DNA of 64,000 nt from Alicyclobacillus acidiphilus NBRC 100859 (GTDB lineage Bacteria > Bacillota > Bacilli > Alicyclobacillales > Alicyclobacillaceae). Shown in pieces: positions 1 to 64,000 of the stretch. A program made the translations under genes and the position numbers. The notes beneath the pieces are model-generated. The model searched no databases. It was not told where the DNA came from and saw only the letters and a program-made list of their open reading frames with translations. The stretch lies in contig NZ_BCQI01000016.1 of NCBI RefSeq assembly GCF_001544355.1, positions 1 through 64,000 of the forward strand, in the 5' to 3' direction. Within the stretch, counting starts at the first letter, position 1; each line of letters opens with the position of its first letter.

Positions 1-29
1 TATTTCAAAATTCAACAGGCAGTTTAGTT

Positions 30-293
30 ATGGATACGGAAATGGTTGGGAAGAAAGAGGTCGCAAAGACCACGCAATCCACCTTCGTGATCAAGTTGAA
101 TCAGCAGCAGTTGGACCAAATCAACGGCCAAAGCGACGCGGACGCTGGTTCGACGGGGAACAGTGTGACGAACAGCGTCTATGGACCAAGCGACGATGAC
201 GGATCGGCCAAGACCGTCATGGTGATTCAATTGAATATCAAAACGACCTTCGCCTACGCGAAGAAGCCTGTTTCAAAGCCGAAGGGTCTGTAA
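30..293 (+). CDS. small hypothetical protein
   Basis: An open frame of 87 codons that I do not recognise. It is hydrophilic, rich in Gln, Asp, Ser and Thr, has no membrane segment and no Cys, and ends in a Lys/Pro-rich tail. Two strand-like stretches (STFVIKLNQ near residues 17-25 and KTVMVIQLNIKTTF near 61-74) flank a low-complexity Asp/Ser/Gly middle, which could suit a small coat or beta-type protein, but this is only a guess. No clear ribosome binding site precedes the ATG at 30, so the ATG at 42 or a start outside the window is possible. A terminator-like hairpin lies downstream before the PQQ gene. Confidence 0.4.
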   Translation: MDTEMVGKKEVAKTTQSTFVIKLNQQQLDQINGQSDADAGSTGNSVTNSVYGPSDDDGSAKTVMVIQLNIKTTFAYAKKPVSKPKGL

Positions 294-335
294 ACGAGTC
301 GCGAATGCGTTGTGACATGGTGGTTCAACGAATGA

Positions 336-381
336 AAAGGATCGCCCGGCACTTGCGACTGCTTGTGGCGGCCTTTTTTTT
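336..381 (+). terminator. probable Rho-independent terminator
   Basis: AAAGG and CCGGCAC on the left pair imperfectly with GTGGCGG and CCTTT on the right, and a run of eight T residues follows at about 374-381. It lies between the small hypothetical gene and the PQQ gene, so it would end the upstream transcript. Confidence 0.5.
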
Positions 382-434
382 GTGTGTGTCACAAAAACAG
401 GCGTTGCCTCGTCACCTCGGTAAGAGGTGATCCC

Positions 435-2111
435 GTGCAACGGCGATATTCGTGGATGATAGGCGTCGTGATCGCAATCGGCGCCGCGGGCGTGGGCTTG
501 GGAATGGAAAGGTGGGAGCGCGGCGGAGATCGAGTGAAAGCGCAGCCTGCAACAATCGTGCGGCAGGCAGCCAACGCAACTGTTGTCCGCAGTGCTCAGA
601 CTCCAGCGGCCAAGCCAGCCGCGAAACTGCAGTTGTCGGCCGACTGGCCGACCTTTGGAAACAACCTGTGGCAGGACAGGGTGTCCCCCATCTCGTTTTC
701 GGCGACGGGGCAGCAATGGACAAAACGATACGAGATCCCCATCGCGTCCGGTGGGAGCAGCGAAACCTTCCCGCTGGAGCAAAACGGGACGCTGTACGTG
801 ACGACGATGCAGGGGGCCGTGATGGCCATCGATGCGGCCACAGGCAAGCGGCGCTGGACGTATTCGCCGACGCTCCATCTGGATCAGGGAATTCCGACCA
901 TCAACCGTGGAGTCGCGCTCGGCCTTGGCGACGTCTTTGTGCTGACGCCGGATGATAAGCTGGTTGCGCTGTCGCAGAAGACTGGGCAAGTCCGCTACGA
1001 GGTGACGGTGGCGGACGAGGACGAAGGGTATTTTGAGTCGATGGCGCCGCTCTATGCGGATGGCAAGGTGTTCGTCGGCAGCGCAGGTGGAGACGAAGGC
1101 GTGCGCGGCTTTGAAGCGTGCTACAACGCTAGCAGCGGCAAATTACTGTGGAGGACCTTCACGATACCCCAACGCGGCCAGGGGTGGGTGCCGAAGACGG
1201 GCGATCACGGCGGCGGCGCGGTATGGAACTCCCCTGCCTACGACCCGGCCACCAACCAACTGTTTTTTGGAACAGGGAATCCGTCACCGGACTATTTTGG
1301 CGAGCAGCGATCCGGGCCGGATCCCATGACGGACGCGATTGTTTCCGTTCGCGCTGACAGCGGCCGCGTCAACTGGTACCGCCAAGAGGTGGCGCACGAC
1401 TTGTGGGATTACGATGTCGCATCGCCGCCGATGTTGTTTCAGGTAAACGGCCAACTGGCCGTCGGCGAAGCGGGCAAGGACGGACGATGGTATGAATGGT
1501 ATACGAAGACGGGTCGCCCGGTGTTTGGACCCGTCGCGTTTGTGAAGGAGCATCATGTGCCGCCGACGAGCGAGGCGACCCTGGAATGGCCGGGATCGGA
1601 AGGCGGTGCGAACTACGGGCCGAGCGCCTACGATCCGGCTGACGGCGACGTGATCGTCAGCGGCATCAATGGTCCCGAATACGTTCGCGCAGCCCCGACC
1701 ACGCACACCAGCTATCGCGTGGACGACGGAACCGACGCCACCGCCGCGCCTGCGGGAGATTGGACAGGAACACTGACCAGTATCGACACGGCGACCGGGA
1801 ACGTGGTGTGGCAAAAGACATTGGCCACGCCCGCGATCGGCGGCGTCACCGCGTCGATTGGAGGCACCGCGTATTTCGGCGAAGCAAACGGATGGCTTTA
1901 CGGCGTCGACATGGCGACAGGGAAGACCGTCTGGTCGTACAACGCGCATATTCCAGCCGGCAGCGCGCCCATCCTCTATCGCGCGGGCGGGCACACCTTC
2001 CTCACTTTCGCGCTTGGCGAAAGCGCGTCCCTGCAAGGACTGTTCCCGTATGACGGCGATGTGGAGATCGTGACCTTCCAGTTGGCTACTTCGTCACGTC
2101 GAACATCGTGA
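435..2111 (+). CDS. PQQ-dependent dehydrogenase-like beta-propeller protein, exported
   Basis: 558 aa. The N-terminus has Arg residues followed by a hydrophobic segment (about residues 6-22), so the protein is probably exported or membrane-anchored. The body is an eight-bladed quinoprotein alcohol dehydrogenase-type propeller with repeated blade signatures such as ATGKRRW, SSGKLLW and ATGNVVW. It also has the GTGNPSPDY and HDLWDYDVASPP segments of PQQ enzymes, where the Asp residues include the likely catalytic base. These features suggest a periplasm-side alcohol or sugar oxidation role, but the substrate cannot be read. I see no vicinal disulfide Cys pair and no cytochrome c domain, so electrons would need another acceptor. 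GTG at 435 is chosen because AAGAGGTGA lies 4-5 bases upstream; the frame stays open to 363. The 3' end overlaps the convergent multicopper oxidase gene by 26 bp. Confidence 0.8.
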   Translation: MQRRYSWMIGVVIAIGAAGVGLGMERWERGGDRVKAQPATIVRQAANATVVRSAQTPAAKPAAKLQLSADWPTFGNNLWQDRVSPISFSATGQQWTKRYEIPIASGGSSETFPLEQNGTLYVTTMQGAVMAIDAATGKRRWTYSPTLHLDQGIPTINRGVALGLGDVFVLTPDDKLVALSQKTGQVRYEVTVADEDEGYFESMAPLYADGKVFVGSAGGDEGVRGFEACYNASSGKLLWRTFTIPQRGQGWVPKTGDHGGGAVWNSPAYDPATNQLFFGTGNPSPDYFGEQRSGPDPMTDAIVSVRADSGRVNWYRQEVAHDLWDYDVASPPMLFQVNGQLAVGEAGKDGRWYEWYTKTGRPVFGPVAFVKEHHVPPTSEATLEWPGSEGGANYGPSAYDPADGDVIVSGINGPEYVRAAPTTHTSYRVDDGTDATAAPAGDWTGTLTSIDTATGNVVWQKTLATPAIGGVTASIGGTAYFGEANGWLYGVDMATGKTVWSYNAHIPAGSAPILYRAGGHTFLTFALGESASLQGLFPYDGDVEIVTFQLATSSRRTS

Positions 2112-3498
2112 TCATGCCGCTCATCTGCGAGCCGTCCGTGGTGTGATCGGCGATGTGGCAGTGGAACAGCCATTTACCCGGCTGATTCGCGACAAACGAG
2201 AGATCGTAGGTCGATCCCGGCGACGTATCGATGGTGTCCAACGTCAGCGGGTCCTTGATGGGGTACCCGTCCTGGTTGATCACTTGGAAGTGGAACCCGT
2301 GCAAATGCATCGGATGGTCCATCGATCCGATATTGATCAGGTGAACGAGCACCTTGTCCCCGACTTTTGCCGGCATGACGGGCGTCGCTGGATACGACAG
2401 ACCGTTGATGGTGTATCCGAATTGAGGTGAATCGTTCACGATCAAGGTATATTCGTCCTGGTACCCTGGGTGAACTTGCCGCCAGCCTGTCCCTTTTGGC
2501 TCGACGATGAATGGGCCCCACAGCCCCATGTTTTCCTGCTTCAGCATATCGGTCATCGGATGGCTGTGGTACATGTAGGTTCCAGCCGGCGCATTCACGG
2601 TAAACGTGTACGTCCAGGTGTGACCGGGTTTGATGTCGGGCTGGCTGATGCCGCCCGTTCCATCCTGCGCGAACGGCACATCCAAGCCGTGCCAGTGCAC
2701 AGTCGTGCCCTCGGGCAATTTGTTGTCGACGATGATTTTGACCTTGTCGCCTTCATCCACCTTGATCTCCGGCCCCGGCACGCTTCCGTTATATGCCCAC
2801 GCTTCGACCTTTTCACCAGGCTTCACCTGCCACCAAACCGGTTCTGCCGTCAAGTGAAACACCTTGACGCCGTTCACCAGCTTGTACGGCAACAGGCGAA
2901 TATCGTCCTTTCCCTCCGGTTCGCCAGACGTGCCAGTTCCGAGCGGCGCGACCTTGTCGCTCGTCGTCTCGCTGCTGCCCGCAGCCGAATTGGTGTCGCT
3001 GGTGTCGTTTGACCCGGACATGTTCATGCCCATGTTCATGGAGTTGCCCGACGCGGAATTCCCGGATGCGGACGACGCGGACGATCCGGTGGCTGTGACG
3101 ATCACGGTGCCGTTCATGTCCCCATGGTACGCACAAAAATACGGATACGTACCTGCCTTGGTAAACGTGTACGAGAACGATTTACCCGGATCCAGTTCAC
3201 CTGAATCGAATTTCCCATCCGCCGTTCGATCCGCGCCGCTCGTCACCGTGTGCGCCATCGAGTCGTCGTTTTTCCACGTGACAGTCGTACCGACGGTCAC
3301 GTGGATACTGACAGGCTGGAATTGCGAGTCTTGCAGATTTACCGTCGCATGATGGCCTTGAACGACAGGTGAACTCGTCATGTTATTTGTCTTGTTCCCC
3401 GCGCCGTTTGTATCTGTGTTTGGCGACTGACAGCCGGCGAGCCCAAGAAGGCTGACGGCCGCGATCGAGAAAAGCGCACGTCTGAGTCGCTTGTTCAT
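2086..3498 (-). CDS. lipoprotein multicopper oxidase with N-terminal cupredoxin domain
   Basis: 470 aa. The signal peptide ends in the lipobox LAGC (Cys23), so this is a surface lipoprotein. Residues about 48-136 form a plastocyanin-like domain with type 1 copper ligands His83, Cys122, His125 and Met128. A Ser/Asn/Met-rich linker (about 138-185) includes a Met cluster at 154-160. Residues about 205-470 form a two-domain laccase or nitrite-reductase-like oxidase with HWH (268-270), HSH (311-313), HPMHLH (395-400) and HCHIADH (446-452), a full set of type 1, 2 and 3 copper motifs. It likely oxidises Cu(I), phenolics or a redox partner using O2, though nitrite reduction cannot be excluded. The ATG has AAAGAGG upstream. 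The gene converges on the PQQ enzyme and could serve it as a redox partner (inference). Confidence 0.85.
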   Translation of the reverse strand: MNKRLRRALFSIAAVSLLGLAGCQSPNTDTNGAGNKTNNMTSSPVVQGHHATVNLQDSQFQPVSIHVTVGTTVTWKNDDSMAHTVTSGADRTADGKFDSGELDPGKSFSYTFTKAGTYPYFCAYHGDMNGTVIVTATGSSASSASGNSASGNSMNMGMNMSGSNDTSDTNSAAGSSETTSDKVAPLGTGTSGEPEGKDDIRLLPYKLVNGVKVFHLTAEPVWWQVKPGEKVEAWAYNGSVPGPEIKVDEGDKVKIIVDNKLPEGTTVHWHGLDVPFAQDGTGGISQPDIKPGHTWTYTFTVNAPAGTYMYHSHPMTDMLKQENMGLWGPFIVEPKGTGWRQVHPGYQDEYTLIVNDSPQFGYTINGLSYPATPVMPAKVGDKVLVHLINIGSMDHPMHLHGFHFQVINQDGYPIKDPLTLDTIDTSPGSTYDLSFVANQPGKWLFHCHIADHTTDGSQMSGMITMFDVTK

Positions 3499-3597
3499 CG
3501 GCTACGTCCTCTTTCTTCATATGGAATCAGCTCTGCTAGTTTTTCCAAGGTCCAATCATACGGCGTTTGGGTGGGCTTGTCGTCAGCAAAAAGGACC

Positions 3598-3626
3598 ATT
3601 TTGAGGCCGAATCGGCCGATTGACAA
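3598..3626 (-). promoter_or_regulatory. putative promoter of the multicopper oxidase gene with palindromic operator
   Basis: Read on the minus strand, TTGTCA (3621-3626) and CAAAAT (3598-3603) are separated by 17 bp. The spacer overlaps a perfect 12-bp palindrome, AATCGGCCGATT (3610-3621). A symmetric element in the spacer suits a repressor or a metal-sensing regulator. The -10 match is weak, and no regulator gene lies nearby. Confidence 0.4.
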
Positions 3627-3692
3627 AAAACGGTCACAAGGCCGGGGCTGGTGGGAGCGGCGTGGCTGGGTGGCTGACACGGGGGTGACACG

Positions 3693-3887
3693 GGGGTGAA
3701 ATAAGCGGCCGTCAGCCGCTTATTTTGGCGGAATGACCGGATCGAAAGGAAATAGGCGGCCCCGAGCTGCTTATTTGCCTCCGGTGCCCCCGAAACGGCG
3801 CGGTTACAGGCAAATAAGCGGCCGTGGACCGCTTATTCGTCGCGAATGAGACGATTCGACACACATAAGCGGCCTGAGGCGGCTTAT
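3693..3887. repeat. 195-bp direct repeat, copy 1, with four hairpins
   Basis: This copy matches 4008-4202 at a constant offset of 315 bp, with only scattered substitutions and no indel. It holds four inverted repeats sharing the core ATAAGCGG/CCGCTTAT. They are 3699-3725 (11-bp perfect stem), 3750-3776 (imperfect), 3812-3838 and 3862-3890. Hairpin centres are about 51, 62 and 51 bp apart. Both neighbouring genes are on the minus strand, so the repeats lie after asnB and before the multicopper oxidase promoter. No convincing protein is encoded here. Confidence 0.85.
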
Positions 3888-4007
3888 GTGCGTGCCATTG
3901 GAGATGAGGCCAGTTGCTGGGCATAAGGGTCAAGCATGGGGAAGCGCGATCGCGATGGCCGGCGAAGGGCGAAGGCGATCGCAAGGGGCCGGGGCTGGCG
4001 AGCGGCC

Positions 4008-4202
4008 GGGGTGAAATAAGCGGCCGTCAGCCGCTTATTTTGGCGGAATGACCGGATCGAAAGGAAATAGGCGGCCCCGAGCTGCTTATTTGCCTCCGGT
4101 GCCCCCGAAACGGCCCGGCCACGGGTAAATAAGCGGTCGTGGACCGCTTATTCGTCGCGAATGAGACGATTCGACACACATAAGCGGCCTGAGGCGGCTT
4201 AT
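4008..4202. repeat. 195-bp direct repeat, copy 2, with four hairpins
   Basis: Second copy of the element at 3693-3887. Its hairpins are at about 4014-4040, 4065-4091, 4127-4153 and 4177-4203. Most differences from copy 1 fall between hairpins 2 and 3. Similarity seems to extend leftwards, since GGCCGGGGCTGG occurs before both copies (about 3641 and 3988), so the duplicated unit may be larger than 195 bp. The sequence between the copies (3888-4007) holds no recognisable gene. Confidence 0.85.
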
Positions 4203-4203
4203 T

Positions 4204-4318
4204 CGCGCCCCGCCCGCGGCCCTGCCCGCGCCCCGCCCTCGCCCCGCCCTCGCCCCTCGCCCCGCGCCGCTCCCCGCCGCCCACCTGGCTGCCGGCTCGG
4301 TCGCGCCCCCCCCTCGCC
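4204..4318. repeat. C-rich low-complexity tract with short imperfect tandem units
   Basis: About 115 bp, mostly C with G and almost no A, built of recurring CGCCCCGCCCT-type units. It sits directly after the asnB stop codon. On the asnB-sense strand it is strongly G-rich with many GGG/GGGG runs, so a G-quadruplex or strong RNA structure could form in the asnB 3' untranslated region. No gene is visible. Confidence 0.7.
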
Positions 4319-4319
4319 T

Positions 4320-6167
4320 TTACTTCACTCGAACGCTGTACTGTTTCATCCACTCATTCGTTTCGTAAAGGTAGTGGAACATTTGGGCCGTGCCCATAAT
4401 CTGTCCGAACCATGGGCGGTGTTCCGTGGGACTGTAACTCATCTGCGCGAGTGCGCGGACAGACGACGGATCGATGAAAGGCAGAATCGGCGACGACGGA
4501 TCGTTGACCACGGCCAGGGCCTTCTCGCGCACGAGTGCCAAGTACGCGGGATTGGGCGTCGATGGGTATGGACTCTTCTTGCGGTACAACGCGTCGTCAG
4601 GCAGATAGCCTTCCATCGCTTTTCGGAGAATGCCCTTCACTTCGTTCCCGACGGTTTTCATCGACCAAGGGATGTTGAATACATATTCGACGAGGCGGTG
4701 ATCGCAAAATGGAACCCGCACTTCCAGGCCGGAGCCCATGCTCATTCTGTCTTTCCGATCCAGCAATGTCGGCATAAACCTGGTGATGGACAAATAACCG
4801 ATTTCGCGCACGCGCGCGTCGCGGGCATTTTCCCCGGGGAGTTTCGGAACCTCCGAGAGGGCTTGCAGATACCGTTCACGAACGTATTCATGCGGTTTGA
4901 TCCGCTGTTTCAACTCATCCGACATGATGCCCATCCGCTCATGCAACCTGAGCGACCACGGGAATGTGTCGGCTTTGAGCGCGTCTTCGCGGTGAAACCA
5001 AGGATATCCGCCGAAAACCTCGTCTGCCGCTTCGCCGGACAGCGCCACGGTCACATCTTCCTTCACGCGCTTGCAGAACAAAAAGAGCGATGTGTCGATG
5101 TCGGCCATGCCGGGTAAATCTCTGGTGTGGAGCGGATGGAGCAGGTGTTCAGCCAAATCGGGTGTGTCGAAGATCACGCGATGGTGCACGCTGCCAATGA
5201 ACTTCGAGATTTTCTCAGCCCATGGCCCATCCAAGCTCTTCTGAAACGCGTTCGCCGTGAAATGCTTTTCCATGTCCTTGAACTCAATGGCGTACGTGTG
5301 CAAAGCGTCGCGGCCGGTCCGTTTGAAGTAACGGGCGGCGATCGCGGATACGACGCTCGAGTCCAAGCCTCCGGACAGGAATGTCGCGATGGGAACATCG
5401 GAAATCAATTGCCGCTCCACGATGTCAACCATCAATTCGCGGACGCGCTCCACCGTGGTGTCGAGCGAATCTTCGTGCTCGTAGCTCTGCAGCTTCCAGT
5501 ACGATTGCATCTTCATGCCATCCGGCGAACCAATCAGGATATGGCCGGGCAGCAACTCTTCAACCTGCTCGAACACGCCATGGCCTGGAGTCCTGGCGGG
5601 ACCCATCGAGAAAATCTCGGCCAAGCCCTCTTCCGTGATCACGGGTTCGATGGCCGGGTGCCTCAGCAGGGCTTTGATTTCGGATCCGAAGATGATGCCT
5701 TGCCCCACGCGGCTGATGAACAAAGGTTTGACGCCGAGTCGATCACGCCCCATGAACAAACGCTGATTCGCATCGTCCCATATCGCGAAGGCGAAGATGC
5801 CGTTCAATTTTTCGACACACTGGGGCCCCCACGCCACATAGGAGACAAGCAGCACTTCCGTGTCCGAATAGCCCTCGAAGTGGTAGCCAAGCGACACGAG
5901 TTCCCGGCGAATGTCTTCGGTGTTGTACAGCTCGCCGTTATATACGATGGTGTACGCCCGTTCGCCAAATGTCCGGGTCATCGGTTGAAGCCCGCCGTCG
6001 GGATCGACCACAATCAATCGACGATGTGCGAATACCGCATGACTCGTCACCCACAGCCCTTCAGCATCAGGCCCGCGCGAGCACAGCGCATCTCCCATGG
6101 ATTGCACGATTGGGGTTTCATAACTGAGGTCGCGGGTCCAATCAACCCACCCTGTAATTCCGCACAT
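4320..6167 (-). CDS. asnB: asparagine synthetase (glutamine-hydrolysing)
   Basis: 615 aa. It makes asparagine from aspartate, ATP and glutamine in the cytoplasm. The protein starts MCGITGWVD, so Cys2 is the class II glutaminase nucleophile after Met removal, and RGPDAEG and YNGELYN continue the glutaminase domain (about 1-210). The synthetase domain carries the PP-loop SGGLDSS (about 270), and GEAADEVFGGYPW near 360 is typical. ATG at 6167 is chosen because AGGAGG lies 8 bases upstream and Cys must be residue 2; the longer frame to 6308 is not needed. The length resembles the B. subtilis AsnO (YisO) type more than short forms. The C-rich tract and hairpin repeats follow it. Confidence 0.93.
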   Translation of the reverse strand: MCGITGWVDWTRDLSYETPIVQSMGDALCSRGPDAEGLWVTSHAVFAHRRLIVVDPDGGLQPMTRTFGERAYTIVYNGELYNTEDIRRELVSLGYHFEGYSDTEVLLVSYVAWGPQCVEKLNGIFAFAIWDDANQRLFMGRDRLGVKPLFISRVGQGIIFGSEIKALLRHPAIEPVITEEGLAEIFSMGPARTPGHGVFEQVEELLPGHILIGSPDGMKMQSYWKLQSYEHEDSLDTTVERVRELMVDIVERQLISDVPIATFLSGGLDSSVVSAIAARYFKRTGRDALHTYAIEFKDMEKHFTANAFQKSLDGPWAEKISKFIGSVHHRVIFDTPDLAEHLLHPLHTRDLPGMADIDTSLFLFCKRVKEDVTVALSGEAADEVFGGYPWFHREDALKADTFPWSLRLHERMGIMSDELKQRIKPHEYVRERYLQALSEVPKLPGENARDARVREIGYLSITRFMPTLLDRKDRMSMGSGLEVRVPFCDHRLVEYVFNIPWSMKTVGNEVKGILRKAMEGYLPDDALYRKKSPYPSTPNPAYLALVREKALAVVNDPSSPILPFIDPSSVRALAQMSYSPTEHRPWFGQIMGTAQMFHYLYETNEWMKQYSVRVK

Positions 6168-6329
6168 GCGCTCTTCCTCCTCAAACGTGAATTCCGCCTT
6201 ACGAACGCAGGCGCTGACAAAATCTCCACAGCTTATGACAGAGATGGGCGTTTGGTGCCCATCGACTCGGCGGATTTGGCTGCGAGTGTTCCGTCGGGGT
6301 TCGTGCAAGGGGCCGGGCCAGGGCTTGCG

Positions 6330-7136
6330 CTATGACTGGTTCAGCGCGTCGGCGATCATTTGCAGCACTCGGGCTCGCGATCTCGCTTCAATCGCTTCAT
6401 ATACTCGCGTATTGGGAAGTTGAGAGAATAGGTCGTGGCTTGGTCCGCCGAGTCGATCGTTGGTGTTTACCTCAAATAACCAAATTCCACCCAATTCATC
6501 CAACCCGTAGTCGATCCCGACTTCCTCAAACGGATAATACGTGTCGAGTGCATGGCAGATGGCCAAACTGGTTGTGTTCAATTTTTTTGTGAGTGCGCGC
6601 CTGGTTGGCTGCTTTTGATATAATTGTTGCAGTACTGCGGATGTTGGAAGCACTTTGCCGTGCCCCGTTCCAATATTGGACACGATACTACCCAGCCCTC
6701 CAACGCGGACAAGCGTGCCAGCCACCAGCCACTGGTCTCGTTGATCGCGTTGACACAGAACGCGAACATCGAACGTGCGGCCGCGCCACTTGGCGACGGG
6801 TGCTTCCTGCTGAACAATCGTGGTGTTCAATGGGTATCGGTTTTGCAGGGCTTCCAACGCTTCCAACGCGTTTTGAGGCGTGATGCGCAAACCGGAACTG
6901 AATTGAAGCGCCCAGCCTGATTTGCGGCGGTTCAGTCTGGCAATGTCGTTTCCGCCCCATGTATGGCATGGCTTGATGTACCATGCGTCAAAACGGTCCA
7001 GCATGCCGGGGGATGTGTGTTGGAGCAGTTGTGTATAAGGTAGATTGAGGTTTGGCAAGTTCGCTTCGGTCAAGGCCAAATACATTTGCCATTTATCGAG
7101 AAACAGCCGATTCATGTCCAATTGACCACGCGGCAA
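6330..7136 (-). CDS. YheC/YheD-type ATP-grasp protein
   Basis: About 268 aa. It resembles the YheC/YheD ATP-grasp family, members of which are linked to the endospore coat in Bacillus. The start region LFLDKWQMYLAL resembles the family's NKW segment. Then come WYIKPCHTWGGNDI (ATP-binding Lys), TFDVRVL and WLFEVNTNDRLGGPSHDLF, the metal-binding end of the fold. The ligase substrate is unknown for the family. TTG at 7136 is chosen because GGAGGTG lies 6 bases upstream; ATG 7115 is an alternative. The frame runs open to 7283, but that would cross the divergent comFB-like gene. The short divergent gap (57 bp) suggests a shared control region. Confidence 0.75.
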   Translation of the reverse strand: MPRGQLDMNRLFLDKWQMYLALTEANLPNLNLPYTQLLQHTSPGMLDRFDAWYIKPCHTWGGNDIARLNRRKSGWALQFSSGLRITPQNALEALEALQNRYPLNTTIVQQEAPVAKWRGRTFDVRVLCQRDQRDQWLVAGTLVRVGGLGSIVSNIGTGHGKVLPTSAVLQQLYQKQPTRRALTKKLNTTSLAICHALDTYYPFEEVGIDYGLDELGGIWLFEVNTNDRLGGPSHDLFSQLPNTRVYEAIEARSRARVLQMIADALNQS

Positions 7137-7193
7137 CGGTAACACCTCCGTTTGATCACCACCATATGCAAAGTGTCTGTGGGAGGGATAAGG

Positions 7194-7484
7194 GTGACTG
7201 TCTTCAATTACACAGAGCAGTTGGCGAAAGAGATGCTGAAACGAGACGAAATCAATTCCATTTTGACTTGCAAATGTGAGCAATGTGTCGATGATGTGCT
7301 GGCGATGGCTTTGAACAAGCTGCCTGCCCGCTATGTTTCAACCGAGTCCGGCCGCGTCTTCGTCAAGGCGAACTACATGCAGCCGCAATTGCAGTCCGAC
7401 GTTCTGAAGGAATTGACGTCGGCTGCCATGGTCGTGGCCAGTCATCCCCACCATTCGCGCGGTGAGCAAGGCGGGAGCGTGTAA
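7194..7484 (+). CDS. ComFB-like protein (late competence development family)
   Basis: 96 aa with the ComFB signature CKCEQCVDDVLAMALNKLPARYV near residues 26-48. The Cys cluster CxCxxC would bind zinc and the DV-A-ALN-LP segment is family-typical. In B. subtilis comFB lies in the comF operon, and its role in competence is unclear. ComFB-domain proteins in some other bacteria act as cyclic di-nucleotide receptors. Here it is not beside comFA or comFC but leads directly into tadA (5 bp gap). GTG at 7194 is chosen for GGAGG 7 bases upstream. A function in signalling is an inference. Confidence 0.75.
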   Translation: MTVFNYTEQLAKEMLKRDEINSILTCKCEQCVDDVLAMALNKLPARYVSTESGRVFVKANYMQPQLQSDVLKELTSAAMVVASHPHHSRGEQGGSV

Positions 7485-7489
7485 TACGG

Positions 7490-7981
7490 ATGGATGTCGG
7501 CTCGGCACCTGATCGACATGAATTTTGGATGCGCGCCGCTTTGGCTCAAGCGGCCCAGGCGCAAAGGGCAAACGAGGTTCCAATCGGCGCGGTCGTCGTT
7601 TTCGAAGACACCGTCGTCGGAGCTGGCTTCAACAGGCGGGAATCCTGGCGCGACGGCACGGCCCATGCGGAACTCATCGCGCTCCAGGAAGCGAGTCGAC
7701 GGTTGAATCGCTGGCGGTTGACAGGCTGTTCGCTGTATGTCACACTTGAACCCTGTCCAATGTGTGCTGGCGCGATTATGCTCTCTCGCGTGAGCCATTT
7801 GGTGTATGGCGCGGCGGATCCAAAGGGCGGTGCCATTGAATCGAAAGTGGGATTGCTGACTCCGGGTCTTTGGAACCATACTCCAAACATTACATCTGGC
7901 ATTTTGGACGAAGAGTGTGCTAAAATACTAAAGGATTTTTTCCGGCGCATTCGTACGGTTCGTACTGACGGGGCGTACTGA
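7490..7981 (+). CDS. tadA: tRNA-specific adenosine deaminase TadA
   Basis: 163 aa. It converts A34 to inosine in the anticodon of tRNA-Arg(ACG). The zinc site is complete: HAE (His and catalytic Glu, near residue 64) and PCPMCAGAI (two Cys ligands, near 90). The length is usual. It precedes tRNA-Ser and the SRP RNA, as yaaJ precedes scr and dnaX in B. subtilis. The ribosome binding site before ATG 7490 is weak (GGGAG is distant), so coupling with the comFB-like gene 5 bp upstream is possible. Confidence 0.95.
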   Translation: MDVGSAPDRHEFWMRAALAQAAQAQRANEVPIGAVVVFEDTVVGAGFNRRESWRDGTAHAELIALQEASRRLNRWRLTGCSLYVTLEPCPMCAGAIMLSRVSHLVYGAADPKGGAIESKVGLLTPGLWNHTPNITSGILDEECAKILKDFFRRIRTVRTDGAY

Positions 7982-7994
7982 ATGAAGTCATCGT

Positions 7995-8084
7995 GGAGAG
8001 ATGTCTGAGTGGTCGAAAGAGCTCGTCTCGAAAGCGAGTAGCTCCGCAAGGGGCTCGTGGGTTCGAATCCCACTCTCTCCGCCA
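7995..8084 (+). tRNA. tRNA-Ser (anticodon CGA)
   Basis: 90 nt class II tRNA. Acceptor GGAGAGA pairs with TCTCTCC and CCA is encoded (8082-8084). The anticodon loop CTCGAAA gives anticodon CGA (reads UCG). A long variable arm (GCTCCGCAAGGGGC) and the T-arm GGGTTCGAATCCC are present. Confidence 0.95.
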
Positions 8085-8093
8085 AGTAACTTG

Positions 8094-8133
8094 ATGTCCG
8101 GCAGAGCGCTCGCACTGTCGGACATCTCCTGTT
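8094..8133 (+). terminator. hairpin after tRNA-Ser, possible terminator
   Basis: An 11-bp inverted repeat, ATGTCCGGCAG (8094-8104) and CTGTCGGACAT (8115-8125), is followed by a loose pyrimidine/T stretch ending GTTT. It may end the tadA/tRNA transcript. It could instead belong to the 5' part of a longer SRP RNA. Confidence 0.4.
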
Positions 8134-8149
8134 TGGAACCAACTCAAGT

Positions 8150-8297
8150 CGCGGTTTCTGACCAAGACCTGACTGGGTCCCATGCGGCGAAAACTCCTGA
8201 ATCGTGTCAGGTCCTGACGGAAGCAGCACTAAGGGAGACCTTTCGGGCGACGTGGGCGTGCCTAGTCGGGGCTTGGTCAGAGATCGCGATTTTTGCG
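8150..8297 (+). ncRNA. ffs: signal recognition particle RNA (ffs/scr)
   Basis: The conserved apical SRP motif (GTCAGGTCCTGACGGAAGCAGC, in two parts: GTCAGGTCCTG at 8206-8216 and GGAAGCAGCACTAAG just after) is exact for the Ffh-binding domain. The strand before it folds back on the strand after it. CTGACCAAG (about 8158-8166) pairs with CTTGGTCAG (8272-8280), and CGCG pairs with CGCG further out. ATTTTTG follows, so the base stem can act as terminator. This gives a short rod of about 145 nt. Ends are estimated. Location between tadA/tRNA and dnaX matches scr of B. subtilis. No clear sigma-A promoter is visible directly upstream. Confidence 0.85.
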
Positions 8298-8416
8298 TGA
8301 TGGACGTGATGTGCGTCGATTCCTTGCGTGACGTCCCCGGCCTTTCGTAAGCTCCCTGCTCAAAGCCCCATTCCTGTTGTCATATCCTGTCGAGCCTGCG
8401 GAAGTTTTGTCACGGA

Positions 8417-8445
8417 GAAGGAATCGTTCAATCGCCTTCGAATAC
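8417..8445 (+). promoter_or_regulatory. putative sigma-H-type promoter of the sensor kinase gene
   Basis: GAAGGAATC (8417-8425) resembles the sigma-H -35 consensus RNAGGAWWW. After 11 bp, TTCGAATAC (8437-8445) resembles RNNGAATWW. One mismatch in the first element and two in the second. Sigma-H drives kinA in B. subtilis, which fits a sporulation kinase gene. Confidence 0.4.
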
Positions 8446-8473
8446 TCCCAGAACAAATCTGAGCAGGAGACAG

Positions 8474-9598
8474 GTGATTCTGGTGAAACAACTCGTCAAA
8501 CAATCCCAGCAATACCGAGAACATGTCCCTGACATCGAATTGTTGAACGCGGGCGTATTGTACATTTCAAAGGATCTCGAAATCGGCATATTGAACGATA
8601 TTGCGTCCGACTTGCTCGGAGCGCCCAGAGGTGTGATGCAGCACCAGAATCTTCGGGATTTGCTGGGAGAAGATACCGAAGAATACGAGTTGATTGCGCA
8701 CATGGTGCACAGCGAGGCGGAGTACCGAGACGCTGTGGTGAAGTGGGAAGTCGGCGGAATTGTGCGGCACGTGTTAGTGGATACCTATTTACACCAGTCG
8801 TCGGATGGTCGCGTCTATGGGATATATATGGTCATGAAAGATATGGGCAACTTTGCGCTGCTGGATCAAACGACGCAGCGGGTCGAGAAAATGGCGACTG
8901 TCGGGAAGCTGGCGGCCGGGATCGCCCATGAAATTCGCAACCCGCTCACGACGGTGAAAGGGTTTCTGCAGGTTTTGGAGCAACGCCTGCAGAACGGCGT
9001 GATGAGCGAGGAAGTTCAGTACGTTCAGATGATGATGGGGGAAATCGAGCGAGTGAATTCGCTCGTGGCGGAGCTCTTGTTGCTGTCTCGTCCGCACGAG
9101 ATGACATGGTCGACGTTTGCGGTGGCCGACGTGATCCATGACGTCTGTCGCGCAATGGAGGACGCGGCGCGTCAGGCGGGCATCCAAACGTCTTTTCATA
9201 TCGACGGGGAGATTTTGTTGCAGGCGGATCGCAAGATGATCCAGCAACTCTTGCTTCATTTGATCCGCAACGCCATCGAGGCGATGGAAGGGGGGGGCTC
9301 GCTCCACGTCGAGGCGCGGGAAGTGCAGAAGTGCGTCGAGATCAAGATCTCCGACACGGGGCCCGGCATTCCATACTACCTGTTCGATAGGATTTTCGAC
9401 GCCTTCTATACGACCAAGGAAAAGGGTACAGGCCTTGGCCTTGCCATATGCCAGCGGATTGTGACCGATCACGGCGGACACATTCGCGTTTCTTCCAAAG
9501 GGTTCGGCACGATATTCACGGTTTCGCTTCCGGTGAGGCGAGAAGCCTCCATCCATCCGCTTGTGCACTCGAACTCGAAAGACCAGGATTCACCTTGA
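8474..9598 (+). CDS. sporulation-type sensor histidine kinase, soluble
   Basis: 374 aa with no membrane segment. Residues about 20-130 look like a PAS sensor domain. The HisKA domain has AGIAHEIRNPLTTVKGF with phospho-acceptor His152, followed by an ATPase domain with RNAIEAM (N box), DTGPGIP (G1) and KGTGLGLAIC (G2). The HEIRNPLT type with a soluble PAS input resembles KinA/KinE kinases that feed the Spo0F-Spo0A phosphorelay. No response regulator lies beside it, as is usual for such kinases. GTG 8474 or GTG 8483 could be the start; AGGAGA lies close to the first and AGGTGA suits the second. B. subtilis has no kinase at this locus. Confidence 0.85.
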   Translation: MILVKQLVKQSQQYREHVPDIELLNAGVLYISKDLEIGILNDIASDLLGAPRGVMQHQNLRDLLGEDTEEYELIAHMVHSEAEYRDAVVKWEVGGIVRHVLVDTYLHQSSDGRVYGIYMVMKDMGNFALLDQTTQRVEKMATVGKLAAGIAHEIRNPLTTVKGFLQVLEQRLQNGVMSEEVQYVQMMMGEIERVNSLVAELLLLSRPHEMTWSTFAVADVIHDVCRAMEDAARQAGIQTSFHIDGEILLQADRKMIQQLLLHLIRNAIEAMEGGGSLHVEAREVQKCVEIKISDTGPGIPYYLFDRIFDAFYTTKEKGTGLGLAICQRIVTDHGGHIRVSSKGFGTIFTVSLPVRREASIHPLVHSNSKDQDSP

Positions 9599-9684
9599 TG
9601 GGGCCGGTTCATCGACTGCGCGAAAGCGTACTTCGTGAAACGTGGTCGTTCCTGTGGTAGTGTTAGACCAGAGGGGGGACGCGT

Positions 9685-11421
9685 GTGGCCTACCAAGCAT
9701 TGTATCGGACCTGGAGACCACAGTCGTTTGCCGATTTTATTGGGCAACCACATGTCCGGCAGACGTTGATGAACGCCATAGCCAGCGGGCAGGTTGCCCA
9801 CGCCTACTTGTTCTGCGGCCCCCGTGGGACGGGCAAGACGAGCGCGGCAAAGCTGTTCGCGAAGGCTATCAACTGCACGGCGCGCAATGGCTCGGAGCCT
9901 TGCAACGAGTGCGATGCGTGTGTTTCGATCACGCGCGGGAACAATGTCGACGTCGAGGAAATCGATGCGGCTTCGAATCGCGGTGTCGACGAGATCCGGG
10001 AATTGCGCGATAAAGTCCATTACTTACCGACGACGGTCAGCAAGAAAGTTTACATTGTTGACGAGGTACACATGTTGACGACGGAGGCGTTCAACGCCCT
10101 GCTGAAGACGTTGGAGGAACCTCCCGCGCATGTCGTGTTCCTGCTTGCGACGACGGAGGCCCATCGCCTCCCCAGCACCATTGTATCGCGCTGCCAGCGC
10201 TTCGATTTCCACCGGATTGCCACGGAGACGATTGTGGAGCGGCTGTCGGAAGTCGTTCAACATCAGCAGTGGACGGCGGAAGCCACGGCGCTTTGGAAGC
10301 TTGCGGAGGCGGCCGACGGCGGCTTGCGCGATGCGCTGGGGCTGCTTGAACAAGCGGCCGCGTTCGGCCAAGGATCCATCTCGGAAGAAGAAGTCGCTTC
10401 GGTGATTGGCGGCGTCGATACGCGTGCTTTGCTGAGTCTGGTCGCGGATTTGGCCGCCGCCGAGCATTTGAAGGCGTTGGATCGCCTGGCGTCGTGGTAC
10501 GCCAACGGCAAGGACCCGACGCGGATCGCAAACGACCTGTTGCAAGTGTTTCGAGATTTGTTTATTGTCATGCTAGCCCGTGGGGACGACGCCTTGGCCG
10601 GCAAGCCGGTGGAGCCTTATCGGGCGATCATCGACGACACGAAGGTATCGACTGAATGGATTCTGACCGCGTTGACCAAACTTGGTGAACTATACACGCA
10701 AATGCGTTATGTCGAGCAGCCCCGACTGGCGTTGGAAACCTGTTTGCTGACCGTCTCAGCCTTGCCGCGAGGTGGCAAGGCTGAGGCTGTGCCGATCGCG
10801 ACGGCAGAGCCAGCGCAGCGGGGGGCGGCACCGACCGCCGTTGCACCGACCGCGGTCAGACCAAGTGCCGCTCCGACGGCATCGGCTGCCGCGGTGCCGA
10901 TCACCCCGCTGAACCAGCCGGTTGCGGAGCCGGGATCGACGCGCGCGCCCAGTCAGGCTGCCACCAGGCGGCGCCCTGGGGCGACTGGCGATCGCAAGCG
11001 GGAGACGCTGGAGCGCCTGTTTGCCGAACGCAATCCAGAGCTCGAAGACATGGTGAAGTTGCGCTGGCCGGATGTGCTGGACAAGGTGAAATCGGACAGA
11101 ATCCAGACGCACGCGTGGCTGACCCACGGTGACGTGGCGCTGGTCACAGACTACGCCGTCGTGTTGTCGTTTGGGAGCAAGATTCACCGCGAGGCGGTGA
11201 TGAAAGCGACGGATCGACAGACCATCGAAGCGGCTTTTCAGGTCATTTTGGAGCGGGATTTTCAATTATTCGCTTTGTTGAAATCGGATTGGGACGACTA
11301 TCTTGCCGAGCGCGAGGCGAGTCAGCGGCAAGCGGAATCTGAACAGCCGCAGAGGGATATCGTTGCTGCCGCAGTCGAATTATTCGGCGCGGATAAAGTC
11401 ATTTTGGAAGACGAGGGATGA
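9685..11421 (+). CDS. dnaX: DNA polymerase III subunits gamma and tau
   Basis: 578 aa clamp-loader ATPase. Walker A is GPRGTGKT (residues 45-52). A zinc module uses Cys64, Cys73, Cys76 and Cys79. DEVHML is the Walker B region and STIVSRCQRFDF the SRC sensor. After about residue 365 an Ala/Pro/Thr-rich linker leads into the C-terminal tau region (about 430-565). I see no slippery A-run for gamma frameshifting. GTG 9685 follows GAGGGGGG. The gene starts a tight cluster with yaaK and recR. Confidence 0.95.
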   Translation: MAYQALYRTWRPQSFADFIGQPHVRQTLMNAIASGQVAHAYLFCGPRGTGKTSAAKLFAKAINCTARNGSEPCNECDACVSITRGNNVDVEEIDAASNRGVDEIRELRDKVHYLPTTVSKKVYIVDEVHMLTTEAFNALLKTLEEPPAHVVFLLATTEAHRLPSTIVSRCQRFDFHRIATETIVERLSEVVQHQQWTAEATALWKLAEAADGGLRDALGLLEQAAAFGQGSISEEEVASVIGGVDTRALLSLVADLAAAEHLKALDRLASWYANGKDPTRIANDLLQVFRDLFIVMLARGDDALAGKPVEPYRAIIDDTKVSTEWILTALTKLGELYTQMRYVEQPRLALETCLLTVSALPRGGKAEAVPIATAEPAQRGAAPTAVAPTAVRPSAAPTASAAAVPITPLNQPVAEPGSTRAPSQAATRRRPGATGDRKRETLERLFAERNPELEDMVKLRWPDVLDKVKSDRIQTHAWLTHGDVALVTDYAVVLSFGSKIHREAVMKATDRQTIEAAFQVILERDFQLFALLKSDWDDYLAEREASQRQAESEQPQRDIVAAAVELFGADKVILEDEG

Positions 11422-11427
11422 TGAGTC

Positions 11428-11739
11428 ATGAAAAATATGAATCAACTGATGCGCCAGGCCAAGAAAATGCAGGAAGAATTGCTGAAAGCCCAAGAGGCCT
11501 TGGGAGAGCAGGTCGTCGAAGGCAGCGCCGGCGGCGGTGCGGTGAAAATTTCGATGAACGGGCACAAGGAAGTGACATCGGTCGTGATTAGTCCAGACGT
11601 TGTCACTCCAGACGACGTCGAAATGCTGCAGGATTTGGTTCTGGCGGCGTTCCAGGACGCGCTTGGGAAAGTGAACGAGATGACCGAATCGACCATGGGC
11701 AAGTACACTAAAGGTATGAATATTCCAGGGTTGTTCTAA
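11428..11739 (+). CDS. yaaK: YbaB/EbfC family nucleoid-associated protein
   Basis: 103 aa, the usual size. It starts [23 protein letters not shown], the long N-terminal helix of this family, followed by [11 protein letters not shown] and the [13 protein letters not shown] helix. These dimers bind DNA with little sequence specificity. It lies 6 bp after dnaX and 1 bp before recR, the widely conserved dnaX-yaaK-recR order, so it is very likely co-translated with them. Confidence 0.95.
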
Positions 11740-11740
11740 C

Positions 11741-12340
11741 ATGTGGGGATACCCGGAACCTGTAGCACGCATGATTGAGCAGTTTATGAAACTGCCCGGC
11801 ATTGGTCCAAAGACGGCTGCTCGACTGGCCTTTCACGTCATGGGCATGGAAGAACGAGACGTTGCCGAGTTTGCGAAAGCCTTGCAAGACATCAAGACGC
11901 AGCTGACCGAGTGCGTCATCTGCTGCAATATTACGGAAACATCGCCGTGTTCGATCTGCAGCGATCCAAGGCGGGACAAGTTGGTGATTTGCGTCGTTCA
12001 GGAGCCCAAGGACGTGATGGCGATGGAACGCACGCACGAGTATCACGGGCTGTACCATGTGCTTCATGGGGCTATCTCGCCGATGGAAGGTATCGGCCCG
12101 CAGGAGATTCGCGTCAAGGAACTCGTGACGAGAATCGGCCAAGAGGATGTCGATGAGGTGATTTTGGCCACCAACCCCAACGTCGAGGGGGAAGCTACGG
12201 CGATGTATATCTCCCGTCTCCTGAGGCCGTTCAACTTGAAGATTACAAGGATTGCCCATGGATTGCCTGTCGGCGGAGATTTGGAATACGCCGACGAAGT
12301 GACACTCGCGAAAGCCCTCGAAGGCAGACGTTCGCTGTAA
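11741..12340 (+). CDS. recR: recombination mediator RecR
   Basis: 199 aa, full length. It acts with RecO/RecF to load RecA on gapped DNA. An HhH motif ([13 protein letters not shown], near 19-31), a Cys4 zinc finger ([16 protein letters not shown], near 57-72) and a Toprim domain with [12 protein letters not shown] and [11 protein letters not shown] are present, ending in the typical [20 protein letters not shown] segment. ATG begins 1 bp after the yaaK stop. Confidence 0.97.
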
Positions 12341-12452
12341 TCTCCTGAATCCTCCATCGTCTCTCATCATCTCTAGCAAATTGTCTCGTTTCGGTCATAT
12401 TCGGTCCCCCTTGCGACTAAGATGTACTAATTGGACAAGGGGGGCGATCCGA

Positions 12453-12821
12453 TTGGAACACGACGATCAACTTCAAACGAATTCCCCAGCCGTATCCGTG
12501 GATGTGCAACACAGGACAAGCGTCGATTCACTTGGACAGCAGCCGCCGAAAGGTCACACTTCGCCATCGCACGAAGTGGATCTCGACCGCATCAACCCTC
12601 AGAATTTCCTGAGAGAAGTCCTGAAGAGCCATCGAGAACTGGAGATTGCCAGAAATTTGTTTGATCAAGTATCCGATCCGTTGCTCATTGACCATATCGT
12701 ATTCCGCATCGGCGCCGCCGAGCGACATCTGAATTATCTGTTCCGGACGGCGCGCGAACGGGGGATTTCCTTTGAAGGCCGCCAGTGGGACTGGGTTTCC
12801 GACGAATGGCGGATCAACTGA
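12453..12821 (+). CDS. yaaL: YaaL-like protein (DUF2508)
   Basis: About 122 aa; the family function is unknown. The C-terminal half (about 45-122) matches the YaaL pattern: NFLREVLKSHRELEIARNLF, a helix with DPLLIDH, then AAERHLNYLFRTARERG. The first 45 residues are a polar extension not usual for the roughly 75-aa B. subtilis protein. TTG 12453 is chosen because GGGGGG lies 8 bases upstream, but a shorter form starting further in is possible. Position between recR and bofA is as in B. subtilis. Confidence 0.75.
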   Translation: MEHDDQLQTNSPAVSVDVQHRTSVDSLGQQPPKGHTSPSHEVDLDRINPQNFLREVLKSHRELEIARNLFDQVSDPLLIDHIVFRIGAAERHLNYLFRTARERGISFEGRQWDWVSDEWRIN

Positions 12822-12850
12822 ACTGGTGTTGCGGCAGGAGGTGAGGAACC

Positions 12851-13129
12851 ATGGCTGGTCTGCACATTCCGCCCATCTGGTTGTGGTGCGGAGCAATCGT
12901 GATTGGCGCATTTTTGATAGGGCAGTTCTTTCGTAGGCCAGGTCGCGCGACATGGGTCATCTTGCGCAACATCGCCATCGGATGTGTATTGGTTTTGGCC
13001 GTCAATTGGGTAGGCGCGTATCTGCATTTTCATCTGCCATTCAATCCGCTTACCGCAGTGACGGCGGGCATCCTGGGGATCCCCGGGATCGCAGCCCTGA
13101 TTGCGTTGAAGCTGTGGGTGATGGTGTAA
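12851..13129 (+). CDS. bofA: BofA, inhibitor of pro-sigma-K processing
   Basis: 92 aa with three hydrophobic segments and the BofA hallmark FNPLTAVTAGILGIPG near residues 64-79. In B. subtilis BofA holds the SpoIVFB protease inactive in the outer forespore membrane until engulfment is complete, delaying sigma-K. A strong GGAGGTGAGG site precedes ATG 12851. The gene ends 11 bp from the convergent flippase gene. Confidence 0.92.
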   Translation: MAGLHIPPIWLWCGAIVIGAFLIGQFFRRPGRATWVILRNIAIGCVLVLAVNWVGAYLHFHLPFNPLTAVTAGILGIPGIAALIALKLWVMV

Positions 13130-13140
13130 ACCCCAGGGTG

Positions 13141-14835
13141 TTACCGCCGCCGATGGGTGCGAAGGGGCGCCGCCTGGCGCGTCTTCACGAAACGTGCTCC
13201 GTATTTCGCCAGAATGCGTCCAATACCCGGGATGGACCGCAATTCGTCTTGGCGCAGCGCGCCGCTCCTCAGGACAAGCAGCAGGTACAGCAGGGCGCCC
13301 AGTCCGCCGGTGACAAGCAGTTGGATCACATAGGCGATCTGGCGCTCTGCCTTCGTTCCTGTCAACATGCCGTGCAGGCCTGCATGGATACCCCAGTTGA
13401 CAACGAACAGGAAGATGACAAGAACGATAGAGGCTCGCAGAAACGGGCGCATGATCCTCGTGACGGAAAAATGGACTTGACCGTACTTGCGCACAGCCGC
13501 AACGTTCAGCAGCGACGAGAACAGGTACCCTACGGTCGTCGCGATGGCTGCGCCAATCACGGAGTGTGTCGTGAGAATAAGCGCGAAATTGAGCCCCGTC
13601 TTGATGGCCACGCCGATAAACATGTTCCGCACTGGCCGATACATCTTCCCCAAACCTTGCAGAATGTACGTCGAAATAAGCTCCATACTTGCAAAGATGC
13701 TCATAAACGAGACGGTGGAGATGATGGTCGATCCCGCGGACATGCCGAACAGGGATTCGTTAATCGGGCGGCTCAGTACGAGCAGGACCGCCGACGTCGG
13801 AAAGCTTAACAGAAACATGCTCCGCAGGGTAAAGACGATATTGGATTGCAGCTCGGACTGATCGCGTTTCGCACGGGCCGCAGAGACCGACGGCAGGACA
13901 GATACGCCAATCGCGTAGGCAAAGGACATCGGTAGCATCACAAGGTACATGGCTTGGCGCGTGTAGATGCCGTAGTTGGTCAGCGCTTGCTGGTACGTTT
14001 CACCCGTGGCCTGCAACAGGTTGGTTACGGTCCAAGAGTCGACCACATTGGCGATGGGGACAACCAGCCCGCCCAAGCTGACGGGAAGGGCCAATTTATA
14101 GACCATGCGCAAAATCTGTCCGTTGCGAAATGGGCTCTCTTCATATCCGTACGCGCGTTCTTTGCGCCGGAGCCTCCAAGCGAATCCAATCAGCAGGACC
14201 AATGCCGAGATTCCGCCGACAAAGCCTCCAAACGTCGCCGCGGCGGCCCCGTCAACGGTCCGGTTGCCCTTCCACACATCGACGACCAGATATGCCCCAA
14301 CTACCATTGTGATGACGCGGAACAACTGTTCTATCGTCTGCGAGTAGGCAGGGCCTTCCATACGCTGGAATCCTTGCAAATAGCCGCGCAAGCCGCTGAT
14401 CGCCGGAATCACCAGAAGCATCAGCGACACCGCGCGAATGGACGGTACATTTTGCGCGACAGATTCGTGCGCGTTCTTCAGCGAGGTCATGTTCGCGAAC
14501 AGCGGTGCGCCAAACCACATGCACAGGAAGGCGACGATGCTGAACAGCATCAGCGATCGCATTGTCACGCGATAGATATGTTCCACAACAGCGCGCTCAC
14601 CGTTGGACCTTCGTTCGCTGATCAGTTTGCCCATGGCCAGCGGAAAGCCGGCTGTTGCCAGTTGTTGAAGAATGTTGTAGATGGAATAGGCGTTGCTGTA
14701 TATCGCATTGCCAGCAGGTCCGATGATGGCCGTCACTGGGATGATCCAAACCAAGCCAAGCACCTTCGCAATGGCTACGCAGATCACATACAGAGAAGCT
14801 CCACGGGCTAGGCTCGACGTTCCGGGACGACTCAC
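13141..14835 (-). CDS. SpoVB/MurJ-like polysaccharide flippase
   Basis: 564 aa polytopic membrane protein with about 14 hydrophobic segments, of the MOP (MATE-like) superfamily. The N-terminus ARGASLYVICVAIAKVLGLVW and the GLRGYLQGFQRMEGPAYSQTIEQLFR stretch are typical of SpoVB/YabM/YkvU-type flippases. These translocate lipid-linked precursors, for example for the spore cortex. B. subtilis has yabM between spoVT and mazG, where this genome has none, so this may be that gene relocated (inference). GTG 14835 follows GGGGGTG. Which paralogue it is (spoVB, yabM or ykvU) cannot be decided here. Confidence 0.85.
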   Translation of the reverse strand: MSRPGTSSLARGASLYVICVAIAKVLGLVWIIPVTAIIGPAGNAIYSNAYSIYNILQQLATAGFPLAMGKLISERRSNGERAVVEHIYRVTMRSLMLFSIVAFLCMWFGAPLFANMTSLKNAHESVAQNVPSIRAVSLMLLVIPAISGLRGYLQGFQRMEGPAYSQTIEQLFRVITMVVGAYLVVDVWKGNRTVDGAAAATFGGFVGGISALVLLIGFAWRLRRKERAYGYEESPFRNGQILRMVYKLALPVSLGGLVVPIANVVDSWTVTNLLQATGETYQQALTNYGIYTRQAMYLVMLPMSFAYAIGVSVLPSVSAARAKRDQSELQSNIVFTLRSMFLLSFPTSAVLLVLSRPINESLFGMSAGSTIISTVSFMSIFASMELISTYILQGLGKMYRPVRNMFIGVAIKTGLNFALILTTHSVIGAAIATTVGYLFSSLLNVAAVRKYGQVHFSVTRIMRPFLRASIVLVIFLFVVNWGIHAGLHGMLTGTKAERQIAYVIQLLVTGGLGALLYLLLVLRSGALRQDELRSIPGIGRILAKYGARFVKTRQAAPLRTHRRR

Positions 14836-14911
14836 CTCTTCACCCCCATATCGATGAGATTATAGCACAGGCCGTCACCCCTGTTGGACAAGTACCGATC
14901 CCCTTTCAGAA

Positions 14912-14937
14912 ACAAGGACGTGCGTTCGTCATAAGGT
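14912..14937 (+). promoter_or_regulatory. possible sigma-K-like promoter of ytaF
   Basis: AC (14912-14913) and CATAAGGT (14930-14937, matching CATANNNT) are 16 bp apart, 25 bp before the ytaF start. The elements are short, so chance occurrence is likely enough to keep confidence low. Confidence 0.25.
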
Positions 14938-14962
14938 GTGGAGAAGACCGGGGGTGGGACGC

Positions 14963-15577
14963 ATGGCAATCACAAGTCTGTTGACCATGCTCGCTTTGGC
15001 CATCGCAGCAAACCTAGACAATGCCGGCGTCGGCATCGCATACGGCGTTCGAAAAATCCATATTTCCACGTTGGCAAATCTGATTGTGGCGTTTATCACT
15101 GGAATTGCCACCATCCTGTCAGGATGGGTCGGCAGCACGCTCAGCCGCTATATCCACCCGGTTGTCGCAAACGGAATCGGCGCGGCGGTGATGTTTGCCG
15201 TCGGCCTTTGGATCATTTCGGAACCGTATCGATCCCGCCGAAAGCGTCTCAAAGCGGCACGGAACGGCAGCGTGATTGGGAGAATATTGGAAGATCCGGC
15301 TGAGGCGGACTTCGACAAATCCAAGACCATAGGTATGCTAGAGGCCGTCATATTGGGCATCGCGCTCGCGATGAACGCGTTCGCAGGCGGTTTCGACGCA
15401 GGCGTCACGCATTTGAACCTGTGGGGCACCACGCTGTTTGTCACGGTTTTCTCCTTCGTTCTACTTGGCTTGTCTGCCTATCTGGGGCGGCGCTATGCAG
15501 CGAAGGCGCTCGGCGACAAAGCCACGCTGATTGCCGGACTTTTGTTGCTGGCTATCGGTGTGCATCAGATTTGGTAG
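14963..15577 (+). CDS. ytaF: sporulation membrane protein YtaF (MntP-like)
   Basis: 204 aa with six predicted membrane segments in two halves. The paired signatures LAIAANLDNAGVGIAYG (near 10-26) and LGIALAMNAFAGGFDAG (about 130-150) are the YtaF/MntP internal repeat with an Asp or Asn-Asp in each half, pointing to metal-ion transport. Its role in sporulation is not established. ATG 14963 follows GGGGGTGG. In B. subtilis ytaF is elsewhere, so this placement is local to this lineage. Confidence 0.85.
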   Translation: MAITSLLTMLALAIAANLDNAGVGIAYGVRKIHISTLANLIVAFITGIATILSGWVGSTLSRYIHPVVANGIGAAVMFAVGLWIISEPYRSRRKRLKAARNGSVIGRILEDPAEADFDKSKTIGMLEAVILGIALAMNAFAGGFDAGVTHLNLWGTTLFVTVFSFVLLGLSAYLGRRYAAKALGDKATLIAGLLLLAIGVHQIW

Positions 15578-15607
15578 GTATACGGAAAAGGGTTTTGAGA
15601 CAAACTA
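15578..15607 (+). promoter_or_regulatory. putative sigma-F promoter of csfB (gin)
   Basis: GTATA (15578-15582) fits the forespore -35 GYWTA. After 15 bp, AGACAAACTA (15598-15607) fits the sigma-F -10 partly (five of seven fixed positions). B. subtilis csfB is sigma-F dependent, which agrees. Confidence 0.4.
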
Positions 15608-15645
15608 GAGCAAGATAGACAAGGTTATGCGAGAAGGTGTGTTGG

Positions 15646-15876
15646 ATGGTGGAACCCGTGAAAAATGTGTCGCTGGCGTTGTCAGAGTGCATCATCTGCC
15701 ACAAGCCGAAGGAAGAAGGCATCCGGATATTCGGCCAGATGATTTGCTTGGATTGCGAACGCGAGATCGTGCATGCCGATGTCGGAGACGAGGCTTATTC
15801 CCGCTACGTGGAAGAAATGAAACGCATCTGGTTGTCCGCGCTGTCGTTGTCACATTCGATTGACGAAATGAACTGA
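15646..15876 (+). CDS. csfB: anti-sigma factor Gin (CsfB), inhibitor of sigma-G
   Basis: 76 aa. Two zinc-knuckle pairs, CIICHKPKEEG (about 15-18) and MICLDCEREIV (about 34-37), are the Gin signature, followed by a helix YSRYVEEMKRIWLSALS. In B. subtilis Gin blocks sigma-G (and sigma-E in the forespore) until late stages. ATG 15646 has AAGGTG 6 bases upstream; GTG 15637 is an in-frame alternative. Order bofA-csfB is kept, but ytaF and the flippase sit between them. Confidence 0.88.
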   Translation: MVEPVKNVSLALSECIICHKPKEEGIRIFGQMICLDCEREIVHADVGDEAYSRYVEEMKRIWLSALSLSHSIDEMN

Positions 15877-16025
15877 CGAGAAGTCAGATCACGGGCCGCG
15901 GACCTGCACAAGGCCGCACAGTATCGACGAATCCGGGCCGATGCTCGGATTTTTTCATTGCTTCAAAATGGAGCTTCCCGATATGATGGAAAGACACAAT
16001 AGTCGATGCGGAGAGGCGGTCGTCG

Positions 16026-17507
16026 ATGCGGGCCGAGCAACACACAGCAGATGATGTATCAAAATTCGGCATGGGAGACGGAACTGCGGCGGGGGCTGCG
16101 CCCGTCTTGGACGCTTTGTTTCGCCACGCTGGTCAAGAGCGGGTCTCTCTTCATGTTCCAGGTCATCATGGAGGGAAATCCATCCATCGGGCGTTGTCGC
16201 CGTGGCTCGGTCAGGCAACCCGACTGGACGCGACGGAACTGCCCGGTTTGGACAATCTCCACCAGGCCACGGATTGCATTCTTCAATCGCAAGAAAGAAC
16301 AGCTTCATACTACGGTGCACGTGCGACCTACTACAGTGTGAACGGTTCGACCGCCTGCGTGATGGCAGCCATTCACGCGTGCGTGCGGCGAAACCGTCGA
16401 CAGGTCGTCCTGCTCGGACCGTGCCACGTGAGTGTTTGGCGGGGATTGGCTCATGCGGATGCCCTGCCTGTGTGGATTCCGTCGGCGTGGTGGCCGGAAT
16501 GTCAGACGTTTTATCCGCCGCGAGGCGCAGATCTGCACGCGGTCTTGCGGGATCGCGCCGATGTGGCGTGCGTCGTTGTGACATCTCCAAGTTATCAGGG
16601 ATTCTTGGCGGACATCGCGGAGATGGTCCACATCGCGCACGAGTACGGCGTGCCTGTCATTGTCGACGAAGCGCACGGCGCCCATCTGGGCTTGACGACC
16701 GGGCTTCACCAACACAGCGTTCAATTGGGAGCCGATATCGTCGTCCAAAGCCCGCACAAAACGTTGCCGTGTCTGACGCAGGCGGCTTGGGTGCACGTTG
16801 CGGGTGATGTTGTGGACCCAGCCCAAGTGCGCGAAGCGCTGAATTTCTTGCAAACGACAAGTCCCTCGTACCTGTTGCTCGCGGCACTCGACGCCGCCCA
16901 GGCATGGCTGCACGGCGAAGGGCCCGAAGCGGCCAGCGCGACACTGGCACGGCTCGCCCGTTATCGCGATCCCGACATTCACACCGCACAAGGCATCAAG
17001 GCGGATCCGATGCGGATGTGGATACCGACTGGCAGACTGGAGTTGAGTCTGGCCCTGAACGACGTGCTGGTCAAGCAAGGTGTTTTTCTCGAATACGCGG
17101 ATGGGTCCGGGGCGTTGGCGATTTTTGGCTTCGGCCAGCCGATCGCGGAATTGGAACGGTTCTTTTCTGTTTATCAGCACTGGCGCGATGCGAATTCATT
17201 GGAACTCGCCGAGCCACATATGGATAGCGTAGGCGACTTGTACAGGAGTGTATCGCCTGACGACCTTGTGCTGACGCCCCGCGAAGCCTGGCTCGCGCCT
17301 GGCCGGCTCGTCTCGCTGGCGGACGCCGTCGGTCGGCCTTTGAAAAGGGCCATCGCGCCGTACCCGCCTGGTGTTCCCATGCTGTGGCCTGGGCAAGTCG
17401 TTCAAGGCCATCACGTGGAGCGGATTCGCGCGCTGTCGGCTGCCGGATTGACGGTTCTTGGAGTTTCGGACCACGAACAGATTGAGGTGTGCGATGACGT
17501 TGGGTAA
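16026..17507 (+). CDS. yaaO: Orn/Lys/Arg decarboxylase-family PLP enzyme (YaaO-like)
   Basis: 493 aa, fold-type I PLP enzyme. It has VPGHHGG near the N-terminus, TELPGLDNLH, VNGSTACVMA, VDEAHGAH (PLP-binding Asp and His, about 215) and SPHKTLPCLTQ with the Schiff-base Lys (about 241). A smaller C-terminal domain ends the protein. The family decarboxylates arginine, lysine or ornithine; the substrate cannot be read here. Position before tmk matches yaaO of B. subtilis. ATG 16026 has GGAGAGG upstream. Its 3' end overlaps tmk by 14 bp. Confidence 0.9.
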   Translation: MRAEQHTADDVSKFGMGDGTAAGAAPVLDALFRHAGQERVSLHVPGHHGGKSIHRALSPWLGQATRLDATELPGLDNLHQATDCILQSQERTASYYGARATYYSVNGSTACVMAAIHACVRRNRRQVVLLGPCHVSVWRGLAHADALPVWIPSAWWPECQTFYPPRGADLHAVLRDRADVACVVVTSPSYQGFLADIAEMVHIAHEYGVPVIVDEAHGAHLGLTTGLHQHSVQLGADIVVQSPHKTLPCLTQAAWVHVAGDVVDPAQVREALNFLQTTSPSYLLLAALDAAQAWLHGEGPEAASATLARLARYRDPDIHTAQGIKADPMRMWIPTGRLELSLALNDVLVKQGVFLEYADGSGALAIFGFGQPIAELERFFSVYQHWRDANSLELAEPHMDSVGDLYRSVSPDDLVLTPREAWLAPGRLVSLADAVGRPLKRAIAPYPPGVPMLWPGQVVQGHHVERIRALSAAGLTVLGVSDHEQIEVCDDVG

Positions 17508-18138
17508 GGGTATTTTCATCACGTTTGAAGGGATCGACGGCGCTGGCAAGACGACGCAAATTCTGCGGCTGTCGCGGTGGCTCGAAGGCCAAGGTCTGCA
17601 CGTGGCACGGACGCGCGAACCCGGAGGCACCGCGATTGGCGACGCCGTTCGCTCCATACTCCTCAACCCTGCGTACGACGACATGTCCCCCAGGGCGGAG
17701 GTTCTCCTGTACGCCGCGTCGCGCGCGCAATTGGTGGACAGGGTGATCCGACCGGCGCTGGCGGAGGGAAAGGTCGTCCTCTGCGATCGATTCGTCGACG
17801 CGTCCATCGCGTACCAAGGCGCTGGGCTGCAGTTGGGTCCGGAACTGGTGGCGCAGGTCAACGCGTTTGCGCTCGATGGCTTGCGTCCGGACATCACGAT
17901 TTTGTTCGATCTCGATTGGGCGTCCGCCCGCGATCGTCTCGTCCGCTCGCGGGGAGGCGGGCAGTTGGATCGAATTGAACAAAGGGATGACGAGTTCTTC
18001 CACCGGGTTCAATCGGCCTTTCGCGAGATCGCCAATCGTGAATTGGAACGCGTCAAAATCGTCGACGCGGCGCAGGATCCAGACGCCATAGAGCAGGAAA
18101 TACGCGACATCATATGGAAATATATCAGACAAAGTTAA
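17494..18138 (+). CDS. tmk: thymidylate kinase
   Basis: 214 aa, full length. It phosphorylates dTMP to dTDP. P-loop FEGIDGAGKTTQ (about 9-20), DR(F/Y) motif CDRFVDASIAYQGAG (about 94) and a lid with RSRGGGQLDRIEQ are present. TREPGG is the typical substrate loop. ATG 17494 (SD GAGGTG) lies inside the end of yaaO, so translation is probably coupled. Confidence 0.97.
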   Translation: MTLGKGIFITFEGIDGAGKTTQILRLSRWLEGQGLHVARTREPGGTAIGDAVRSILLNPAYDDMSPRAEVLLYAASRAQLVDRVIRPALAEGKVVLCDRFVDASIAYQGAGLQLGPELVAQVNAFALDGLRPDITILFDLDWASARDRLVRSRGGGQLDRIEQRDDEFFHRVQSAFREIANRELERVKIVDAAQDPDAIEQEIRDIIWKYIRQS

Positions 18139-18178
18139 AGCAATGAACGACACGAAATCCATAGGCAGGTGACTGAGA

Positions 18179-18508
18179 ATGAAGCTGATCATTGCGGTTG
18201 TGCAGGACAAAGATAGCGCAAAGTTGGCACAAAACCTGGTCAAAGAGAATATTCGGGCGACCAAGCTTGCGTCGACAGGCGGATTTCTTCATGCCGGCAA
18301 CACCACCTTCCTCATTGGCACCGAAGATCATTTGGTGGATCACGTCAAGAGCATCATCCAACAGTCGTGCAAGGCGCGCGAACAGGTCGTGGCACCGATG
18401 TCGCCGATGGGAGCCAGCATGGAGTCGTACATTCCCTACCCGGTCAACGTGCAGGTGGGCGGGGCGACGGTATTTGTCCTCGACATCGAGCAGTTTGCGC
18501 AATTCTGA
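18179..18508 (+). CDS. darA: cyclic di-AMP receptor DarA (PstA, YaaQ)
   Basis: 109 aa PII-like protein. MKLIIAVVQDKD at the start, KLASTGGFLHAGNTTFLIG (T-loop region and c-di-AMP contacts, about 29-47) and GGATVFVLDIEQFAQF at the end are family-typical. DarA trimers bind c-di-AMP in the cytoplasm; the downstream target is not firmly known. The gene lies between tmk and holB, as in B. subtilis. Confidence 0.95.
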   Translation: MKLIIAVVQDKDSAKLAQNLVKENIRATKLASTGGFLHAGNTTFLIGTEDHLVDHVKSIIQQSCKAREQVVAPMSPMGASMESYIPYPVNVQVGGATVFVLDIEQFAQF

Positions 18509-18564
18509 AGTGCGGTTGACCGCGTCGCTGCGTCGCACAACGAAGATGCTGGGGGGTGTCGCAG

Positions 18565-19512
18565 ATGATGGACGAGCGCAGCGAATCCGTTTTGCCACAT
18601 GTCGACTTGCCAACGTCGCTCCTGGAAGGACTTGTGTCGGGCAGGATGCCGCACGCGCTTCTGCTCATCGGGCCGGTTGGGCCAGCTTCCATCGCGCGCG
18701 TCGCGGCACGTTCCCTTGCTCAGCGCTTGTTGTGCGCCAATGGCGAGATTTCCTTGGCGGAGCCCTGCGGCAGTTGTCCCTCCTGCGTTCAATTCGCATC
18801 CGGAACACATCCTGATTATTTTGAAGTCACCGACGCTCCTATCCGCACAGGCGATGTTGAAGCGGTACAACGCTGGTTGGTCACCAAAGGCCATTCGGGC
18901 AAAAAGGTGTATCTGCTCGAGGGCGTTGACACGATGACAGGCGTCGCCGCGAATCGCATGTTGAAGACCCTGGAGGAACCGGAAGCCAACGTGTACGCCA
19001 TTTTGACGGCCTCCCGACGGCAAACCGTGCTGTCCACCATCCGCTCTCGGGCGTTTATCTACGAACTCGCCGCGCCCGACGCGTTTCGGTCTTCGGATCA
19101 CGACGTCATTCCCAAACTGCAAGCTTTGCTCGGCGATACGGAAAATGATTCGTTTGATGGCTTCGTTGAGAAAATGATAAGATGGACGGAGATGTGGCTT
19201 CTTGAAAGAGAACCCACTCTCCTGTTGGCTGCCAGGTGGCAGTCGTATTGTGAACAGGTACCTGCGACAGACAGCTTGATGTTTCTCGCCGAATGGCTGC
19301 GTGACATCCTGTATTCCCGCATCGGTGCTTCGCAGCGCCGATTTCGCGATTGGGAGAATCACATCTTGCGCTTTGCTCCCATACTGGAAGTTGAACAGTG
19401 GGCCAACGCGGTACAGATTGTATTAGACAGTCGATCCCGTCTGCAGTCTCACGTCGTTGCACTCCTCAACTTCGAGCAGATGTGTATCCGATTGCGGGAG
19501 GTTTCAAACTGA
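18565..19512 (+). CDS. holB: DNA polymerase III subunit delta prime
   Basis: 315 aa clamp-loader subunit. The N-terminus resembles the AAA+ domain of DnaX, with CGSCPSC in the zinc module (about 69-75) and a degenerate P-loop (GPVGPAS), as expected for the non-hydrolysing delta prime. MLKTLEEP and TIRSRAF (SRC-like region) follow. ATG 18565 has GGGGGGTG 6 bases upstream. The stop overlaps the ricT start (TGATG). Confidence 0.93.
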   Translation: MMDERSESVLPHVDLPTSLLEGLVSGRMPHALLLIGPVGPASIARVAARSLAQRLLCANGEISLAEPCGSCPSCVQFASGTHPDYFEVTDAPIRTGDVEAVQRWLVTKGHSGKKVYLLEGVDTMTGVAANRMLKTLEEPEANVYAILTASRRQTVLSTIRSRAFIYELAAPDAFRSSDHDVIPKLQALLGDTENDSFDGFVEKMIRWTEMWLLEREPTLLLAARWQSYCEQVPATDSLMFLAEWLRDILYSRIGASQRRFRDWENHILRFAPILEVEQWANAVQIVLDSRSRLQSHVVALLNFEQMCIRLREVSN

Positions 19513-20171
19513 TGTATGAAATAGTCGGCGTCCGTTTTAAACCCGCGGGAAAGATCTACTACTTTGATCCCGGGGATCTGCCGATACAAAAGGAAACGCA
19601 CGTGATCGTTGAAACGGCCCGAGGTGTTGAATACGGCAGGGTTGTCGTAGGCAAGCGAGAGGTGTCAGAAGAATCGGTCGTTCTTCCGCTGAAGCAAGTG
19701 ATGCGCATCGCCACGGAAAGCGACGAACTGACGCTGGCAGAGAATCGCGAACGGGCACGCCAAGCGATGACGACGTTCCGTGAGAAAGTCGCCCGTCATC
19801 AGCTCGAAATGAAATTGGTCGATGCTGAATACACGTTTGATCGAAACAAGCTCATTTTCTATTTTACGGCCGAAGGTCGTGTCGATTTCCGCGAGTTGGT
19901 CAAGGATTTGGCCAGTGTGTTTCGCGTCCGAATCGAGTTGCGGCAAATCGGTGTTCGCGACGAGGCGAAAATCCTCGGTGGCATTGGTCCATGTGGACGT
20001 TTGCTGTGCTGCTCGACGTGGATGGGCGAGTTTGACCCTGTATCCATACGCATGGCGAAAGATCAGAGTTTATCCTTAAATCCGTCGAAAATATCGGGCC
20101 TGTGTGGCCGCTTGATGTGTTGTTTGAAGTTTGAAAACGACGCTTATCAAGATCAGGACGCGATGGCGTAA
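19512..20171 (+). CDS. ricT: RicT (YaaT), PSP1 domain protein, short C-terminus
   Basis: 219 aa. RicT works with RicA and RicF as an Fe-S complex that aids RNA maturation by RNase Y and influences Spo0A phosphorylation in B. subtilis. The PSP1 domain is clear: VRFKPAGKIYYFDP, GVEYGRVVVG, ELRQIGVRDEAKILGGIGPCGRLLCCSTW and GLCGRLMCCLKFEND. The LCC and MCC Cys pairs are all kept. It stops soon after that segment (AYQDQDAMA), whereas the B. subtilis protein is about 275 aa, so about 50 C-terminal residues are missing. No frameshift is evident because yabA starts only 16 bp later. Confidence 0.92.
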   Translation: MYEIVGVRFKPAGKIYYFDPGDLPIQKETHVIVETARGVEYGRVVVGKREVSEESVVLPLKQVMRIATESDELTLAENRERARQAMTTFREKVARHQLEMKLVDAEYTFDRNKLIFYFTAEGRVDFRELVKDLASVFRVRIELRQIGVRDEAKILGGIGPCGRLLCCSTWMGEFDPVSIRMAKDQSLSLNPSKISGLCGRLMCCLKFENDAYQDQDAMA

Positions 20172-20187
20172 ATGAGGTCGGTCCGCT

Positions 20188-20496
20188 ATGGACAAACAAT
20201 CGTTGTTTGTGCAAGTTGCCAATTTGGAAGAGCGAATCGGCGAATTGTACATGGAACTCGGAACTTTGAAACACACCATCCAGGAACTGATCGAGGAGAA
20301 CCAACGACTTCGGCGCGAAAACGAGCATTTTCAAGCCGAGTCTGTGGGTAAATCGACGAAACCTGAACTGGGTTCAGCCCAAGAGAACCTTTGGCGAATA
20401 TATCGAGAGGGATTTCATATCTGCAATGTCAAGTATGGGAGCTTGCGTACGGAAGGCGAGTGTTTATTCTGCCTCTCGTTCATCGAGAGGGCGTAG
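20188..20496 (+). CDS. yabA: replication initiation control protein YabA
   Basis: 102 aa. An N-terminal leucine-zipper helix (about 1-58) forms the tetramer. The C-terminal zinc domain has GFHICNVKYGSLRTEGECLFC (Cys and His ligands). YabA binds DnaA and DnaN and limits re-initiation. It follows ricT by 16 bp, as in B. subtilis. yabB and yazA, which follow yabA there, are absent here. Confidence 0.95.
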   Translation: MDKQSLFVQVANLEERIGELYMELGTLKHTIQELIEENQRLRRENEHFQAESVGKSTKPELGSAQENLWRIYREGFHICNVKYGSLRTEGECLFCLSFIERA

Positions 20497-20613
20497 ATCA
20501 TTGAGGTTTCACTTGTTGAAAGCAAGATTTCACCAGATAACTCAACGGGGTCTGTGCAGTCTCGAGCATCCGCTCGAGGCTGCGCATGGCCCCGTTTTTG
20601 GCAGGTGACTCGG

Positions 20614-21489
20614 TTGAACGGCGACGATTTGACGTTGCAAAGAGCGAAGCTCTCCATTTGTTCCACCCCAATCGGCAATTTGTCCGATGTGAGTCAACGT
20701 CTGTTGGATACGCTGCGATCCGCGGACGTTGTGCTGTGCGAGGATACCAGACACACGCGCAAATTGCTCACGCACTTTGACATTCATCCACTGCGCCTCG
20801 TCAGCTATCATCAGCACAATGAGAAAGCGAGACAAGGCTGGATCGGGGAACTGTTCGCCAGTGCCAAGCATATTGCACTCGTGTCTGACGCAGGGACGCC
20901 TATGGTGTCCGATCCAGGGGCGCTCATCGTCGAGACCGCTATTCAACTTGGCGTCGACATCGTTCCGGTGCCTGGTCCGAGCGCCTTGTTGGCAGGTCTG
21001 GTCGGAAGCGGGCTGCCTGTGACGCCCTTTGTGTACCTTGGCTTCCCGCCTCGCCAGCAGAAGGAGCGGCAAGCTTGGATTGAACCCTTTGCGAAAGTTC
21101 CAGCGACGCTCGTCATCTATGAGGCGCCTCATCGCTTGACATCGACTCTCGCATTCTTGCTTGATACGCTCGGGGACAGGGCCGCCGTCCTTGCCCGCGA
21201 GTTGACCAAGCGCTATGAGACGTTCTTGCGATCCACACTTTCGGCGTTGCTCCGCGATGTAGAAGCGAATTCGCCGCGAGGGGAATACGTCGTCATGGTC
21301 GACAACAGGCCGTCGGCCGACGATCTCGAAGAGGATGCCGACATGTCGATGACGAGTGCGATGGAACACGTGATGTCGGCGTTGGGCAGCGGTGTGCGGC
21401 ACAAAGAAGCTGTCGCCGAGGCGGCGCAGCGCTTTGGTGTCAACCGGCGCGAACTCTACAACATGACCTTGAAACGCCGCGACCCGTAA
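20614..21489 (+). CDS. rsmI: 16S rRNA 2'-O-methyltransferase RsmI
   Basis: 291 aa, SAM-dependent tetrapyrrole-methylase fold. It modifies C1402 of 16S rRNA. CSTPIGNLSDVSQR (about 16-29), CEDTRHTRKLL, SDAGTPMVSDPGALIV and PGPSALLAGL are family motifs, and the C-terminal helix domain ends in NRRELYN. TTG 20614 is chosen because AGGTGA lies 5 bases upstream; the frame is open to 20554. A strong shared terminator separates it from the convergent abrB. Confidence 0.95.
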   Translation: MNGDDLTLQRAKLSICSTPIGNLSDVSQRLLDTLRSADVVLCEDTRHTRKLLTHFDIHPLRLVSYHQHNEKARQGWIGELFASAKHIALVSDAGTPMVSDPGALIVETAIQLGVDIVPVPGPSALLAGLVGSGLPVTPFVYLGFPPRQQKERQAWIEPFAKVPATLVIYEAPHRLTSTLAFLLDTLGDRAAVLARELTKRYETFLRSTLSALLRDVEANSPRGEYVVMVDNRPSADDLEEDADMSMTSAMEHVMSALGSGVRHKEAVAEAAQRFGVNRRELYNMTLKRRDP

Positions 21490-21502
21490 GAGCCTCTGGA
21501 CG

Positions 21503-21561
21503 ACAAACAAAAGGACTGTCCCGTTCGCCTTGCGGCGTTCATGGACAGCCCTTTTGTTTGT
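21503..21561. terminator. bidirectional Rho-independent terminator between rsmI and abrB
   Basis: Arms 21503-21521 and 21543-21561 pair over 19 positions with one mismatch. The A-rich left and T-rich right flanks (ACAAACAAAA / TTTTGTTTGT) let it work in both directions for the convergent genes rsmI and abrB. Confidence 0.85.
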
Positions 21562-21567
21562 GTTGTG

Positions 21568-21810
21568 TTACGCGTGTTGCATTTCAGTAATACAAGAAGG
21601 ACAGATGTTCTTGCCTTTGAAATGAATAATCTCGTCAGCTTGGCCGCAGAAGATACAAGCTGGTTCGTACTTCTTCAGGATGATTCGATCACCATCCACG
21701 TAGATTTCCAAGGCATCTTTTTCACCGATGCCAAGCGTGCGGCGGAGCTCGATGGGAATTACAACACGACCCAATTCGTCAACCTTGCGTACGATGCCTG
21801 TAGATTTCAC
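21568..21810 (-). CDS. abrB: AbrB-family transition-state regulator with C-terminal CxxC pairs
   Basis: 80 aa. The N-terminal swapped-hairpin domain (VKSTGIVRKVDELGRVVIP, then IELRRTLGIGEKDALEIYV) binds DNA. The C-terminal part is not the usual AbrB tail but a short zinc-ribbon-like element, CIFC (about 52-55) and CPSC (about 71-74). AbrB represses stationary-phase genes during growth. GTG 21810 has GGGGATG upstream. Position between rsmI and metG matches abrB of B. subtilis, so the name is by context plus domain. The minus-strand placement is also as in B. subtilis. Confidence 0.88.
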   Translation of the reverse strand: MKSTGIVRKVDELGRVVIPIELRRTLGIGEKDALEIYVDGDRIILKKYEPACIFCGQADEIIHFKGKNICPSCITEMQHA

Positions 21811-22029
21811 TGTACCATCCCCGTTCAAAAATTTGTCTTTCTCTGTATAGTGTTGTTGGAAGTAGCTGCTCCTGCACGCGATTTCTACCGAAGTACGCGA
21901 AGCAAGCAATTACTTCTATAGTCTTACTATAATGGATGTATTGTTTTTTGCAAGTCCTTACATTTTTGAATGTCGTTGACGTTCCACGTGCTGACATTCC
22001 AAGCTTTCCTGCTATCGTCGTGCTCAGGC

Positions 22030-22059
22030 TTGCGATCCGGCGTCGTCATCCCGTATCAT
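22030..22059 (+). promoter_or_regulatory. putative sigma-A promoter of the metG leader
   Basis: TTGCGA (22030-22035) and TATCAT (22054-22059) with an 18-bp spacer. Transcription would begin near 22066, giving a T-box leader of about 300 nt and then metG. Confidence 0.45.
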
Positions 22060-22065
22060 GTGATG

Positions 22066-22368
22066 GAACAAGCAATATCCATAGGTCAGATTCTGTGAAG
22101 GAATGGTACCCAACGATGCGGTTTTCAGCGAGCCGGGAGGGTGGAAGCCGGCAACAGTGCGGTTGGGGAGTATGGTTCCGGAGAATCGATCACTGAGGTC
22201 TGTGCCAAACGGTGCGCTGAGGTGATCGCGGGTTTCCCGTTAGCGAAAGGACGTCTATCGTCCGCGACAAGGCGCGAACTGTGTCAAGGTGTTACTGCTT
22301 TGACAAGGCGGCGCGAAGTTGGGTGGTACCACGAGCTTGGCCTCGTCCCAATTGGGACGGGGCTTTTT
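22066..22368 (+). promoter_or_regulatory. T-box riboswitch of metG
   Basis: The T-box sequence AAGTTGGGTGGTACCACG lies at 22316-22333 and is followed at once by the terminator hairpin, as expected for the mutually exclusive antiterminator. Upstream, a long structured leader includes GGGAGTATGGTTCC (about 22166-22180), where ATG followed by G is the likely Met specifier codon. Uncharged tRNA-Met would pair with the specifier and the T-box bulge (TGGT) and allow read-through. The 5' end is estimated. Confidence 0.88.
22340..22368 (+). terminator. regulatory terminator of the metG T-box
   Basis: CCTCGTCCC and GGGACGGGG pair across AATT, followed by CTTTTTGG. The 5' strand can pair alternatively with the T-box sequence, so this terminator is conditional. 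Confidence 0.88.
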
Positions 22369-22413
22369 GGGCTTCGTTGGGCACCTGTATCTGTACACAA
22401 AGGAGGATCTTCC

Positions 22414-24399
22414 ATGTCAAAGCCGTCGTTTTACATCACGACACCCATCTACTACCCGAATGACAAGCTCCACATCGGACATGCGTACACCACGGTCGCG
22501 TCTGACACCATGGCTCGCTACAAACGCTTGCGAGGCTATGACGTGTATTTCTTGACTGGAACGGACGAACACGGGCAGAAGATTCAATCTCGGGCAGAGC
22601 AGGCCGGACTTGAACCAAAGGCGTTTCTGGATCCCATCATTGAGTGGATTCAAGCGCTCTGGAAAAAACTTGATATTTCGTACGACGATTTCATCCGAAC
22701 CACGGAAGAGCGCCATGAAAAAGTGGTGGCGGACATCTTTGAACGCCTTCTGGCGCAGGACGATATTTATCTCTCCGAGTATGAAGGCTGGTACTGTACG
22801 CCGGACGAATCGTTCTGGCTCGAACGGGAACTGAAAGACGGGAAGTGTCCCGAGTGCGGGCGGGAAGTTCAGTTCGTGCGTGAGGCGTCGTACTTCTTCC
22901 GGATGGGTAAGTACGTGGATCGGCTGCTGCAGTATTACGAAGACAACCCCGGATTTATCGAACCGGTCGGGCGCAAGACGGAGATGATCAAGAACTTTAT
23001 CGAGCCAGGGCTGCAGGATCTGTGCGTATCGCGGACGTCGTTCGATTGGGGCGTCCATGTCAAGAGCGATCCCAAGCACGTGGTGTACGTCTGGCTCGAC
23101 GCGCTGACAAACTACATTACCGCGATTGGCTACGGATCGGACGATCCCGAGGCAAAGGCGAAGTTCGAAAAATACTGGCCCGCCGACGTGCACGTGGTCG
23201 GAAAGGACATCGTTCGCTTCCATACCATCTACTGGCCCATCATTCTGATGGCGCTCGATTTGCCGCTCCCGAAGAAGGTGTTCGGACACGGGTTCTTCCT
23301 GGCCAAGGGCGGGAAGATGAGCAAGTCGAAAGGAAACGTGATCGATCCCCTTCAACTTATTGATCGCTACGGCCGCGACGCGTTCCGCTATTTCCTGATG
23401 CGCGAGATTCCATTCGGCCAGGACGGCGTCTTTACGCCGGAAGCGATGGTGGACCGTTTGAATTACGATCTCGCGAACGACTTCGGCAACCTGATTCATC
23501 GTACCGTCGCGATGCTTCATCGGTTCTACGGCGGCGCGATACCTGTGCCGGCTGGCTTGACGGACGAGGAGGAAGCGCTCATCAGCTTGGCCGCTCAAAC
23601 CCGCGAACTGGTCGAGCGCTATATGGACGAAATGCAATTTTCGCTGGCGCTCTCGGAAATTTGGAACCTGGTTCGCCGCGGAAACAAGTATATCGACGAG
23701 TGTCAGCCGTGGAAACTTCATAAAGAGGGCCAGACGGAACGGCTGCAGACCGTGCTGTACCACATGGCCGAGGTGATTCGCCTGGCGACCATCATGGTCC
23801 AGCCGGTGATGCCGGACGCGCCCAAGGTGATCCGTCGACAATTCGGTTGGACCGACGAGGAATTTGCGTGGACGGCCTTGAACATCGGTGCCGGCGTCGG
23901 AGGGCGCAGGGTGGCCGAGGGAGAACCGCTGTTCCCGAGATTGGACGTGGAAAAGGAGATTGAAGCTTTGACTGAGATGACAACGAGCACCGTGCCGAAC
24001 CAACAGGCGGCAAAGGATACCAGCGGCCAGCAGGCCAAAGCGGCGGAGAAGGGGCAAGATAAGTCGGGGGCCAAGCCGCAGATTGGCATCGACGTGTTTG
24101 ATCAGGTCGAACTCCGCGTGGGTCAAATCAAGACGGCCGCCAAAGTCGAAGGCGCTGACAAGCTTCTGCAATTCCAGATCGACCTAGGCTCGGAAACCCG
24201 GCAGATTGTGTCGGGCATCGCCAAGTACTACGCTCCGGAAGATCTGATTGGAAAGAAGGTCATCGTGGTCGCCAATCTGAAACCCGCGAAGCTGCGCGGC
24301 GTGGAATCGCAAGGGATGATCCTGTGCGCCTCCGAGGGGGATGCCTTGACCATCGCAACGGTTCCGGACAGCATGCCAAACGGGGCCATCGTGAAATGA
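22414..24399 (+). CDS. metG: methionyl-tRNA synthetase
   Basis: 661 aa class I synthetase. The HIGH motif is HIGHAYTT (about 20-27) and KMSKS is KMSKSKGN (about 300). One zinc Cys pair (CPECGRE, about 147) is seen. After a Gln/Ala/Lys linker (about 530-555) the C-terminal Trbp111-like tRNA-binding domain begins with QVELRVGQIK. ATG 22414 follows AGGAGG. It is governed by the T-box leader. Its stop overlaps the tatD start (ATGATG). Confidence 0.97.
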   Translation: MSKPSFYITTPIYYPNDKLHIGHAYTTVASDTMARYKRLRGYDVYFLTGTDEHGQKIQSRAEQAGLEPKAFLDPIIEWIQALWKKLDISYDDFIRTTEERHEKVVADIFERLLAQDDIYLSEYEGWYCTPDESFWLERELKDGKCPECGREVQFVREASYFFRMGKYVDRLLQYYEDNPGFIEPVGRKTEMIKNFIEPGLQDLCVSRTSFDWGVHVKSDPKHVVYVWLDALTNYITAIGYGSDDPEAKAKFEKYWPADVHVVGKDIVRFHTIYWPIILMALDLPLPKKVFGHGFFLAKGGKMSKSKGNVIDPLQLIDRYGRDAFRYFLMREIPFGQDGVFTPEAMVDRLNYDLANDFGNLIHRTVAMLHRFYGGAIPVPAGLTDEEEALISLAAQTRELVERYMDEMQFSLALSEIWNLVRRGNKYIDECQPWKLHKEGQTERLQTVLYHMAEVIRLATIMVQPVMPDAPKVIRRQFGWTDEEFAWTALNIGAGVGGRRVAEGEPLFPRLDVEKEIEALTEMTTSTVPNQQAAKDTSGQQAKAAEKGQDKSGAKPQIGIDVFDQVELRVGQIKTAAKVEGADKLLQFQIDLGSETRQIVSGIAKYYAPEDLIGKKVIVVANLKPAKLRGVESQGMILCASEGDALTIATVPDSMPNGAIVK

Positions 24400-25172
24400 T
24401 GCTCGTCGACACGCACTGTCATTTGATGGATCAGCAATTCGCGGACGATCTCGACGATGTCATTCGCCGCGCCGAAGCGGAGGGGATCGGCCGCATGATT
24501 GTGCCTGCGGTCGATCTCGCCACCGCGCACGAAGTCATTCGCATCGCCGAGGCGTATCCGAACGTGTACGCGGCCGTTGGCATCCATCCGGAGTCGGCGA
24601 ACGATGTGCCAGCGTCGCACTTCGACGAGATCGAACGATTGGCCAAGCACGAGAAAGTGGTGGCGATTGGCGAAATTGGCCTCGATTACTACTGGGATTC
24701 GGCGCCGCACGCGGTTCAGCAGGATGTGATGGCCAGACAGATCGAGATTGCAAAGCGCGTCGGCTTGCCGATCATCGTCCACAATCGCGAATCGACAGAG
24801 GACATCATCCAACTGTTGGACAGAATGAACGTGGCCGAATCGGGCGGCGTGATGCACTGTTTCAGCGGATCGGAGAACGATGCCAGACGCTGTTTGGCGA
24901 TGGGCATGTACATCTCGTTTGGCGGCCCTGTCACGTTCAAGAAGGCGGACGACGTCCGAGCGGTCGCGGCCGTCATTCCGGATGACAGGATTTTGGTCGA
25001 AACGGACAGTCCCTATCTGTCGCCGCATCCGTTTCGCGGGAAGCGCAACGAGCCGAGTCGCGTGAAGATTGTCGCCCAGCAAGTCGCGGACGTGCGCAAC
25101 GTCTCGTTGGAAGCCTTGGCGGCGCAGACGACGGCAAACGCGCTGCGCCTGTTTAGCAAGGTGGGGTTGTGA
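24396..25172 (+). CDS. tatD: TatD-family metal-dependent hydrolase/DNase
   Basis: 258 aa TIM-barrel hydrolase. DTHCHLMD gives the first two metal His, GEIGLDYYW the bridging Glu, IVHNRES and MHCFSGS more His ligands, and ETDSPYLSPHP the final Asp. The length is normal. The start ATG at 24396 or 24399 overlaps the metG stop. B. subtilis has yabE between tatD (yabD) and rnmV; here the two genes abut. Confidence 0.95.
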   Translation: MMLVDTHCHLMDQQFADDLDDVIRRAEAEGIGRMIVPAVDLATAHEVIRIAEAYPNVYAAVGIHPESANDVPASHFDEIERLAKHEKVVAIGEIGLDYYWDSAPHAVQQDVMARQIEIAKRVGLPIIVHNRESTEDIIQLLDRMNVAESGGVMHCFSGSENDARRCLAMGMYISFGGPVTFKKADDVRAVAAVIPDDRILVETDSPYLSPHPFRGKRNEPSRVKIVAQQVADVRNVSLEALAAQTTANALRLFSKVGL

Positions 25173-25753
25173 TGCATGAGTCGTTCATGGATGCAAAACC
25201 TGTCATTGCGGAAATTGTGGTGGTGGAAGGGATCCACGACAAGCAGCGCGTGCTAGAGGCGGTTGACGCCGACGTGATCGTGCTCGGGGGAGACAGGCTT
25301 GGGTACCGCGTCCTCCAACTCCTGCGCAAGGCGGCGGCGAATCGCGGCGTAATTGTTCTGACAGATCCCGACGGCCCGGGCGAGCGCATTCGCCGGCGGA
25401 TCGATCAATCGGTTCCTGGCTGCAAGCACGCCTATATTTCACGGGCTGATGCCGCCAGCCCAGCCGGCTTGGGCGTGGAGCACGCCTGTGCGCAGGCGGT
25501 TCGGGCGGCGCTTCTCTCCGTCCGACCGATCGGGGACGAATGGCCAAAGGGCACCGACAGGTCTGGTGTCTTTACACAGGCGGATTTGCTCGCGCACGGG
25601 CTGCTTGCCCACCCGGACGCCGCCAACCGTCGACGCATCGTGGGTGAGGCCCTCGGCATTGGTTATGGGAACGCCAAGGCTTTCCTGCACAAGTTGAATG
25701 CGGTTCGGATTACGGAGGAAGAATTCAAGCGAGCGGTGGAAAGGTTGCGGTAA
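25172..25753 (+). CDS. rnmV: ribonuclease M5
   Basis: 193 aa Toprim nuclease that matures 5S rRNA. VVEGIHDKQRVLEA carries the catalytic Glu and TDPDGPGERIRRRI the DxD. The C-terminal part binds ribosomal protein L18-bound precursor. ATG 25172 overlaps the tatD stop (TGATG); GTG 25169 is an alternative. Followed after 2 bp by rsmA. Confidence 0.95.
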   Translation: MHESFMDAKPVIAEIVVVEGIHDKQRVLEAVDADVIVLGGDRLGYRVLQLLRKAAANRGVIVLTDPDGPGERIRRRIDQSVPGCKHAYISRADAASPAGLGVEHACAQAVRAALLSVRPIGDEWPKGTDRSGVFTQADLLAHGLLAHPDAANRRRIVGEALGIGYGNAKAFLHKLNAVRITEEEFKRAVERLR

Positions 25754-25755
25754 AG

Positions 25756-26610
25756 GTGGCCAGTGTGCCTTATGGTTCGGAAGGGACGAGATCGCTCCTT
25801 CAGAAACATCATTTCGTGACCAAGAAACAATTGGGGCAAAATTTTCTCATCGACACGCGGGTGCTCGATGGCATCGTCGAGGCAGTGAACCCGAGTGATC
25901 GGACTGTGGTGCTGGAAGTCGGACCGGGGGCTGGCGCCTTGACAACGCATCTTGCAAAGCGGGCGAAACGCGTGATCGCCATCGAAAAGGACGAGTCGCT
26001 GCGCCCTGTATTGAGCGACGCGCTGACGTCCGCCACAAACGTCGACGTGGTGTTCGAAGACTGTTTGAAAGTGGACCTCGTCCAACTCGTGACGCCGTAC
26101 CTGGATGAAGGGGACGAACTGGTCTTTGCGGCAAACCTGCCCTACTACATCACGACGCCCATCCTATTCGCCGTCCTTGAGTCGGGATTACCTGTGAAAC
26201 GCGCGGTGGTCATGGTGCAGCGGGAAGTGGCGGACAGGATGGCGGCCAAGCCCGGCGGCAAGGATTACGGTGTTCTTTCGGTCAGCGTGCAGTATCGGGC
26301 CCGGGTGAATCGGCTGTTCATCGTCCCGCCGAGCGCGTTCGTCCCGCAACCTGGAGTCGATTCGGCCGTGGTCCTGCTGGATTGCGCGAATCCTCCGGAT
26401 GCGCGAGTCAAAGACGAGGCCGTGTTTTTTCGCATCGTCCGAGCGGCGTTTGCGACTCGGCGAAAGACCTTGCTCAACGCCTTGGCTGGCGCGCTTTCGA
26501 TCCCGAAGGACGTGTGCGCCGCGCGCATTGAAGCTTCCGGGATCGATCCGTCAGCGAGAGCCGAGACATTGTCGATCTCGCAGTTTTCCAAGCTGGCCGA
26601 GCAATTTTGA
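25756..26610 (+). CDS. rsmA: 16S rRNA dimethyladenosine transferase RsmA (KsgA)
   Basis: 284 aa. It dimethylates A1518 and A1519 of 16S rRNA. KKQLGQNFL near the start, the SAM loop EVGPGAGALT (about 54-63), catalytic NLPYYITTP (about 131) and FVPQPGVDSAV are all present, with the C-terminal helical domain. GTG 25756 starts 2 bp after rnmV, the rnmV-ksgA pair of Bacilli. Confidence 0.97.
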   Translation: MASVPYGSEGTRSLLQKHHFVTKKQLGQNFLIDTRVLDGIVEAVNPSDRTVVLEVGPGAGALTTHLAKRAKRVIAIEKDESLRPVLSDALTSATNVDVVFEDCLKVDLVQLVTPYLDEGDELVFAANLPYYITTPILFAVLESGLPVKRAVVMVQREVADRMAAKPGGKDYGVLSVSVQYRARVNRLFIVPPSAFVPQPGVDSAVVLLDCANPPDARVKDEAVFFRIVRAAFATRRKTLLNALAGALSIPKDVCAARIEASGIDPSARAETLSISQFSKLAEQF

Positions 26611-26722
26611 CGTGGGCCAGCTTTCGTCGAAATTGGCCTGTGAATTGTAAAAATTCTGTTGACGTTTCCCGCTTTCGCTGAAGGAGGAATATACTAGCCT
26701 TAGGTACAAGGGGGGATGCGAT

Positions 26723-27202
26723 GTGATGTTTCGCAGTCCGACACTAGGCATGCTGACACTTGAACAGGTCGCCAGGGATATATCCAGGCAACGCGGAACA
26801 AACCCTCGAGGCGACTACCGACTGATCATCGGCACGGACTCTCAGCCGAAAGCCCAAGGGACGGAAGCGACGTTTGTTACAGCGGTCATCCTTCACCACG
26901 TCGGGCACGGTGCTCGATATTTCGTCCACAAAGAACATCATTCCAATATCCGCGCGCTTCGCCAGCGCATGTTCACCGAAGCCTCACTCTCCATTCACAC
27001 CGGTGGTTTGCTCACGGAACAACTTCAAAACGACGGGAACGATTGGCATATCGAAGTCCATTTGGATATCGGGGAACACGGCGAGACGAAGCAATGGATC
27101 CGGGAAATCGTCTCGTGGATTGAGATGAACGGCTACGCCGCTCGCATCAAGCCCGATTCGTTCGGAGCGTCGAAAGTGGCGGATCGATACACAAAGAATT
27201 AG
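26723..27202 (+). CDS. YkuK-like DUF458 protein, RNase H-like fold
   Basis: 159 aa. IIGTDSQPK (about 35-43) gives the acidic residue of the first strand of an RNase H-like fold, and the end FGASKVADRYTKN is the DUF458 signature. The function of YkuK is unknown. GTG 26723 or ATG 26726 is the start; GGGGGG at 26710-26715 serves as the binding site. In B. subtilis ykuK lies elsewhere, so this is an added gene. It converges on the glycosyltransferase-like gene, 32 bp away. Confidence 0.75.
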   Translation: MMFRSPTLGMLTLEQVARDISRQRGTNPRGDYRLIIGTDSQPKAQGTEATFVTAVILHHVGHGARYFVHKEHHSNIRALRQRMFTEASLSIHTGGLLTEQLQNDGNDWHIEVHLDIGEHGETKQWIREIVSWIEMNGYAARIKPDSFGASKVADRYTKN

Positions 27203-27234
27203 TGCCGCAAAGAATTCGTATCGGAGACCGCGCG

Positions 27235-28089
27235 TCATTCCTCGTTGTTGTACGTCAGTCGACTCGCAAATCGGTTTAATCTCTGGACGTCTCGCGTTGG
27301 CAAGTCGCGAATCAGTGACACCCGACTACGCTCATAGGCGGCGTGCGCGCTGACGTCGCTGTCTCCGCTCTGGAGCCACGCCAAAGCCATTAAACCGTCT
27401 GCGTGAATCAACTGGTCCACGGACTTTCGGTGCGCCGCGGATCGGCTGAGATGACCCAATAGGCGCATGTCCCATTCTGGGTGCGACGACCAGCGGCATC
27501 CGGATTGGACGGTCGCGGCGAACCATGCGCCTGGGTATGCCAGCCAGCGCGGGGAAACGGATTGAAACACGCTGCATTTGACCCACATCGGCAATACATA
27601 GGGCACGATGTCGGCAGGGGCATTGTGTTGCATGGACAGGGCCATTGTCCACGCTTCGTCGAGCGCTGCGGCGCTGCCTTCCGGCAGGCTGCTGGAATCG
27701 ATGCCCAATATGTCCGCACTCTGCTCCATGGCTCGGGTGAGAAACCCTTCGAGCATGGGTCCGAACGATCCGGCCCAGTCGCCATCGACAAACAACACTC
27801 CACCTGCGCCTCGATAGGCGCGTAAGGCCGCGTACGCGCCTATCGCCCGCGGCACATCATGGCCGAGCGGACGCTTAAACCACAGCAACTGTGCGCACAT
27901 TCCAAGCTGACCGATGGTCTCGCGCGCCCGTTCCAGCGTTTCGTCTTCGCTGCCGTTGCAGACGAGAACGACGTTGTCGACGCCCGCTCTCGCCAGTTGA
28001 CGCAGCACATTGGATATGGATTTTTCTTCGTTTTGCGCCGATATGACGGCAATCGTGCGTTTCTTTTCGCTTTCTGAGCTTCGAAGCAT
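27235..28089 (-). CDS. glycosyltransferase family 2-like protein
   Basis: 284 aa with a GT-A-like start: RTIAVISAQNEEKSISNVLRQL and VVLVCNGSEDETLE, then VLFVDGDWAG, where DGD stands in place of the usual DxD. The middle part (residues about 120-220) does not match a family I can name. The product has no membrane anchor, so it would act in the cytoplasm. The substrate is unknown. ATG 28089 has GGAGG 7 bases upstream. It is divergent from yabG with only 76 bp between starts, so a link to spore coat or envelope is possible but unproven. Confidence 0.65.
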   Translation of the reverse strand: MLRSSESEKKRTIAVISAQNEEKSISNVLRQLARAGVDNVVLVCNGSEDETLERARETIGQLGMCAQLLWFKRPLGHDVPRAIGAYAALRAYRGAGGVLFVDGDWAGSFGPMLEGFLTRAMEQSADILGIDSSSLPEGSAAALDEAWTMALSMQHNAPADIVPYVLPMWVKCSVFQSVSPRWLAYPGAWFAATVQSGCRWSSHPEWDMRLLGHLSRSAAHRKSVDQLIHADGLMALAWLQSGDSDVSAHAAYERSRVSLIRDLPTRDVQRLNRFASRLTYNNEE

Positions 28090-28110
28090 CCTCCAACCTC
28101 CGCTCCTGTC

Positions 28111-28136
28111 ACAAAGGTGCTGCCGTGCATATGGTA
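28111..28136 (+). promoter_or_regulatory. putative sigma-K promoter of yabG
   Basis: CATATGGTA (28128-28136) fits the sigma-K -10 CATANNNTA exactly. AC (28111-28112) lies 15 bp upstream, slightly closer than usual. yabG of B. subtilis is sigma-K dependent, and the start codon lies 30 bp downstream. Confidence 0.5.
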
Positions 28137-28165
28137 TGTCAGATGCGTTCGTGAGGGGTGGTTAC

Positions 28166-29029
28166 ATGTGGAAGGCGGGCGAAATGGTTACGCGCAAGTC
28201 GTACGGGAAAGACGTCTGCTTCGTGGTCGTCGAGATCGATGAAGAGACGGAGACGGCCATCCTCAAAGGTATCGACGTTCGACTCATGGCGGATGCCCCC
28301 TTTGACGATCTCGCCAAGGTGAGCGAGGATGAGCTGCGGCAATTCGAGGCAGCGCGAAACCAAGTCGAGGGTGAATGCCTTCGATTGATACAGACACGCC
28401 GTGCGCACGAATACGAAAAGCGTGCCCTGCGAAAGGAGAGCCGATTTTTAAGCCATCCCGATTTTTTTGAGCGTCCCGGCCGGGTGCTTCATCTCGATGG
28501 GGATGGAACCTATCTTCAGAAGTGCTTGAAAATGTATCAAGAGCTCGGTATTCGGGCTGTCGGGCAACATGTTTCGGAGGTTCAAATGCCTGCCGCCGTG
28601 ATCGGCCTGCTTGAACAGTATGAGCCTGACATCCTAATTATCACGGGGCACGACGGCGTCATCAAAAAGGGCAAGGATTGGTCGGATATTCGCAACTACA
28701 GAAATTCGCAAAACTTTGTGAGGACCGTTGCGAATGCCCGGAAGTACGTTCGGAACATGGACGATCTCGTCATTATCGCCGGCGCATGCCAATCTCACTT
28801 TGAAGGCATATTAGACGCAGGCGCCAACTTTGCGTCTTCGCCCCAGCGAATCATGATTCACGCGTTGGATCCGGTGTTTATCGCCGAGAAGATCGCGTTC
28901 ACGCCCATCCATGAGACGGTCAACCTGTACGACGTGGTCAAGTCGACGTATACAGGGACGGACGGGATCGGCGGGCTGGAGTCCCGAGGTAAATATCGGC
29001 TGGGATTGCCCAAATCAGCGTATTCGTGA
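28166..29029 (+). CDS. yabG: sporulation-specific protease YabG
   Basis: 287 aa, the usual length. YabG is a Cys-type protease made in the mother cell that processes coat proteins such as SpoIVA. It starts MWKAGEMVTRKSYGKDVCF and has the conserved LHLDGDGTYL, ILIITGHDG (catalytic His region) and IIAGACQSHFE (likely catalytic Cys) segments. ATG 28166 is preceded by GAGGGGTGG. Position before veg and sspF matches B. subtilis. Confidence 0.95.
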   Translation: MWKAGEMVTRKSYGKDVCFVVVEIDEETETAILKGIDVRLMADAPFDDLAKVSEDELRQFEAARNQVEGECLRLIQTRRAHEYEKRALRKESRFLSHPDFFERPGRVLHLDGDGTYLQKCLKMYQELGIRAVGQHVSEVQMPAAVIGLLEQYEPDILIITGHDGVIKKGKDWSDIRNYRNSQNFVRTVANARKYVRNMDDLVIIAGACQSHFEGILDAGANFASSPQRIMIHALDPVFIAEKIAFTPIHETVNLYDVVKSTYTGTDGIGGLESRGKYRLGLPKSAYS

Positions 29030-29053
29030 CCCGTCAACGTCGTAAAATACCCA

Positions 29054-29083
29054 TTGACAACAAAAATCATGCGCTGATATAAT
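29054..29083 (+). promoter_or_regulatory. sigma-A promoter P1 of veg
   Basis: TTGACA (29054-29059) and TATAAT (29078-29083) are both perfect, with an 18-bp spacer. Confidence 0.85.
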
Positions 29084-29095
29084 GTTTTCTTTGTA

Positions 29096-29124
29096 TTGAC
29101 ACCACCCTTGTGCCGTGATATAAT
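29096..29124 (+). promoter_or_regulatory. sigma-A promoter P2 of veg
   Basis: TTGACA (29096-29101) and TATAAT (29119-29124), both perfect, 17-bp spacer. It lies just before the veg start; the veg promoter is known to be very strong in B. subtilis. Confidence 0.9.
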
Positions 29125-29148
29125 TTTCACGGAAAGAGGTGGTGTGTG

Positions 29149-29427
29149 TTGGCAAAAAATGCGCTCCACGAGATCAAAAAGAGTCTGGATGGACTCATCG
29201 GCGAACGCGTGTTGCTCCGGGCAAACGGAGGAAGACGAAAGACGGTCGAGCGCTTCGGTGTTCTGGAAGAAACTTATCCATCGGTGTTTGTGGTGAAATT
29301 GGATCCACCCGATGGTTCGTTCGAGCGTGTATCGTATAGTTACGCAGATGTTCTTACAGAAACCGTGGAACTGATGCTGTTCAAAGATGACGGCAATACC
29401 GCGAAGTTCGCTTTGGAACAATCATGA
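29149..29427 (+). CDS. veg: Veg protein
   Basis: 92 aa. [42 protein letters not shown] and [18 protein letters not shown] match Veg along its length. Veg has been linked to biofilm gene control in B. subtilis; its molecular role is unclear. TTG 29149 aligns with the known N-terminus (MAK) and has AGAGGTGG upstream. Two consensus sigma-A promoters precede it and a terminator follows. Confidence 0.95.
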
Positions 29428-29459
29428 TAGAATGCTGACGAATTTGATTCGTCTTTTCG

Positions 29460-29483
29460 GCGGGGCGCGAGCCCCGCTTTTGT
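29460..29483 (+). terminator. terminator of veg
   Basis: GCGGGGC and GCCCCGC pair across a GCGA tetraloop, followed by TTTTGTT. Confidence 0.9.
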
Positions 29484-29529
29484 TGTCTTTCGGCACAAAG
29501 GCCATGAGTGTTTATGGAAATTTTATACA

Positions 29530-29559
29530 GAATGGAGACCTCGGATTGGAAACACAATA
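29530..29559 (+). promoter_or_regulatory. putative sigma-G promoter of sspF
   Basis: GAATG (29530-29534) fits the -35 GNATR. After 18 bp, CACAATA (29553-29559) fits the -10 CATNNTA with one mismatch. Transcription would begin about 30 bp before the sspF start, as expected for a forespore SASP gene. Confidence 0.5.
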
Positions 29560-29594
29560 GTTGTGTCGTTGCTGACTGCAAGGAGGGATTTGGC

Positions 29595-29780
29595 ATGGCA
29601 AGGCGTGGCGGAACGATGTCAGAGGCTTTGAAAGTGGAACTTGCGAAAGAACTGGGCTTCTACGACACCGTGGCCCAGGAGGGCTGGGGTGGAATAAAAG
29701 CGCGGGATGCAGGGAACATGGTGAAGCGCGCCATCGAGATCGCAGAGCAGGCTATGGCAGATAAGACCGCGCGTCAGTAA
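29595..29780 (+). CDS. sspF: alpha/beta-type small acid-soluble spore protein
   Basis: 61 aa. [18 protein letters not shown] and [22 protein letters not shown] contain the two conserved SASP segments (the KxELAxELG segment and the xxAGxxGG-like segment with MVKR). These coat forespore DNA and protect it. AAGGAGGG precedes ATG 29595. Position after veg matches sspF. The germination protease site (ELGF/Y region) is typical of the SspF type, though cleavage is not shown by sequence. Confidence 0.92.
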
Positions 29781-29786
29781 CGAACG

Positions 29787-29836
29787 AAGGGGCTGTCTCC
29801 TCAGTCATCGTCGATGACTGAAGAGGCGGCCCCTTT
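29787..29836 (+). terminator. terminator of sspF
   Basis: AAGGGGC with CTCAGTCATC on the left pairs with GATGACTGAAG and GGCCCCTTTT on the right, closing over CGTC, and ends in a T run. A long, strong stem. Confidence 0.9.
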
Positions 29837-29953
29837 TCGCGTTCTTCAGGGGGTTGATGCGCACGCGGGGGATATCATCGCGCATAGTGGGCAAACATAG
29901 TTCTGTTGTTTTTTCGAGAAATGCGCCAGGTAATCTGAGGAGGAGAAGACCGT

Positions 29954-30787
29954 TTGGCTCATCCGGGTGCTTTGGTGATTGTGGGCGGTGCAGAGGACAA
30001 GACAGGCGAGTGCCGGATCTTACGTCGGTTCGTGGAACTAGGCGGCGGTTCGCATGCCCGGGTGCTTGTGATCACGGTGGCCACCGAATTGCCTGTTGAA
30101 GTCGGCAGCGAGTACATCGAAGTGTTTCAGCGGATCGGCGTGGCCGATGTCCGGACATTCGATGTGTCGCACCGGGAGGCGGCCAACCTCGATAGCGCCA
30201 TCAAGATGATTCAAGATGCAACCTGTATTTATTTCACAGGAGGCGATCAGCTCCGAATTACAAAACTCCTGGGAGGCACGCGTGTCGACGCTGCCCTCCA
30301 CGAAGCGCATCATCGCGGCGTCGTGCTGGGTGGAACCAGCGCGGGGGCTTCCATGATGTCGAGCACGATGATCGTCGAGGGCGAGGCCGAAACCAACCCT
30401 CGAGCCTCCATCGTCGACATGGCGCCTGGCATGGAGTTTCTCGACGGTGCCGTCGTTGACCAGCATTTTGCGCAACGCGGGCGGCTTGGCCGTCTGCTGT
30501 CGGCAGTGGCGCAGTACCCGCACCACCTGGGGCTTGGTATCGACGAAAACACGGCGGTCATTGTGAAAGATCACGTGTTGCAGGTCATCGGACAGGGGGC
30601 AGTCAGTATCGTCGATGCTGGCAGAGTCACGTATTCCAACTTGGATAGAGTGAGGCGGGACGAGTCGTTGGCCTTATGCGGGGTGACATTGCACATGCTT
30701 CCTGAAGGTTGTGGATTTCTCTTGAGAGAACGCAAACCAATTCCAGACTTCGATGAATGGGTTCGTCACAAGGAGCTTGCTCAATGA
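29954..30787 (+). CDS. cphB: cyanophycinase
   Basis: 277 aa peptidase of family S51 (class I glutamine amidotransferase-like). It hydrolyses cyanophycin to beta-Asp-Arg dipeptides. IVGGAEDK at the start, FTGGDQLRI (about 97), GGTSAGASMM with nucleophile Ser about 128, and VVDQHFAQRGRLGRL with the catalytic His are typical. The protein has no signal peptide, so it acts in the cytoplasm. TTG 29954 follows AGGAGGAGAAG. Its stop overlaps the cphA start (ATGA), so the two are translationally coupled. Confidence 0.93.
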   Translation: MAHPGALVIVGGAEDKTGECRILRRFVELGGGSHARVLVITVATELPVEVGSEYIEVFQRIGVADVRTFDVSHREAANLDSAIKMIQDATCIYFTGGDQLRITKLLGGTRVDAALHEAHHRGVVLGGTSAGASMMSSTMIVEGEAETNPRASIVDMAPGMEFLDGAVVDQHFAQRGRLGRLLSAVAQYPHHLGLGIDENTAVIVKDHVLQVIGQGAVSIVDAGRVTYSNLDRVRRDESLALCGVTLHMLPEGCGFLLRERKPIPDFDEWVRHKELAQ

Positions 30788-33426
30788 AAATCATATCTGT
30801 TCGGCATATTGAGGGTCCGAACGTCTATTTGTATAAACCGATTCTCGTCGCCAGAGTCCATCTTGAACAGTGGACAGAAAAAGAGAGCACCGATTTTCCT
30901 GGATTTACGGAATCGCTGCTGGGTTATCTTCCCGGATTGGCGGAACACCATTGCGCGAAAGGCGAGCCAGGCGGTTTCGTGGAGCGGCTCTACGGCGGCA
31001 CGTACTTTGGACACATTTGCGAACATGTCGCCATTGAGTTGGCCACGCTGATTGGCCTGAACGTGCATTACGGCAAGACCGTCTACGCGGATGGCCCAGG
31101 GCATTACGACATCGTCATGGAGTGCGAGTGCTACGAATTGCAGAAGGAACTGCTGGCTGAGGCCATCCGTGCGGTCAGCGCCTTGACGGAACGCCAAGAC
31201 CCTCCGTCGCTGGATGAGATTATCAATCGCGGCAGGCAGTTGCACGAACGGTACTCGCTCGGACCGAGCACGCAAGCCATCGTGGATGCCTGCAAGCGGC
31301 GCAACATTCCAGTTCGGCGGATTGCCGGCAGTCTGTTGGAGCTCGGCTACGGAAAGTGGCTCAAGCGGGTCGAAGCCACGATTACGGATCAGACGTCGTG
31401 TGTGGCGGCGGATATCGCGTCGGACAAAGCGTTGACGAAACAGTTGTTGAGCGACGCAGGGATTCCTGTTCCGTACGGCGGGATCGCGACAACGGAAGAT
31501 GAAGCGGTCGACTGGTTTGCGTACATTGGCGGCCCAGTCGCGGTGAAACCGCTCGATGGGCGGCAAGGGATCGGCGTTTCGCTGAACGTCGCCACGGAAG
31601 CGGCGGTTCGCCAAAGTTATCAAATTGCGAGGAAATACGGGCGGTCCATCGTGATCGAAGAATATGTGACAGGCACGAATGTGCGGCTGCTGGTCGTTGG
31701 GGGGCGCTGTGTGGCGGCGGCGGTGCGCGAACCGGCATCCGTCCTCGGCGACGGCAATCACTCCGTCCGCGATTTGATTGACCTTGTCAACCGCGATCCA
31801 CGGCGCGGCAGCGGCCACGGAAAGCCGCTTTCGATCATCGAGGTGGACGAGGTGGTCGAGGCCACCCTGCGCAAGCAGGGCATCACGTTGGACGATGTTC
31901 CGGCGTTTGGAGAGCGGGTCTATCTGCGCGAAAGCGCCAATCTGTCGACGGGCGGCGAGGCGCGCGACGTGACCGATGAGATCGACATATCCTATCGCCG
32001 CATGGCGGAGCGCAGCGCGCGGCGCATCGGACTGGACGTCTGCGGGGTCGACATGGTCGTTCAGGATATCCACGTGCCGGCCTCTCGCGACACTTGCGCC
32101 GTGATTGAGGTGAACGCCGCGCCGGGGATTCGCATGCACGAACATCCGTCGCATGGGAAGCGGCGCGCGGTTGCCGACGCGGTGGTTCAATCGCTCTACC
32201 CAGACGAACAGACGGGGAGAATTCCGATTATCTCCGTGACTGGGACCAACGGCAAGACGACGACCACTCGCTTGATTGCGCACGGTTTTCAAGTGGATGG
32301 CAGAACGGTCGGATTCACGTCCACCGGCGGCGTGTACATCGGCGGTGAGCTCATTCAACCGGGCGACACCACGGGGCCGCGCAGCGCGAGGCTCGTGCTG
32401 TCCGATCCCACTGTTGAAGTGGCGGTCCTCGAGACGGCGCGCGGCGGCATCATCCGCGGCGGCTTGGCCTACGATCTCGCCGATGTCGCCGTAATCACGA
32501 ACATCTCGCTCGATCACGTCGGACAGGATTCGCTGGACACACTGGACGACATCATGCACGTCAAGTCGCTCGTCGGCGAATGTGTACATCCGTATGGTAC
32601 GGTGGTGCTCAACGCGGACGATGAACACGTGATGGCGATGGCCAAAAAGTTCAAGGCTCGGCCTGTCCTGATTGCATCGTCGCCGGAAAACCCTCATGTC
32701 CGTCAGCATGTCTTGAGTGGGGGGACAGCATTTTATGTGGACGATCACGCGATTGTCGAGGCGTCCGGAAAAACGCGTCGCACGCTGCTCTCACTGACCG
32801 ATGTGCCCCTGACCCTCGGCGGCACGATTGGTTTTCATGTGGAAAACACCTTGCTGGCGACGGCCGCCATGCGCGCGGCTGGCTTGACGCGGCGGGTGGT
32901 CGCGAAGGCCCTGCGAACGTTTGCGCCAGAGGACAACCGAGGGCGATGCATGATCTACCGTTTGCCGAACGGCTCGCACGTCGTCCTCGACTACGGGCAC
33001 AATCCAGCAGGGTTCAAGCGAATGGGCGAGTGGCTGGCGGCGGTTCCGCATCGTCACCTGATCGGCGTAGTCGGTGTGCCGGGGGATCGGGCTGACAGCG
33101 TGATCGAACAGGCGGGCGAGGCCTTGGCGCCTTGGTTCGATCGATTTGTCATCAAAGAAGACGAGGATCTTCGCGGGCGCCAACCGGGCGAGGTTGCGCG
33201 CTTGCTCAACGAAGCCATACGAAAGTGCGCGCCGGAGAAGTTGACGGTGATTCGCCTCGAAGAGCCGAATGCACTGCGGCTGGCTGTGACGATGTTGGAG
33301 GCGGAAGACATCGCCTGCATGTTCTATGAAAAGGCCGATGTGCTGGAAGCCGAACTGGCGGCAATGGGCGCGACGCGCGTTCAACAAATCGAGTGGACGC
33401 AGAAACCGACGTACGCGCTGCTGTGA
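30784..33426 (+). CDS. cphA: cyanophycin synthetase
   Basis: 880 aa, the size of CphA1. It builds the poly-Asp backbone with Arg side chains, a nitrogen store. Three parts are seen: an N-terminal domain (about 1-160), an ATP-grasp domain (about 215-470, with KPLDGRQGIGVSL and EVNAAPGIRMHEHP), and a Mur ligase-like domain with P-loop GTNGKTTTT (about 486-494) and GHNPAGFKRMGEWL near the C-terminal part. ATG 30784 overlaps the cphB stop. Neighbours in B. subtilis (sspF and ispE) flank the pair, so cphBA is an insertion in that order. Confidence 0.95.
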   Translation: MKIISVRHIEGPNVYLYKPILVARVHLEQWTEKESTDFPGFTESLLGYLPGLAEHHCAKGEPGGFVERLYGGTYFGHICEHVAIELATLIGLNVHYGKTVYADGPGHYDIVMECECYELQKELLAEAIRAVSALTERQDPPSLDEIINRGRQLHERYSLGPSTQAIVDACKRRNIPVRRIAGSLLELGYGKWLKRVEATITDQTSCVAADIASDKALTKQLLSDAGIPVPYGGIATTEDEAVDWFAYIGGPVAVKPLDGRQGIGVSLNVATEAAVRQSYQIARKYGRSIVIEEYVTGTNVRLLVVGGRCVAAAVREPASVLGDGNHSVRDLIDLVNRDPRRGSGHGKPLSIIEVDEVVEATLRKQGITLDDVPAFGERVYLRESANLSTGGEARDVTDEIDISYRRMAERSARRIGLDVCGVDMVVQDIHVPASRDTCAVIEVNAAPGIRMHEHPSHGKRRAVADAVVQSLYPDEQTGRIPIISVTGTNGKTTTTRLIAHGFQVDGRTVGFTSTGGVYIGGELIQPGDTTGPRSARLVLSDPTVEVAVLETARGGIIRGGLAYDLADVAVITNISLDHVGQDSLDTLDDIMHVKSLVGECVHPYGTVVLNADDEHVMAMAKKFKARPVLIASSPENPHVRQHVLSGGTAFYVDDHAIVEASGKTRRTLLSLTDVPLTLGGTIGFHVENTLLATAAMRAAGLTRRVVAKALRTFAPEDNRGRCMIYRLPNGSHVVLDYGHNPAGFKRMGEWLAAVPHRHLIGVVGVPGDRADSVIEQAGEALAPWFDRFVIKEDEDLRGRQPGEVARLLNEAIRKCAPEKLTVIRLEEPNALRLAVTMLEAEDIACMFYEKADVLEAELAAMGATRVQQIEWTQKPTYALL

Positions 33427-33531
33427 TATACGCATTGTTCTGAGGATCGCTTCACTTCTCGGACAACCCCTACGGGAGCTTGACTTTGTGTCCCTGCCTC
33501 GGCATGCTAGTTTTAGTCGAGGTGGGGACTT

Positions 33532-34422
33532 TTGCTGCTGAATCGGGCATATGCCAAAATTAATTTGACACTGGACGTCCTTCACCGGAGAGATGACGGT
33601 TATCACGAGGTGGACATGGTCATGCAAAGCATCGACTTGTCGGATCTCGTGTGGCTGGATAAGCGTCCTTCCGGCGAAATTACGTTGGACAGCTCGTCGC
33701 CGGGCATTCCAACAGATGATCGCAATTTGGCTGTTCAGGCAGCCAAACGGTTTTTCGAACATACCAGAACGGATGCCGGGGTACATATTCAACTTGAAAA
33801 ACACATTCCTGTCGCAGCGGGTTTGGCGGGGGGATCCAGCGATGCGGCCGCGGTGTTGCGCGGTCTCAACGAGCTGTACGAGACTGGGCTGACGTTGGAT
33901 GAATTGGCTCACATCGGCGCTCAGATTGGCTCCGATGTGCCGTTCTGCGTGTACGGCGGCACCGCCGTGGCGCGGGGGCGAGGCGAGCGGCTGACGCGGA
34001 TTGTCCATGGCTGCAATCTGCACGTGGTGCTGATTCATCCGCGCTTGTTCGTGTCGACGGCGGACGTGTACCAGGGACTCGTCCCATCCGATTTCACGGA
34101 CAACCCTCGTTCGGGAGACATGGTGGAAAAATTGCAGGCGCTGCAAATTGACGACATTCCTTCAACAGTTTCGAACACACTGCAGCGAGTCACCTTTCGC
34201 ATGTACCCCGAGCTTCAGGCTTTGGCGGACAAAGTGGCAGCCGTGACGCATCATCCGGTGCACATGTCCGGCAGCGGACCGACACTGTTCTGTTTAGCCG
34301 CGACCGCGGGCCAGGCAAATCGGATGTACAACGCCTTGCGCGGTGTGATGAAAGACGTCTATATCACGCGTTTCGTGTCCGGAGAAGGGACATCGGAACC
34401 GGAAGAAATGAAATCCGTGTGA
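33532..34422 (+). CDS. ispE: 4-diphosphocytidyl-2-C-methyl-D-erythritol kinase
   Basis: 296 aa GHMP kinase of the MEP isoprenoid pathway. AYAKINLTLDV at the start, PVAAGLAGGSSDAAA (ATP loop, about 93-107) and MSGSGPTLF (about 244-252) are family motifs. TTG 33532 has GAGGTGGGG upstream. B. subtilis has the same ispE-purR order. Confidence 0.96.
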   Translation: MLLNRAYAKINLTLDVLHRRDDGYHEVDMVMQSIDLSDLVWLDKRPSGEITLDSSSPGIPTDDRNLAVQAAKRFFEHTRTDAGVHIQLEKHIPVAAGLAGGSSDAAAVLRGLNELYETGLTLDELAHIGAQIGSDVPFCVYGGTAVARGRGERLTRIVHGCNLHVVLIHPRLFVSTADVYQGLVPSDFTDNPRSGDMVEKLQALQIDDIPSTVSNTLQRVTFRMYPELQALADKVAAVTHHPVHMSGSGPTLFCLAATAGQANRMYNALRGVMKDVYITRFVSGEGTSEPEEMKSV

Positions 34423-34460
34423 TGGCCGCGACGCGGATCGTGAGGCGGAGGGGGAGTATC

Positions 34461-35264
34461 ATGCAGCGCCTCGAACGATTGATACGGCTTACCCAACGCT
34501 TGATCGAGCGTCCGGCGGCACCTGTCGGCCTCACGCAGTTGTCCGAAGTGTGGGGGATATCCAAGTCGACTTTGAGCGAAGACGTCGCGTTGGTGCGAGA
34601 CACGCTGGCGCAGGCTGAGACGGGGGTCATCGAGACGTTCGTCGGAGCGCAGGGCGGCGTCCGCTTTCATCCTCGAGTGCCTCGTGCCGAGGCGGAGGCG
34701 TTTCTGTCCGATTTGGCCCATCGGTTGTCCAACGAAAAACGCGTGTTGGCGGGCGAGTTTGTCTACTTGTCCGACATATTGGGCGATCCGGACGTGCTCG
34801 ACATGGTCGGGCGGCTGGTGAGCTCCCGCTTTCGATCCGACGGAATCAATGTCGTGGTGACCATTGAAACGAAAGGCATCACCCTCGCCGCTGCCGTCGC
34901 GCGCTACTTGCACGTGCCTGTGGCCATCGTCCGCCGGGATCAACGCGTGACAGAAGGGGCTTCCGTCACGACGCACTATGTGTCGGGATCGGCCAAGCGC
35001 ATTCAAACGATGTCGCTGAGCAAGCGGTTGATTCCGAAAGAGGCCAGGGCGTTGATTGTGGACGACTTCATGCGGGCTGGCGCGACCGCTCGGGCTGTCC
35101 GCGAGCTGCTGGGTGAGTTCGAAGCGGAAGTGGTGGGAACGGCCGTCTTCATGTCGACTGCCGAGCCAGCGCGCAAGATGGTCGATTCTTATGTGTCGCT
35201 TTTGCAGATCCATCTTCTGAGCGAAAACCAGATCGACATTCGCCCGTGTTTTTCTGAACGATAA
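34461..35264 (+). CDS. purR: purine operon repressor PurR
   Basis: 267 aa. An N-terminal winged helix (about 1-75, with SEVWGISKSTLSEDV) is joined to a PRT domain whose PRPP loop is LIVDDFMRAGATA (about 197-209). TKGITLAAAVARYL and YVSGSAKRIQTMSLSKR are the conserved Bacilli PurR segments. PurR represses purine synthesis genes and PRPP relieves it. ATG 34461 has GGAGGGGGAG upstream; the frame opens at 34419 but lacks a site there. Confidence 0.96.
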   Translation: MQRLERLIRLTQRLIERPAAPVGLTQLSEVWGISKSTLSEDVALVRDTLAQAETGVIETFVGAQGGVRFHPRVPRAEAEAFLSDLAHRLSNEKRVLAGEFVYLSDILGDPDVLDMVGRLVSSRFRSDGINVVVTIETKGITLAAAVARYLHVPVAIVRRDQRVTEGASVTTHYVSGSAKRIQTMSLSKRLIPKEARALIVDDFMRAGATARAVRELLGEFEAEVVGTAVFMSTAEPARKMVDSYVSLLQIHLLSENQIDIRPCFSER

Positions 35265-35299
35265 CCATCAAGATATCCATCGACGAGGAGAGTGTGTTC

Positions 35300-35677
35300 A
35301 TGCAGATCATCGAGACCAATCAGGCTCCAGCCGCCATCGGCCCCTATTCGCAGGCAATCCAGGTCGGTCCGTTTCTTTACACGTCAGGCCAGATTCCACT
35401 GACCGTCGACGGCGAATTGGTGACTGGCGGCGTCGAGCAACAGGCTGCCCAAGTGTTCAAAAATCTCGACGCGGTGTTGCAAGCTGCTGGCGTGTCTCGC
35501 AATCAAGTGGTCAAGGCGACCATCTTTATGACCGATCTCGGCGCCTTTGCGACGGTCAACGAACAATTCGCCGCCTTTTTCGGTTCGCACAAGCCCGCAC
35601 GATCCACGGTTCAGGTTGCGGCATTGCCCAGAGGGGCCGAGGTGGAAATCGAGCTTGTGGCCTATTGCGGCAACTGA
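35300..35677 (+). CDS. ridA: RidA family enamine/imine deaminase
   Basis: 125 aa. NQAPAAIGPYSQAIQVG, LYTSGQIPL and KATIFMTDLGAFATVNEQFAAFF, with ARSTVQVAALPRGAEVEIELVA (binding Arg about 104), are the YjgF/YabJ signatures. It hydrolyses reactive 2-aminoacrylate. ATG 35300 has AGGAG 9 bases upstream. It follows purR by 35 bp, as yabJ does in B. subtilis, where it is part of the purine regulation locus. Confidence 0.96.
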   Translation: MQIIETNQAPAAIGPYSQAIQVGPFLYTSGQIPLTVDGELVTGGVEQQAAQVFKNLDAVLQAAGVSRNQVVKATIFMTDLGAFATVNEQFAAFFGSHKPARSTVQVAALPRGAEVEIELVAYCGN

Positions 35678-35754
35678 TCAAGGGCGGTCGACAGCAGGCT
35701 GCGGTACAGGATTCGACCTATAACGTCGAATTCTGAAAAAATTATGACGGATAT

Positions 35755-35783
35755 GCAGGAGTTCAAAACACCCTGTTGAATTG
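35755..35783 (+). promoter_or_regulatory. sigma-H promoter of spoVG
   Basis: GCAGGAGTT (35755-35763) fits RNAGGAWWW with one mismatch. After 11 bp GTTGAATTG (35775-35783) fits RNNGAATWW with one mismatch at the last base. B. subtilis spoVG has a well-known sigma-H promoter, so the match is credible. Confidence 0.7.
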
Positions 35784-35832
35784 GTTAAAGAGGAATAATC
35801 GACCAATCGTGGCCAGCAGGGTGGTGATAAGG

Positions 35833-36150
35833 GTGCAAATCACAGATGTCAGACTTCGAAGAGTGTCGACGGACGGACGGATGAAAGCCATCGCCTCCAT
35901 CACAATTGATAGTGAGTTTGTCGTTCACGATATTCGAATCATCGACGGCAACAACGGAATGTTCGTTGCAATGCCAAGCAAAAAGACGCCCGACGGTGAA
36001 TTTCGAGATATTGCGCATCCCATTTCGTCCATCACGAGACAGAAGATTCAAGACGCGGTCCTTCAGGCGTATTTCCAGGGCGGCGATACCGAAGAATCTT
36101 CGTTGGACGTCCAACAACAAGAACTCCATGTAGAAGAACCAACGGCATAA
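35833..36150 (+). CDS. spoVG: septation protein SpoVG
   Basis: 105 aa. [49 protein letters not shown] and [19 protein letters not shown] are almost invariant in SpoVG. SpoVG is a small regulator that binds nucleic acids and affects septation in sporulation. GTG 35833 is preceded by GGTGGTGAT. A sigma-H promoter precedes it and a terminator follows. Confidence 0.97.
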
Positions 36151-36158
36151 TCATTTTT

Positions 36159-36184
36159 GCCCTGACAGCGGTCAGGGCTTTTTT
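36159..36184 (+). terminator. terminator of spoVG
   Basis: GCCCTGAC and GTCAGGGC pair over AGCG, followed by TTTTTT. Confidence 0.93.
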
Positions 36185-36331
36185 ACGTCCATTTGCATGC
36201 CTATGTCCTTTTTGTGTCCACTCGGTTCGAAAATTGAAATGCGGAAGCTCCTTCGGGTACACTGAGGTTCGGAGCAAGTGTCTTACGAAAGCTCGGAAAC
36301 GTCCACTGTTATCCGTTGTGGAGGAGATTAT

Positions 36332-37747
36332 ATGACCAAGAGTGCGATTGTGCTTGCTGCCGGCCACGGCACACGCATGAAGTCGCAAACTCACAAAGTG
36401 CTTCATCCCGTTTGTGGGAAGCCGATGATCCATCATATTTTGGATACGCTCGAAGAGCTGGGCGTCGACCAAACGATTGTTGTGGTGGGGCAGCAGCGGG
36501 AGAAAGTGATAGAGGCTGTCGGATCCAGAGCGGATATTGCGATACAAGAGGAGCAAAAGGGCACTGGCGACGCGGTGAAGGCGGCCTTGCCCAAATTGCG
36601 ATCCGACGTGGACACAGTCGTCGTTCTCTATGGAGATGCTCCGTTGATTCAAGCAAAGACCATCGAGGGTCTGTTCAAGATGAAGGACAGTGAACAGGCC
36701 GACGCGGTGATACTGACCGCCGATGTCCAGGATCCGACTGGCCTTGGTCGCGTGTTTCTCAACCATCAAGGTCACGTCGCCAGGATTGTCGAAGAGAAGG
36801 ACGCTACCCCAGAAGAACGCGCGAACCACGTGATCAACACAGGTGTTTACGCGTACGACAGAGCCGCTTTGCGGATGTCGGTGGAGGAATTGAAAAACGA
36901 CAACGCGCAAGGTGAATACTACTTGACGGACACGCTCGCCATCATCGGTGACAAAGGTGGCAAGGTGGTACCCCTCCAAGTCGAAAATCCCCATGAAATT
37001 GCGAGTGTGAATGACCGTTTGCAGCTGTCTCAGGTCGAGGCGCTGGCCAGACAAATGATCTTGCAAAAGTGGATGCGGGATGGCGTCACCATTGTGGATC
37101 CGGGCAACACGTACATCGAGGCGTCAGTGCGGCTTTCGCCGGATGTGACGCTGTTGCCGGGAACCATCCTCGCTGGTGAAACCCATGTCGCTTCCTTTGC
37201 GACCATTGGGCCAAACACGCGTCTGGTGGATACGGTCGTCCGGGAGCGGGCCGTTGTGCAATACACGGTCAGCGTCGAAAGCGAGATCGGCGAAGAAGCT
37301 CAAGTCGGGCCGTTCGCCTACTTGCGCCCAGGTACCAAGGTCGGCGCGCGCTGCAAGGTCGGGGACTTCGTGGAACTGAAGAATACGGTTCTCGGAGACG
37401 ACACCAAAGTCAGCCATCTTGCGTATGTTGGTGACGCGGAGATCGGTCGAGACGTGAACATCGGCTGCGGCGTTGTCACGGTGAACTACGACGGTGAGAA
37501 AAAGCACCGGACTGTCGTGGGAGACGGGAGTTTCATCGGCTCCAACGCGAACCTGATTGCTCCGTTGACGATTGGCGAGGGCGTGTACGTATGCGCCGGA
37601 TCGACCGTGACGGAGGACGCGGCAGACGACGCGTTTGTGATTGCTCGAACACCGCAAACGACCAAGCCCAATTACGTGCGGGCCTGGAAAGCGAGAAGAG
37701 CGGGTAATCAACCCACAGTGAAAGGCGGGGAAGCTGGTGGCCATTGA
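36332..37747 (+). CDS. glmU: bifunctional GlcN-1-P acetyltransferase/GlcNAc-1-P uridyltransferase
   Basis: 471 aa. It makes UDP-GlcNAc for peptidoglycan. The N-terminal pyrophosphorylase has [11 protein letters not shown] (about 8-18) and the [10 protein letters not shown] motif. The C-terminal left-handed beta-helix (about 255-440) has hexapeptide repeats such as IGANTxxx-type [10 protein letters not shown] and [21 protein letters not shown], ending in [21 protein letters not shown] 36332 follows GAGGAG. Its stop lies inside the prs frame (11-bp overlap). Confidence 0.97.
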
Positions 37748-38681
37748 TTCGGACTTGAAACTGGTCACGGGAAACGCCAATCCCGCATTAGCCCAAGAAA
37801 TTGCGGACTACATTGGTGTATCGCTGACTGCATGCGATGTCAGTCGGTTCAAAGATGGAGAAGTGCGAATTAAATTGGGCGAAAGCGTTCGCGGCAGCAA
37901 CGTGTTCATCATTCAGCCGACAAGCGCTCCGGTAAACGAGCATCTGATGGAACTGCTCATTATGATCGACGCCATCAAGCGGGCTTCGGCGAGGGCCATC
38001 AATGTCGTGATCCCGTATTACGGGTACGCGCGCCAGGATCGCAAAGCCCGGGCCAGAGATCCCATCACGGCCAAACTCGTCGCCAACCTTCTGGAGACGG
38101 CGGGGGCCACGAGAGTGATTTGCATGGATCTGCACGCCGGTCAAATCCAAGGGTTCTTCGATATTCCTTTGGATCACCTGATTGGCATGCCGATATTGGC
38201 TGATTATTTTGTGGACAAGCGCATCGACAATCCGGTCGTCGTGTCGCCCGACATGGGTGGTGTCACGAGGGCGAGGCAGTTCGCGGAACGCTTGGGCGCT
38301 CCCCTTGCGATCATTGACAAGCGCCGCCCGGACGTCAATGAAGCTCAGGTGATGAACATCATCGGTGACATTCAGGGCAAGACTGCCATCCTCATTGATG
38401 ATATGATCGATACGGCCGGCACCATTGCGGCTGGCGCGAGGGAATTGCTCGCCCGTGGCGCAAAGGGCGTGTACGCTTGCTGTATCCATCCGGTTTTATC
38501 CGGGGATGGCGTGGAACGGATTGAGAATTCGGACATCCAGGAAGTGGTTGTCACGAATACCATCGCGCTTCCCGAAGCCAAGCGAATCGAAAAAATTCGC
38601 GTGCTGTCCGTGGCGGAATTGATTGCGGAAGCCATCATTCGCGTTCATACACAGCGCTCCATCAGTCAGTTGTTCGATTGA
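37737..38681 (+). CDS. prs: ribose-phosphate pyrophosphokinase
   Basis: 314 aa. It makes PRPP from ribose-5-P and [17 protein letters not shown]-like start, [39 protein letters not shown] and the PRPP loop [20 protein letters not shown] (about 223-235) are all standard. GTG 37737 lies inside the glmU end; GGCGGGG is the binding site. B. subtilis has ctc after prs; it is absent here. Confidence 0.97.
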
Positions 38682-38715
38682 CCGAGTGACGGAATCGCGG
38701 TGGGAGGAACGCACG

Positions 38716-39288
38716 ATGAAGGCAATCATCGGACTGGGCAACCCAGGGCCGAAGTATGAAAAAACGCGGCATAACGTCGGGTTTTGGGTGATTGACGAGT
38801 GCGCGAGACGACTCGGCACATTGGTTATCCGGTCCAAGTTTCAGTCGCTTGTCGGCGATGGGCGGATCTCGGGTGAACCTGTCTTGCTTGTCAAGCCCCA
38901 GACGTTTATGAATCTGAGCGGTAACGCGGTGCGTGAGGTCGTCGACTTTTATAAATTGGATATCGAGCAGGATATCGTGATCGTGTACGACGATATGGAT
39001 TTCGCACCTGGCCAGATCAAGCTTCGCCTATCCGGGCGGGCTGGCGGCCACAACGGTATCAAGTCGATTATCCAGTCGCTCGGGACAGAGTCGTTCTGTC
39101 GGATTCGTATAGGGATCGGTCGGCCTGTTTCAGGGCCGGATATCATCGATCACGTTTTAGGCACGTTTTCGAGGGATGAGCAGCAACTGGTTGAGCGAGC
39201 TTGTCAGACTGCGGCAGAGGCGGCGATCTTGGCGGTCGAACGCGGCTTCTTGCACGCGATGAACAAGTATAATTCCACGGCAACGTAG
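38716..39288 (+). CDS. pth: peptidyl-tRNA hydrolase
   Basis: 190 aa. GLGNPGPKYEKTRHNVGFWV (catalytic His near 20), MNLSGNAVREVVDFYKL and DFAPGQIKLRLSGRAGGHNGIKSI (catalytic Asp about 93) are present. It recycles peptidyl-tRNA and is called spoVC in B. subtilis. ATG 38716 follows GGGAGGAA. Confidence 0.97.
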   Translation: MKAIIGLGNPGPKYEKTRHNVGFWVIDECARRLGTLVIRSKFQSLVGDGRISGEPVLLVKPQTFMNLSGNAVREVVDFYKLDIEQDIVIVYDDMDFAPGQIKLRLSGRAGGHNGIKSIIQSLGTESFCRIRIGIGRPVSGPDIIDHVLGTFSRDEQQLVERACQTAAEAAILAVERGFLHAMNKYNSTAT

Positions 39289-39313
39289 ACCCTGGATAAA
39301 ATTGCGTCGGCAC

Positions 39314-39343
39314 GTATGCTTGCCGTGTTCTACCCCCATACTA
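39314..39343 (+). promoter_or_regulatory. forespore (sigma-F/G type) promoter of fin
   Basis: GTATG (39314-39318) and CATACTA (39337-39343, exact CATNNTA) are 18 bp apart. B. subtilis fin is switched on by sigma-F and limits it. The start codon lies 38 bp downstream. Confidence 0.6.
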
Positions 39344-39381
39344 GTGTTCAGATGAACTTGACTGACACAGGGGTGGATCGC

Positions 39382-39621
39382 ATGCGGTTCGAATACGTTT
39401 GTCGATATTGCAAAAGGCCCATAGGCGCCGTGGACGCGGCGAACTGGACGTATGCCGACGCGGTGCAGCGATTGGGGCTGCACCACTTGGACAGCGATCA
39501 TCAACGCGACGTCATCCAGTCGCGCGCTGGTGACGTTCAGATCCAAACCGTTTGCGAGGCGTGTGAACAAGCGGTCGCGATGAATCCAGAGCTACTGATT
39601 GAGGGAAACGTCATACAGTAG
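39382..39621 (+). CDS. fin: anti-sigma-F factor Fin (YabK)
   Basis: 79 aa. Two Cys pairs, CRYCKRPIG (about 7-10) and CEACEQ (about 59-62), form the zinc site, and WTYADAVQRLGLHHL is the conserved helix. Fin shuts off sigma-F so that sigma-G can take over. ATG 39382 follows AGGGGTGG. Position between pth and mfd matches B. subtilis. Confidence 0.93.
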   Translation: MRFEYVCRYCKRPIGAVDAANWTYADAVQRLGLHHLDSDHQRDVIQSRAGDVQIQTVCEACEQAVAMNPELLIEGNVIQ

Positions 39622-39652
39622 ATACAGGTGCAAGATCGGGAGGAGGAGTAGC

Positions 39653-42600
39653 GTGAAAGGTCTCGTCCAACTCGTGGCAGCCGATGAGTCACTGCAAGCG
39701 TTGGCGAAGGGGATGGGGCCAAGGCGCAACGACGCGCTGGTAACAGGGATCTCCGGTGCAGCACGTCATTTAATGATGGCTTCGCTGTTCGACTTGCGCA
39801 ATTCCGGAAACCATGCTGAATCAATGGTCGTCGTAACACATACAGCGAGCCAGGCCCAAACGATTTGGGAAGATTTGAAAGAGTTTCTGCCGGATTCACA
39901 GGTTCTTTTGTTTCCAGAACGCGAGAACGCCATGGTCGATTTCGATGCCGCGTCCTCTGATGTCATGTCTGAACGGTTACATGTGCTTGAGGCCCTCCTG
40001 AAAGAGGGTCCTGTTGTCGTTGTCACGACACTTCTGGGCGCTCTGCAGCCCTTGACCAGCAGAAATTACTTTGTCGATGGAATGATTCGCCTGCGGGTGG
40101 GCGACGACAATCCGATGGAAAACGTTGTCGGCCAGATCGTTCGCGGGGGTTACGAACGGGTCGATCTCGTGGAAACCCGCGGCCAGTTCAGCGTGCGCGG
40201 CGGAATTGTCGACGTGTTTCCCATGTCCGCGGAGGCCCCGTATCGGATCGAGTGGTTCGACACAGATATCGACTCCATACGGACGTTCGATCCTGCGACG
40301 CAGCGTTCACTCGATAAACTCACCGAGACGGCTTTCGGTCCCGCCGTCGATCTGGCGGTCCCGGCGTCGGTTGCAAGCCGTGCCGCGGAGAAACTGGAGC
40401 AGCATTTGGAGGCGCGGATTCGAACGGTCACCGATATGGAAATTCGTGATCGCCTGCAGACGAACATCGGAGCGGATATTCGGAAATTGCAGAATGGTCA
40501 AACATTTACCGGGATCGTGCGGTATCAGGCTTTGTTTCCAGAGCATATGGACACGCTGTTCTCCTACGTGACAGGTCCGTATTTCCTCTGTCTCGATGAA
40601 ACGACCCGCCTGTCGGAGCGCAGCAAGTCCTTGGTCAAGGAATTTTCCGAATGGCTCACGGCAGCTTTGATGCGCGGCGACGCGTTGTCGGGGACGATGA
40701 AAGAAATCGATTACGAAGCGGAGATCGCGTCCTTGGTCGCGCCGAAAGTGCAGTTCTCCACGTTTGCGCGGGCCGCTGGGACGACTCGGCTGGCGAACGT
40801 TCTCAACGTGACATCCCGGAGCATGCAGAACTTCCATGGACAAATGAATGTTTTGAAGTCCGAGGTGGCGCGCTGGCAGCGTTCTGGACTGAGAGTGCTA
40901 TTCGCCGCCGCGACAGCCGAGAGAGCGACTCATTTGGAACGCGTCCTGGCCGACTATCGGATCGAGGCCCACAAAGTCAACGAGTTTTCGCCGGACGCGA
41001 CGGTCCCGCAAATTGTCGTGGCAAACTTGTCAAGTGGATTCGAATTGCCCCTCAATCGACTCGTTGTCGTTGTCGAGAACGAAGTGTTCACGGCGAAGCG
41101 GAAGCACAGGCGGATGAGGCCCGACGTCTCCGACGCGGAACGTATCAAGAGCTACCAAGAACTCAACGTCGGCGACTACGTCGTCCATGCAAACCACGGG
41201 ATCGGCAAGTACATGGGGATTAAAACGCTCGAAGTCGACGGACGACACAACGACTATCTCTATCTCAGCTATGCCGGAAACGACAGCCTCTATGTCCCTG
41301 TGGATCAAATCGACCAAATTCAGCGCTATGTCGGATCGGGCGAACGCGAGCCCAAATTGTACCACCTTGGCGGCGGGGAATGGCAAAAGGTCAAGAATCG
41401 CGTCTCCAAGACGGTCAAAGACATCGCCGCCGACTTGGTCAAGTTGTACGCGCAGCGCGAAGCGACGCCAGGCCACGCCTTTTCGCCTGACAGCCCATGG
41501 CAGGCCGATTTCGAGAACATGTTCCCTTACGAGGAGACGCCCGACCAATTGCGCGCGATCGCCGATATCAAACGGGACATGGAGCGATCACGGCCCATGG
41601 ATCGACTGCTCTGCGGCGATGTGGGATATGGCAAGACGGAAGTCGCGGTGCGCGCCGCGTTCAAGGCGGCCATGGACGGGAAGCAAGTGGCTGTCCTGGT
41701 GCCGACGACCGTGTTGGCCCAGCAGCATTACGAGACCTTCAAGGAGCGCTTTGCAGGGTTCCCAGTCACCGTCGATATGCTCAGCCGTTTTCGAAGCCGC
41801 AAAGAGTCCCAGGCATGCATCCGAGGCCTGAAGGACGGCAGCGTCGATATCGTCATTGGAACGCACCGTTTGTTGCAGAAATCGATTCAGTTCAAGGATT
41901 TGGGCCTGCTGATTGTCGACGAAGAACAGCGTTTTGGCGTGACGCACAAGGAGCGGTTGAAGCAGTTGCGAGCCAACGTGGATTGCCTGACGCTGACGGC
42001 GACGCCCATTCCGCGGACGTTGCATATGTCGATGATGGGCGTCCGGGATCTGTCTGTCATTGAAACGCCGCCGGAAAATCGGTTTCCGGTGCAAACGTAT
42101 GTCGTGGAATACAACGACAGCTTGGTCAAAGAGGCGTTGGAACGCGAACTGGGCCGGGGCGGTCAGGTCTACTTTGTCTATAATCAGGTTCAAAGCATAT
42201 ACCGGATGGCGGAACGGATCAGCGCCATGGTTCCGGACGCAAGGGTCAGCGTCGCCCACGGCCAGATGGCGGAAGCCGAATTGGAAAGGGTGATGCTCGA
42301 TTTCCTGGAAGGCGAGATCGATGTGCTCGTCACGACCACCATCATCGAAACCGGGCTCGACATTTCCAACGTAAATACGCTCATCGTCTACGACGCCGAC
42401 AAGTTTGGGTTGTCCCAGCTGTACCAACTGCGCGGACGGGTTGGTCGCTCGAACCGGATCGCCTACGCGTACTTCACGTACCAAAAGGACAAGGTGCTCA
42501 CGGAAGTCGCCGAGAAGCGGCTGTCCGCCATCAAGGAATTTACCGAGTTGGGCAGTGGCTTCAAGATCGCGATGCGTGATTTGGCCATTCGCGGCGCAGG

Positions 42601-43207
42601 CAATCTGCTTGGCGCGGAACAACACGGCTTCATCAACTCCGTCGGCTTTGACATGTACAGTGAGATGCTGGCGCAGGCGATTCGCGAATTGCGCGGGGAC
42701 GAAGTGGAGAAGGTCGTCGAACCGAGCATCGATCTTCCGATCGAGGCCTACCTGCCAGACACCTATATTTCGGACGCCGCTCAAAAGATTGCGATGTACA
42801 AACGCTTCCGCGGCGTACAAACGCTCATGGAGGCAAACGATCTCGAGGAAGAACTGGAGGATCGCTACGGCGATCTCCCGACCGAAGTCAGAAACCTGCT
42901 CGACGTGACGCGGTTGAAGAGTTTGGCGGCGCAGGCCGGCGTGGACCAAATTTCTTCCCACGGAGCGGAAACAGCCGTTCGCTTCGGAAACGAGGGTGTG
43001 CGTCCAGTCGATTTCGGCAAGGCCTTGGCGATGGCCATGAAACATCAGGGCCAGCCGACGCGTCGGCCGAACGGCCTGTTCTTTGTGTCGTTCCGAACGA
43101 AGGGCATGGAAGCGTCGGAACTCTTGAAGCGGCTGATCAACTTCTTGTCCGATTACCTCGACGCCGTGCGGGCGTCTGAAGATCGCGAGGAGCTGGCCGA
43201 AGTATAG
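39653..43207 (+). CDS. mfd: transcription-repair coupling factor Mfd
   Basis: 1184 aa, full length. It displaces stalled RNA polymerase and recruits UvrA. The UvrB-homology part is N-terminal, with the RNA polymerase interaction domain near residues 495-570 (ELNVGDYVVHANHGIGKY). Then come the RecG-like translocase motifs GDVGYGKTEVA (Walker A, about 656), DEEQRFGVTHKERLK (DEEQ box) and QLRGRVGRSNRIAYAYF. The C-terminal TRCF domain ends the protein. GTG 39653 follows AGGAGGAG. It lies between fin and spoVT as in B. subtilis. Confidence 0.97.
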   Translation: MKGLVQLVAADESLQALAKGMGPRRNDALVTGISGAARHLMMASLFDLRNSGNHAESMVVVTHTASQAQTIWEDLKEFLPDSQVLLFPERENAMVDFDAASSDVMSERLHVLEALLKEGPVVVVTTLLGALQPLTSRNYFVDGMIRLRVGDDNPMENVVGQIVRGGYERVDLVETRGQFSVRGGIVDVFPMSAEAPYRIEWFDTDIDSIRTFDPATQRSLDKLTETAFGPAVDLAVPASVASRAAEKLEQHLEARIRTVTDMEIRDRLQTNIGADIRKLQNGQTFTGIVRYQALFPEHMDTLFSYVTGPYFLCLDETTRLSERSKSLVKEFSEWLTAALMRGDALSGTMKEIDYEAEIASLVAPKVQFSTFARAAGTTRLANVLNVTSRSMQNFHGQMNVLKSEVARWQRSGLRVLFAAATAERATHLERVLADYRIEAHKVNEFSPDATVPQIVVANLSSGFELPLNRLVVVVENEVFTAKRKHRRMRPDVSDAERIKSYQELNVGDYVVHANHGIGKYMGIKTLEVDGRHNDYLYLSYAGNDSLYVPVDQIDQIQRYVGSGEREPKLYHLGGGEWQKVKNRVSKTVKDIAADLVKLYAQREATPGHAFSPDSPWQADFENMFPYEETPDQLRAIADIKRDMERSRPMDRLLCGDVGYGKTEVAVRAAFKAAMDGKQVAVLVPTTVLAQQHYETFKERFAGFPVTVDMLSRFRSRKESQACIRGLKDGSVDIVIGTHRLLQKSIQFKDLGLLIVDEEQRFGVTHKERLKQLRANVDCLTLTATPIPRTLHMSMMGVRDLSVIETPPENRFPVQTYVVEYNDSLVKEALERELGRGGQVYFVYNQVQSIYRMAERISAMVPDARVSVAHGQMAEAELERVMLDFLEGEIDVLVTTTIIETGLDISNVNTLIVYDADKFGLSQLYQLRGRVGRSNRIAYAYFTYQKDKVLTEVAEKRLSAIKEFTELGSGFKIAMRDLAIRGAGNLLGAEQHGFINSVGFDMYSEMLAQAIRELRGDEVEKVVEPSIDLPIEAYLPDTYISDAAQKIAMYKRFRGVQTLMEANDLEEELEDRYGDLPTEVRNLLDVTRLKSLAAQAGVDQISSHGAETAVRFGNEGVRPVDFGKALAMAMKHQGQPTRRPNGLFFVSFRTKGMEASELLKRLINFLSDYLDAVRASEDREELAEV

Positions 43208-43258
43208 AAGCTGTCCGAGAAGATCGCAGGCAAGCTGTGCGCCCATGGATTGCTTGGT

Positions 43259-43288
43259 GCATAGAGGATCAACTGGTGTCGCATAATA
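43259..43288 (+). promoter_or_regulatory. putative sigma-G promoter of spoVT
   Basis: GCATA (43259-43263) and CATAATA (43282-43288, exact CATNNTA) with an 18-bp spacer. spoVT is sigma-G dependent in B. subtilis, which agrees. The start codon lies 55 bp downstream. Confidence 0.65.
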
Positions 43289-43342
43289 CTGTCACGCAGA
43301 CATCCGTTGCACCAAACTTCATGAGGGTGAGGCGATCTTTTC

Positions 43343-43885
43343 TTGAAAGCTACAGGCATCGTACGGAGAATTGATGACCTCGGTCGTGTGGTGATTCCGA
43401 AGGAAATTCGACGCACGTTGCGGATCCGCGAGGGCGATCCCCTTGAGATTTTTGTCGATCGCGACGGAGAAGTCATCCTAAAGAAATACTCTCCTATCGG
43501 GGAATTAGGCGACTTCGCCAAGGAGTACGCGGACTCGCTCGCGGAGTCCACAGGGCACATCGCAATCATTGCGGATCGCGATGTCATTATCGCAGTAGCT
43601 GGTGCATCGAAGAAAGACTTCTTGGAAAAACAGGTCAGCGAAGACATCGAACAGGCGATGGAAGACAGAAAGACCATCGCGAATTTGACTGCGGGCGAAT
43701 ATTCGATTGTCAAGGATCGGGACGAACGCTTTGGTGCCCGCGTCATTGCGCCAATCATCGCCGCTGGTGACCCAATCGGTGCGGTTGTACTCGTCTCTCG
43801 CGAGGAAAACGTCAAAATGGGCGAAACCGAAACGAAGCTCGCCGAAACCGCAGCAGGATTTTTAGGTAAACAGATGGAACAGTAA
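43343..43885 (+). CDS. spoVT: stage V sporulation regulator SpoVT
   Basis: 180 aa. An AbrB-type N-terminal domain (KATGIVRRIDDLGRVVIPKEIRRTLRIREGDPLEIFV) is followed by a GAF domain (about 55-178, with GHIAIIADRDVIIAV and GARVIAPIIAAGDPIGAVVLVS). SpoVT tunes sigma-G genes in the forespore. TTG 43343 has GAGGGTGAGG about 10 bases upstream. Context mfd-spoVT is conserved. Confidence 0.96.
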   Translation: MKATGIVRRIDDLGRVVIPKEIRRTLRIREGDPLEIFVDRDGEVILKKYSPIGELGDFAKEYADSLAESTGHIAIIADRDVIIAVAGASKKDFLEKQVSEDIEQAMEDRKTIANLTAGEYSIVKDRDERFGARVIAPIIAAGDPIGAVVLVSREENVKMGETETKLAETAAGFLGKQMEQ

Positions 43886-43934
43886 TGTCTCTCGGTTTGA
43901 CTATGTTTTTGGATTTGTACGGTGTTATTCCCTG

Positions 43935-43975
43935 AAGGGTCTGTGGAAAGGCGAGACGCCTGACTGCAGACCCTT
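43935..43975 (+). terminator. stem-loop after spoVT, terminator-like without a T run
   Basis: AAGGGTCTG (43935-43943) pairs with CAGACCCTT (43967-43975), and AGGCG/CGCCT pair inside. No T tract follows (TACGATG), so termination would be weak, or the structure serves another role. Confidence 0.5.
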
Positions 43976-44053
43976 TACGATGTTCGAGTACGATGTTCGA
44001 GGCCGCTCACCCAGTTTGATATACTTGTCCTCAGTTGTGCCGAGGAAGGATGA

Positions 44054-45538
44054 ATGATTTTGGGAATGGTGCATGTAATCGGACTTGGACCAGGCGATAT
44101 CTCTGGTTTGCCCATGGGTACATACCGCCTGTTGCAGCAGGGCTGGCCAATCATTTTGCGCACGCGGATTCACCCCGTTGTCCGCGACCTTGAAGCGATG
44201 GGCATCGCGTTCACGTCGTTCGACGATTTGTACGAGACGAGCGATCGTTTTGACGAGATGTACAGGCAAATGGCCGAGCGCGTCCGTGTGCAAGCCCGTG
44301 TGCATGATCACGTCGTCTACGCGGTGCCTGGACACCCGTTGGTGGCTGAAGCAAGTGTGCAGTATCTGCTGGCCTGCCAAGAGGAAGATCTCGACATCGA
44401 GATTGGCCCAGGCCAAAGCTTTCTCGACATTGCGGCTGCCAGACTGCAAATCGATCCGATAGAAGGGCTGGTTCTGCTCGATGGCACCGCCCTGTCAGCG
44501 CGGCAGTTGCAGACGACATTGCATACGCTCATCGCCCAGGTGTACCAACGGTCGATCGCGACAGAAGTGAAACTGACGCTGATGGAAGTGTATCCAGACG
44601 ACTTCTCCATCACGGTGTTGCGTGCGGCGGGTGTCGCGGGCGATGAACGGATTGAGCAAGTGCCTTTGTACGAATTGGACCGGATCGACTGGATTGATCA
44701 TTTGACGACGGTCTACGTGCCGCCGCTGAAGGAGCGGATGCAGCGATTGCGAGATCCCTGGGAGGCTGTCGAGATCGTTCGGATTTTGCGAGAACCTGGG
44801 GGATGTCCGTGGGATCGGAAACAGACGCACGAGTCGCTTCGCAGGTACGTGATCGAAGAGGCGTATGAGGTCGCGGAAGCGATCGACGAGGGCGATCCGG
44901 CGCATCTTGCGGAGGAACTGGGCGACCTGGTGTTGCAGGTCCTTTTGCACGCGCAGATCGGCAGCGAATTTGGCGATTTCGACGTTCGGGACGTCTTTGA
45001 AACGCTGTCGGAGAAGTTGCTCCGCAGACACCCGCACGTGTTTGGCGACGTACGGGTCGAGACGAGCGAAGACGTGGCTCGCGTGTGGGATGCGGTGAAG
45101 CAGGCTGAGCGCGCAAATGAGAGCCGAGAGAGTATCGTCTCGGGTGTATCATTGGCGGGACCCGCGATTACGGTGGCCCAAGAGGTGCAAAAAGCCGTTT
45201 CGAAGGTCGGTTTTGACTGGAAACAAATAAAAGATGTATTAGAAAAGGTAAAAGAGGAAATGACTGAACTAGAAAACGAGATTCTTCGAGAGCGTATTCG
45301 GAGTGAATCGGTGTCGGAGGAGCTTGGAGATCTGATCTTCGCATGTGTGAACGTCGGTCGATTTCTTCAGTTGGATGTGGAAGCTTTGCTGATGCAAGCC
45401 ACGCGCAAGTTCGTCACGCGATTCCAGTTTGTTGAAAAGCGTGTCGCGGAAGAAGGGTATTCATGGAATTCCTTGAGCCCTGAGGCCCTCGACAGGCTGT
45501 GGAATGAAGCAAAAATCGCGTTGGCGGACAAAATCTAG
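44054..45538 (+). CDS. mazG: MazG-family nucleoside triphosphate pyrophosphohydrolase with methylase-like domain (YabN)
   Basis: 494 aa fusion. Residues about 1-220 resemble the tetrapyrrole (corrin/porphyrin) methylase fold, with VIGLGPGDISGLPMGTYRLL and VYAVPGHPLVAEASVQYL. Residues about 240-490 are the MazG pyrophosphohydrolase with WDRKQTHESLRRYVIEEAYEVAEAI and ELGDLVLQVLLHAQIG (metal Glu/Asp), and a second half ending SEELGDLIFACVNVGRFL. It probably removes non-canonical NTPs. The N-terminal role is unclear in the family. ATG 44054 follows AGGAAGGA; ATG 44066 is possible. yabM, which precedes yabN in B. subtilis, is absent. Confidence 0.93.
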   Translation: MILGMVHVIGLGPGDISGLPMGTYRLLQQGWPIILRTRIHPVVRDLEAMGIAFTSFDDLYETSDRFDEMYRQMAERVRVQARVHDHVVYAVPGHPLVAEASVQYLLACQEEDLDIEIGPGQSFLDIAAARLQIDPIEGLVLLDGTALSARQLQTTLHTLIAQVYQRSIATEVKLTLMEVYPDDFSITVLRAAGVAGDERIEQVPLYELDRIDWIDHLTTVYVPPLKERMQRLRDPWEAVEIVRILREPGGCPWDRKQTHESLRRYVIEEAYEVAEAIDEGDPAHLAEELGDLVLQVLLHAQIGSEFGDFDVRDVFETLSEKLLRRHPHVFGDVRVETSEDVARVWDAVKQAERANESRESIVSGVSLAGPAITVAQEVQKAVSKVGFDWKQIKDVLEKVKEEMTELENEILRERIRSESVSEELGDLIFACVNVGRFLQLDVEALLMQATRKFVTRFQFVEKRVAEEGYSWNSLSPEALDRLWNEAKIALADKI

Positions 45539-45601
45539 CAGGAATCCTGCATTGGAACACGAATAAGATTCCCGACATTCCCACGAAAGGGGCATTACGC
45601 A

Positions 45602-45874
45602 GTGAACAAGATGGAATTGATAAACAAAGTCGCTGAGAAAACCGGCTTGAAAAAGAAGGACGCAGAACTCGCTGTCAACAGTGTATTCGACGTCATCGAG
45701 GAAACGCTTTCCGCCGGTGAGAAGGTGCAAGTGATTGGCTTCGGCACGTTCGAGACCCGCGCTCGTGCAGCTCGGTCGGGCAGAAACCCGCAAACGGGCG
45801 AAGTGATCGAAATCCCGGCTTCCACCGTTCCGGCGTTCAAACCAGGCAACAAACTCAAGGAAAGCACCCGCTAA
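45602..45874 (+). CDS. hup: DNA-binding protein HU
   Basis: 90 aa. [48 protein letters not shown] and [17 protein letters not shown] cover the HU fold and the beta-arm. HU bends DNA and organises the nucleoid; in B. subtilis the essential HBsu is hbs, elsewhere. GTG 45602 has AAAGGGG upstream. Confidence 0.96.
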
Positions 45875-45877
45875 TCC

Positions 45878-46171
45878 TTGCGACTCGACAAGTTTTTAAA
45901 AGTGTCGCGCCTGATTAAGCGTCGGACACTTGCGAAGCAGATCTGTGATGCGGGGCGCGTCTCGGTCAATGGTCGAACCGCGAAGGCTGCGGCGGATGTG
46001 AACGTTGGGGATGAACTGACGATTCGCTATGGAAATAAGACTGTTGTCGTTGCGGTCAGGAAGATCCTCGAACATCCTCGCCGCGACGAAGCGCCGGAAT
46101 TATACGAAATCCTTTCGACCGAGACCAAGCAAGATGTTGATACAGCCTACGTCGACGATGAAGAGGATTGA
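45878..46171 (+). CDS. rqcP: RqcP (YabO), S4-domain ribosome quality-control factor
   Basis: 97 aa. The S4 domain is MRLDKFLKVSRLIKRRTLAKQICDAGRVSVNGRTAK. RqcP helps RqcH add Ala tails to nascent chains on stalled 50S subunits. The C-terminal tail is acidic. TTG 45878 begins 3 bp after hup; a proper binding site is not close, so translation is likely coupled. A terminator follows. Confidence 0.94.
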   Translation: MRLDKFLKVSRLIKRRTLAKQICDAGRVSVNGRTAKAAADVNVGDELTIRYGNKTVVVAVRKILEHPRRDEAPELYEILSTETKQDVDTAYVDDEED

Positions 46172-46197
46172 ATCCTGTCGCGACTTTGGCTGACGAG

Positions 46198-46233
46198 AAT
46201 AAGGACTAACCTATCAGGTTGGTCCTTATTTTG
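46198..46233 (+). terminator. terminator after rqcP
   Basis: AATAAGGACTAACC (46198-46211) pairs with GGTTGGTCCTTATT (46217-46230) across TATCA with one G-T pair, followed by TTG. Confidence 0.88.
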
Positions 46234-46254
46234 TCGTTGGTGGCCCGATACCGT

Positions 46255-46282
46255 TCATATGTCCAGGTTTGCGTCATAGACT
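46255..46282 (+). promoter_or_regulatory. putative sigma-E promoter of yabP-yabQ
   Basis: TCATATG (46255-46261) and CATAGACT (46275-46282) are 13 bp apart, near the sigma-E consensus TCATATT / CATACAMT (one mismatch each). yabPQ are sigma-E genes in B. subtilis. Confidence 0.55.
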
Positions 46283-46320
46283 TAGGTTGGGTGACTTGGA
46301 CAACTTGGGGGTGGGTGCCT

Positions 46321-46569
46321 ATGAGTCACGATGTTCGGCTGACGGATCGACGCGAACTTGAAATCACGGGCGTGAAACGGGTGGAAACCTTCGACGTCAA
46401 CGCATTCGAATTGGCGACCTCGGAAGGCGGGCTGTATATCGAGGGCAGCGCCTTGCACATGAAGCGCTTCGACGTGGAGTCGGGGACGGTGCTGATTGAG
46501 GGGCGCATCACATCGCTCTCTTACGACGATGAAAAGCGGCGAAATCCGCTGGGACGGTTGTGGAAATGA
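46321..46569 (+). CDS. yabP: sporulation protein YabP
   Basis: 82 aa. RRELEITGVKRVETFDVNAFELATSEGGLYIEGSALHMKRFDVESGTVLIEGRITSLSYDD matches YabP almost throughout. Its function is not known; expression is in the mother cell. ATG 46321 follows GGGGGTGGG. It overlaps yabQ by ATGA. Confidence 0.94.
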   Translation: MSHDVRLTDRRELEITGVKRVETFDVNAFELATSEGGLYIEGSALHMKRFDVESGTVLIEGRITSLSYDDEKRRNPLGRLWK

Positions 46570-47162
46570 ACACGGCGGGGAACGTTTCGTACGTCCTTTG
46601 GATGCTCGTCTGCGGTGCCGGCATGGGCGCGGTGTTTGATTTCTACAACACGATTCTGGGAGCTATCCGGTTGTTGCGCCGCATGCGGGGAGCCGTCGAT
46701 CTGGTGTTTTGGCTGGTCTCAGGTCTGATCGTGTATTTCTTCACGTATCGAACCATCTCCGGAACATTTCGCATCTGGACGTTTTTGCTTCTTATCGTCG
46801 GATATTTGATCTATCGGGCCGCCTTGCGCAAAGTCGTGATCGGAAGCGCGTTCGCTGTCCTGCGTATCACGCGGTTGATTGCTCTTGGAATTGCCAAGTT
46901 CGTCTACGTGATGGTTGGAGTGCCGATGATCTGGCTCTTCCGGCTGGTCTTCGCCATTCTCAAACTGCTGTACGCGATTGGGCAGCGTCTGGAAAATGGT
47001 GTTGCTCGATTGGTTCTCGGCGTCGCGCTCGTTCTTCTGTTTCCGTTTCGACGGTACTTGAAGCCTGACCGGCTGTGGCGGAAAAAACTTCGAGAAGCCG
47101 AGAAGGGTTTTTGGGACTGGGTGTCGAAACTGCTACAGAAGAAGCCCGGGTCGGTTTCCTAA
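46566..47162 (+). CDS. yabQ: spore cortex biosynthesis membrane protein YabQ
   Basis: 198 aa with about five membrane segments (about 10-25, 45-65, 70-85, 100-120, 135-165) and a basic C-terminal tail. YabQ is needed for cortex formation in B. subtilis. The N-terminus GAGMGAVFDFYNTI is family-typical. ATG 46566 overlaps the yabP stop. divIC follows by 22 bp. Confidence 0.93.
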   Translation: MNTAGNVSYVLWMLVCGAGMGAVFDFYNTILGAIRLLRRMRGAVDLVFWLVSGLIVYFFTYRTISGTFRIWTFLLLIVGYLIYRAALRKVVIGSAFAVLRITRLIALGIAKFVYVMVGVPMIWLFRLVFAILKLLYAIGQRLENGVARLVLGVALVLLFPFRRYLKPDRLWRKKLREAEKGFWDWVSKLLQKKPGSVS

Positions 47163-47184
47163 ATCGTTAAGGGAGCGTTACGAA

Positions 47185-47529
47185 GTGCCAGCAACTCGAA
47201 AATCTCCTGGTGGTCGTCGGCAATCAACAACCTCATGGAAGCGACACCCCTTGATGCGTTTGCGCTATGTTGCGCTGATCGCCGTTTTCGGCTGGGCATC
47301 CATGTACTTCCTTCACGAAGAACGTCCCCAACTCACGCAACTCCAGGCTCAAAATCAACGGCTCAAGACCGAGCTCGGCCAAATGAAGACCCGACAGCAA
47401 GCTCTCCAAAAACAGAAGCAACAATTGAGCGATCCGTCGTATATTGAAAAGTACGCAACGGAGCATCAAAATCTGGTCATGCCGGGCCAAGTTCCGTTTG
47501 ATTTGCAACAAGGTGGTCATACAGGATAA
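47185..47529 (+). CDS. divIC: cell division protein DivIC (FtsB-like)
   Basis: 114 aa. A basic cytoplasmic tail (1-25), one membrane segment (about 26-43) and a coiled coil (about 47-88, QLTQLQAQNQRLKTEL) then DPSYIEKYATEHQNLVMPGQ, typical of DivIC. It works with DivIB and FtsL at the division septum. GTG 47185 follows AAGGGAG. Confidence 0.94.
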   Translation: MPATRKSPGGRRQSTTSWKRHPLMRLRYVALIAVFGWASMYFLHEERPQLTQLQAQNQRLKTELGQMKTRQQALQKQKQQLSDPSYIEKYATEHQNLVMPGQVPFDLQQGGHTG

Positions 47530-47668
47530 GATTGTCGTGGTTACAACTCGGTTCTTGTGTGTTCTTACCCCAATGAGGACATCCTTCATACAAGGTCATC
47601 TGGGGAACATCGTCATTATTTGATTTGATACTTTTCGTTGACACGAATAGGGAGGAACGGACTTCTTT

Positions 47669-48121
47669 ATGGCCATTGAGGTCGGCAGCAAGTTGACAGG
47701 GAAAGTTACGGGAATCACGCGGTTTGGCGCGTTTGTGACTTTACCCGATGGTGCTACTGGTCTGGTTCACATCTCAGAGATCTCTGACAGTTACGTGAAG
47801 GACGTTCACGATTTTCTTCATGTGGATGATGAAGTGACCGTAAAGGTCATGAGTGTCGGCGACGACGGCAAGATTGCTTTGTCCATCCGTCAGGCGAACG
47901 AGTCAGCTTCCAGTGTTTCGAGCTCACAGCACGGCGGAAGAAGTCACGGCGGCAACAGCCATGGCGGTTCCTCGCGCGGCGGACGCGGGCCTCGGGGCGA
48001 TTCACGTCCACCTGGTTTCGAGCAAATCATGAACAGATTTCTGAAAGACAGTGAGGAACGGCTGTCGGCATTGCGGCGCAACGAGAGTAAACGCGGCGGA
48101 CGCGGCGGACGGCGCGGATGA
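47669..48121 (+). CDS. yabR: S1 RNA-binding domain protein YabR
   Basis: 150 aa. An S1 domain (about 4-72: GSKLTGKVTGITRFGAFVTLPDGATGLVHISEIS split by strands) precedes a Ser/Gly/His/Arg-rich low-complexity tail with repeated HGG and RGG units (about 88-112). The end is basic (RGGRGGRRG). YabR binds RNA or ribosomes; the function is uncertain. A terminator follows. Confidence 0.93.
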   Translation: MAIEVGSKLTGKVTGITRFGAFVTLPDGATGLVHISEISDSYVKDVHDFLHVDDEVTVKVMSVGDDGKIALSIRQANESASSVSSSQHGGRSHGGNSHGGSSRGGRGPRGDSRPPGFEQIMNRFLKDSEERLSALRRNESKRGGRGGRRG

Positions 48122-48128
48122 TTTCAAG

Positions 48129-48158
48129 AAGCCGGGTACCGTAGTGCACCCGGCTTTT
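48129..48158 (+). terminator. terminator of yabR
   Basis: AAGCCGGGT and ACCCGGCTT pair around CCGTAGTGC, followed by TTCTGTTTT. It blocks a longer reading of the next frame from 48051 upstream of this point. Confidence 0.88.
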
Positions 48159-48251
48159 CTGTTTTCGGCAGCTTCCGAAGCAAGCGGCCGACAATGCGAT
48201 AATTCACATCGTTCGTGGAGAATCGCGGAGATCGACCAGGTCCGAGCGGGA

Positions 48252-48461
48252 TTGGATGTGCGTACAACGGTGGAGCAGTATTACCTGGAGTATGAAATAG
48301 CGAGCGGTGCCCGTTATTTTGTCGTTTTTGACGATGAGAATGATCGCGATGGATTTCACATTTCGCTGGATATGTATAAGGCCCAGTTAGGGCCGGTCAC
48401 GGAAGAGGTTTTTCACCGGATCCGCGAAAAGTTCCGTGGAACGGTTATCGGGCCGCGCTAA
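48252..48461 (+). CDS. small hypothetical protein
   Basis: About 70 aa, not recognised. LDVRTTVEQYYLEYEIASGARYFVVFDDENDRDGFHISLDMYKAQLGPVTEEVF reads as a compact acidic folded protein with codon use like its neighbours. The frame is open to 48051, but that would run back through the yabR end and its terminator, so the true start is later. TTG 48252 or GTG 48258 is plausible, with a weak binding site. Its stop lies in a hairpin (48450-48471). Confidence 0.5.
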   Translation: MDVRTTVEQYYLEYEIASGARYFVVFDDENDRDGFHISLDMYKAQLGPVTEEVFHRIREKFRGTVIGPR

Positions 48462-48476
48462 CGAGCGGCCCCTTGT
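48450..48476 (+). terminator. weak hairpin overlapping the stop of the small hypothetical gene
   Basis: GGGCCGC (48450-48456) and GCGGCCC (48465-48471) pair across GCTAACGA, followed by CTTGTC. Few T residues, so termination would be weak. The region 48476-48694 holds no gene or other element I can see. Confidence 0.4.
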
Positions 48477-48694
48477 CGTCATGTTCTCGTTTGGCGATAT
48501 CGATAAAAGGCTTGATTGAGCATCAATATGGATTTGGAATCGCGGTTTTGGAACGCTCTTCTAAGTTGACTGCGGAGCCATTCCGGCATTCCAGGTCACC
48601 TCGCCTCCGATTTTCCTCAAGAAGCAACCTCCTTGACGCTTGATGCTATTCTACGCAGGATTGGGCGAATGTGCCCCAAGGACAGTGCGTGATT

Positions 48695-49180
48695 TTACCC
48701 TTGATGACCGTTTAAGAGCATATCGAGCTGACTGGACACCTGCTCCAAGGTGACCCCGGCCTTTTGCAACAGATAGGTGGCATACGGGTCCGCGCGATAA
48801 TCCGTTTCATAATAGACGCGCACGATACCCGCCTGGATGATGCTTTTTGTGCAGTGCAGGCAAGGTCGGTGCGTGACGTACAGATCCGCGCCTTCTGTCG
48901 AAACGCCAAAACGGGCACATTGCAACAAAGCGTTTTGTTCAGCATGAATCGCGCGAACACAATGTCCGTCGACAACTTTGCAACCCACGTCGACACAGTG
49001 TTCGTCGTGGTTGATACTCCCATTATAGCCACTCGCAATCATCCGTTTGTCGCGGACGATCACGCATCCCACGGCGAGCCTGGGACAGGTGGAGCGCAAG
49101 GCCATCACGCGGCTTTGCGAAGCGAAGAAGGCGTGCCAACTCATGCGCTCTGGGCGATCTGTGGACCTCTGATCAACCAT
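48695..49180 (-). CDS. dCMP deaminase (ComEB-like)
   Basis: 161 aa zinc deaminase. CPRLAVGCVIV, HAEQNALLQCARFG (His and catalytic Glu) and HRPCLHCTKSIIQAGI (two Cys) are typical of dCMP deaminase. It makes dUMP for thymidylate synthesis. ATG 49180 has GGAGGAG 7 bases upstream; the longer frame to 49213 is not needed. It diverges from spoIIE with 138 bp between starts, and its neighbours here are not those of comEB in B. subtilis. Confidence 0.92.
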   Translation of the reverse strand: MVDQRSTDRPERMSWHAFFASQSRVMALRSTCPRLAVGCVIVRDKRMIASGYNGSINHDEHCVDVGCKVVDGHCVRAIHAEQNALLQCARFGVSTEGADLYVTHRPCLHCTKSIIQAGIVRVYYETDYRADPYATYLLQKAGVTLEQVSSQLDMLLNGHQG

Positions 49181-49218
49181 CTCGATACTCCTCCTGAAGA
49201 CGACGAACCGCATCGCAA

Positions 49219-49286
49219 ATTGTCGGAATATTTATGGGCTCGCGGGACGCGGTTTGACAAATTATTTGGCATATCGCTCGTATAAT
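49219..49286 (+). promoter_or_regulatory. Spo0A-controlled promoter of spoIIE
   Basis: TTGACA (49254-49259) and TATAAT (49281-49286) are perfect sigma-A elements but 21 bp apart, the unusual spacing known for B. subtilis spoIIE. TTTGACAAA (49253-49261) overlaps the -35 and is, on the reverse strand, an exact 0A box (TTTGTCRAA). A second, weaker 0A-like box, ATTGTCGGA, lies at 49219-49227 in direct orientation. This fits activation by phosphorylated Spo0A. Confidence 0.8.
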
Positions 49287-49318
49287 GGCCATACACATCC
49301 GAGAAGGGAGTTCGTGTC

Positions 49319-51781
49319 ATGGTACAACTTTCCCTGACGCACAAACGATCCAAGCAGGGCGGCTCTGGAACGGCGAGCACCGGGACACTGTCTCCTGCAT
49401 GGACATGGCGTGCGTGGCGTCGCGTTACTCTGTTGGTCGTCGTCGCTTTACTGCTTGGACGAGCCAATATCGATCACGTGGTTTCACCATTCGGCTTAGC
49501 CTATTTCGCTGTGCTGTACGAAGTGGCGGGCAAGCGCCGGGCTTGGCCTGCGTACCTGTCCGTTGTAGGCGCGACAACGGTGGGCATCGACGACGGTATC
49601 CTGATGTTGGTGTCGATTCTGATGTATCGCGTGGCTCGCCGTTTCGTGTTCCGCCGGAAGTCGCCAGATCTCTTGTGGATTCCCATCACGGCTGGCGCGG
49701 TGGGGTTATTGGCGAAACTTGCCCTCGTCGGAACGGTCATGACCCGCTTCGACCTTCTGATCGGGATTGCGGAAGGCGCTTTGGTGACTATTTTATCGCT
49801 TATCTTTATCCAGTGCATGAATCTCTTTGTAGGTCAGGAGAGTTCGCGGACGCTCCGTTACGAACAACTGCTAAGCCTGGTCATTCTGATTGCGTCGGTG
49901 ATCATGGGGCTGGACGGACTATCCGTGCACGGTGTCGAAATCGCCATGGTCGCGGTCGACTGGCTGATCTTGTTGATGGCATGCGGCGGGATCGGCGTGA
50001 GCACGGCCTGTGCGGTCGCCGTGAGCATGTTGACTCTGCTCAACCACCAATCCTCGCTGACAGAGGTGGCCATCCTCGGCTTTGGCGGGTTGTTGGCCGG
50101 TCTGCTTCGGGACGTGCACCGGGTTTGGATTGCGCTGGCTTTCGTCCTTTCGGACGCGGTGCTGACGACGACGTACGTACATACCTTTGCGCCGCTGCTG
50201 TCCACCTTGCTCGCTTCGTCGGCGGCCGGCGTTCTATACCTCGTCACGCCGAGCGCGCTCTTGCGCGAACTGCGTTCTTTCGTGCCCGGCACAACCGAGC
50301 ATCGCACGTCTGAACGGGAACGGGCTCATCGCATCCACGCCTTGCTCTCGGAGAAGATCAGCGAAGTCAGTCTGGTCTTTGACGAACTCGCAAAATCGTT
50401 CGCCGAAGTGGGTGACACGGAATACGCGGCGGCTCAACAGCTTGTCACCCAGATTGTGTCCGCGACATCGCAGAGCGTGTGCTCCATGTGCCCACGCAGA
50501 TCGAAGTGCTGGGACAAGGAGAGCGTCCAGACCTACCAGGCGATGAGCAATACCCTGCGGAACATCGAGTCGGCCTCGGGACGACGGGCTTCCCCCACGC
50601 CGGAACTGCGCGAGCGGTGTATTCGCATCGATCCGCTGCTCAACACACTTCGCTACAATCTGGATGTCACCAATCGCGACGCGAAATGGATGAAGAAACT
50701 GCGTGAACATCGGACCCTGCTGTCGGCGCAATTGTCCGGAGTGGCCGAAGTGGTGAGAACGATGGCGCAGGAGCTCGATGAAGAACAGAAGACATCCCTT
50801 TCCGAAGAAGAGCAGATCCTTGCCGCGATTGAGCAGCTTGGAATCTACGTAGACGATGTGCACATCGTCAACCTGGAGCCAGGAAAGGTCGAAATCGAGA
50901 TCGTTCAACCGACCGAAGGCGCCTACGAAAACTCGGCGCGCATGATAGCGCCGCTGCTGTCGGGGATACTCGGCGAGAACATCTCGGTCGCGCACGTGGA
51001 GGGCGAACCTGGATCCGGTCCTTGCACCAGCGTGTTTGCCTCGGCGCGGCGCTTTCAAGTCAAGACGGCTGTGTCGGCAGTGGCGCGCGACGGCCGGACA
51101 GTTTCTGGGGACACCTATGCCAGTGTCGATCTCGGCAACGGGCGGCACGCGATCGCCGTGAGCGACGGCATGGGCAACGGCGAACGGGCGAGCCGGGAGT
51201 CGAAGGCGGCAATTGACTTGCTGAAGAAGCTGATGAAAGCCGGCTTCGATGAAAAGCTGGCGATTCGGACTGTGAATTCGACACTTCTGCTCAGGTCGCG
51301 CGACGAGATGTTCACGACTTTGGATATGGCCTTAGTGGACTTGTTCAACGCGCAGGCGGAATTTCTCAAAGTCGGTTCGGCGCCGAGCTACATCAAACGA
51401 GGCGATCAGGTCATCGAGATCACGGGCAGCAACGTCCCTATCGGCATCCTGCAAGACATCGAAGTTCAGTCTGTCGCTGAGCAACTGCAGGCGAACGACA
51501 TTTTGATCCTCGTTTCCGACGGCCTTTACGAAGCGCCGGCACACCGGTACGACGGAGAGAATTGGTTGAAAGGCGCGATCGCGCAAATTGAAACGAGAGA
51601 TCCGCAAGAACTGGCCGACACGCTGGTCGAATACGCGGTTCGCATGAATCACGGCGTCATTCGCGACGATATGACGGTGATGGTGGCCGTGATCGAACAC
51701 CGAGACGAAGAGTGGGCCGCCATCCGACTGCCCAACGTTCCGAGCCTGCGCAAGGGGCTGAAGGACAAGCGCGGCGCTTAA
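49319..51781 (+). CDS. spoIIE: stage II sporulation phosphatase SpoIIE
   Basis: 820 aa. About ten membrane segments fill residues 40-320, a central FtsZ-interacting region with coiled-coil character follows, and the PP2C phosphatase domain (about 590-800) has SDGMGNGERASRES (metal Asp), SDGLYEAP and MTVMVAV-type end motifs. It dephosphorylates SpoIIAA to release sigma-F at the polar septum. ATG 49319 follows AGAAGGGAG. It starts a run with yabS and yabT, as in B. subtilis. Confidence 0.96.
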   Translation: MVQLSLTHKRSKQGGSGTASTGTLSPAWTWRAWRRVTLLVVVALLLGRANIDHVVSPFGLAYFAVLYEVAGKRRAWPAYLSVVGATTVGIDDGILMLVSILMYRVARRFVFRRKSPDLLWIPITAGAVGLLAKLALVGTVMTRFDLLIGIAEGALVTILSLIFIQCMNLFVGQESSRTLRYEQLLSLVILIASVIMGLDGLSVHGVEIAMVAVDWLILLMACGGIGVSTACAVAVSMLTLLNHQSSLTEVAILGFGGLLAGLLRDVHRVWIALAFVLSDAVLTTTYVHTFAPLLSTLLASSAAGVLYLVTPSALLRELRSFVPGTTEHRTSERERAHRIHALLSEKISEVSLVFDELAKSFAEVGDTEYAAAQQLVTQIVSATSQSVCSMCPRRSKCWDKESVQTYQAMSNTLRNIESASGRRASPTPELRERCIRIDPLLNTLRYNLDVTNRDAKWMKKLREHRTLLSAQLSGVAEVVRTMAQELDEEQKTSLSEEEQILAAIEQLGIYVDDVHIVNLEPGKVEIEIVQPTEGAYENSARMIAPLLSGILGENISVAHVEGEPGSGPCTSVFASARRFQVKTAVSAVARDGRTVSGDTYASVDLGNGRHAIAVSDGMGNGERASRESKAAIDLLKKLMKAGFDEKLAIRTVNSTLLLRSRDEMFTTLDMALVDLFNAQAEFLKVGSAPSYIKRGDQVIEITGSNVPIGILQDIEVQSVAEQLQANDILILVSDGLYEAPAHRYDGENWLKGAIAQIETRDPQELADTLVEYAVRMNHGVIRDDMTVMVAVIEHRDEEWAAIRLPNVPSLRKGLKDKRGA

Positions 51782-51882
51782 TCCGGTGCCGTGGTTCAGG
51801 CAATGCAATCTATTCATTTGATTGAATGAATCGCAACTTCGGCGTCCATACTGGAGACTAGAACGACGCGGAGGTGGATTCA

Positions 51883-52608
51883 TTGAATAAAGAGGCAACG
51901 ATACGCCAAATTCTCGTGATCACAGACGGATATTCGAATATCGGGCCAGACCCCGTCGATGCGGCAAGGCGCGCGCAGAAGCGGGGTATTGTTGTGAATG
52001 TCATCGGTGTCGTGGACAAGGGCGAAACAGGCGGCCAAGGTTACGACGAAGCCCATTCCATCGCGGATGCGGGGGGCGGCATGTGCCGCATTGTGCAGCC
52101 TGTCGATCTATCGGCGACAGCCCAGATGATGACCCATCAGACGATGCAACTGACACTGCAGCAAGTGGTCAACCAGGAACTTCTCTCCGTGATGGGGAAG
52201 ACCGCTGAAGACCTGCCGCCGGCCGAGCGGACCCGCATCGCGCAGGTGGTTGAGAAACTCGAAGAAGAGGTGGCGCTCCAACTCGTCGTCGCGATCGACA
52301 TGAGCGCGAGCATGAAGGACAAGGTGGATATCGTGCGCGAAGCCGTTCGGGATCTCGCCCTGTCGCTGCAGGTTCGAACGGGCGCGCTCTCGGTGGCCGT
52401 CATCGCTTTCCCTGGCTCCGGCGACGCTCCAACGCGTCTGGTACAGCCGTTCGCCAGCCAAGTGGATGTTCGGGCGCTCGAATCCGCGTTGCAACCGCGC
52501 GGAGGTACGCCAACAGGACCGGCCATCGATCACGCCGTCGCCTTGATCCTTGAATACTACCAGGCACCGGTTGAAGACGAGGACGGGCCAAGGCGCGATT
52601 TTGCATGA
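51883..52608 (+). CDS. yabS: YabS-like VWA-domain protein
   Basis: 241 aa. Two von Willebrand A-like parts: the start QILVITDGYSNIGPDPVD with a MIDAS-like D, and AIDMSASMKDKVDIVREAV (about 133-151) with DxSxS. The role of YabS is not known. TTG 51883 follows GGAGGTGG. The stop overlaps the yabT start (ATGA). Confidence 0.85.
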   Translation: MNKEATIRQILVITDGYSNIGPDPVDAARRAQKRGIVVNVIGVVDKGETGGQGYDEAHSIADAGGGMCRIVQPVDLSATAQMMTHQTMQLTLQQVVNQELLSVMGKTAEDLPPAERTRIAQVVEKLEEEVALQLVVAIDMSASMKDKVDIVREAVRDLALSLQVRTGALSVAVIAFPGSGDAPTRLVQPFASQVDVRALESALQPRGGTPTGPAIDHAVALILEYYQAPVEDEDGPRRDFA

Positions 52609-53519
52609 CGCCGGGAGCTTCGCCGCGCCTCGCGCAAGGAACCTGGATATCTGGCAAATGGACTCGTCATCGCTGGCGGGTTCGCCAGTGTCTTGGGGAA
52701 GGCGCCAACGGCACTGTGTACAGCGTGGTTCGCGACGACGGGCTTATCGGTGCGATGAAAGTGTGTGAAGGCTCGGCGCAGGTTGCGTTTGAGTGGTCGT
52801 TGCTGGAACGGGTTAAAGGAGCCGCTGGTTCGCCCTTTCCCGTTCCCCAGACCATCGATGACTCGGACGATCCCCGCGCTTCGTATTTTTATGTCATGGA
52901 GCGCGTGGGCGGATCGCCCCTAAACGGCGTGTGGAGCCAATTGTCGCTTCGAGATCAAAAGAAAGTATTCTACGACATCGTTCGCAGCTTGGAGAGCGTA
53001 CACCGCACAGGTCACGCGTTCTGCGATGTAAAGCCGCAAAACATTCTCGTGGACACGTCGCGGGGCTTGCAGGTCCGCTTCGTCGACGTCGGCGGGGTGA
53101 CACCTTTTGGCCGTGCCGTGCGCCAATTCACTCCGACGTCCGATCCGGCGTATTGGGGCTTCGCCGAGCGGCGCGCATCGTGCACGTACGACGTCGCGGC
53201 GATTGCCTTGACGATTCTGCTGTTGGAGAACGCTGTACCGAAAAATTTGGCGGCATGGCCGATGCAGAAGCGGAAAGAGTGGATGAAGCGGCTGGTTGAC
53301 AACGTCGCCGAAGGCTCTTGGCGAGCGACATACCACAAGGCTTTGTCCGGCGCCTATCCAGATGCGGGGAGTTTCGCGGAGGACATTTTGAGGCTTTCGG
53401 ACGGAACGCGAGTCAAAGGGGCGAAGCGCGATTGGACCGCCAAGTTGATGTGGGCGAGTCTCGCCAGCGCCTGTTTCTCCACTGCCTGGGCTTGGGCGCT
53501 CTTTTTTCATGTCGTCTAG
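52605..53519 (+). CDS. yabT: membrane-anchored Ser/Thr kinase YabT
   Basis: 304 aa. A Hanks-type kinase domain (about 25-265) with GEGANGTVY (glycine loop), GAMKVCEG (catalytic Lys) and CDVKPQNILVD (loop with catalytic Asp) is followed by a C-terminal membrane segment (about 282-302). In B. subtilis YabT is a DNA-activated kinase of sporulation that phosphorylates RecA and others. The loop lacks the usual HRD and the DFG position reads DVG, so activity may be altered. Confidence 0.88.
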   Translation: MTPGASPRLAQGTWISGKWTRHRWRVRQCLGEGANGTVYSVVRDDGLIGAMKVCEGSAQVAFEWSLLERVKGAAGSPFPVPQTIDDSDDPRASYFYVMERVGGSPLNGVWSQLSLRDQKKVFYDIVRSLESVHRTGHAFCDVKPQNILVDTSRGLQVRFVDVGGVTPFGRAVRQFTPTSDPAYWGFAERRASCTYDVAAIALTILLLENAVPKNLAAWPMQKRKEWMKRLVDNVAEGSWRATYHKALSGAYPDAGSFAEDILRLSDGTRVKGAKRDWTAKLMWASLASACFSTAWAWALFFHVV

Positions 53520-53582
53520 GACCCGACGGGATCTGCTACAATGGCAGCAGAATTGCAAAGGGGCCGACACGGAGTGGAGCGC

Positions 53583-55001
53583 ATGAACTTACTACATACC
53601 TTCACCGACTTTTGCCAACGCCATCAGCTTCAAGACCGCCATCTTGTCCTCGGAGTATCAGGCGGCATGGACTCCATGGTCCTGCTGCACATCTGTATCG
53701 CCGCACGGAACAGCAATCCTCGTCCATTTTTTGATTTTTCGGTTGTCCACGTCAATCACGGACTTCGTCAGAAGGCCGACGACGACGCGGCGTTCGTCGC
53801 CGCGTATTGCCGAGATCGCAACGTCGGGTGCAAAGTCGTGCAAGCGAATGTGCGCGACATGCGCGGCGAAGGCGTCGAGGCCGCGGCCCGCCGGGAGCGC
53901 TACCGAGCCCTGTGCCAAGAGGCGCAGGCGCGGCAAGGCGTTTGCATGGTGGCCCACCATCGGCGAGATCAATTGGAGACATTTTTGATTCGCTGGCTGC
54001 GCGGAGCCAGTTTGACGGGACTCGGCGCGATGCGCGAACAGTCAGCTTACCGTGGTGTGCCCATATACCGCCCGTTGCTCGATGTGGATCATGCGGACAT
54101 GGCGCAGTACGCCCAGGAAAGCGGCCTTCCTTTTGTCGTCGACGAATCCAACGCGGACCGCAGGTTCCTCAGGAATCGGCTGCGGCACGACATTGTGCCT
54201 CTGCTGACGGATCTGCAGCCGCGCCTTGAAGAGCGGACCGGTTTGTTGACCCGATTGCTTCAAAGCGACGACGACTATTTGCAGAGCCAGGCGGTGAAGG
54301 CGTTGGCCGACGTCGTGGCGGAGTCCGCTGACACCTCTTCGAGCGTGCTGCGGATCGACCGTTTGAAAGACTTGCACGTTTCTTTACAACGTCGTGTGAT
54401 TCACATACTATTGAATTGTTTATCTGAAGACGAGTGGGGGTATCGCCACATCGATGCCGTGTTGCAGCTCACAGCGGACGGTACGTCTCCATCGGCGTTC
54501 AGGCAGCTGGCAAACGGCGTGGCTGCGTGGCGAAATTATGGGCTTCTGTACATAGGATATGGTACGCCTGACGAGCAGGAAGGGAACGTTCGCCATTGGC
54601 GTTGGGATGTAGAGCGAACTCGGCGTTTTCGTTTTGAAACGAGCACCGTCAAATGGCGTTTTCGAGCGTTTCCGTTCCGACAGACTCGCTTCCAGGCGTC
54701 AAAGAGATCCCTTTGGCACGCTTGGCTGCCAAACGTTGCCAGCGTCGAGATCGAGACAGGCCTAAGTACCAGTGTACGCCTTCGCCCACTGGGCCTGGAT
54801 GGCTCCAGGAAGCTTCAGGATCTCTATTCGGATCGAAAAATCCCGCAGGCGCTTCGATCCGCTTGGCCCGCCGTCGCGATCGACGGCGAGGTGGTTTGGA
54901 TCCCTGGCGTGGTCCGAACCGACGCCCACCTGGTGACTGCATCCGCTTCAGCAGGGTGGGTCATGTTCGCTCAAGCGGTTGGTCACATGCTGCGAACATA
55001 A
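53583..55001 (+). CDS. tilS: tRNA(Ile)-lysidine synthetase
   Basis: 472 aa. The PP-loop is SGGMDS (26-31), then HVNHGLR and VAHHRRDQLETFLIRWLRG. It makes lysidine at C34 so that tRNA-Ile(CAU) reads AUA. The C-terminal TilS domain ends the protein. ATG 53583 follows GGAGTGG. It precedes hpt and ftsH, the usual Bacilli order. Confidence 0.96.
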   Translation: MNLLHTFTDFCQRHQLQDRHLVLGVSGGMDSMVLLHICIAARNSNPRPFFDFSVVHVNHGLRQKADDDAAFVAAYCRDRNVGCKVVQANVRDMRGEGVEAAARRERYRALCQEAQARQGVCMVAHHRRDQLETFLIRWLRGASLTGLGAMREQSAYRGVPIYRPLLDVDHADMAQYAQESGLPFVVDESNADRRFLRNRLRHDIVPLLTDLQPRLEERTGLLTRLLQSDDDYLQSQAVKALADVVAESADTSSSVLRIDRLKDLHVSLQRRVIHILLNCLSEDEWGYRHIDAVLQLTADGTSPSAFRQLANGVAAWRNYGLLYIGYGTPDEQEGNVRHWRWDVERTRRFRFETSTVKWRFRAFPFRQTRFQASKRSLWHAWLPNVASVEIETGLSTSVRLRPLGLDGSRKLQDLYSDRKIPQALRSAWPAVAIDGEVVWIPGVVRTDAHLVTASASAGWVMFAQAVGHMLRT

Positions 55002-55060
55002 GGACATGTGACCGTCTCGAGAGGCGTATGATAGTGTAATGACACGATGAGGAGGCAGTC

Positions 55061-55612
55061 ATGCATCCGGATTTAGAACGCATTCTATTCGACGAACAGA
55101 CTATACTTGAAAAGGTCGCTCAACTCGGTGCCCAGTTGAGCGTCGATTACCGCGACAAGCACCCGCTGTTTATCTGTATCTTGAAAGGCGCCGCGCTGTT
55201 TATGGCAGACTTGGTCAAGCGCGTGACTGTCCCGATGGAAATGGATTTTATGGCGATATCGAGCTACGGTGCTTCTACCCGTTCGTCGGGTGCCGTGCGT
55301 ATTTTGAACGACCTGGATCGACCTGTTGAGGGGCGCGACGTCATTATCGTGGAGGACATCGTGGACACGGGTCTCACCCTCGCATACCTTCGCGACACTT
55401 TGTTGCGGCGACAGGCGGCTTCCGTGCGCATTGTGACATTGTTTGATAAACCGAGCGGGCGGAAAGTCGACATTGTGCCAGACTATTACGGATTCACGGT
55501 TCCCGATGCCTTTATTGTCGGCTACGGTTTGGATTACGCGGAAAAGTATCGCAACCTCCCGTTTGTGGGCGTGCTGAAATCCGACATCTATGCGACAAAC
55601 GATTCGGTCTGA
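55061..55612 (+). CDS. hpt: hypoxanthine-guanine phosphoribosyltransferase
   Basis: 183 aa, slightly short but complete. LFICILKGAALFMADL, SSYGASTRSSG and the PRPP loop VIIVEDIVDTGLTLAYL (about 96-112) are typical. It salvages hypoxanthine and guanine. ATG 55061 follows GAGGAGG. It sits between tilS and ftsH as in B. subtilis. Confidence 0.97.
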   Translation: MHPDLERILFDEQTILEKVAQLGAQLSVDYRDKHPLFICILKGAALFMADLVKRVTVPMEMDFMAISSYGASTRSSGAVRILNDLDRPVEGRDVIIVEDIVDTGLTLAYLRDTLLRRQAASVRIVTLFDKPSGRKVDIVPDYYGFTVPDAFIVGYGLDYAEKYRNLPFVGVLKSDIYATNDSV

Positions 55613-55693
55613 TGGATCGGGGCTTGACACGAGCTAGGAACCCAAAAATGGGTATGGTACAATATTCGCGCCATGACCGAGAGGAGGTAGGGC

Positions 55694-57502
<1,809 letters not shown>

Positions 57503-57516
57503 TTCTGATAAAAAAA

Positions 57517-57547
57517 GCCTCCGAGGCAGGAACTCGGAGGCTTTTTT
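57517..57547 (+). terminator. terminator of ftsH
   Basis: GCCTCCGAG and CTCGGAGGC pair across GCAGGAA, flanked by A-rich and T-rich runs (T6 after), so it can end transcripts from either side. Confidence 0.95.
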
Positions 57548-57624
57548 GTTGAAATAATGTGACTGGGATCACAATTTTGCATCAGTCACGATTGTTTGAC
57601 GTGCGGCCGGAGGGAGTTATTGGC

Positions 57625-58704
57625 GTGAGGTGGGTAGCGCTGAAGTACGTGAAACCTGGGTTCGTGTTGGCCCAACGCGTATCGGACGAACGGGGGCGGA
57701 CACTGTTGGCCCAGGGCATCGTTCTCTCCGAGAGTTATATCCGCCGATTGAATCGAGTCGGCGTTCGCGCAGTTTGTATACACGATAGAGCGACTGACGA
57801 CGTGATCGTCAATGAGATGGTGGCGGAACCGACCAAGGCCGAGTTGCTGACCTTGACCTACGACACGTTGTCTGAACTGGGTTCAGGGCATTTTTCACCG
57901 AAGATGAAGCCGACATTTCTTCGCAAAAAGTTGGGACCGTTGCTGGAGGATGTCATTCAGCAACTGCGTGAGGGCAATGGTGCGGGAGAGCAGCTTGGAT
58001 CCGTGTACATAGCGGACGGAGAATTGTTCCACCACTCGGTCAACGTCACCTTCTATGTGTTAACCCTTGGGCTGTACCTGAACCTGCCGAAGGACGACCT
58101 GTTGAATCTCGGCATCGGAACACTTCTGCACGACGTCGGAAAGTTGCGGGTTCGGCGGGAAGTCCTGCAAAAGCCGGGGCGCTTGACGCCTGAAGAATTT
58201 CGAGAAATTCAGATGCACTCTCAATACGGTTTTGAGATTCTCAGCGCATTGGCGGACATTTCGGCGACGTCTGCGCTCATCGCGCTGCAGCACCATGAGC
58301 GCATGGACGGGAGTGGCTACCCCAACGGTTTGATGGGCGATCAGATCCACTTATTCAGCCAACTCACTGCGGTGGTCGACGTTTACGAGGCATTGACCGC
58401 CAATCGCGTCTATCGGCAGGCATACTTGCCGCACGAAGCGTTTGGGCTTATTATGCGAGATCGTGGAACGCGTCTCTCCACGGTCGGTGTCGACGCGTTT
58501 CGCGAAACGATTTCCATATACCCACTCGGCATGTCTGTGCGGCTGACCAATGGAGATTTGGCGGTTGTGATTCAAGCGTCCGCAGGCAACGATCAGCAGC
58601 CGGTCGTCCGGGCCATTGAGAATGCCCGTGGTGAACCGATTCGCCCATACGAACTGGATCTGCGCAATTCACCTGATATTCAAATTGAAACCTGCGAATC
58701 ATAA
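57625..58704 (+). CDS. HD-GYP domain phosphodiesterase
   Basis: 359 aa. Residues about 115-330 form the HD-GYP domain with LLHDVGKLRV (HD motif, about 168-169), HSQYGFEIL, QHHERMDGSGYPNG (GYP motif) and VVDVYEALTANRVY. Proteins of this type hydrolyse cyclic di-GMP. The N-terminal part (about 1-110, LAQRVSDERGRTLLAQGIVLSESYIRRL) is the usual DUF3391-like start. GTG 57625 follows GGAGGGAG. It is not found at this place in B. subtilis. Confidence 0.92.
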   Translation: MRWVALKYVKPGFVLAQRVSDERGRTLLAQGIVLSESYIRRLNRVGVRAVCIHDRATDDVIVNEMVAEPTKAELLTLTYDTLSELGSGHFSPKMKPTFLRKKLGPLLEDVIQQLREGNGAGEQLGSVYIADGELFHHSVNVTFYVLTLGLYLNLPKDDLLNLGIGTLLHDVGKLRVRREVLQKPGRLTPEEFREIQMHSQYGFEILSALADISATSALIALQHHERMDGSGYPNGLMGDQIHLFSQLTAVVDVYEALTANRVYRQAYLPHEAFGLIMRDRGTRLSTVGVDAFRETISIYPLGMSVRLTNGDLAVVIQASAGNDQQPVVRAIENARGEPIRPYELDLRNSPDIQIETCES

Positions 58705-58775
58705 TGTGGTCGCACCGCAGTGGAACAGACAGACGACCATCATCAGTGGGCGACTCTGGCAAAGGATGTGATTCG

Positions 58776-59708
58776 TTGAATTCCGACGTTTTGTTGCGAG
58801 CGACCGCTCGAGATGGTCGAATTCGCCTATTTACTTGTGTAACGACAGACCTCGTTTCGGAAATGCAACGCCGACATGATACTTGGCCGGTGCCGACAGC
58901 CGCCCTCGGCAGAACGGCGTCCATCACTGCGATGATGGCATGTATGCTGAAAAATGAAGAAAGTGTCACGGTGAAGATCGACGGCGATGGCCCTATCGGT
59001 CAAATTTGGGTTGAGGCTTCGCCGAACGGGGATGTTCGAGGGTATGTGGACAATCCTCATGTCCACCTCCCTTTAAATTCGGTCGGGAAGCTGGACGTCG
59101 GCGGTGCAGTGGGCCGGGGGTATTTGTACGTGATCCGAGACACAGGATTGCGGGATTACTATACCAGCAGCAGTGAACTCCAAAGCGGCGAAATTGCGGA
59201 CGACTTCACCTACTACTTCGCGACGTCCGAGCAGACGCCGTCAGCCGTCGGCGCCGGCGTGTTGGTTGGAACGGACAACCGTCCCATCGTCGCCGGAGGA
59301 TTTCTTGCGCAACTGCTGCCCGACCACACCGAGGACGATATTCGCTATTTGGAAGAACGGTTGCAGCAGGTTCCGAGTGTAACCAATTTTCTTCAAAACC
59401 ATCCATCGGCCGAGGCCTTGATGCTCCAGTTGTGTCCGGATGCGCATATCGTGGAACGGCGCAGCATTCAATTCCAGTGCAAATGTTCGTACGAACGCCT
59501 GGGGAGAGTCATGATATCGCTTGGCAGGGAGGAATTGGAGGCGATCCGACGCGAGACGGGTTCCGCCGAACTGGTCTGCCACTTCTGCGGCAACGTGTAC
59601 AATTTCTCCGCAGAGCAACTGGATGAGATGATTCAGGGCATCACGGATTCGCAGGGAGGCTCGGAGGCAGCGGATCGCCCTCAGAGTGAGCGCGGTGACG
59701 CACAATGA
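58776..59708 (+). CDS. hslO: redox-regulated chaperone Hsp33
   Basis: 310 aa. The C-terminal zinc site is CKCSYER (about 253-255) and CHFCGNVY (about 286-289), the CxC...CxxC switch that unfolds on oxidative stress. The N-terminal holding domain contains IKIDGDGPIGQIWVEA. TTG 58776 follows AAGGATGTGA. It follows ftsH and the HD-GYP gene; B. subtilis has coaX between ftsH and hslO, absent here. Confidence 0.95.
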   Translation: MNSDVLLRATARDGRIRLFTCVTTDLVSEMQRRHDTWPVPTAALGRTASITAMMACMLKNEESVTVKIDGDGPIGQIWVEASPNGDVRGYVDNPHVHLPLNSVGKLDVGGAVGRGYLYVIRDTGLRDYYTSSSELQSGEIADDFTYYFATSEQTPSAVGAGVLVGTDNRPIVAGGFLAQLLPDHTEDDIRYLEERLQQVPSVTNFLQNHPSAEALMLQLCPDAHIVERRSIQFQCKCSYERLGRVMISLGREELEAIRRETGSAELVCHFCGNVYNFSAEQLDEMIQGITDSQGGSEAADRPQSERGDAQ

Positions 59709-60487
59709 CGGAGATCATGGGCATTTTGAATGTGACGCCCGACTCATTTTCTGATGGAGGAACCTATCAAATTCTTGAACGTGCTGTTGCGCACGCCTCG
59801 GAGATGATTGAAGACGGCGCGGCGATCCTGGACGTCGGCGGGGAAAGTACTCGCCCAGGTTTCACGCCGATCGGACCTGAGGAAGAATGGTCGCGCCTCG
59901 CGCCTGTGCTCAAGGAACTGGCTGGCGTCTCGACCGTGCCCATCTCCATCGACACGTACCGCGCGGTGACGGCCGCTCGAGCGATTGAGGCAGGCGCGAG
60001 CATCATCAACGACATTTCAGGCGCAAAAGATCCGGATATGGTCCGTGTGGTACGCGAATCCGGCGTGAAATACGTGTTCATGCACAATCGAACGAATATC
60101 GCGCCTTCGCTGCCCATTGCTGGTATCGTGGAGGAAGTGAGACAAGGTGTGGCGCGGATCCTGGACGCTGGGATACACCCGAGGCAGTTGATTGTGGATC
60201 CCGGTGTCGGCTTCGCCAAAACTCAGGCGCAAAACATGGCATGCATTCGTCACATTGACCACTTTCGGAAACTCGGGTACCCTGTTCTCCTAGGAACGAG
60301 TCGCAAGCGCGTGATCGGCAACGTTCTGAATCTCCCAGTTGAAGCGCGGCTCGAAGGCAGTCTCGCCACAGTGGCGTATGCGCTCTTGCAGGGCGTGGAT
60401 TTCGTTCGAGTGCACGATGTTCGCGAGACGGCCCGAATGTGTCGAATGCTGGAGGCGATTTTGGATGCGCCAGTCAGGCATTCATGA
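59705..60487 (+). CDS. folP: dihydropteroate synthase
   Basis: 260 aa TIM barrel. GILNVTPDSFSDGG (about 6-19), DVGGESTRPGF and DPGVGFAKT are the pterin-binding motifs. It joins p-aminobenzoate to dihydropterin pyrophosphate, the sulfonamide target. ATG 59705 overlaps the hslO stop (ATGA). It is followed by folK without folB. Confidence 0.96.
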   Translation: MTEIMGILNVTPDSFSDGGTYQILERAVAHASEMIEDGAAILDVGGESTRPGFTPIGPEEEWSRLAPVLKELAGVSTVPISIDTYRAVTAARAIEAGASIINDISGAKDPDMVRVVRESGVKYVFMHNRTNIAPSLPIAGIVEEVRQGVARILDAGIHPRQLIVDPGVGFAKTQAQNMACIRHIDHFRKLGYPVLLGTSRKRVIGNVLNLPVEARLEGSLATVAYALLQGVDFVRVHDVRETARMCRMLEAILDAPVRHS

Positions 60488-60962
60488 AGTGTTCGTTGGT
60501 GTGGGTTCCAACTTGGGGAGCCGCATTTCGCATTTGAATTTCGCTGTGTCGCGCCTTGCTGAATTGGGGCCTTTGACCTGTTCAGGCGTATACGAAACCA
60601 CTCCGGTTGGTTATCTTGATCAACCTGATTTTTTGAATATGGTCCTCAGGGTATCGACACAAGCTACTCCGAGGGAAACGCTCGATTTCCTGCATGGTGT
60701 GGAATTTGAGGCGTTGCGTACACGTGTGATTCGATATGGTCCACGGACGCTGGATTTGGACATTTTATTGTACGACAGTACATACTACTGCGTTTCAGAC
60801 CTTCAGATTCCCCATCCGAGAATGTGGGAAAGAGCTTTCGTCATGGTGCCGCTTGCAGAATTGGCGCCACTCCGAAGAGGGCTCGGAGGGGTAACCATCG
60901 CCGAACTTGCGGACTCATTGGGGCGGAAGGAAGAGGTGCGCTATGTCGGACATTTTTGGTAG
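60465..60962 (+). CDS. folK: dihydropterin pyrophosphokinase
   Basis: 165 aa. VGVGSNLGSR, YETTPVGYLDQPDFLNMVL, RYGPRTLDLDILLYD and IPHPRMWERAFVMVPLAEL cover the enzyme. It makes the pyrophosphate used by FolP. ATG 60465 lies inside the folP end (23-bp overlap), with GGAGGCG as site, and the 3' end overlaps yazB by 20 bp, so all three are tightly coupled. Confidence 0.95.
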   Translation: MRQSGIHEVFVGVGSNLGSRISHLNFAVSRLAELGPLTCSGVYETTPVGYLDQPDFLNMVLRVSTQATPRETLDFLHGVEFEALRTRVIRYGPRTLDLDILLYDSTYYCVSDLQIPHPRMWERAFVMVPLAELAPLRRGLGGVTIAELADSLGRKEEVRYVGHFW

Positions 60963-61191
60963 AAAACTTCGCGCTTACCGAAAGCTGAAAAACCTTACGC
61001 AGATTGAGTTGGCCGAGCGTTTGAACGTGAGTGTGGCGATCATCGGATCGCTCGAACGCGGGACCCGGACTCCCACGCCGCAGCAGGTTGAAGAAATTGC
61101 CCGCGCTCTTCAAACCAGTGAGGACGAGCTGTTCGGGCGCGTTCCGAAAAGTTTGGACGTGGATCCCACATCTGGAAGTGGTTACGTTTGA
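60943..61191 (+). CDS. yazB: YazB-like HTH transcriptional regulator
   Basis: 82 aa XRE-type HTH: FGRKLRAYRKLKNLTQIELAERLNVSVAIIGSLERGTRTPTPQQVEEIA. The target is unknown. ATG 60943 overlaps folK and has GAGGTG upstream. Position after folK matches yazB of B. subtilis; dusB, which follows there, is absent. Confidence 0.9.
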   Translation: MSDIFGRKLRAYRKLKNLTQIELAERLNVSVAIIGSLERGTRTPTPQQVEEIARALQTSEDELFGRVPKSLDVDPTSGSGYV

Positions 61192-61220
61192 TTGACAAAG
61201 GGTGGGGCCGTATCTATAAT
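61192..61220 (+). promoter_or_regulatory. sigma-A promoter of greA
   Basis: TTGACA (61192-61197) and TATAAT (61215-61220), perfect, 17-bp spacer. It gives greA a leader of about 140 nt. Confidence 0.92.
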
Positions 61221-61367
61221 GGCGCATAGATTATTTCAGAGGCGGCTCGCACATGAAGCCTCTTTCCATACTGTGTACGTTGTCGGCGTGCAGCCTGTCG
61301 AATGGCTTGCACCCTTCTTGCATATGAATCGTTCATTGGTTTGTTTTTTGTAAAGGGGAGAGGGCAC

Positions 61368-61844
61368 ATGGCAGAAAAGGAAGTACTTTTGACGCCCGAG
61401 GGCTTGAAGAAACTTGAAGACGAGTTGGAACTGCTCAAAAGCGTCAAACGACGCGAAGTTGCGGAGCGAATCAAAGTTGCCATCAGCTACGGCGACATCA
61501 GTGAGAACTCCGAGTACGAGGATGCGAAGAACGAACAGGCCTTTATCGAAGGACGCATCATGACGTTGGAGAAACAGTTGCGCAACGCGCGTATCATCAA
61601 CGAAGATGAAGTCGACACAGATGTGGTTAGCATCGGATCCACTGTGACGCTGCGCGATGTCGAATTCAACGAAGATGTTGAATATACGATTGTCGGCTCT
61701 GCGGAAGCAAATCCAGCCCAAAATAAAATATCGAACGAGTCGCCTGTCGGTCGTTCGCTTCTCGGCAAGTCGATTGGATCAATCGTCGAAGTGAACGTGC
61801 CAGCCGGAACTATTCAGTTTAAGATTCTCGATATTAAACGCTAA
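61368..61844 (+). CDS. greA: transcription elongation factor GreA
   Basis: 158 aa. [21 protein letters not shown] and [26 protein letters not shown] (N-terminal coiled coil with acidic tip) then a C-terminal FKBP-like domain. It rescues backtracked RNA polymerase. ATG 61368 follows GGGGAGAGG. It has its own consensus promoter and a terminator, and it lies just before lysS. In B. subtilis greA is elsewhere. Confidence 0.97.
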
Positions 61845-61867
61845 TCGATGGTCGCGCAACTGACTTC

Positions 61868-63420
<1,553 letters not shown>

Positions 63421-63449
63421 GCGAACTATCCAATTGTGCTAACCAGTTG

Positions 63450-63488
63450 CGCGCCGCGGGACATCGTGCCTCGCGGCGCGTATTTGTT
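63450..63488 (+). terminator. terminator of lysS
   Basis: CGCGCCGCG (63450-63458) pairs with CGCGGCGCG (63472-63480), followed by TATTTGTT. It overlaps the false frame beginning at 63436. Confidence 0.88.
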
Positions 63489-63802
63489 GGATGGGGCGGT
63501 TGTGCTTTCGATGCACGCGCACTCCAGTTTCCAACTCAAGTACGAGCGATTTGGTGAGCTGATTCTTGGTGGAACTGATTCGTCCAGTTCGCTTCATGAC
63601 GTGATAAACATCCATCCGGGTCCGATCCATATCGTCTCTTAGGTCCTACGGGGTCCCGCGGCAGTTGCACGGGAGTCTACAGCGCTTGCATAGCGGTTGC
63701 ACAGCGTTCCCGCTTTCGCTGCCTGGTCGACTTCGGTGATGGTTGTCATCCTCTTTGCGTTGCTCGTTGCATTTCTTTTTGCGTCTCCTTTGCGTCTCCC
63801 TG

Positions 63803-63831
63803 TTGACATCGAATTTGAGCGGTGATATAGT
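63803..63831 (+). promoter_or_regulatory. sigma-A promoter upstream of the next transcription unit (P1)
   Basis: TTGACA (63803-63808) and TATAGT (63826-63831), 17-bp spacer. Confidence 0.75.
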
Positions 63832-63940
63832 ACTCGTTGCCGCTGTTCCGGCGGCCGCCCAATATACCCCGTCATCTCGGGCTTCATCATCTCCTTTCAC
63901 CCGATCATCTCGCGTGAACATCCGATGAAAAAAGTACCAG

Positions 63941-63970
63941 GTGACAACACATTATCGTCTGTGGTATATT
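63941..63970 (+). promoter_or_regulatory. sigma-A-like promoter (P2)
   Basis: GTGACA (63941-63946) and TATATT (63965-63970), 18-bp spacer, about 140 bp after P1. Tandem promoters of this kind are typical of rRNA operons. Confidence 0.55.
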
Positions 63971-64000
63971 GGTTGAGCTGCTTCGAGAGAAGCGCACGGA

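Follow-up and report, generated by a model that had tools for sequence, protein, structure and literature searches.

We found that the two near-identical repeats beside asnB belong to a family of intergenic DNA elements, each about 195 bp long, that are dispersed over the genome; the family is lineage-specific and has multiplied in this lineage. Interspersed palindromes are already known from bacteria; no family edged by independent minisatellites of opposite strand skew is described in the literature covered.

In the window, i.e. the whole stretch of 64,000 nucleotides that was analysed, the pair lies in a gap of about 820 bases between asnB (4320-6308, minus strand) and a cupredoxin/multicopper-oxidase gene (2086-3498, minus strand). 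As the preliminary description of this DNA had it, the copies are 315 bp apart from start to start and nearly identical (96% over a unit of 195-200 bp); they span 3693-3892 and 4008-4207, and the profile sets the edges at 3696-3890 and 4011-4206. Each copy holds four palindromes, located at 3701-3723, 3752-3774, 3814-3836 and 3865-3887 in copy 1 and 315 positions further on in copy 2, so that the dyads are 51, 62 and 51 bp apart in both, which confirms the spacing given earlier and is the same in the family consensus. The features of the region are:

3675-3699, no strand assigned: left minisatellite, unit TGACACGGGGG repeated 2.3 times, running into copy 1 (tandem repeat search)
3696-3890, plus strand: copy 1 of the four-palindrome element, its orientation set by GATTCGACACA on the plus strand (profile, alignment)
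about 3700-3724, no strand assigned: copy 1, palindrome P1 (sequence)
about 3750-3776, no strand assigned: copy 1, palindrome P2, ATAGGCGG / CTGCTTAT, imperfect (sequence)
about 3812-3837, no strand assigned: copy 1, palindrome P3 (sequence)
3853-3863, plus strand: copy 1, conserved asymmetric spacer motif GATTCGACACA (alignment, motif search)
3865-3887, no strand assigned: copy 1, palindrome P4 (sequence)
3891-4010, no strand assigned: linker that separates the copies; GCGATCGC octamers at 3946 and 3975 (profile edges)
4011-4206, plus strand: copy 2, 96% identical to copy 1 (profile)
about 4015-4039, no strand assigned: copy 2, palindrome P1 (sequence)
about 4065-4091, no strand assigned: copy 2, palindrome P2 (sequence)
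about 4127-4152, no strand assigned: copy 2, palindrome P3 (sequence)
4168-4178, plus strand: copy 2, spacer motif GATTCGACACA (motif search)
4180-4202, no strand assigned: copy 2, palindrome P4 (sequence)
4204-4282, no strand assigned: right C-rich minisatellite of period 11-12, CGCGCCCCGCC-type, abutting copy 2 (tandem repeat search)

The preliminary description did not mention the tandem repeats lying directly at the two outer ends of the pair. Its eight hairpins with the same ends stood as palindromes but not in the uniformity of their ends, since exact ATAAGCGG is found in just 10 of the 16 palindrome arms of the pair, P2 reading ATAGGCGG/CTGCTTAT. These 10 occurrences are all that the window contains (1.14 expected; maximum of 5 in 100 shuffles), and the remark that the motif is not prominent elsewhere is therefore correct within the window, but not genome-wide, where 55 exact palindromes face none in a reversed control. 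The duplicated part is the element itself: the sequence preceding copy 1 and the linker preceding copy 2 have just a 12-base and a 7-base stretch in common by blastn.

Is the pair an isolated feature of this locus? The whole-genome search that had been suggested as a check was run on the source genome (3.86 Mb in 165 contigs, 99.96% complete) and returned many intergenic copies. The 55 palindromes above are exact matches to ATAAGCGGN{2,12}CCGCTTAT; the spacer motif GATTCGACACA occurs 75 times, again with a reversed control of 0, and blastn of copy 1 against its own genome gave at least 66 matches (40 of 130 candidates scored). A profile search detected 62 copies of at least 150 positions at 49 loci, 36 of them single and 13 with same-orientation pairs, and no element in five 12-kb control stretches. 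Stretches around the extra GATTCGACACA places outside known elements contained a profile match in 19 of 23 cases, and 26 additional copies of at least 150 positions, none overlapping the 62, came from later stretches. The total is thus at least 88 copies, intergenic wherever inspected, as expected of the interspersed intergenic repeat that had been proposed. At least 20 contig ends have a full or partial element within 500 bp, suggesting that the assembly tends to break at longer arrays. The terminal copies of contigs C1 and C102 share 95% identity, as would be expected of a single array that was split in assembly.

None of the 62 copies checked overlaps a well-scored predicted gene (simple codon-usage caller), and three weak gene calls touch an element edge (C20:5383, C39:404 and C62:8102). 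The neighbouring genes are co-directional at 21 of the 49 loci, convergent at 10 and divergent at 10, and one side lacks a called gene at 8; relative to co-directional genes, the element points in the same direction 10 times and in the opposite direction 11 times. Orientation is random relative to genes, which argues against a transcript-bound role. A Pfam scan of 40 of the 86 flanking proteins placed 39 in ordinary chromosomal families (RecA, ClpP, CodY and AsnB among them) and left one without a family; transposase, integrase and resolvase families did not occur among these 40.

The distribution of the family is narrow. With copy 1 as query against 101 genomes, blastn matched its own genome alone and none of the 100 relatives. 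The exact palindrome, a search that other half-site forms would escape, is present in 5 of 41 genomes of the bacterial family: 55 times in the source, 12 times in G033, and once each in G004, G007 and G031. Stretches around these three lone palindromes, and around single matches in G001 and G043, had no profile match. In G007 and G004, two genus relatives, the lone ATAAGCGG hairpin sits within TTGCGGAATAAGCGG...CCGCTTATTTCGCAA in similar surroundings, with the four-palindrome profile unmatched. G033, which belongs to another genus, carries a diverged form of the element, whose similar palindromes recur in tandem every 280-320 bp or so, mostly at 2.69-2.86 Mb. The preliminary description had reckoned with relatives that carry the motif at this locus alone; in 14 genus relatives, the stretch around asnB contains no element by profile search. 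In G001, one of the 14, asnB is followed, after an element-free spacer of about 300 bases, by a homologue (65% over 422 residues) of the cupredoxin/multicopper-oxidase gene of the window. Phage and plasmid collections gave no blastn match and viral contigs no exact motif match, and a phage or plasmid origin was accordingly rejected. One exact match to GATTCGACACANNTAAGCGGC turned up in the genome_contigs collection, from which the own or very near species may be omitted; it lies in an Aliivibrio MAG at 3204-3224 and is probably a chance match.

What has been conserved in these copies? For the alignment we used 56 of the 62 copies (score above 115, nearly the whole model), leaving out six. Median identity is 0.733 between loci (27% difference) and 0.963 within a locus (about 4% difference). 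The 11 same-locus pairs in the alignment comprise nine at 92-99% identity and two at 0.705 and 0.721; the single duplication event inferred earlier is reasonable for the window pair. Despite the divergence between loci, 37 columns are invariant across all 56 copies. Each element contains the half-site TAAGCGGC eight times, at a centre-to-centre distance of 13 bp, together with a single asymmetric site, ATTCGACA, that is also conserved; the dyad spacings of 51, 62 and 51 bp correspond to about 5, 6 and 5 helical turns. The consensus of the 448 half-sites is (A/T)TA(A/G)GCG(G/T)C, in which positions 2, 3, 5 and 6 are conserved to 99.8, 99.3, 98.2 and 96.4%, and the spacers between palindromes show a mean conservation of 74-83%. 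The spacing is rigid (26 indel cells versus 1912 substitutions). The consensus is partly its own reverse complement, with 126 of 200 bases over the whole element, and has GGCAAATA/TATTTGCC-like ends.

The palindrome arms, in turn, vary nearly independently of each other, with 1960 Watson-Crick cells observed versus 1934 expected (51 versus 49 at two positions, and 1909 versus 1885 outside these). Paired cells amount to 87.8% versus 87.1% in shuffles, a level reached in 1 of 500, and doubly changed cells to 34 versus 22.4 (0 of 500), both being excesses that kinship of the rows alone can produce. In P3, 73% of cells are paired. At one position of P1 and of P2, G.T pairs fill 59 of 112 cells versus 2 for A.C, while the other positions hold 77 A.C and 45 G.T, 31 of the 77 A.C being at one poorly paired position of P3. 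Independent arms, together with a conserved half-site TAAGCGGC, motif ATTCGACA and spacing, speak more for double-stranded protein sites than for an RNA hairpin, and we read selection as acting on half-sites and phasing in duplex DNA.

The flanks of the elements are unusual as well. Tandem arrays (Tandem Repeats Finder, score 40 or more) cover 39.5% of the bases in the first 100 bp from an element; the figure falls to 5.9% at 100-200 bp, to 1.4-2.8% at 200-500 bp and to 0-0.9% in the bins further out. The remainder of the window has 0.35% and a 60 kb control 0.56%. The array units are specific to each locus, with periods of 6-27, and where a flank has an array, it begins at -3 to +12 bp relative to the end of the palindrome in 23 of 31 cases on the left and 27 of 38 on the right. 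Of 47 loci per side (two of the 49 were dropped each time for a short flank), 44 have a G-rich left flank and 45 a C-rich right flank; at 500-800 bp out, the corresponding counts are 16/45 and 20/46, so that no such bias exists there. The pattern was replicated at 16 further loci, taken from the later stretches with a near-complete match and away from contig edges: 15 of 16 left flanks are G-rich, 14 of 16 right flanks C-rich, and coverage within 100 bp is 31%. At the 43 loci with enough flank, arrays occur on both sides at 22, on one side at 18 and on neither at 3; at score 30, an array is missing from 14 left and 8 right flanks, out of 46 on each side. The longer array is on the element's right side at 27 loci and on its left at 13. 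In G033, arrays lie beside several elements with mixed flank skew.

Further repeats were observed around the elements. Up to 300 bp from elements (65 loci), the octamer GCGATCGC reaches 0.94 per kb, about 8 times the 0.117 per kb of the 60 kb control; it is found on the left at 21 loci and on the right at 9. A second, hairpin-like repeat, TAAGGGACAAAAGTTCC(G/C)TTA followed by GGCGGCGCGATCGCG, is located 60-140 bp to the left of several elements (C20:5383, C20:35100, C33:16787, C55:2406, L093, L094 and L095, with a 63-bp-spaced array in L095); its GGACAAAAGTTCCNTTNNGG has 7 exact matches genome-wide and none in 40 relatives. The G033 stretches are rich in minisatellites of periods 5-54, elsewhere than at elements too.

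Our best reading, which we hold tentatively, is that each element is one of a dispersed set of arrays binding a putative dimeric protein, which disturb replication or repair and thereby seed the flanking minisatellites. A sequence-specific dimeric protein would bind the duplex, with several dimers per element, whichever way the element faces relative to genes; replication or repair would be impeded by the occupied array or by a break made at it; slippage or repair synthesis at the edges could then give rise to locus-specific, oppositely skewed minisatellites that abut the element, and the same process on a larger scale might yield tandem copies of the element. As the G-rich strand of each flank is directed 5' to 3' towards the element, an inner break would leave two G-rich 3'-ending strands. 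For a one-way fork barrier, longer arrays would be expected on the approach side; at the 21 co-directional loci, the longer array is on the presumed approach side in 14, on the exit side in 6 and tied in 1, which, with gene direction as a proxy, gives the fork-stall step a weak lean. The conserved half-sites and fixed spacing are those of a protein-site array, and among the options of the preliminary description, binding sites for a dimeric protein fit best, although no candidate binding protein was found. Several further observations sit uneasily with the protein-bound array: the greater length of right-side arrays is not predicted by the model, arrays are confined to one side at 18 of 43 loci and missing from both at 3, and in G033 flank skew is mixed and minisatellites also occur away from its elements. 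The pairing and the doubly changed cells that exceed shuffles would be compatible with single-strand folding, and the G.T excess in P1 and P2 would suit a folded plus strand.

The main rival remains a non-autonomous mobile repeat, MITE- or REP-like, in which the palindromes would be transposase recognition sites and conservation would reflect transposition competence rather than use by the host; we regard this as possible, though unlikely. It would account for the high copy number in one genome, for the 100 relatives unmatched by blastn next to the diverged form of G033, and for the element-free surroundings of asnB in the 14 genus relatives, including G001 with its preserved gene neighbours. 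The interspersed part of the earlier REP/MITE-like proposal stood, as the family does comprise many dispersed intergenic palindromes in the manner of REP/REPIN. The REP/RAYT part did not: Y1_Tnp (PF01797), the transposase family searched genome-wide, has zero matches in the source genome while it was matched in 5 of 14 control genomes, and within 8 bases outside the stems of the 56 copies no tag is constant (GTAG in 1 case; CGTC in 19 of 56 on the 3' side of P3 and otherwise in at most 6), and REP/RAYT was rejected on these grounds. Nor were the target duplications that had been envisaged found next to copies: direct repeats of at least 5 bases within 12 bp of the ends occur at 0 of 46 loci (shuffled mean 1.8), where array growth could, however, have displaced duplications, and inverted complementarity between flanks does not exceed shuffles near the edges. 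Shared 9-mers within 150 bp of the ends, which 12 of 46 loci have against a mean of 6.5 and a maximum of 13 in shuffles, leave room for such displaced duplications. Against mobility also stand the 40 scanned flanking proteins free of transposase, integrase and resolvase families, the 37 invariant columns at 73% identity between loci, and the unmatched phage, plasmid and viral collections.

An improbable alternative is a structured RNA, or processing or terminator hairpins that would act in 3' or 5' gene regions. Both strands of the window copy give stable folds (z -6.2 and -5.7), and the plus-strand G.T excess in P1 and P2 and the covariation above shuffles could be taken in its favour. The nearly independent arms, the weakly paired P3, whose region in the window alone barely beats shuffles (z -1.14), and the random orientation and gene context argue against it; neither folding nor pair counts speak for an RNA as the object of conservation. 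Intrinsic terminators (GC stem followed by a T-run) number 0 at 3400-4400 versus 1.4 in shuffles, and a terminator role was rejected on this count. At gathering score, Rfam has no match at 3693-4206; its only matches in the window are a tRNA gene (7995-8081) followed by the small SRP RNA gene (8171-8270), upstream of an ORF at 9685-11421 (dnaX, by eye). The suggestion of RNA processing or stability hairpins of asnB is consequently not supported, the arms hardly covarying, the orientation being random, and both terminator and Rfam family being absent. Very improbable, finally, is a bidirectional Chi cluster, which would switch AddAB to recombination from whichever side it came, the arrays then being built by repair synthesis at these hotspots. 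Chi of B. subtilis is 5'-AGCGG (PMC4824097). This sequence, which may not be the Chi of the present species, is contained in 228 of 448 half-sites, and the symmetric orientation of sites would fit the symmetric flanks; the best conserved bases, however, are TA.GC rather than AGCGG, which is missing from P1L and P2L in most copies (present in 20/56 and 13/56). Chi is not known to require a palindrome or phasing.

Returning to the protein-bound array, a wider interpretation, which we consider quite doubtful, is that the family represents a new class among the elements of bacterial chromosomes. At dispersed places, phased palindromic protein sites would make up a two-sided barrier or break site, which would grow its own minisatellites outward from its edges with fixed strand polarity and duplicate itself in tandem in the same way. 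The fixed polarity, in which the G-rich strand of either flank has its 3' end on the side of the element, resembles that of telomeric ends. A family with copies edged by independent, oppositely skewed arrays would tie a defined DNA site to the birth of tandem repeats, the cause of which is usually invisible, and the dozens of natural replicates in one genome make the roles of the site, its polarity and the direction of replication directly testable.

The nearest known kinds are REP/BIME/REPIN sequences, the SNRs of Deinococcus, bcr repeats, STAR elements and MITEs. The bcr1-type repeats of the Bacillus cereus group, likewise Bacillota, are interspersed, roughly of the element's size and form stem-loops; they are set apart by their description as one structured unit. 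In the literature covered, with most subscription journals outside its scope, and in the accessible parts of sources including PMC2267715, PMC1978522 and PMC3733652, no element with minisatellites at both outer edges is described. The SNRs of Deinococcus radiodurans, 295 dispersed noncoding repeats of unsettled function that are missing from a sister species, are similar in these respects; they are described as mosaic, of at least 9 types, and edge-anchored minisatellites go unmentioned in the accessible text of the source (PMC1978522). STAR elements of S. aureus are also interspersed intergenic repeats of a Bacillota species, set apart by being described, in the part of the source available, as direct repeats (PMC3532100). 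The Porphyromonas gingivalis MITE is a small repeat element associated with a minisatellite, which according to the accessible part of PMC4596501 is internal, whereas here differing arrays abut the outer edges. REP/BIME/REPIN sequences, palindromic repeats with GTAG and CGTC super-families, are alike in being numerous intergenic palindromes, often closely grouped and species-restricted, as far as the available text of PMC3733652 describes them; the present family differs from them in its fixed 195-bp unit of four phased palindromes, the lack of a Y1 transposase gene, its random gene context and the minisatellites at its edges.
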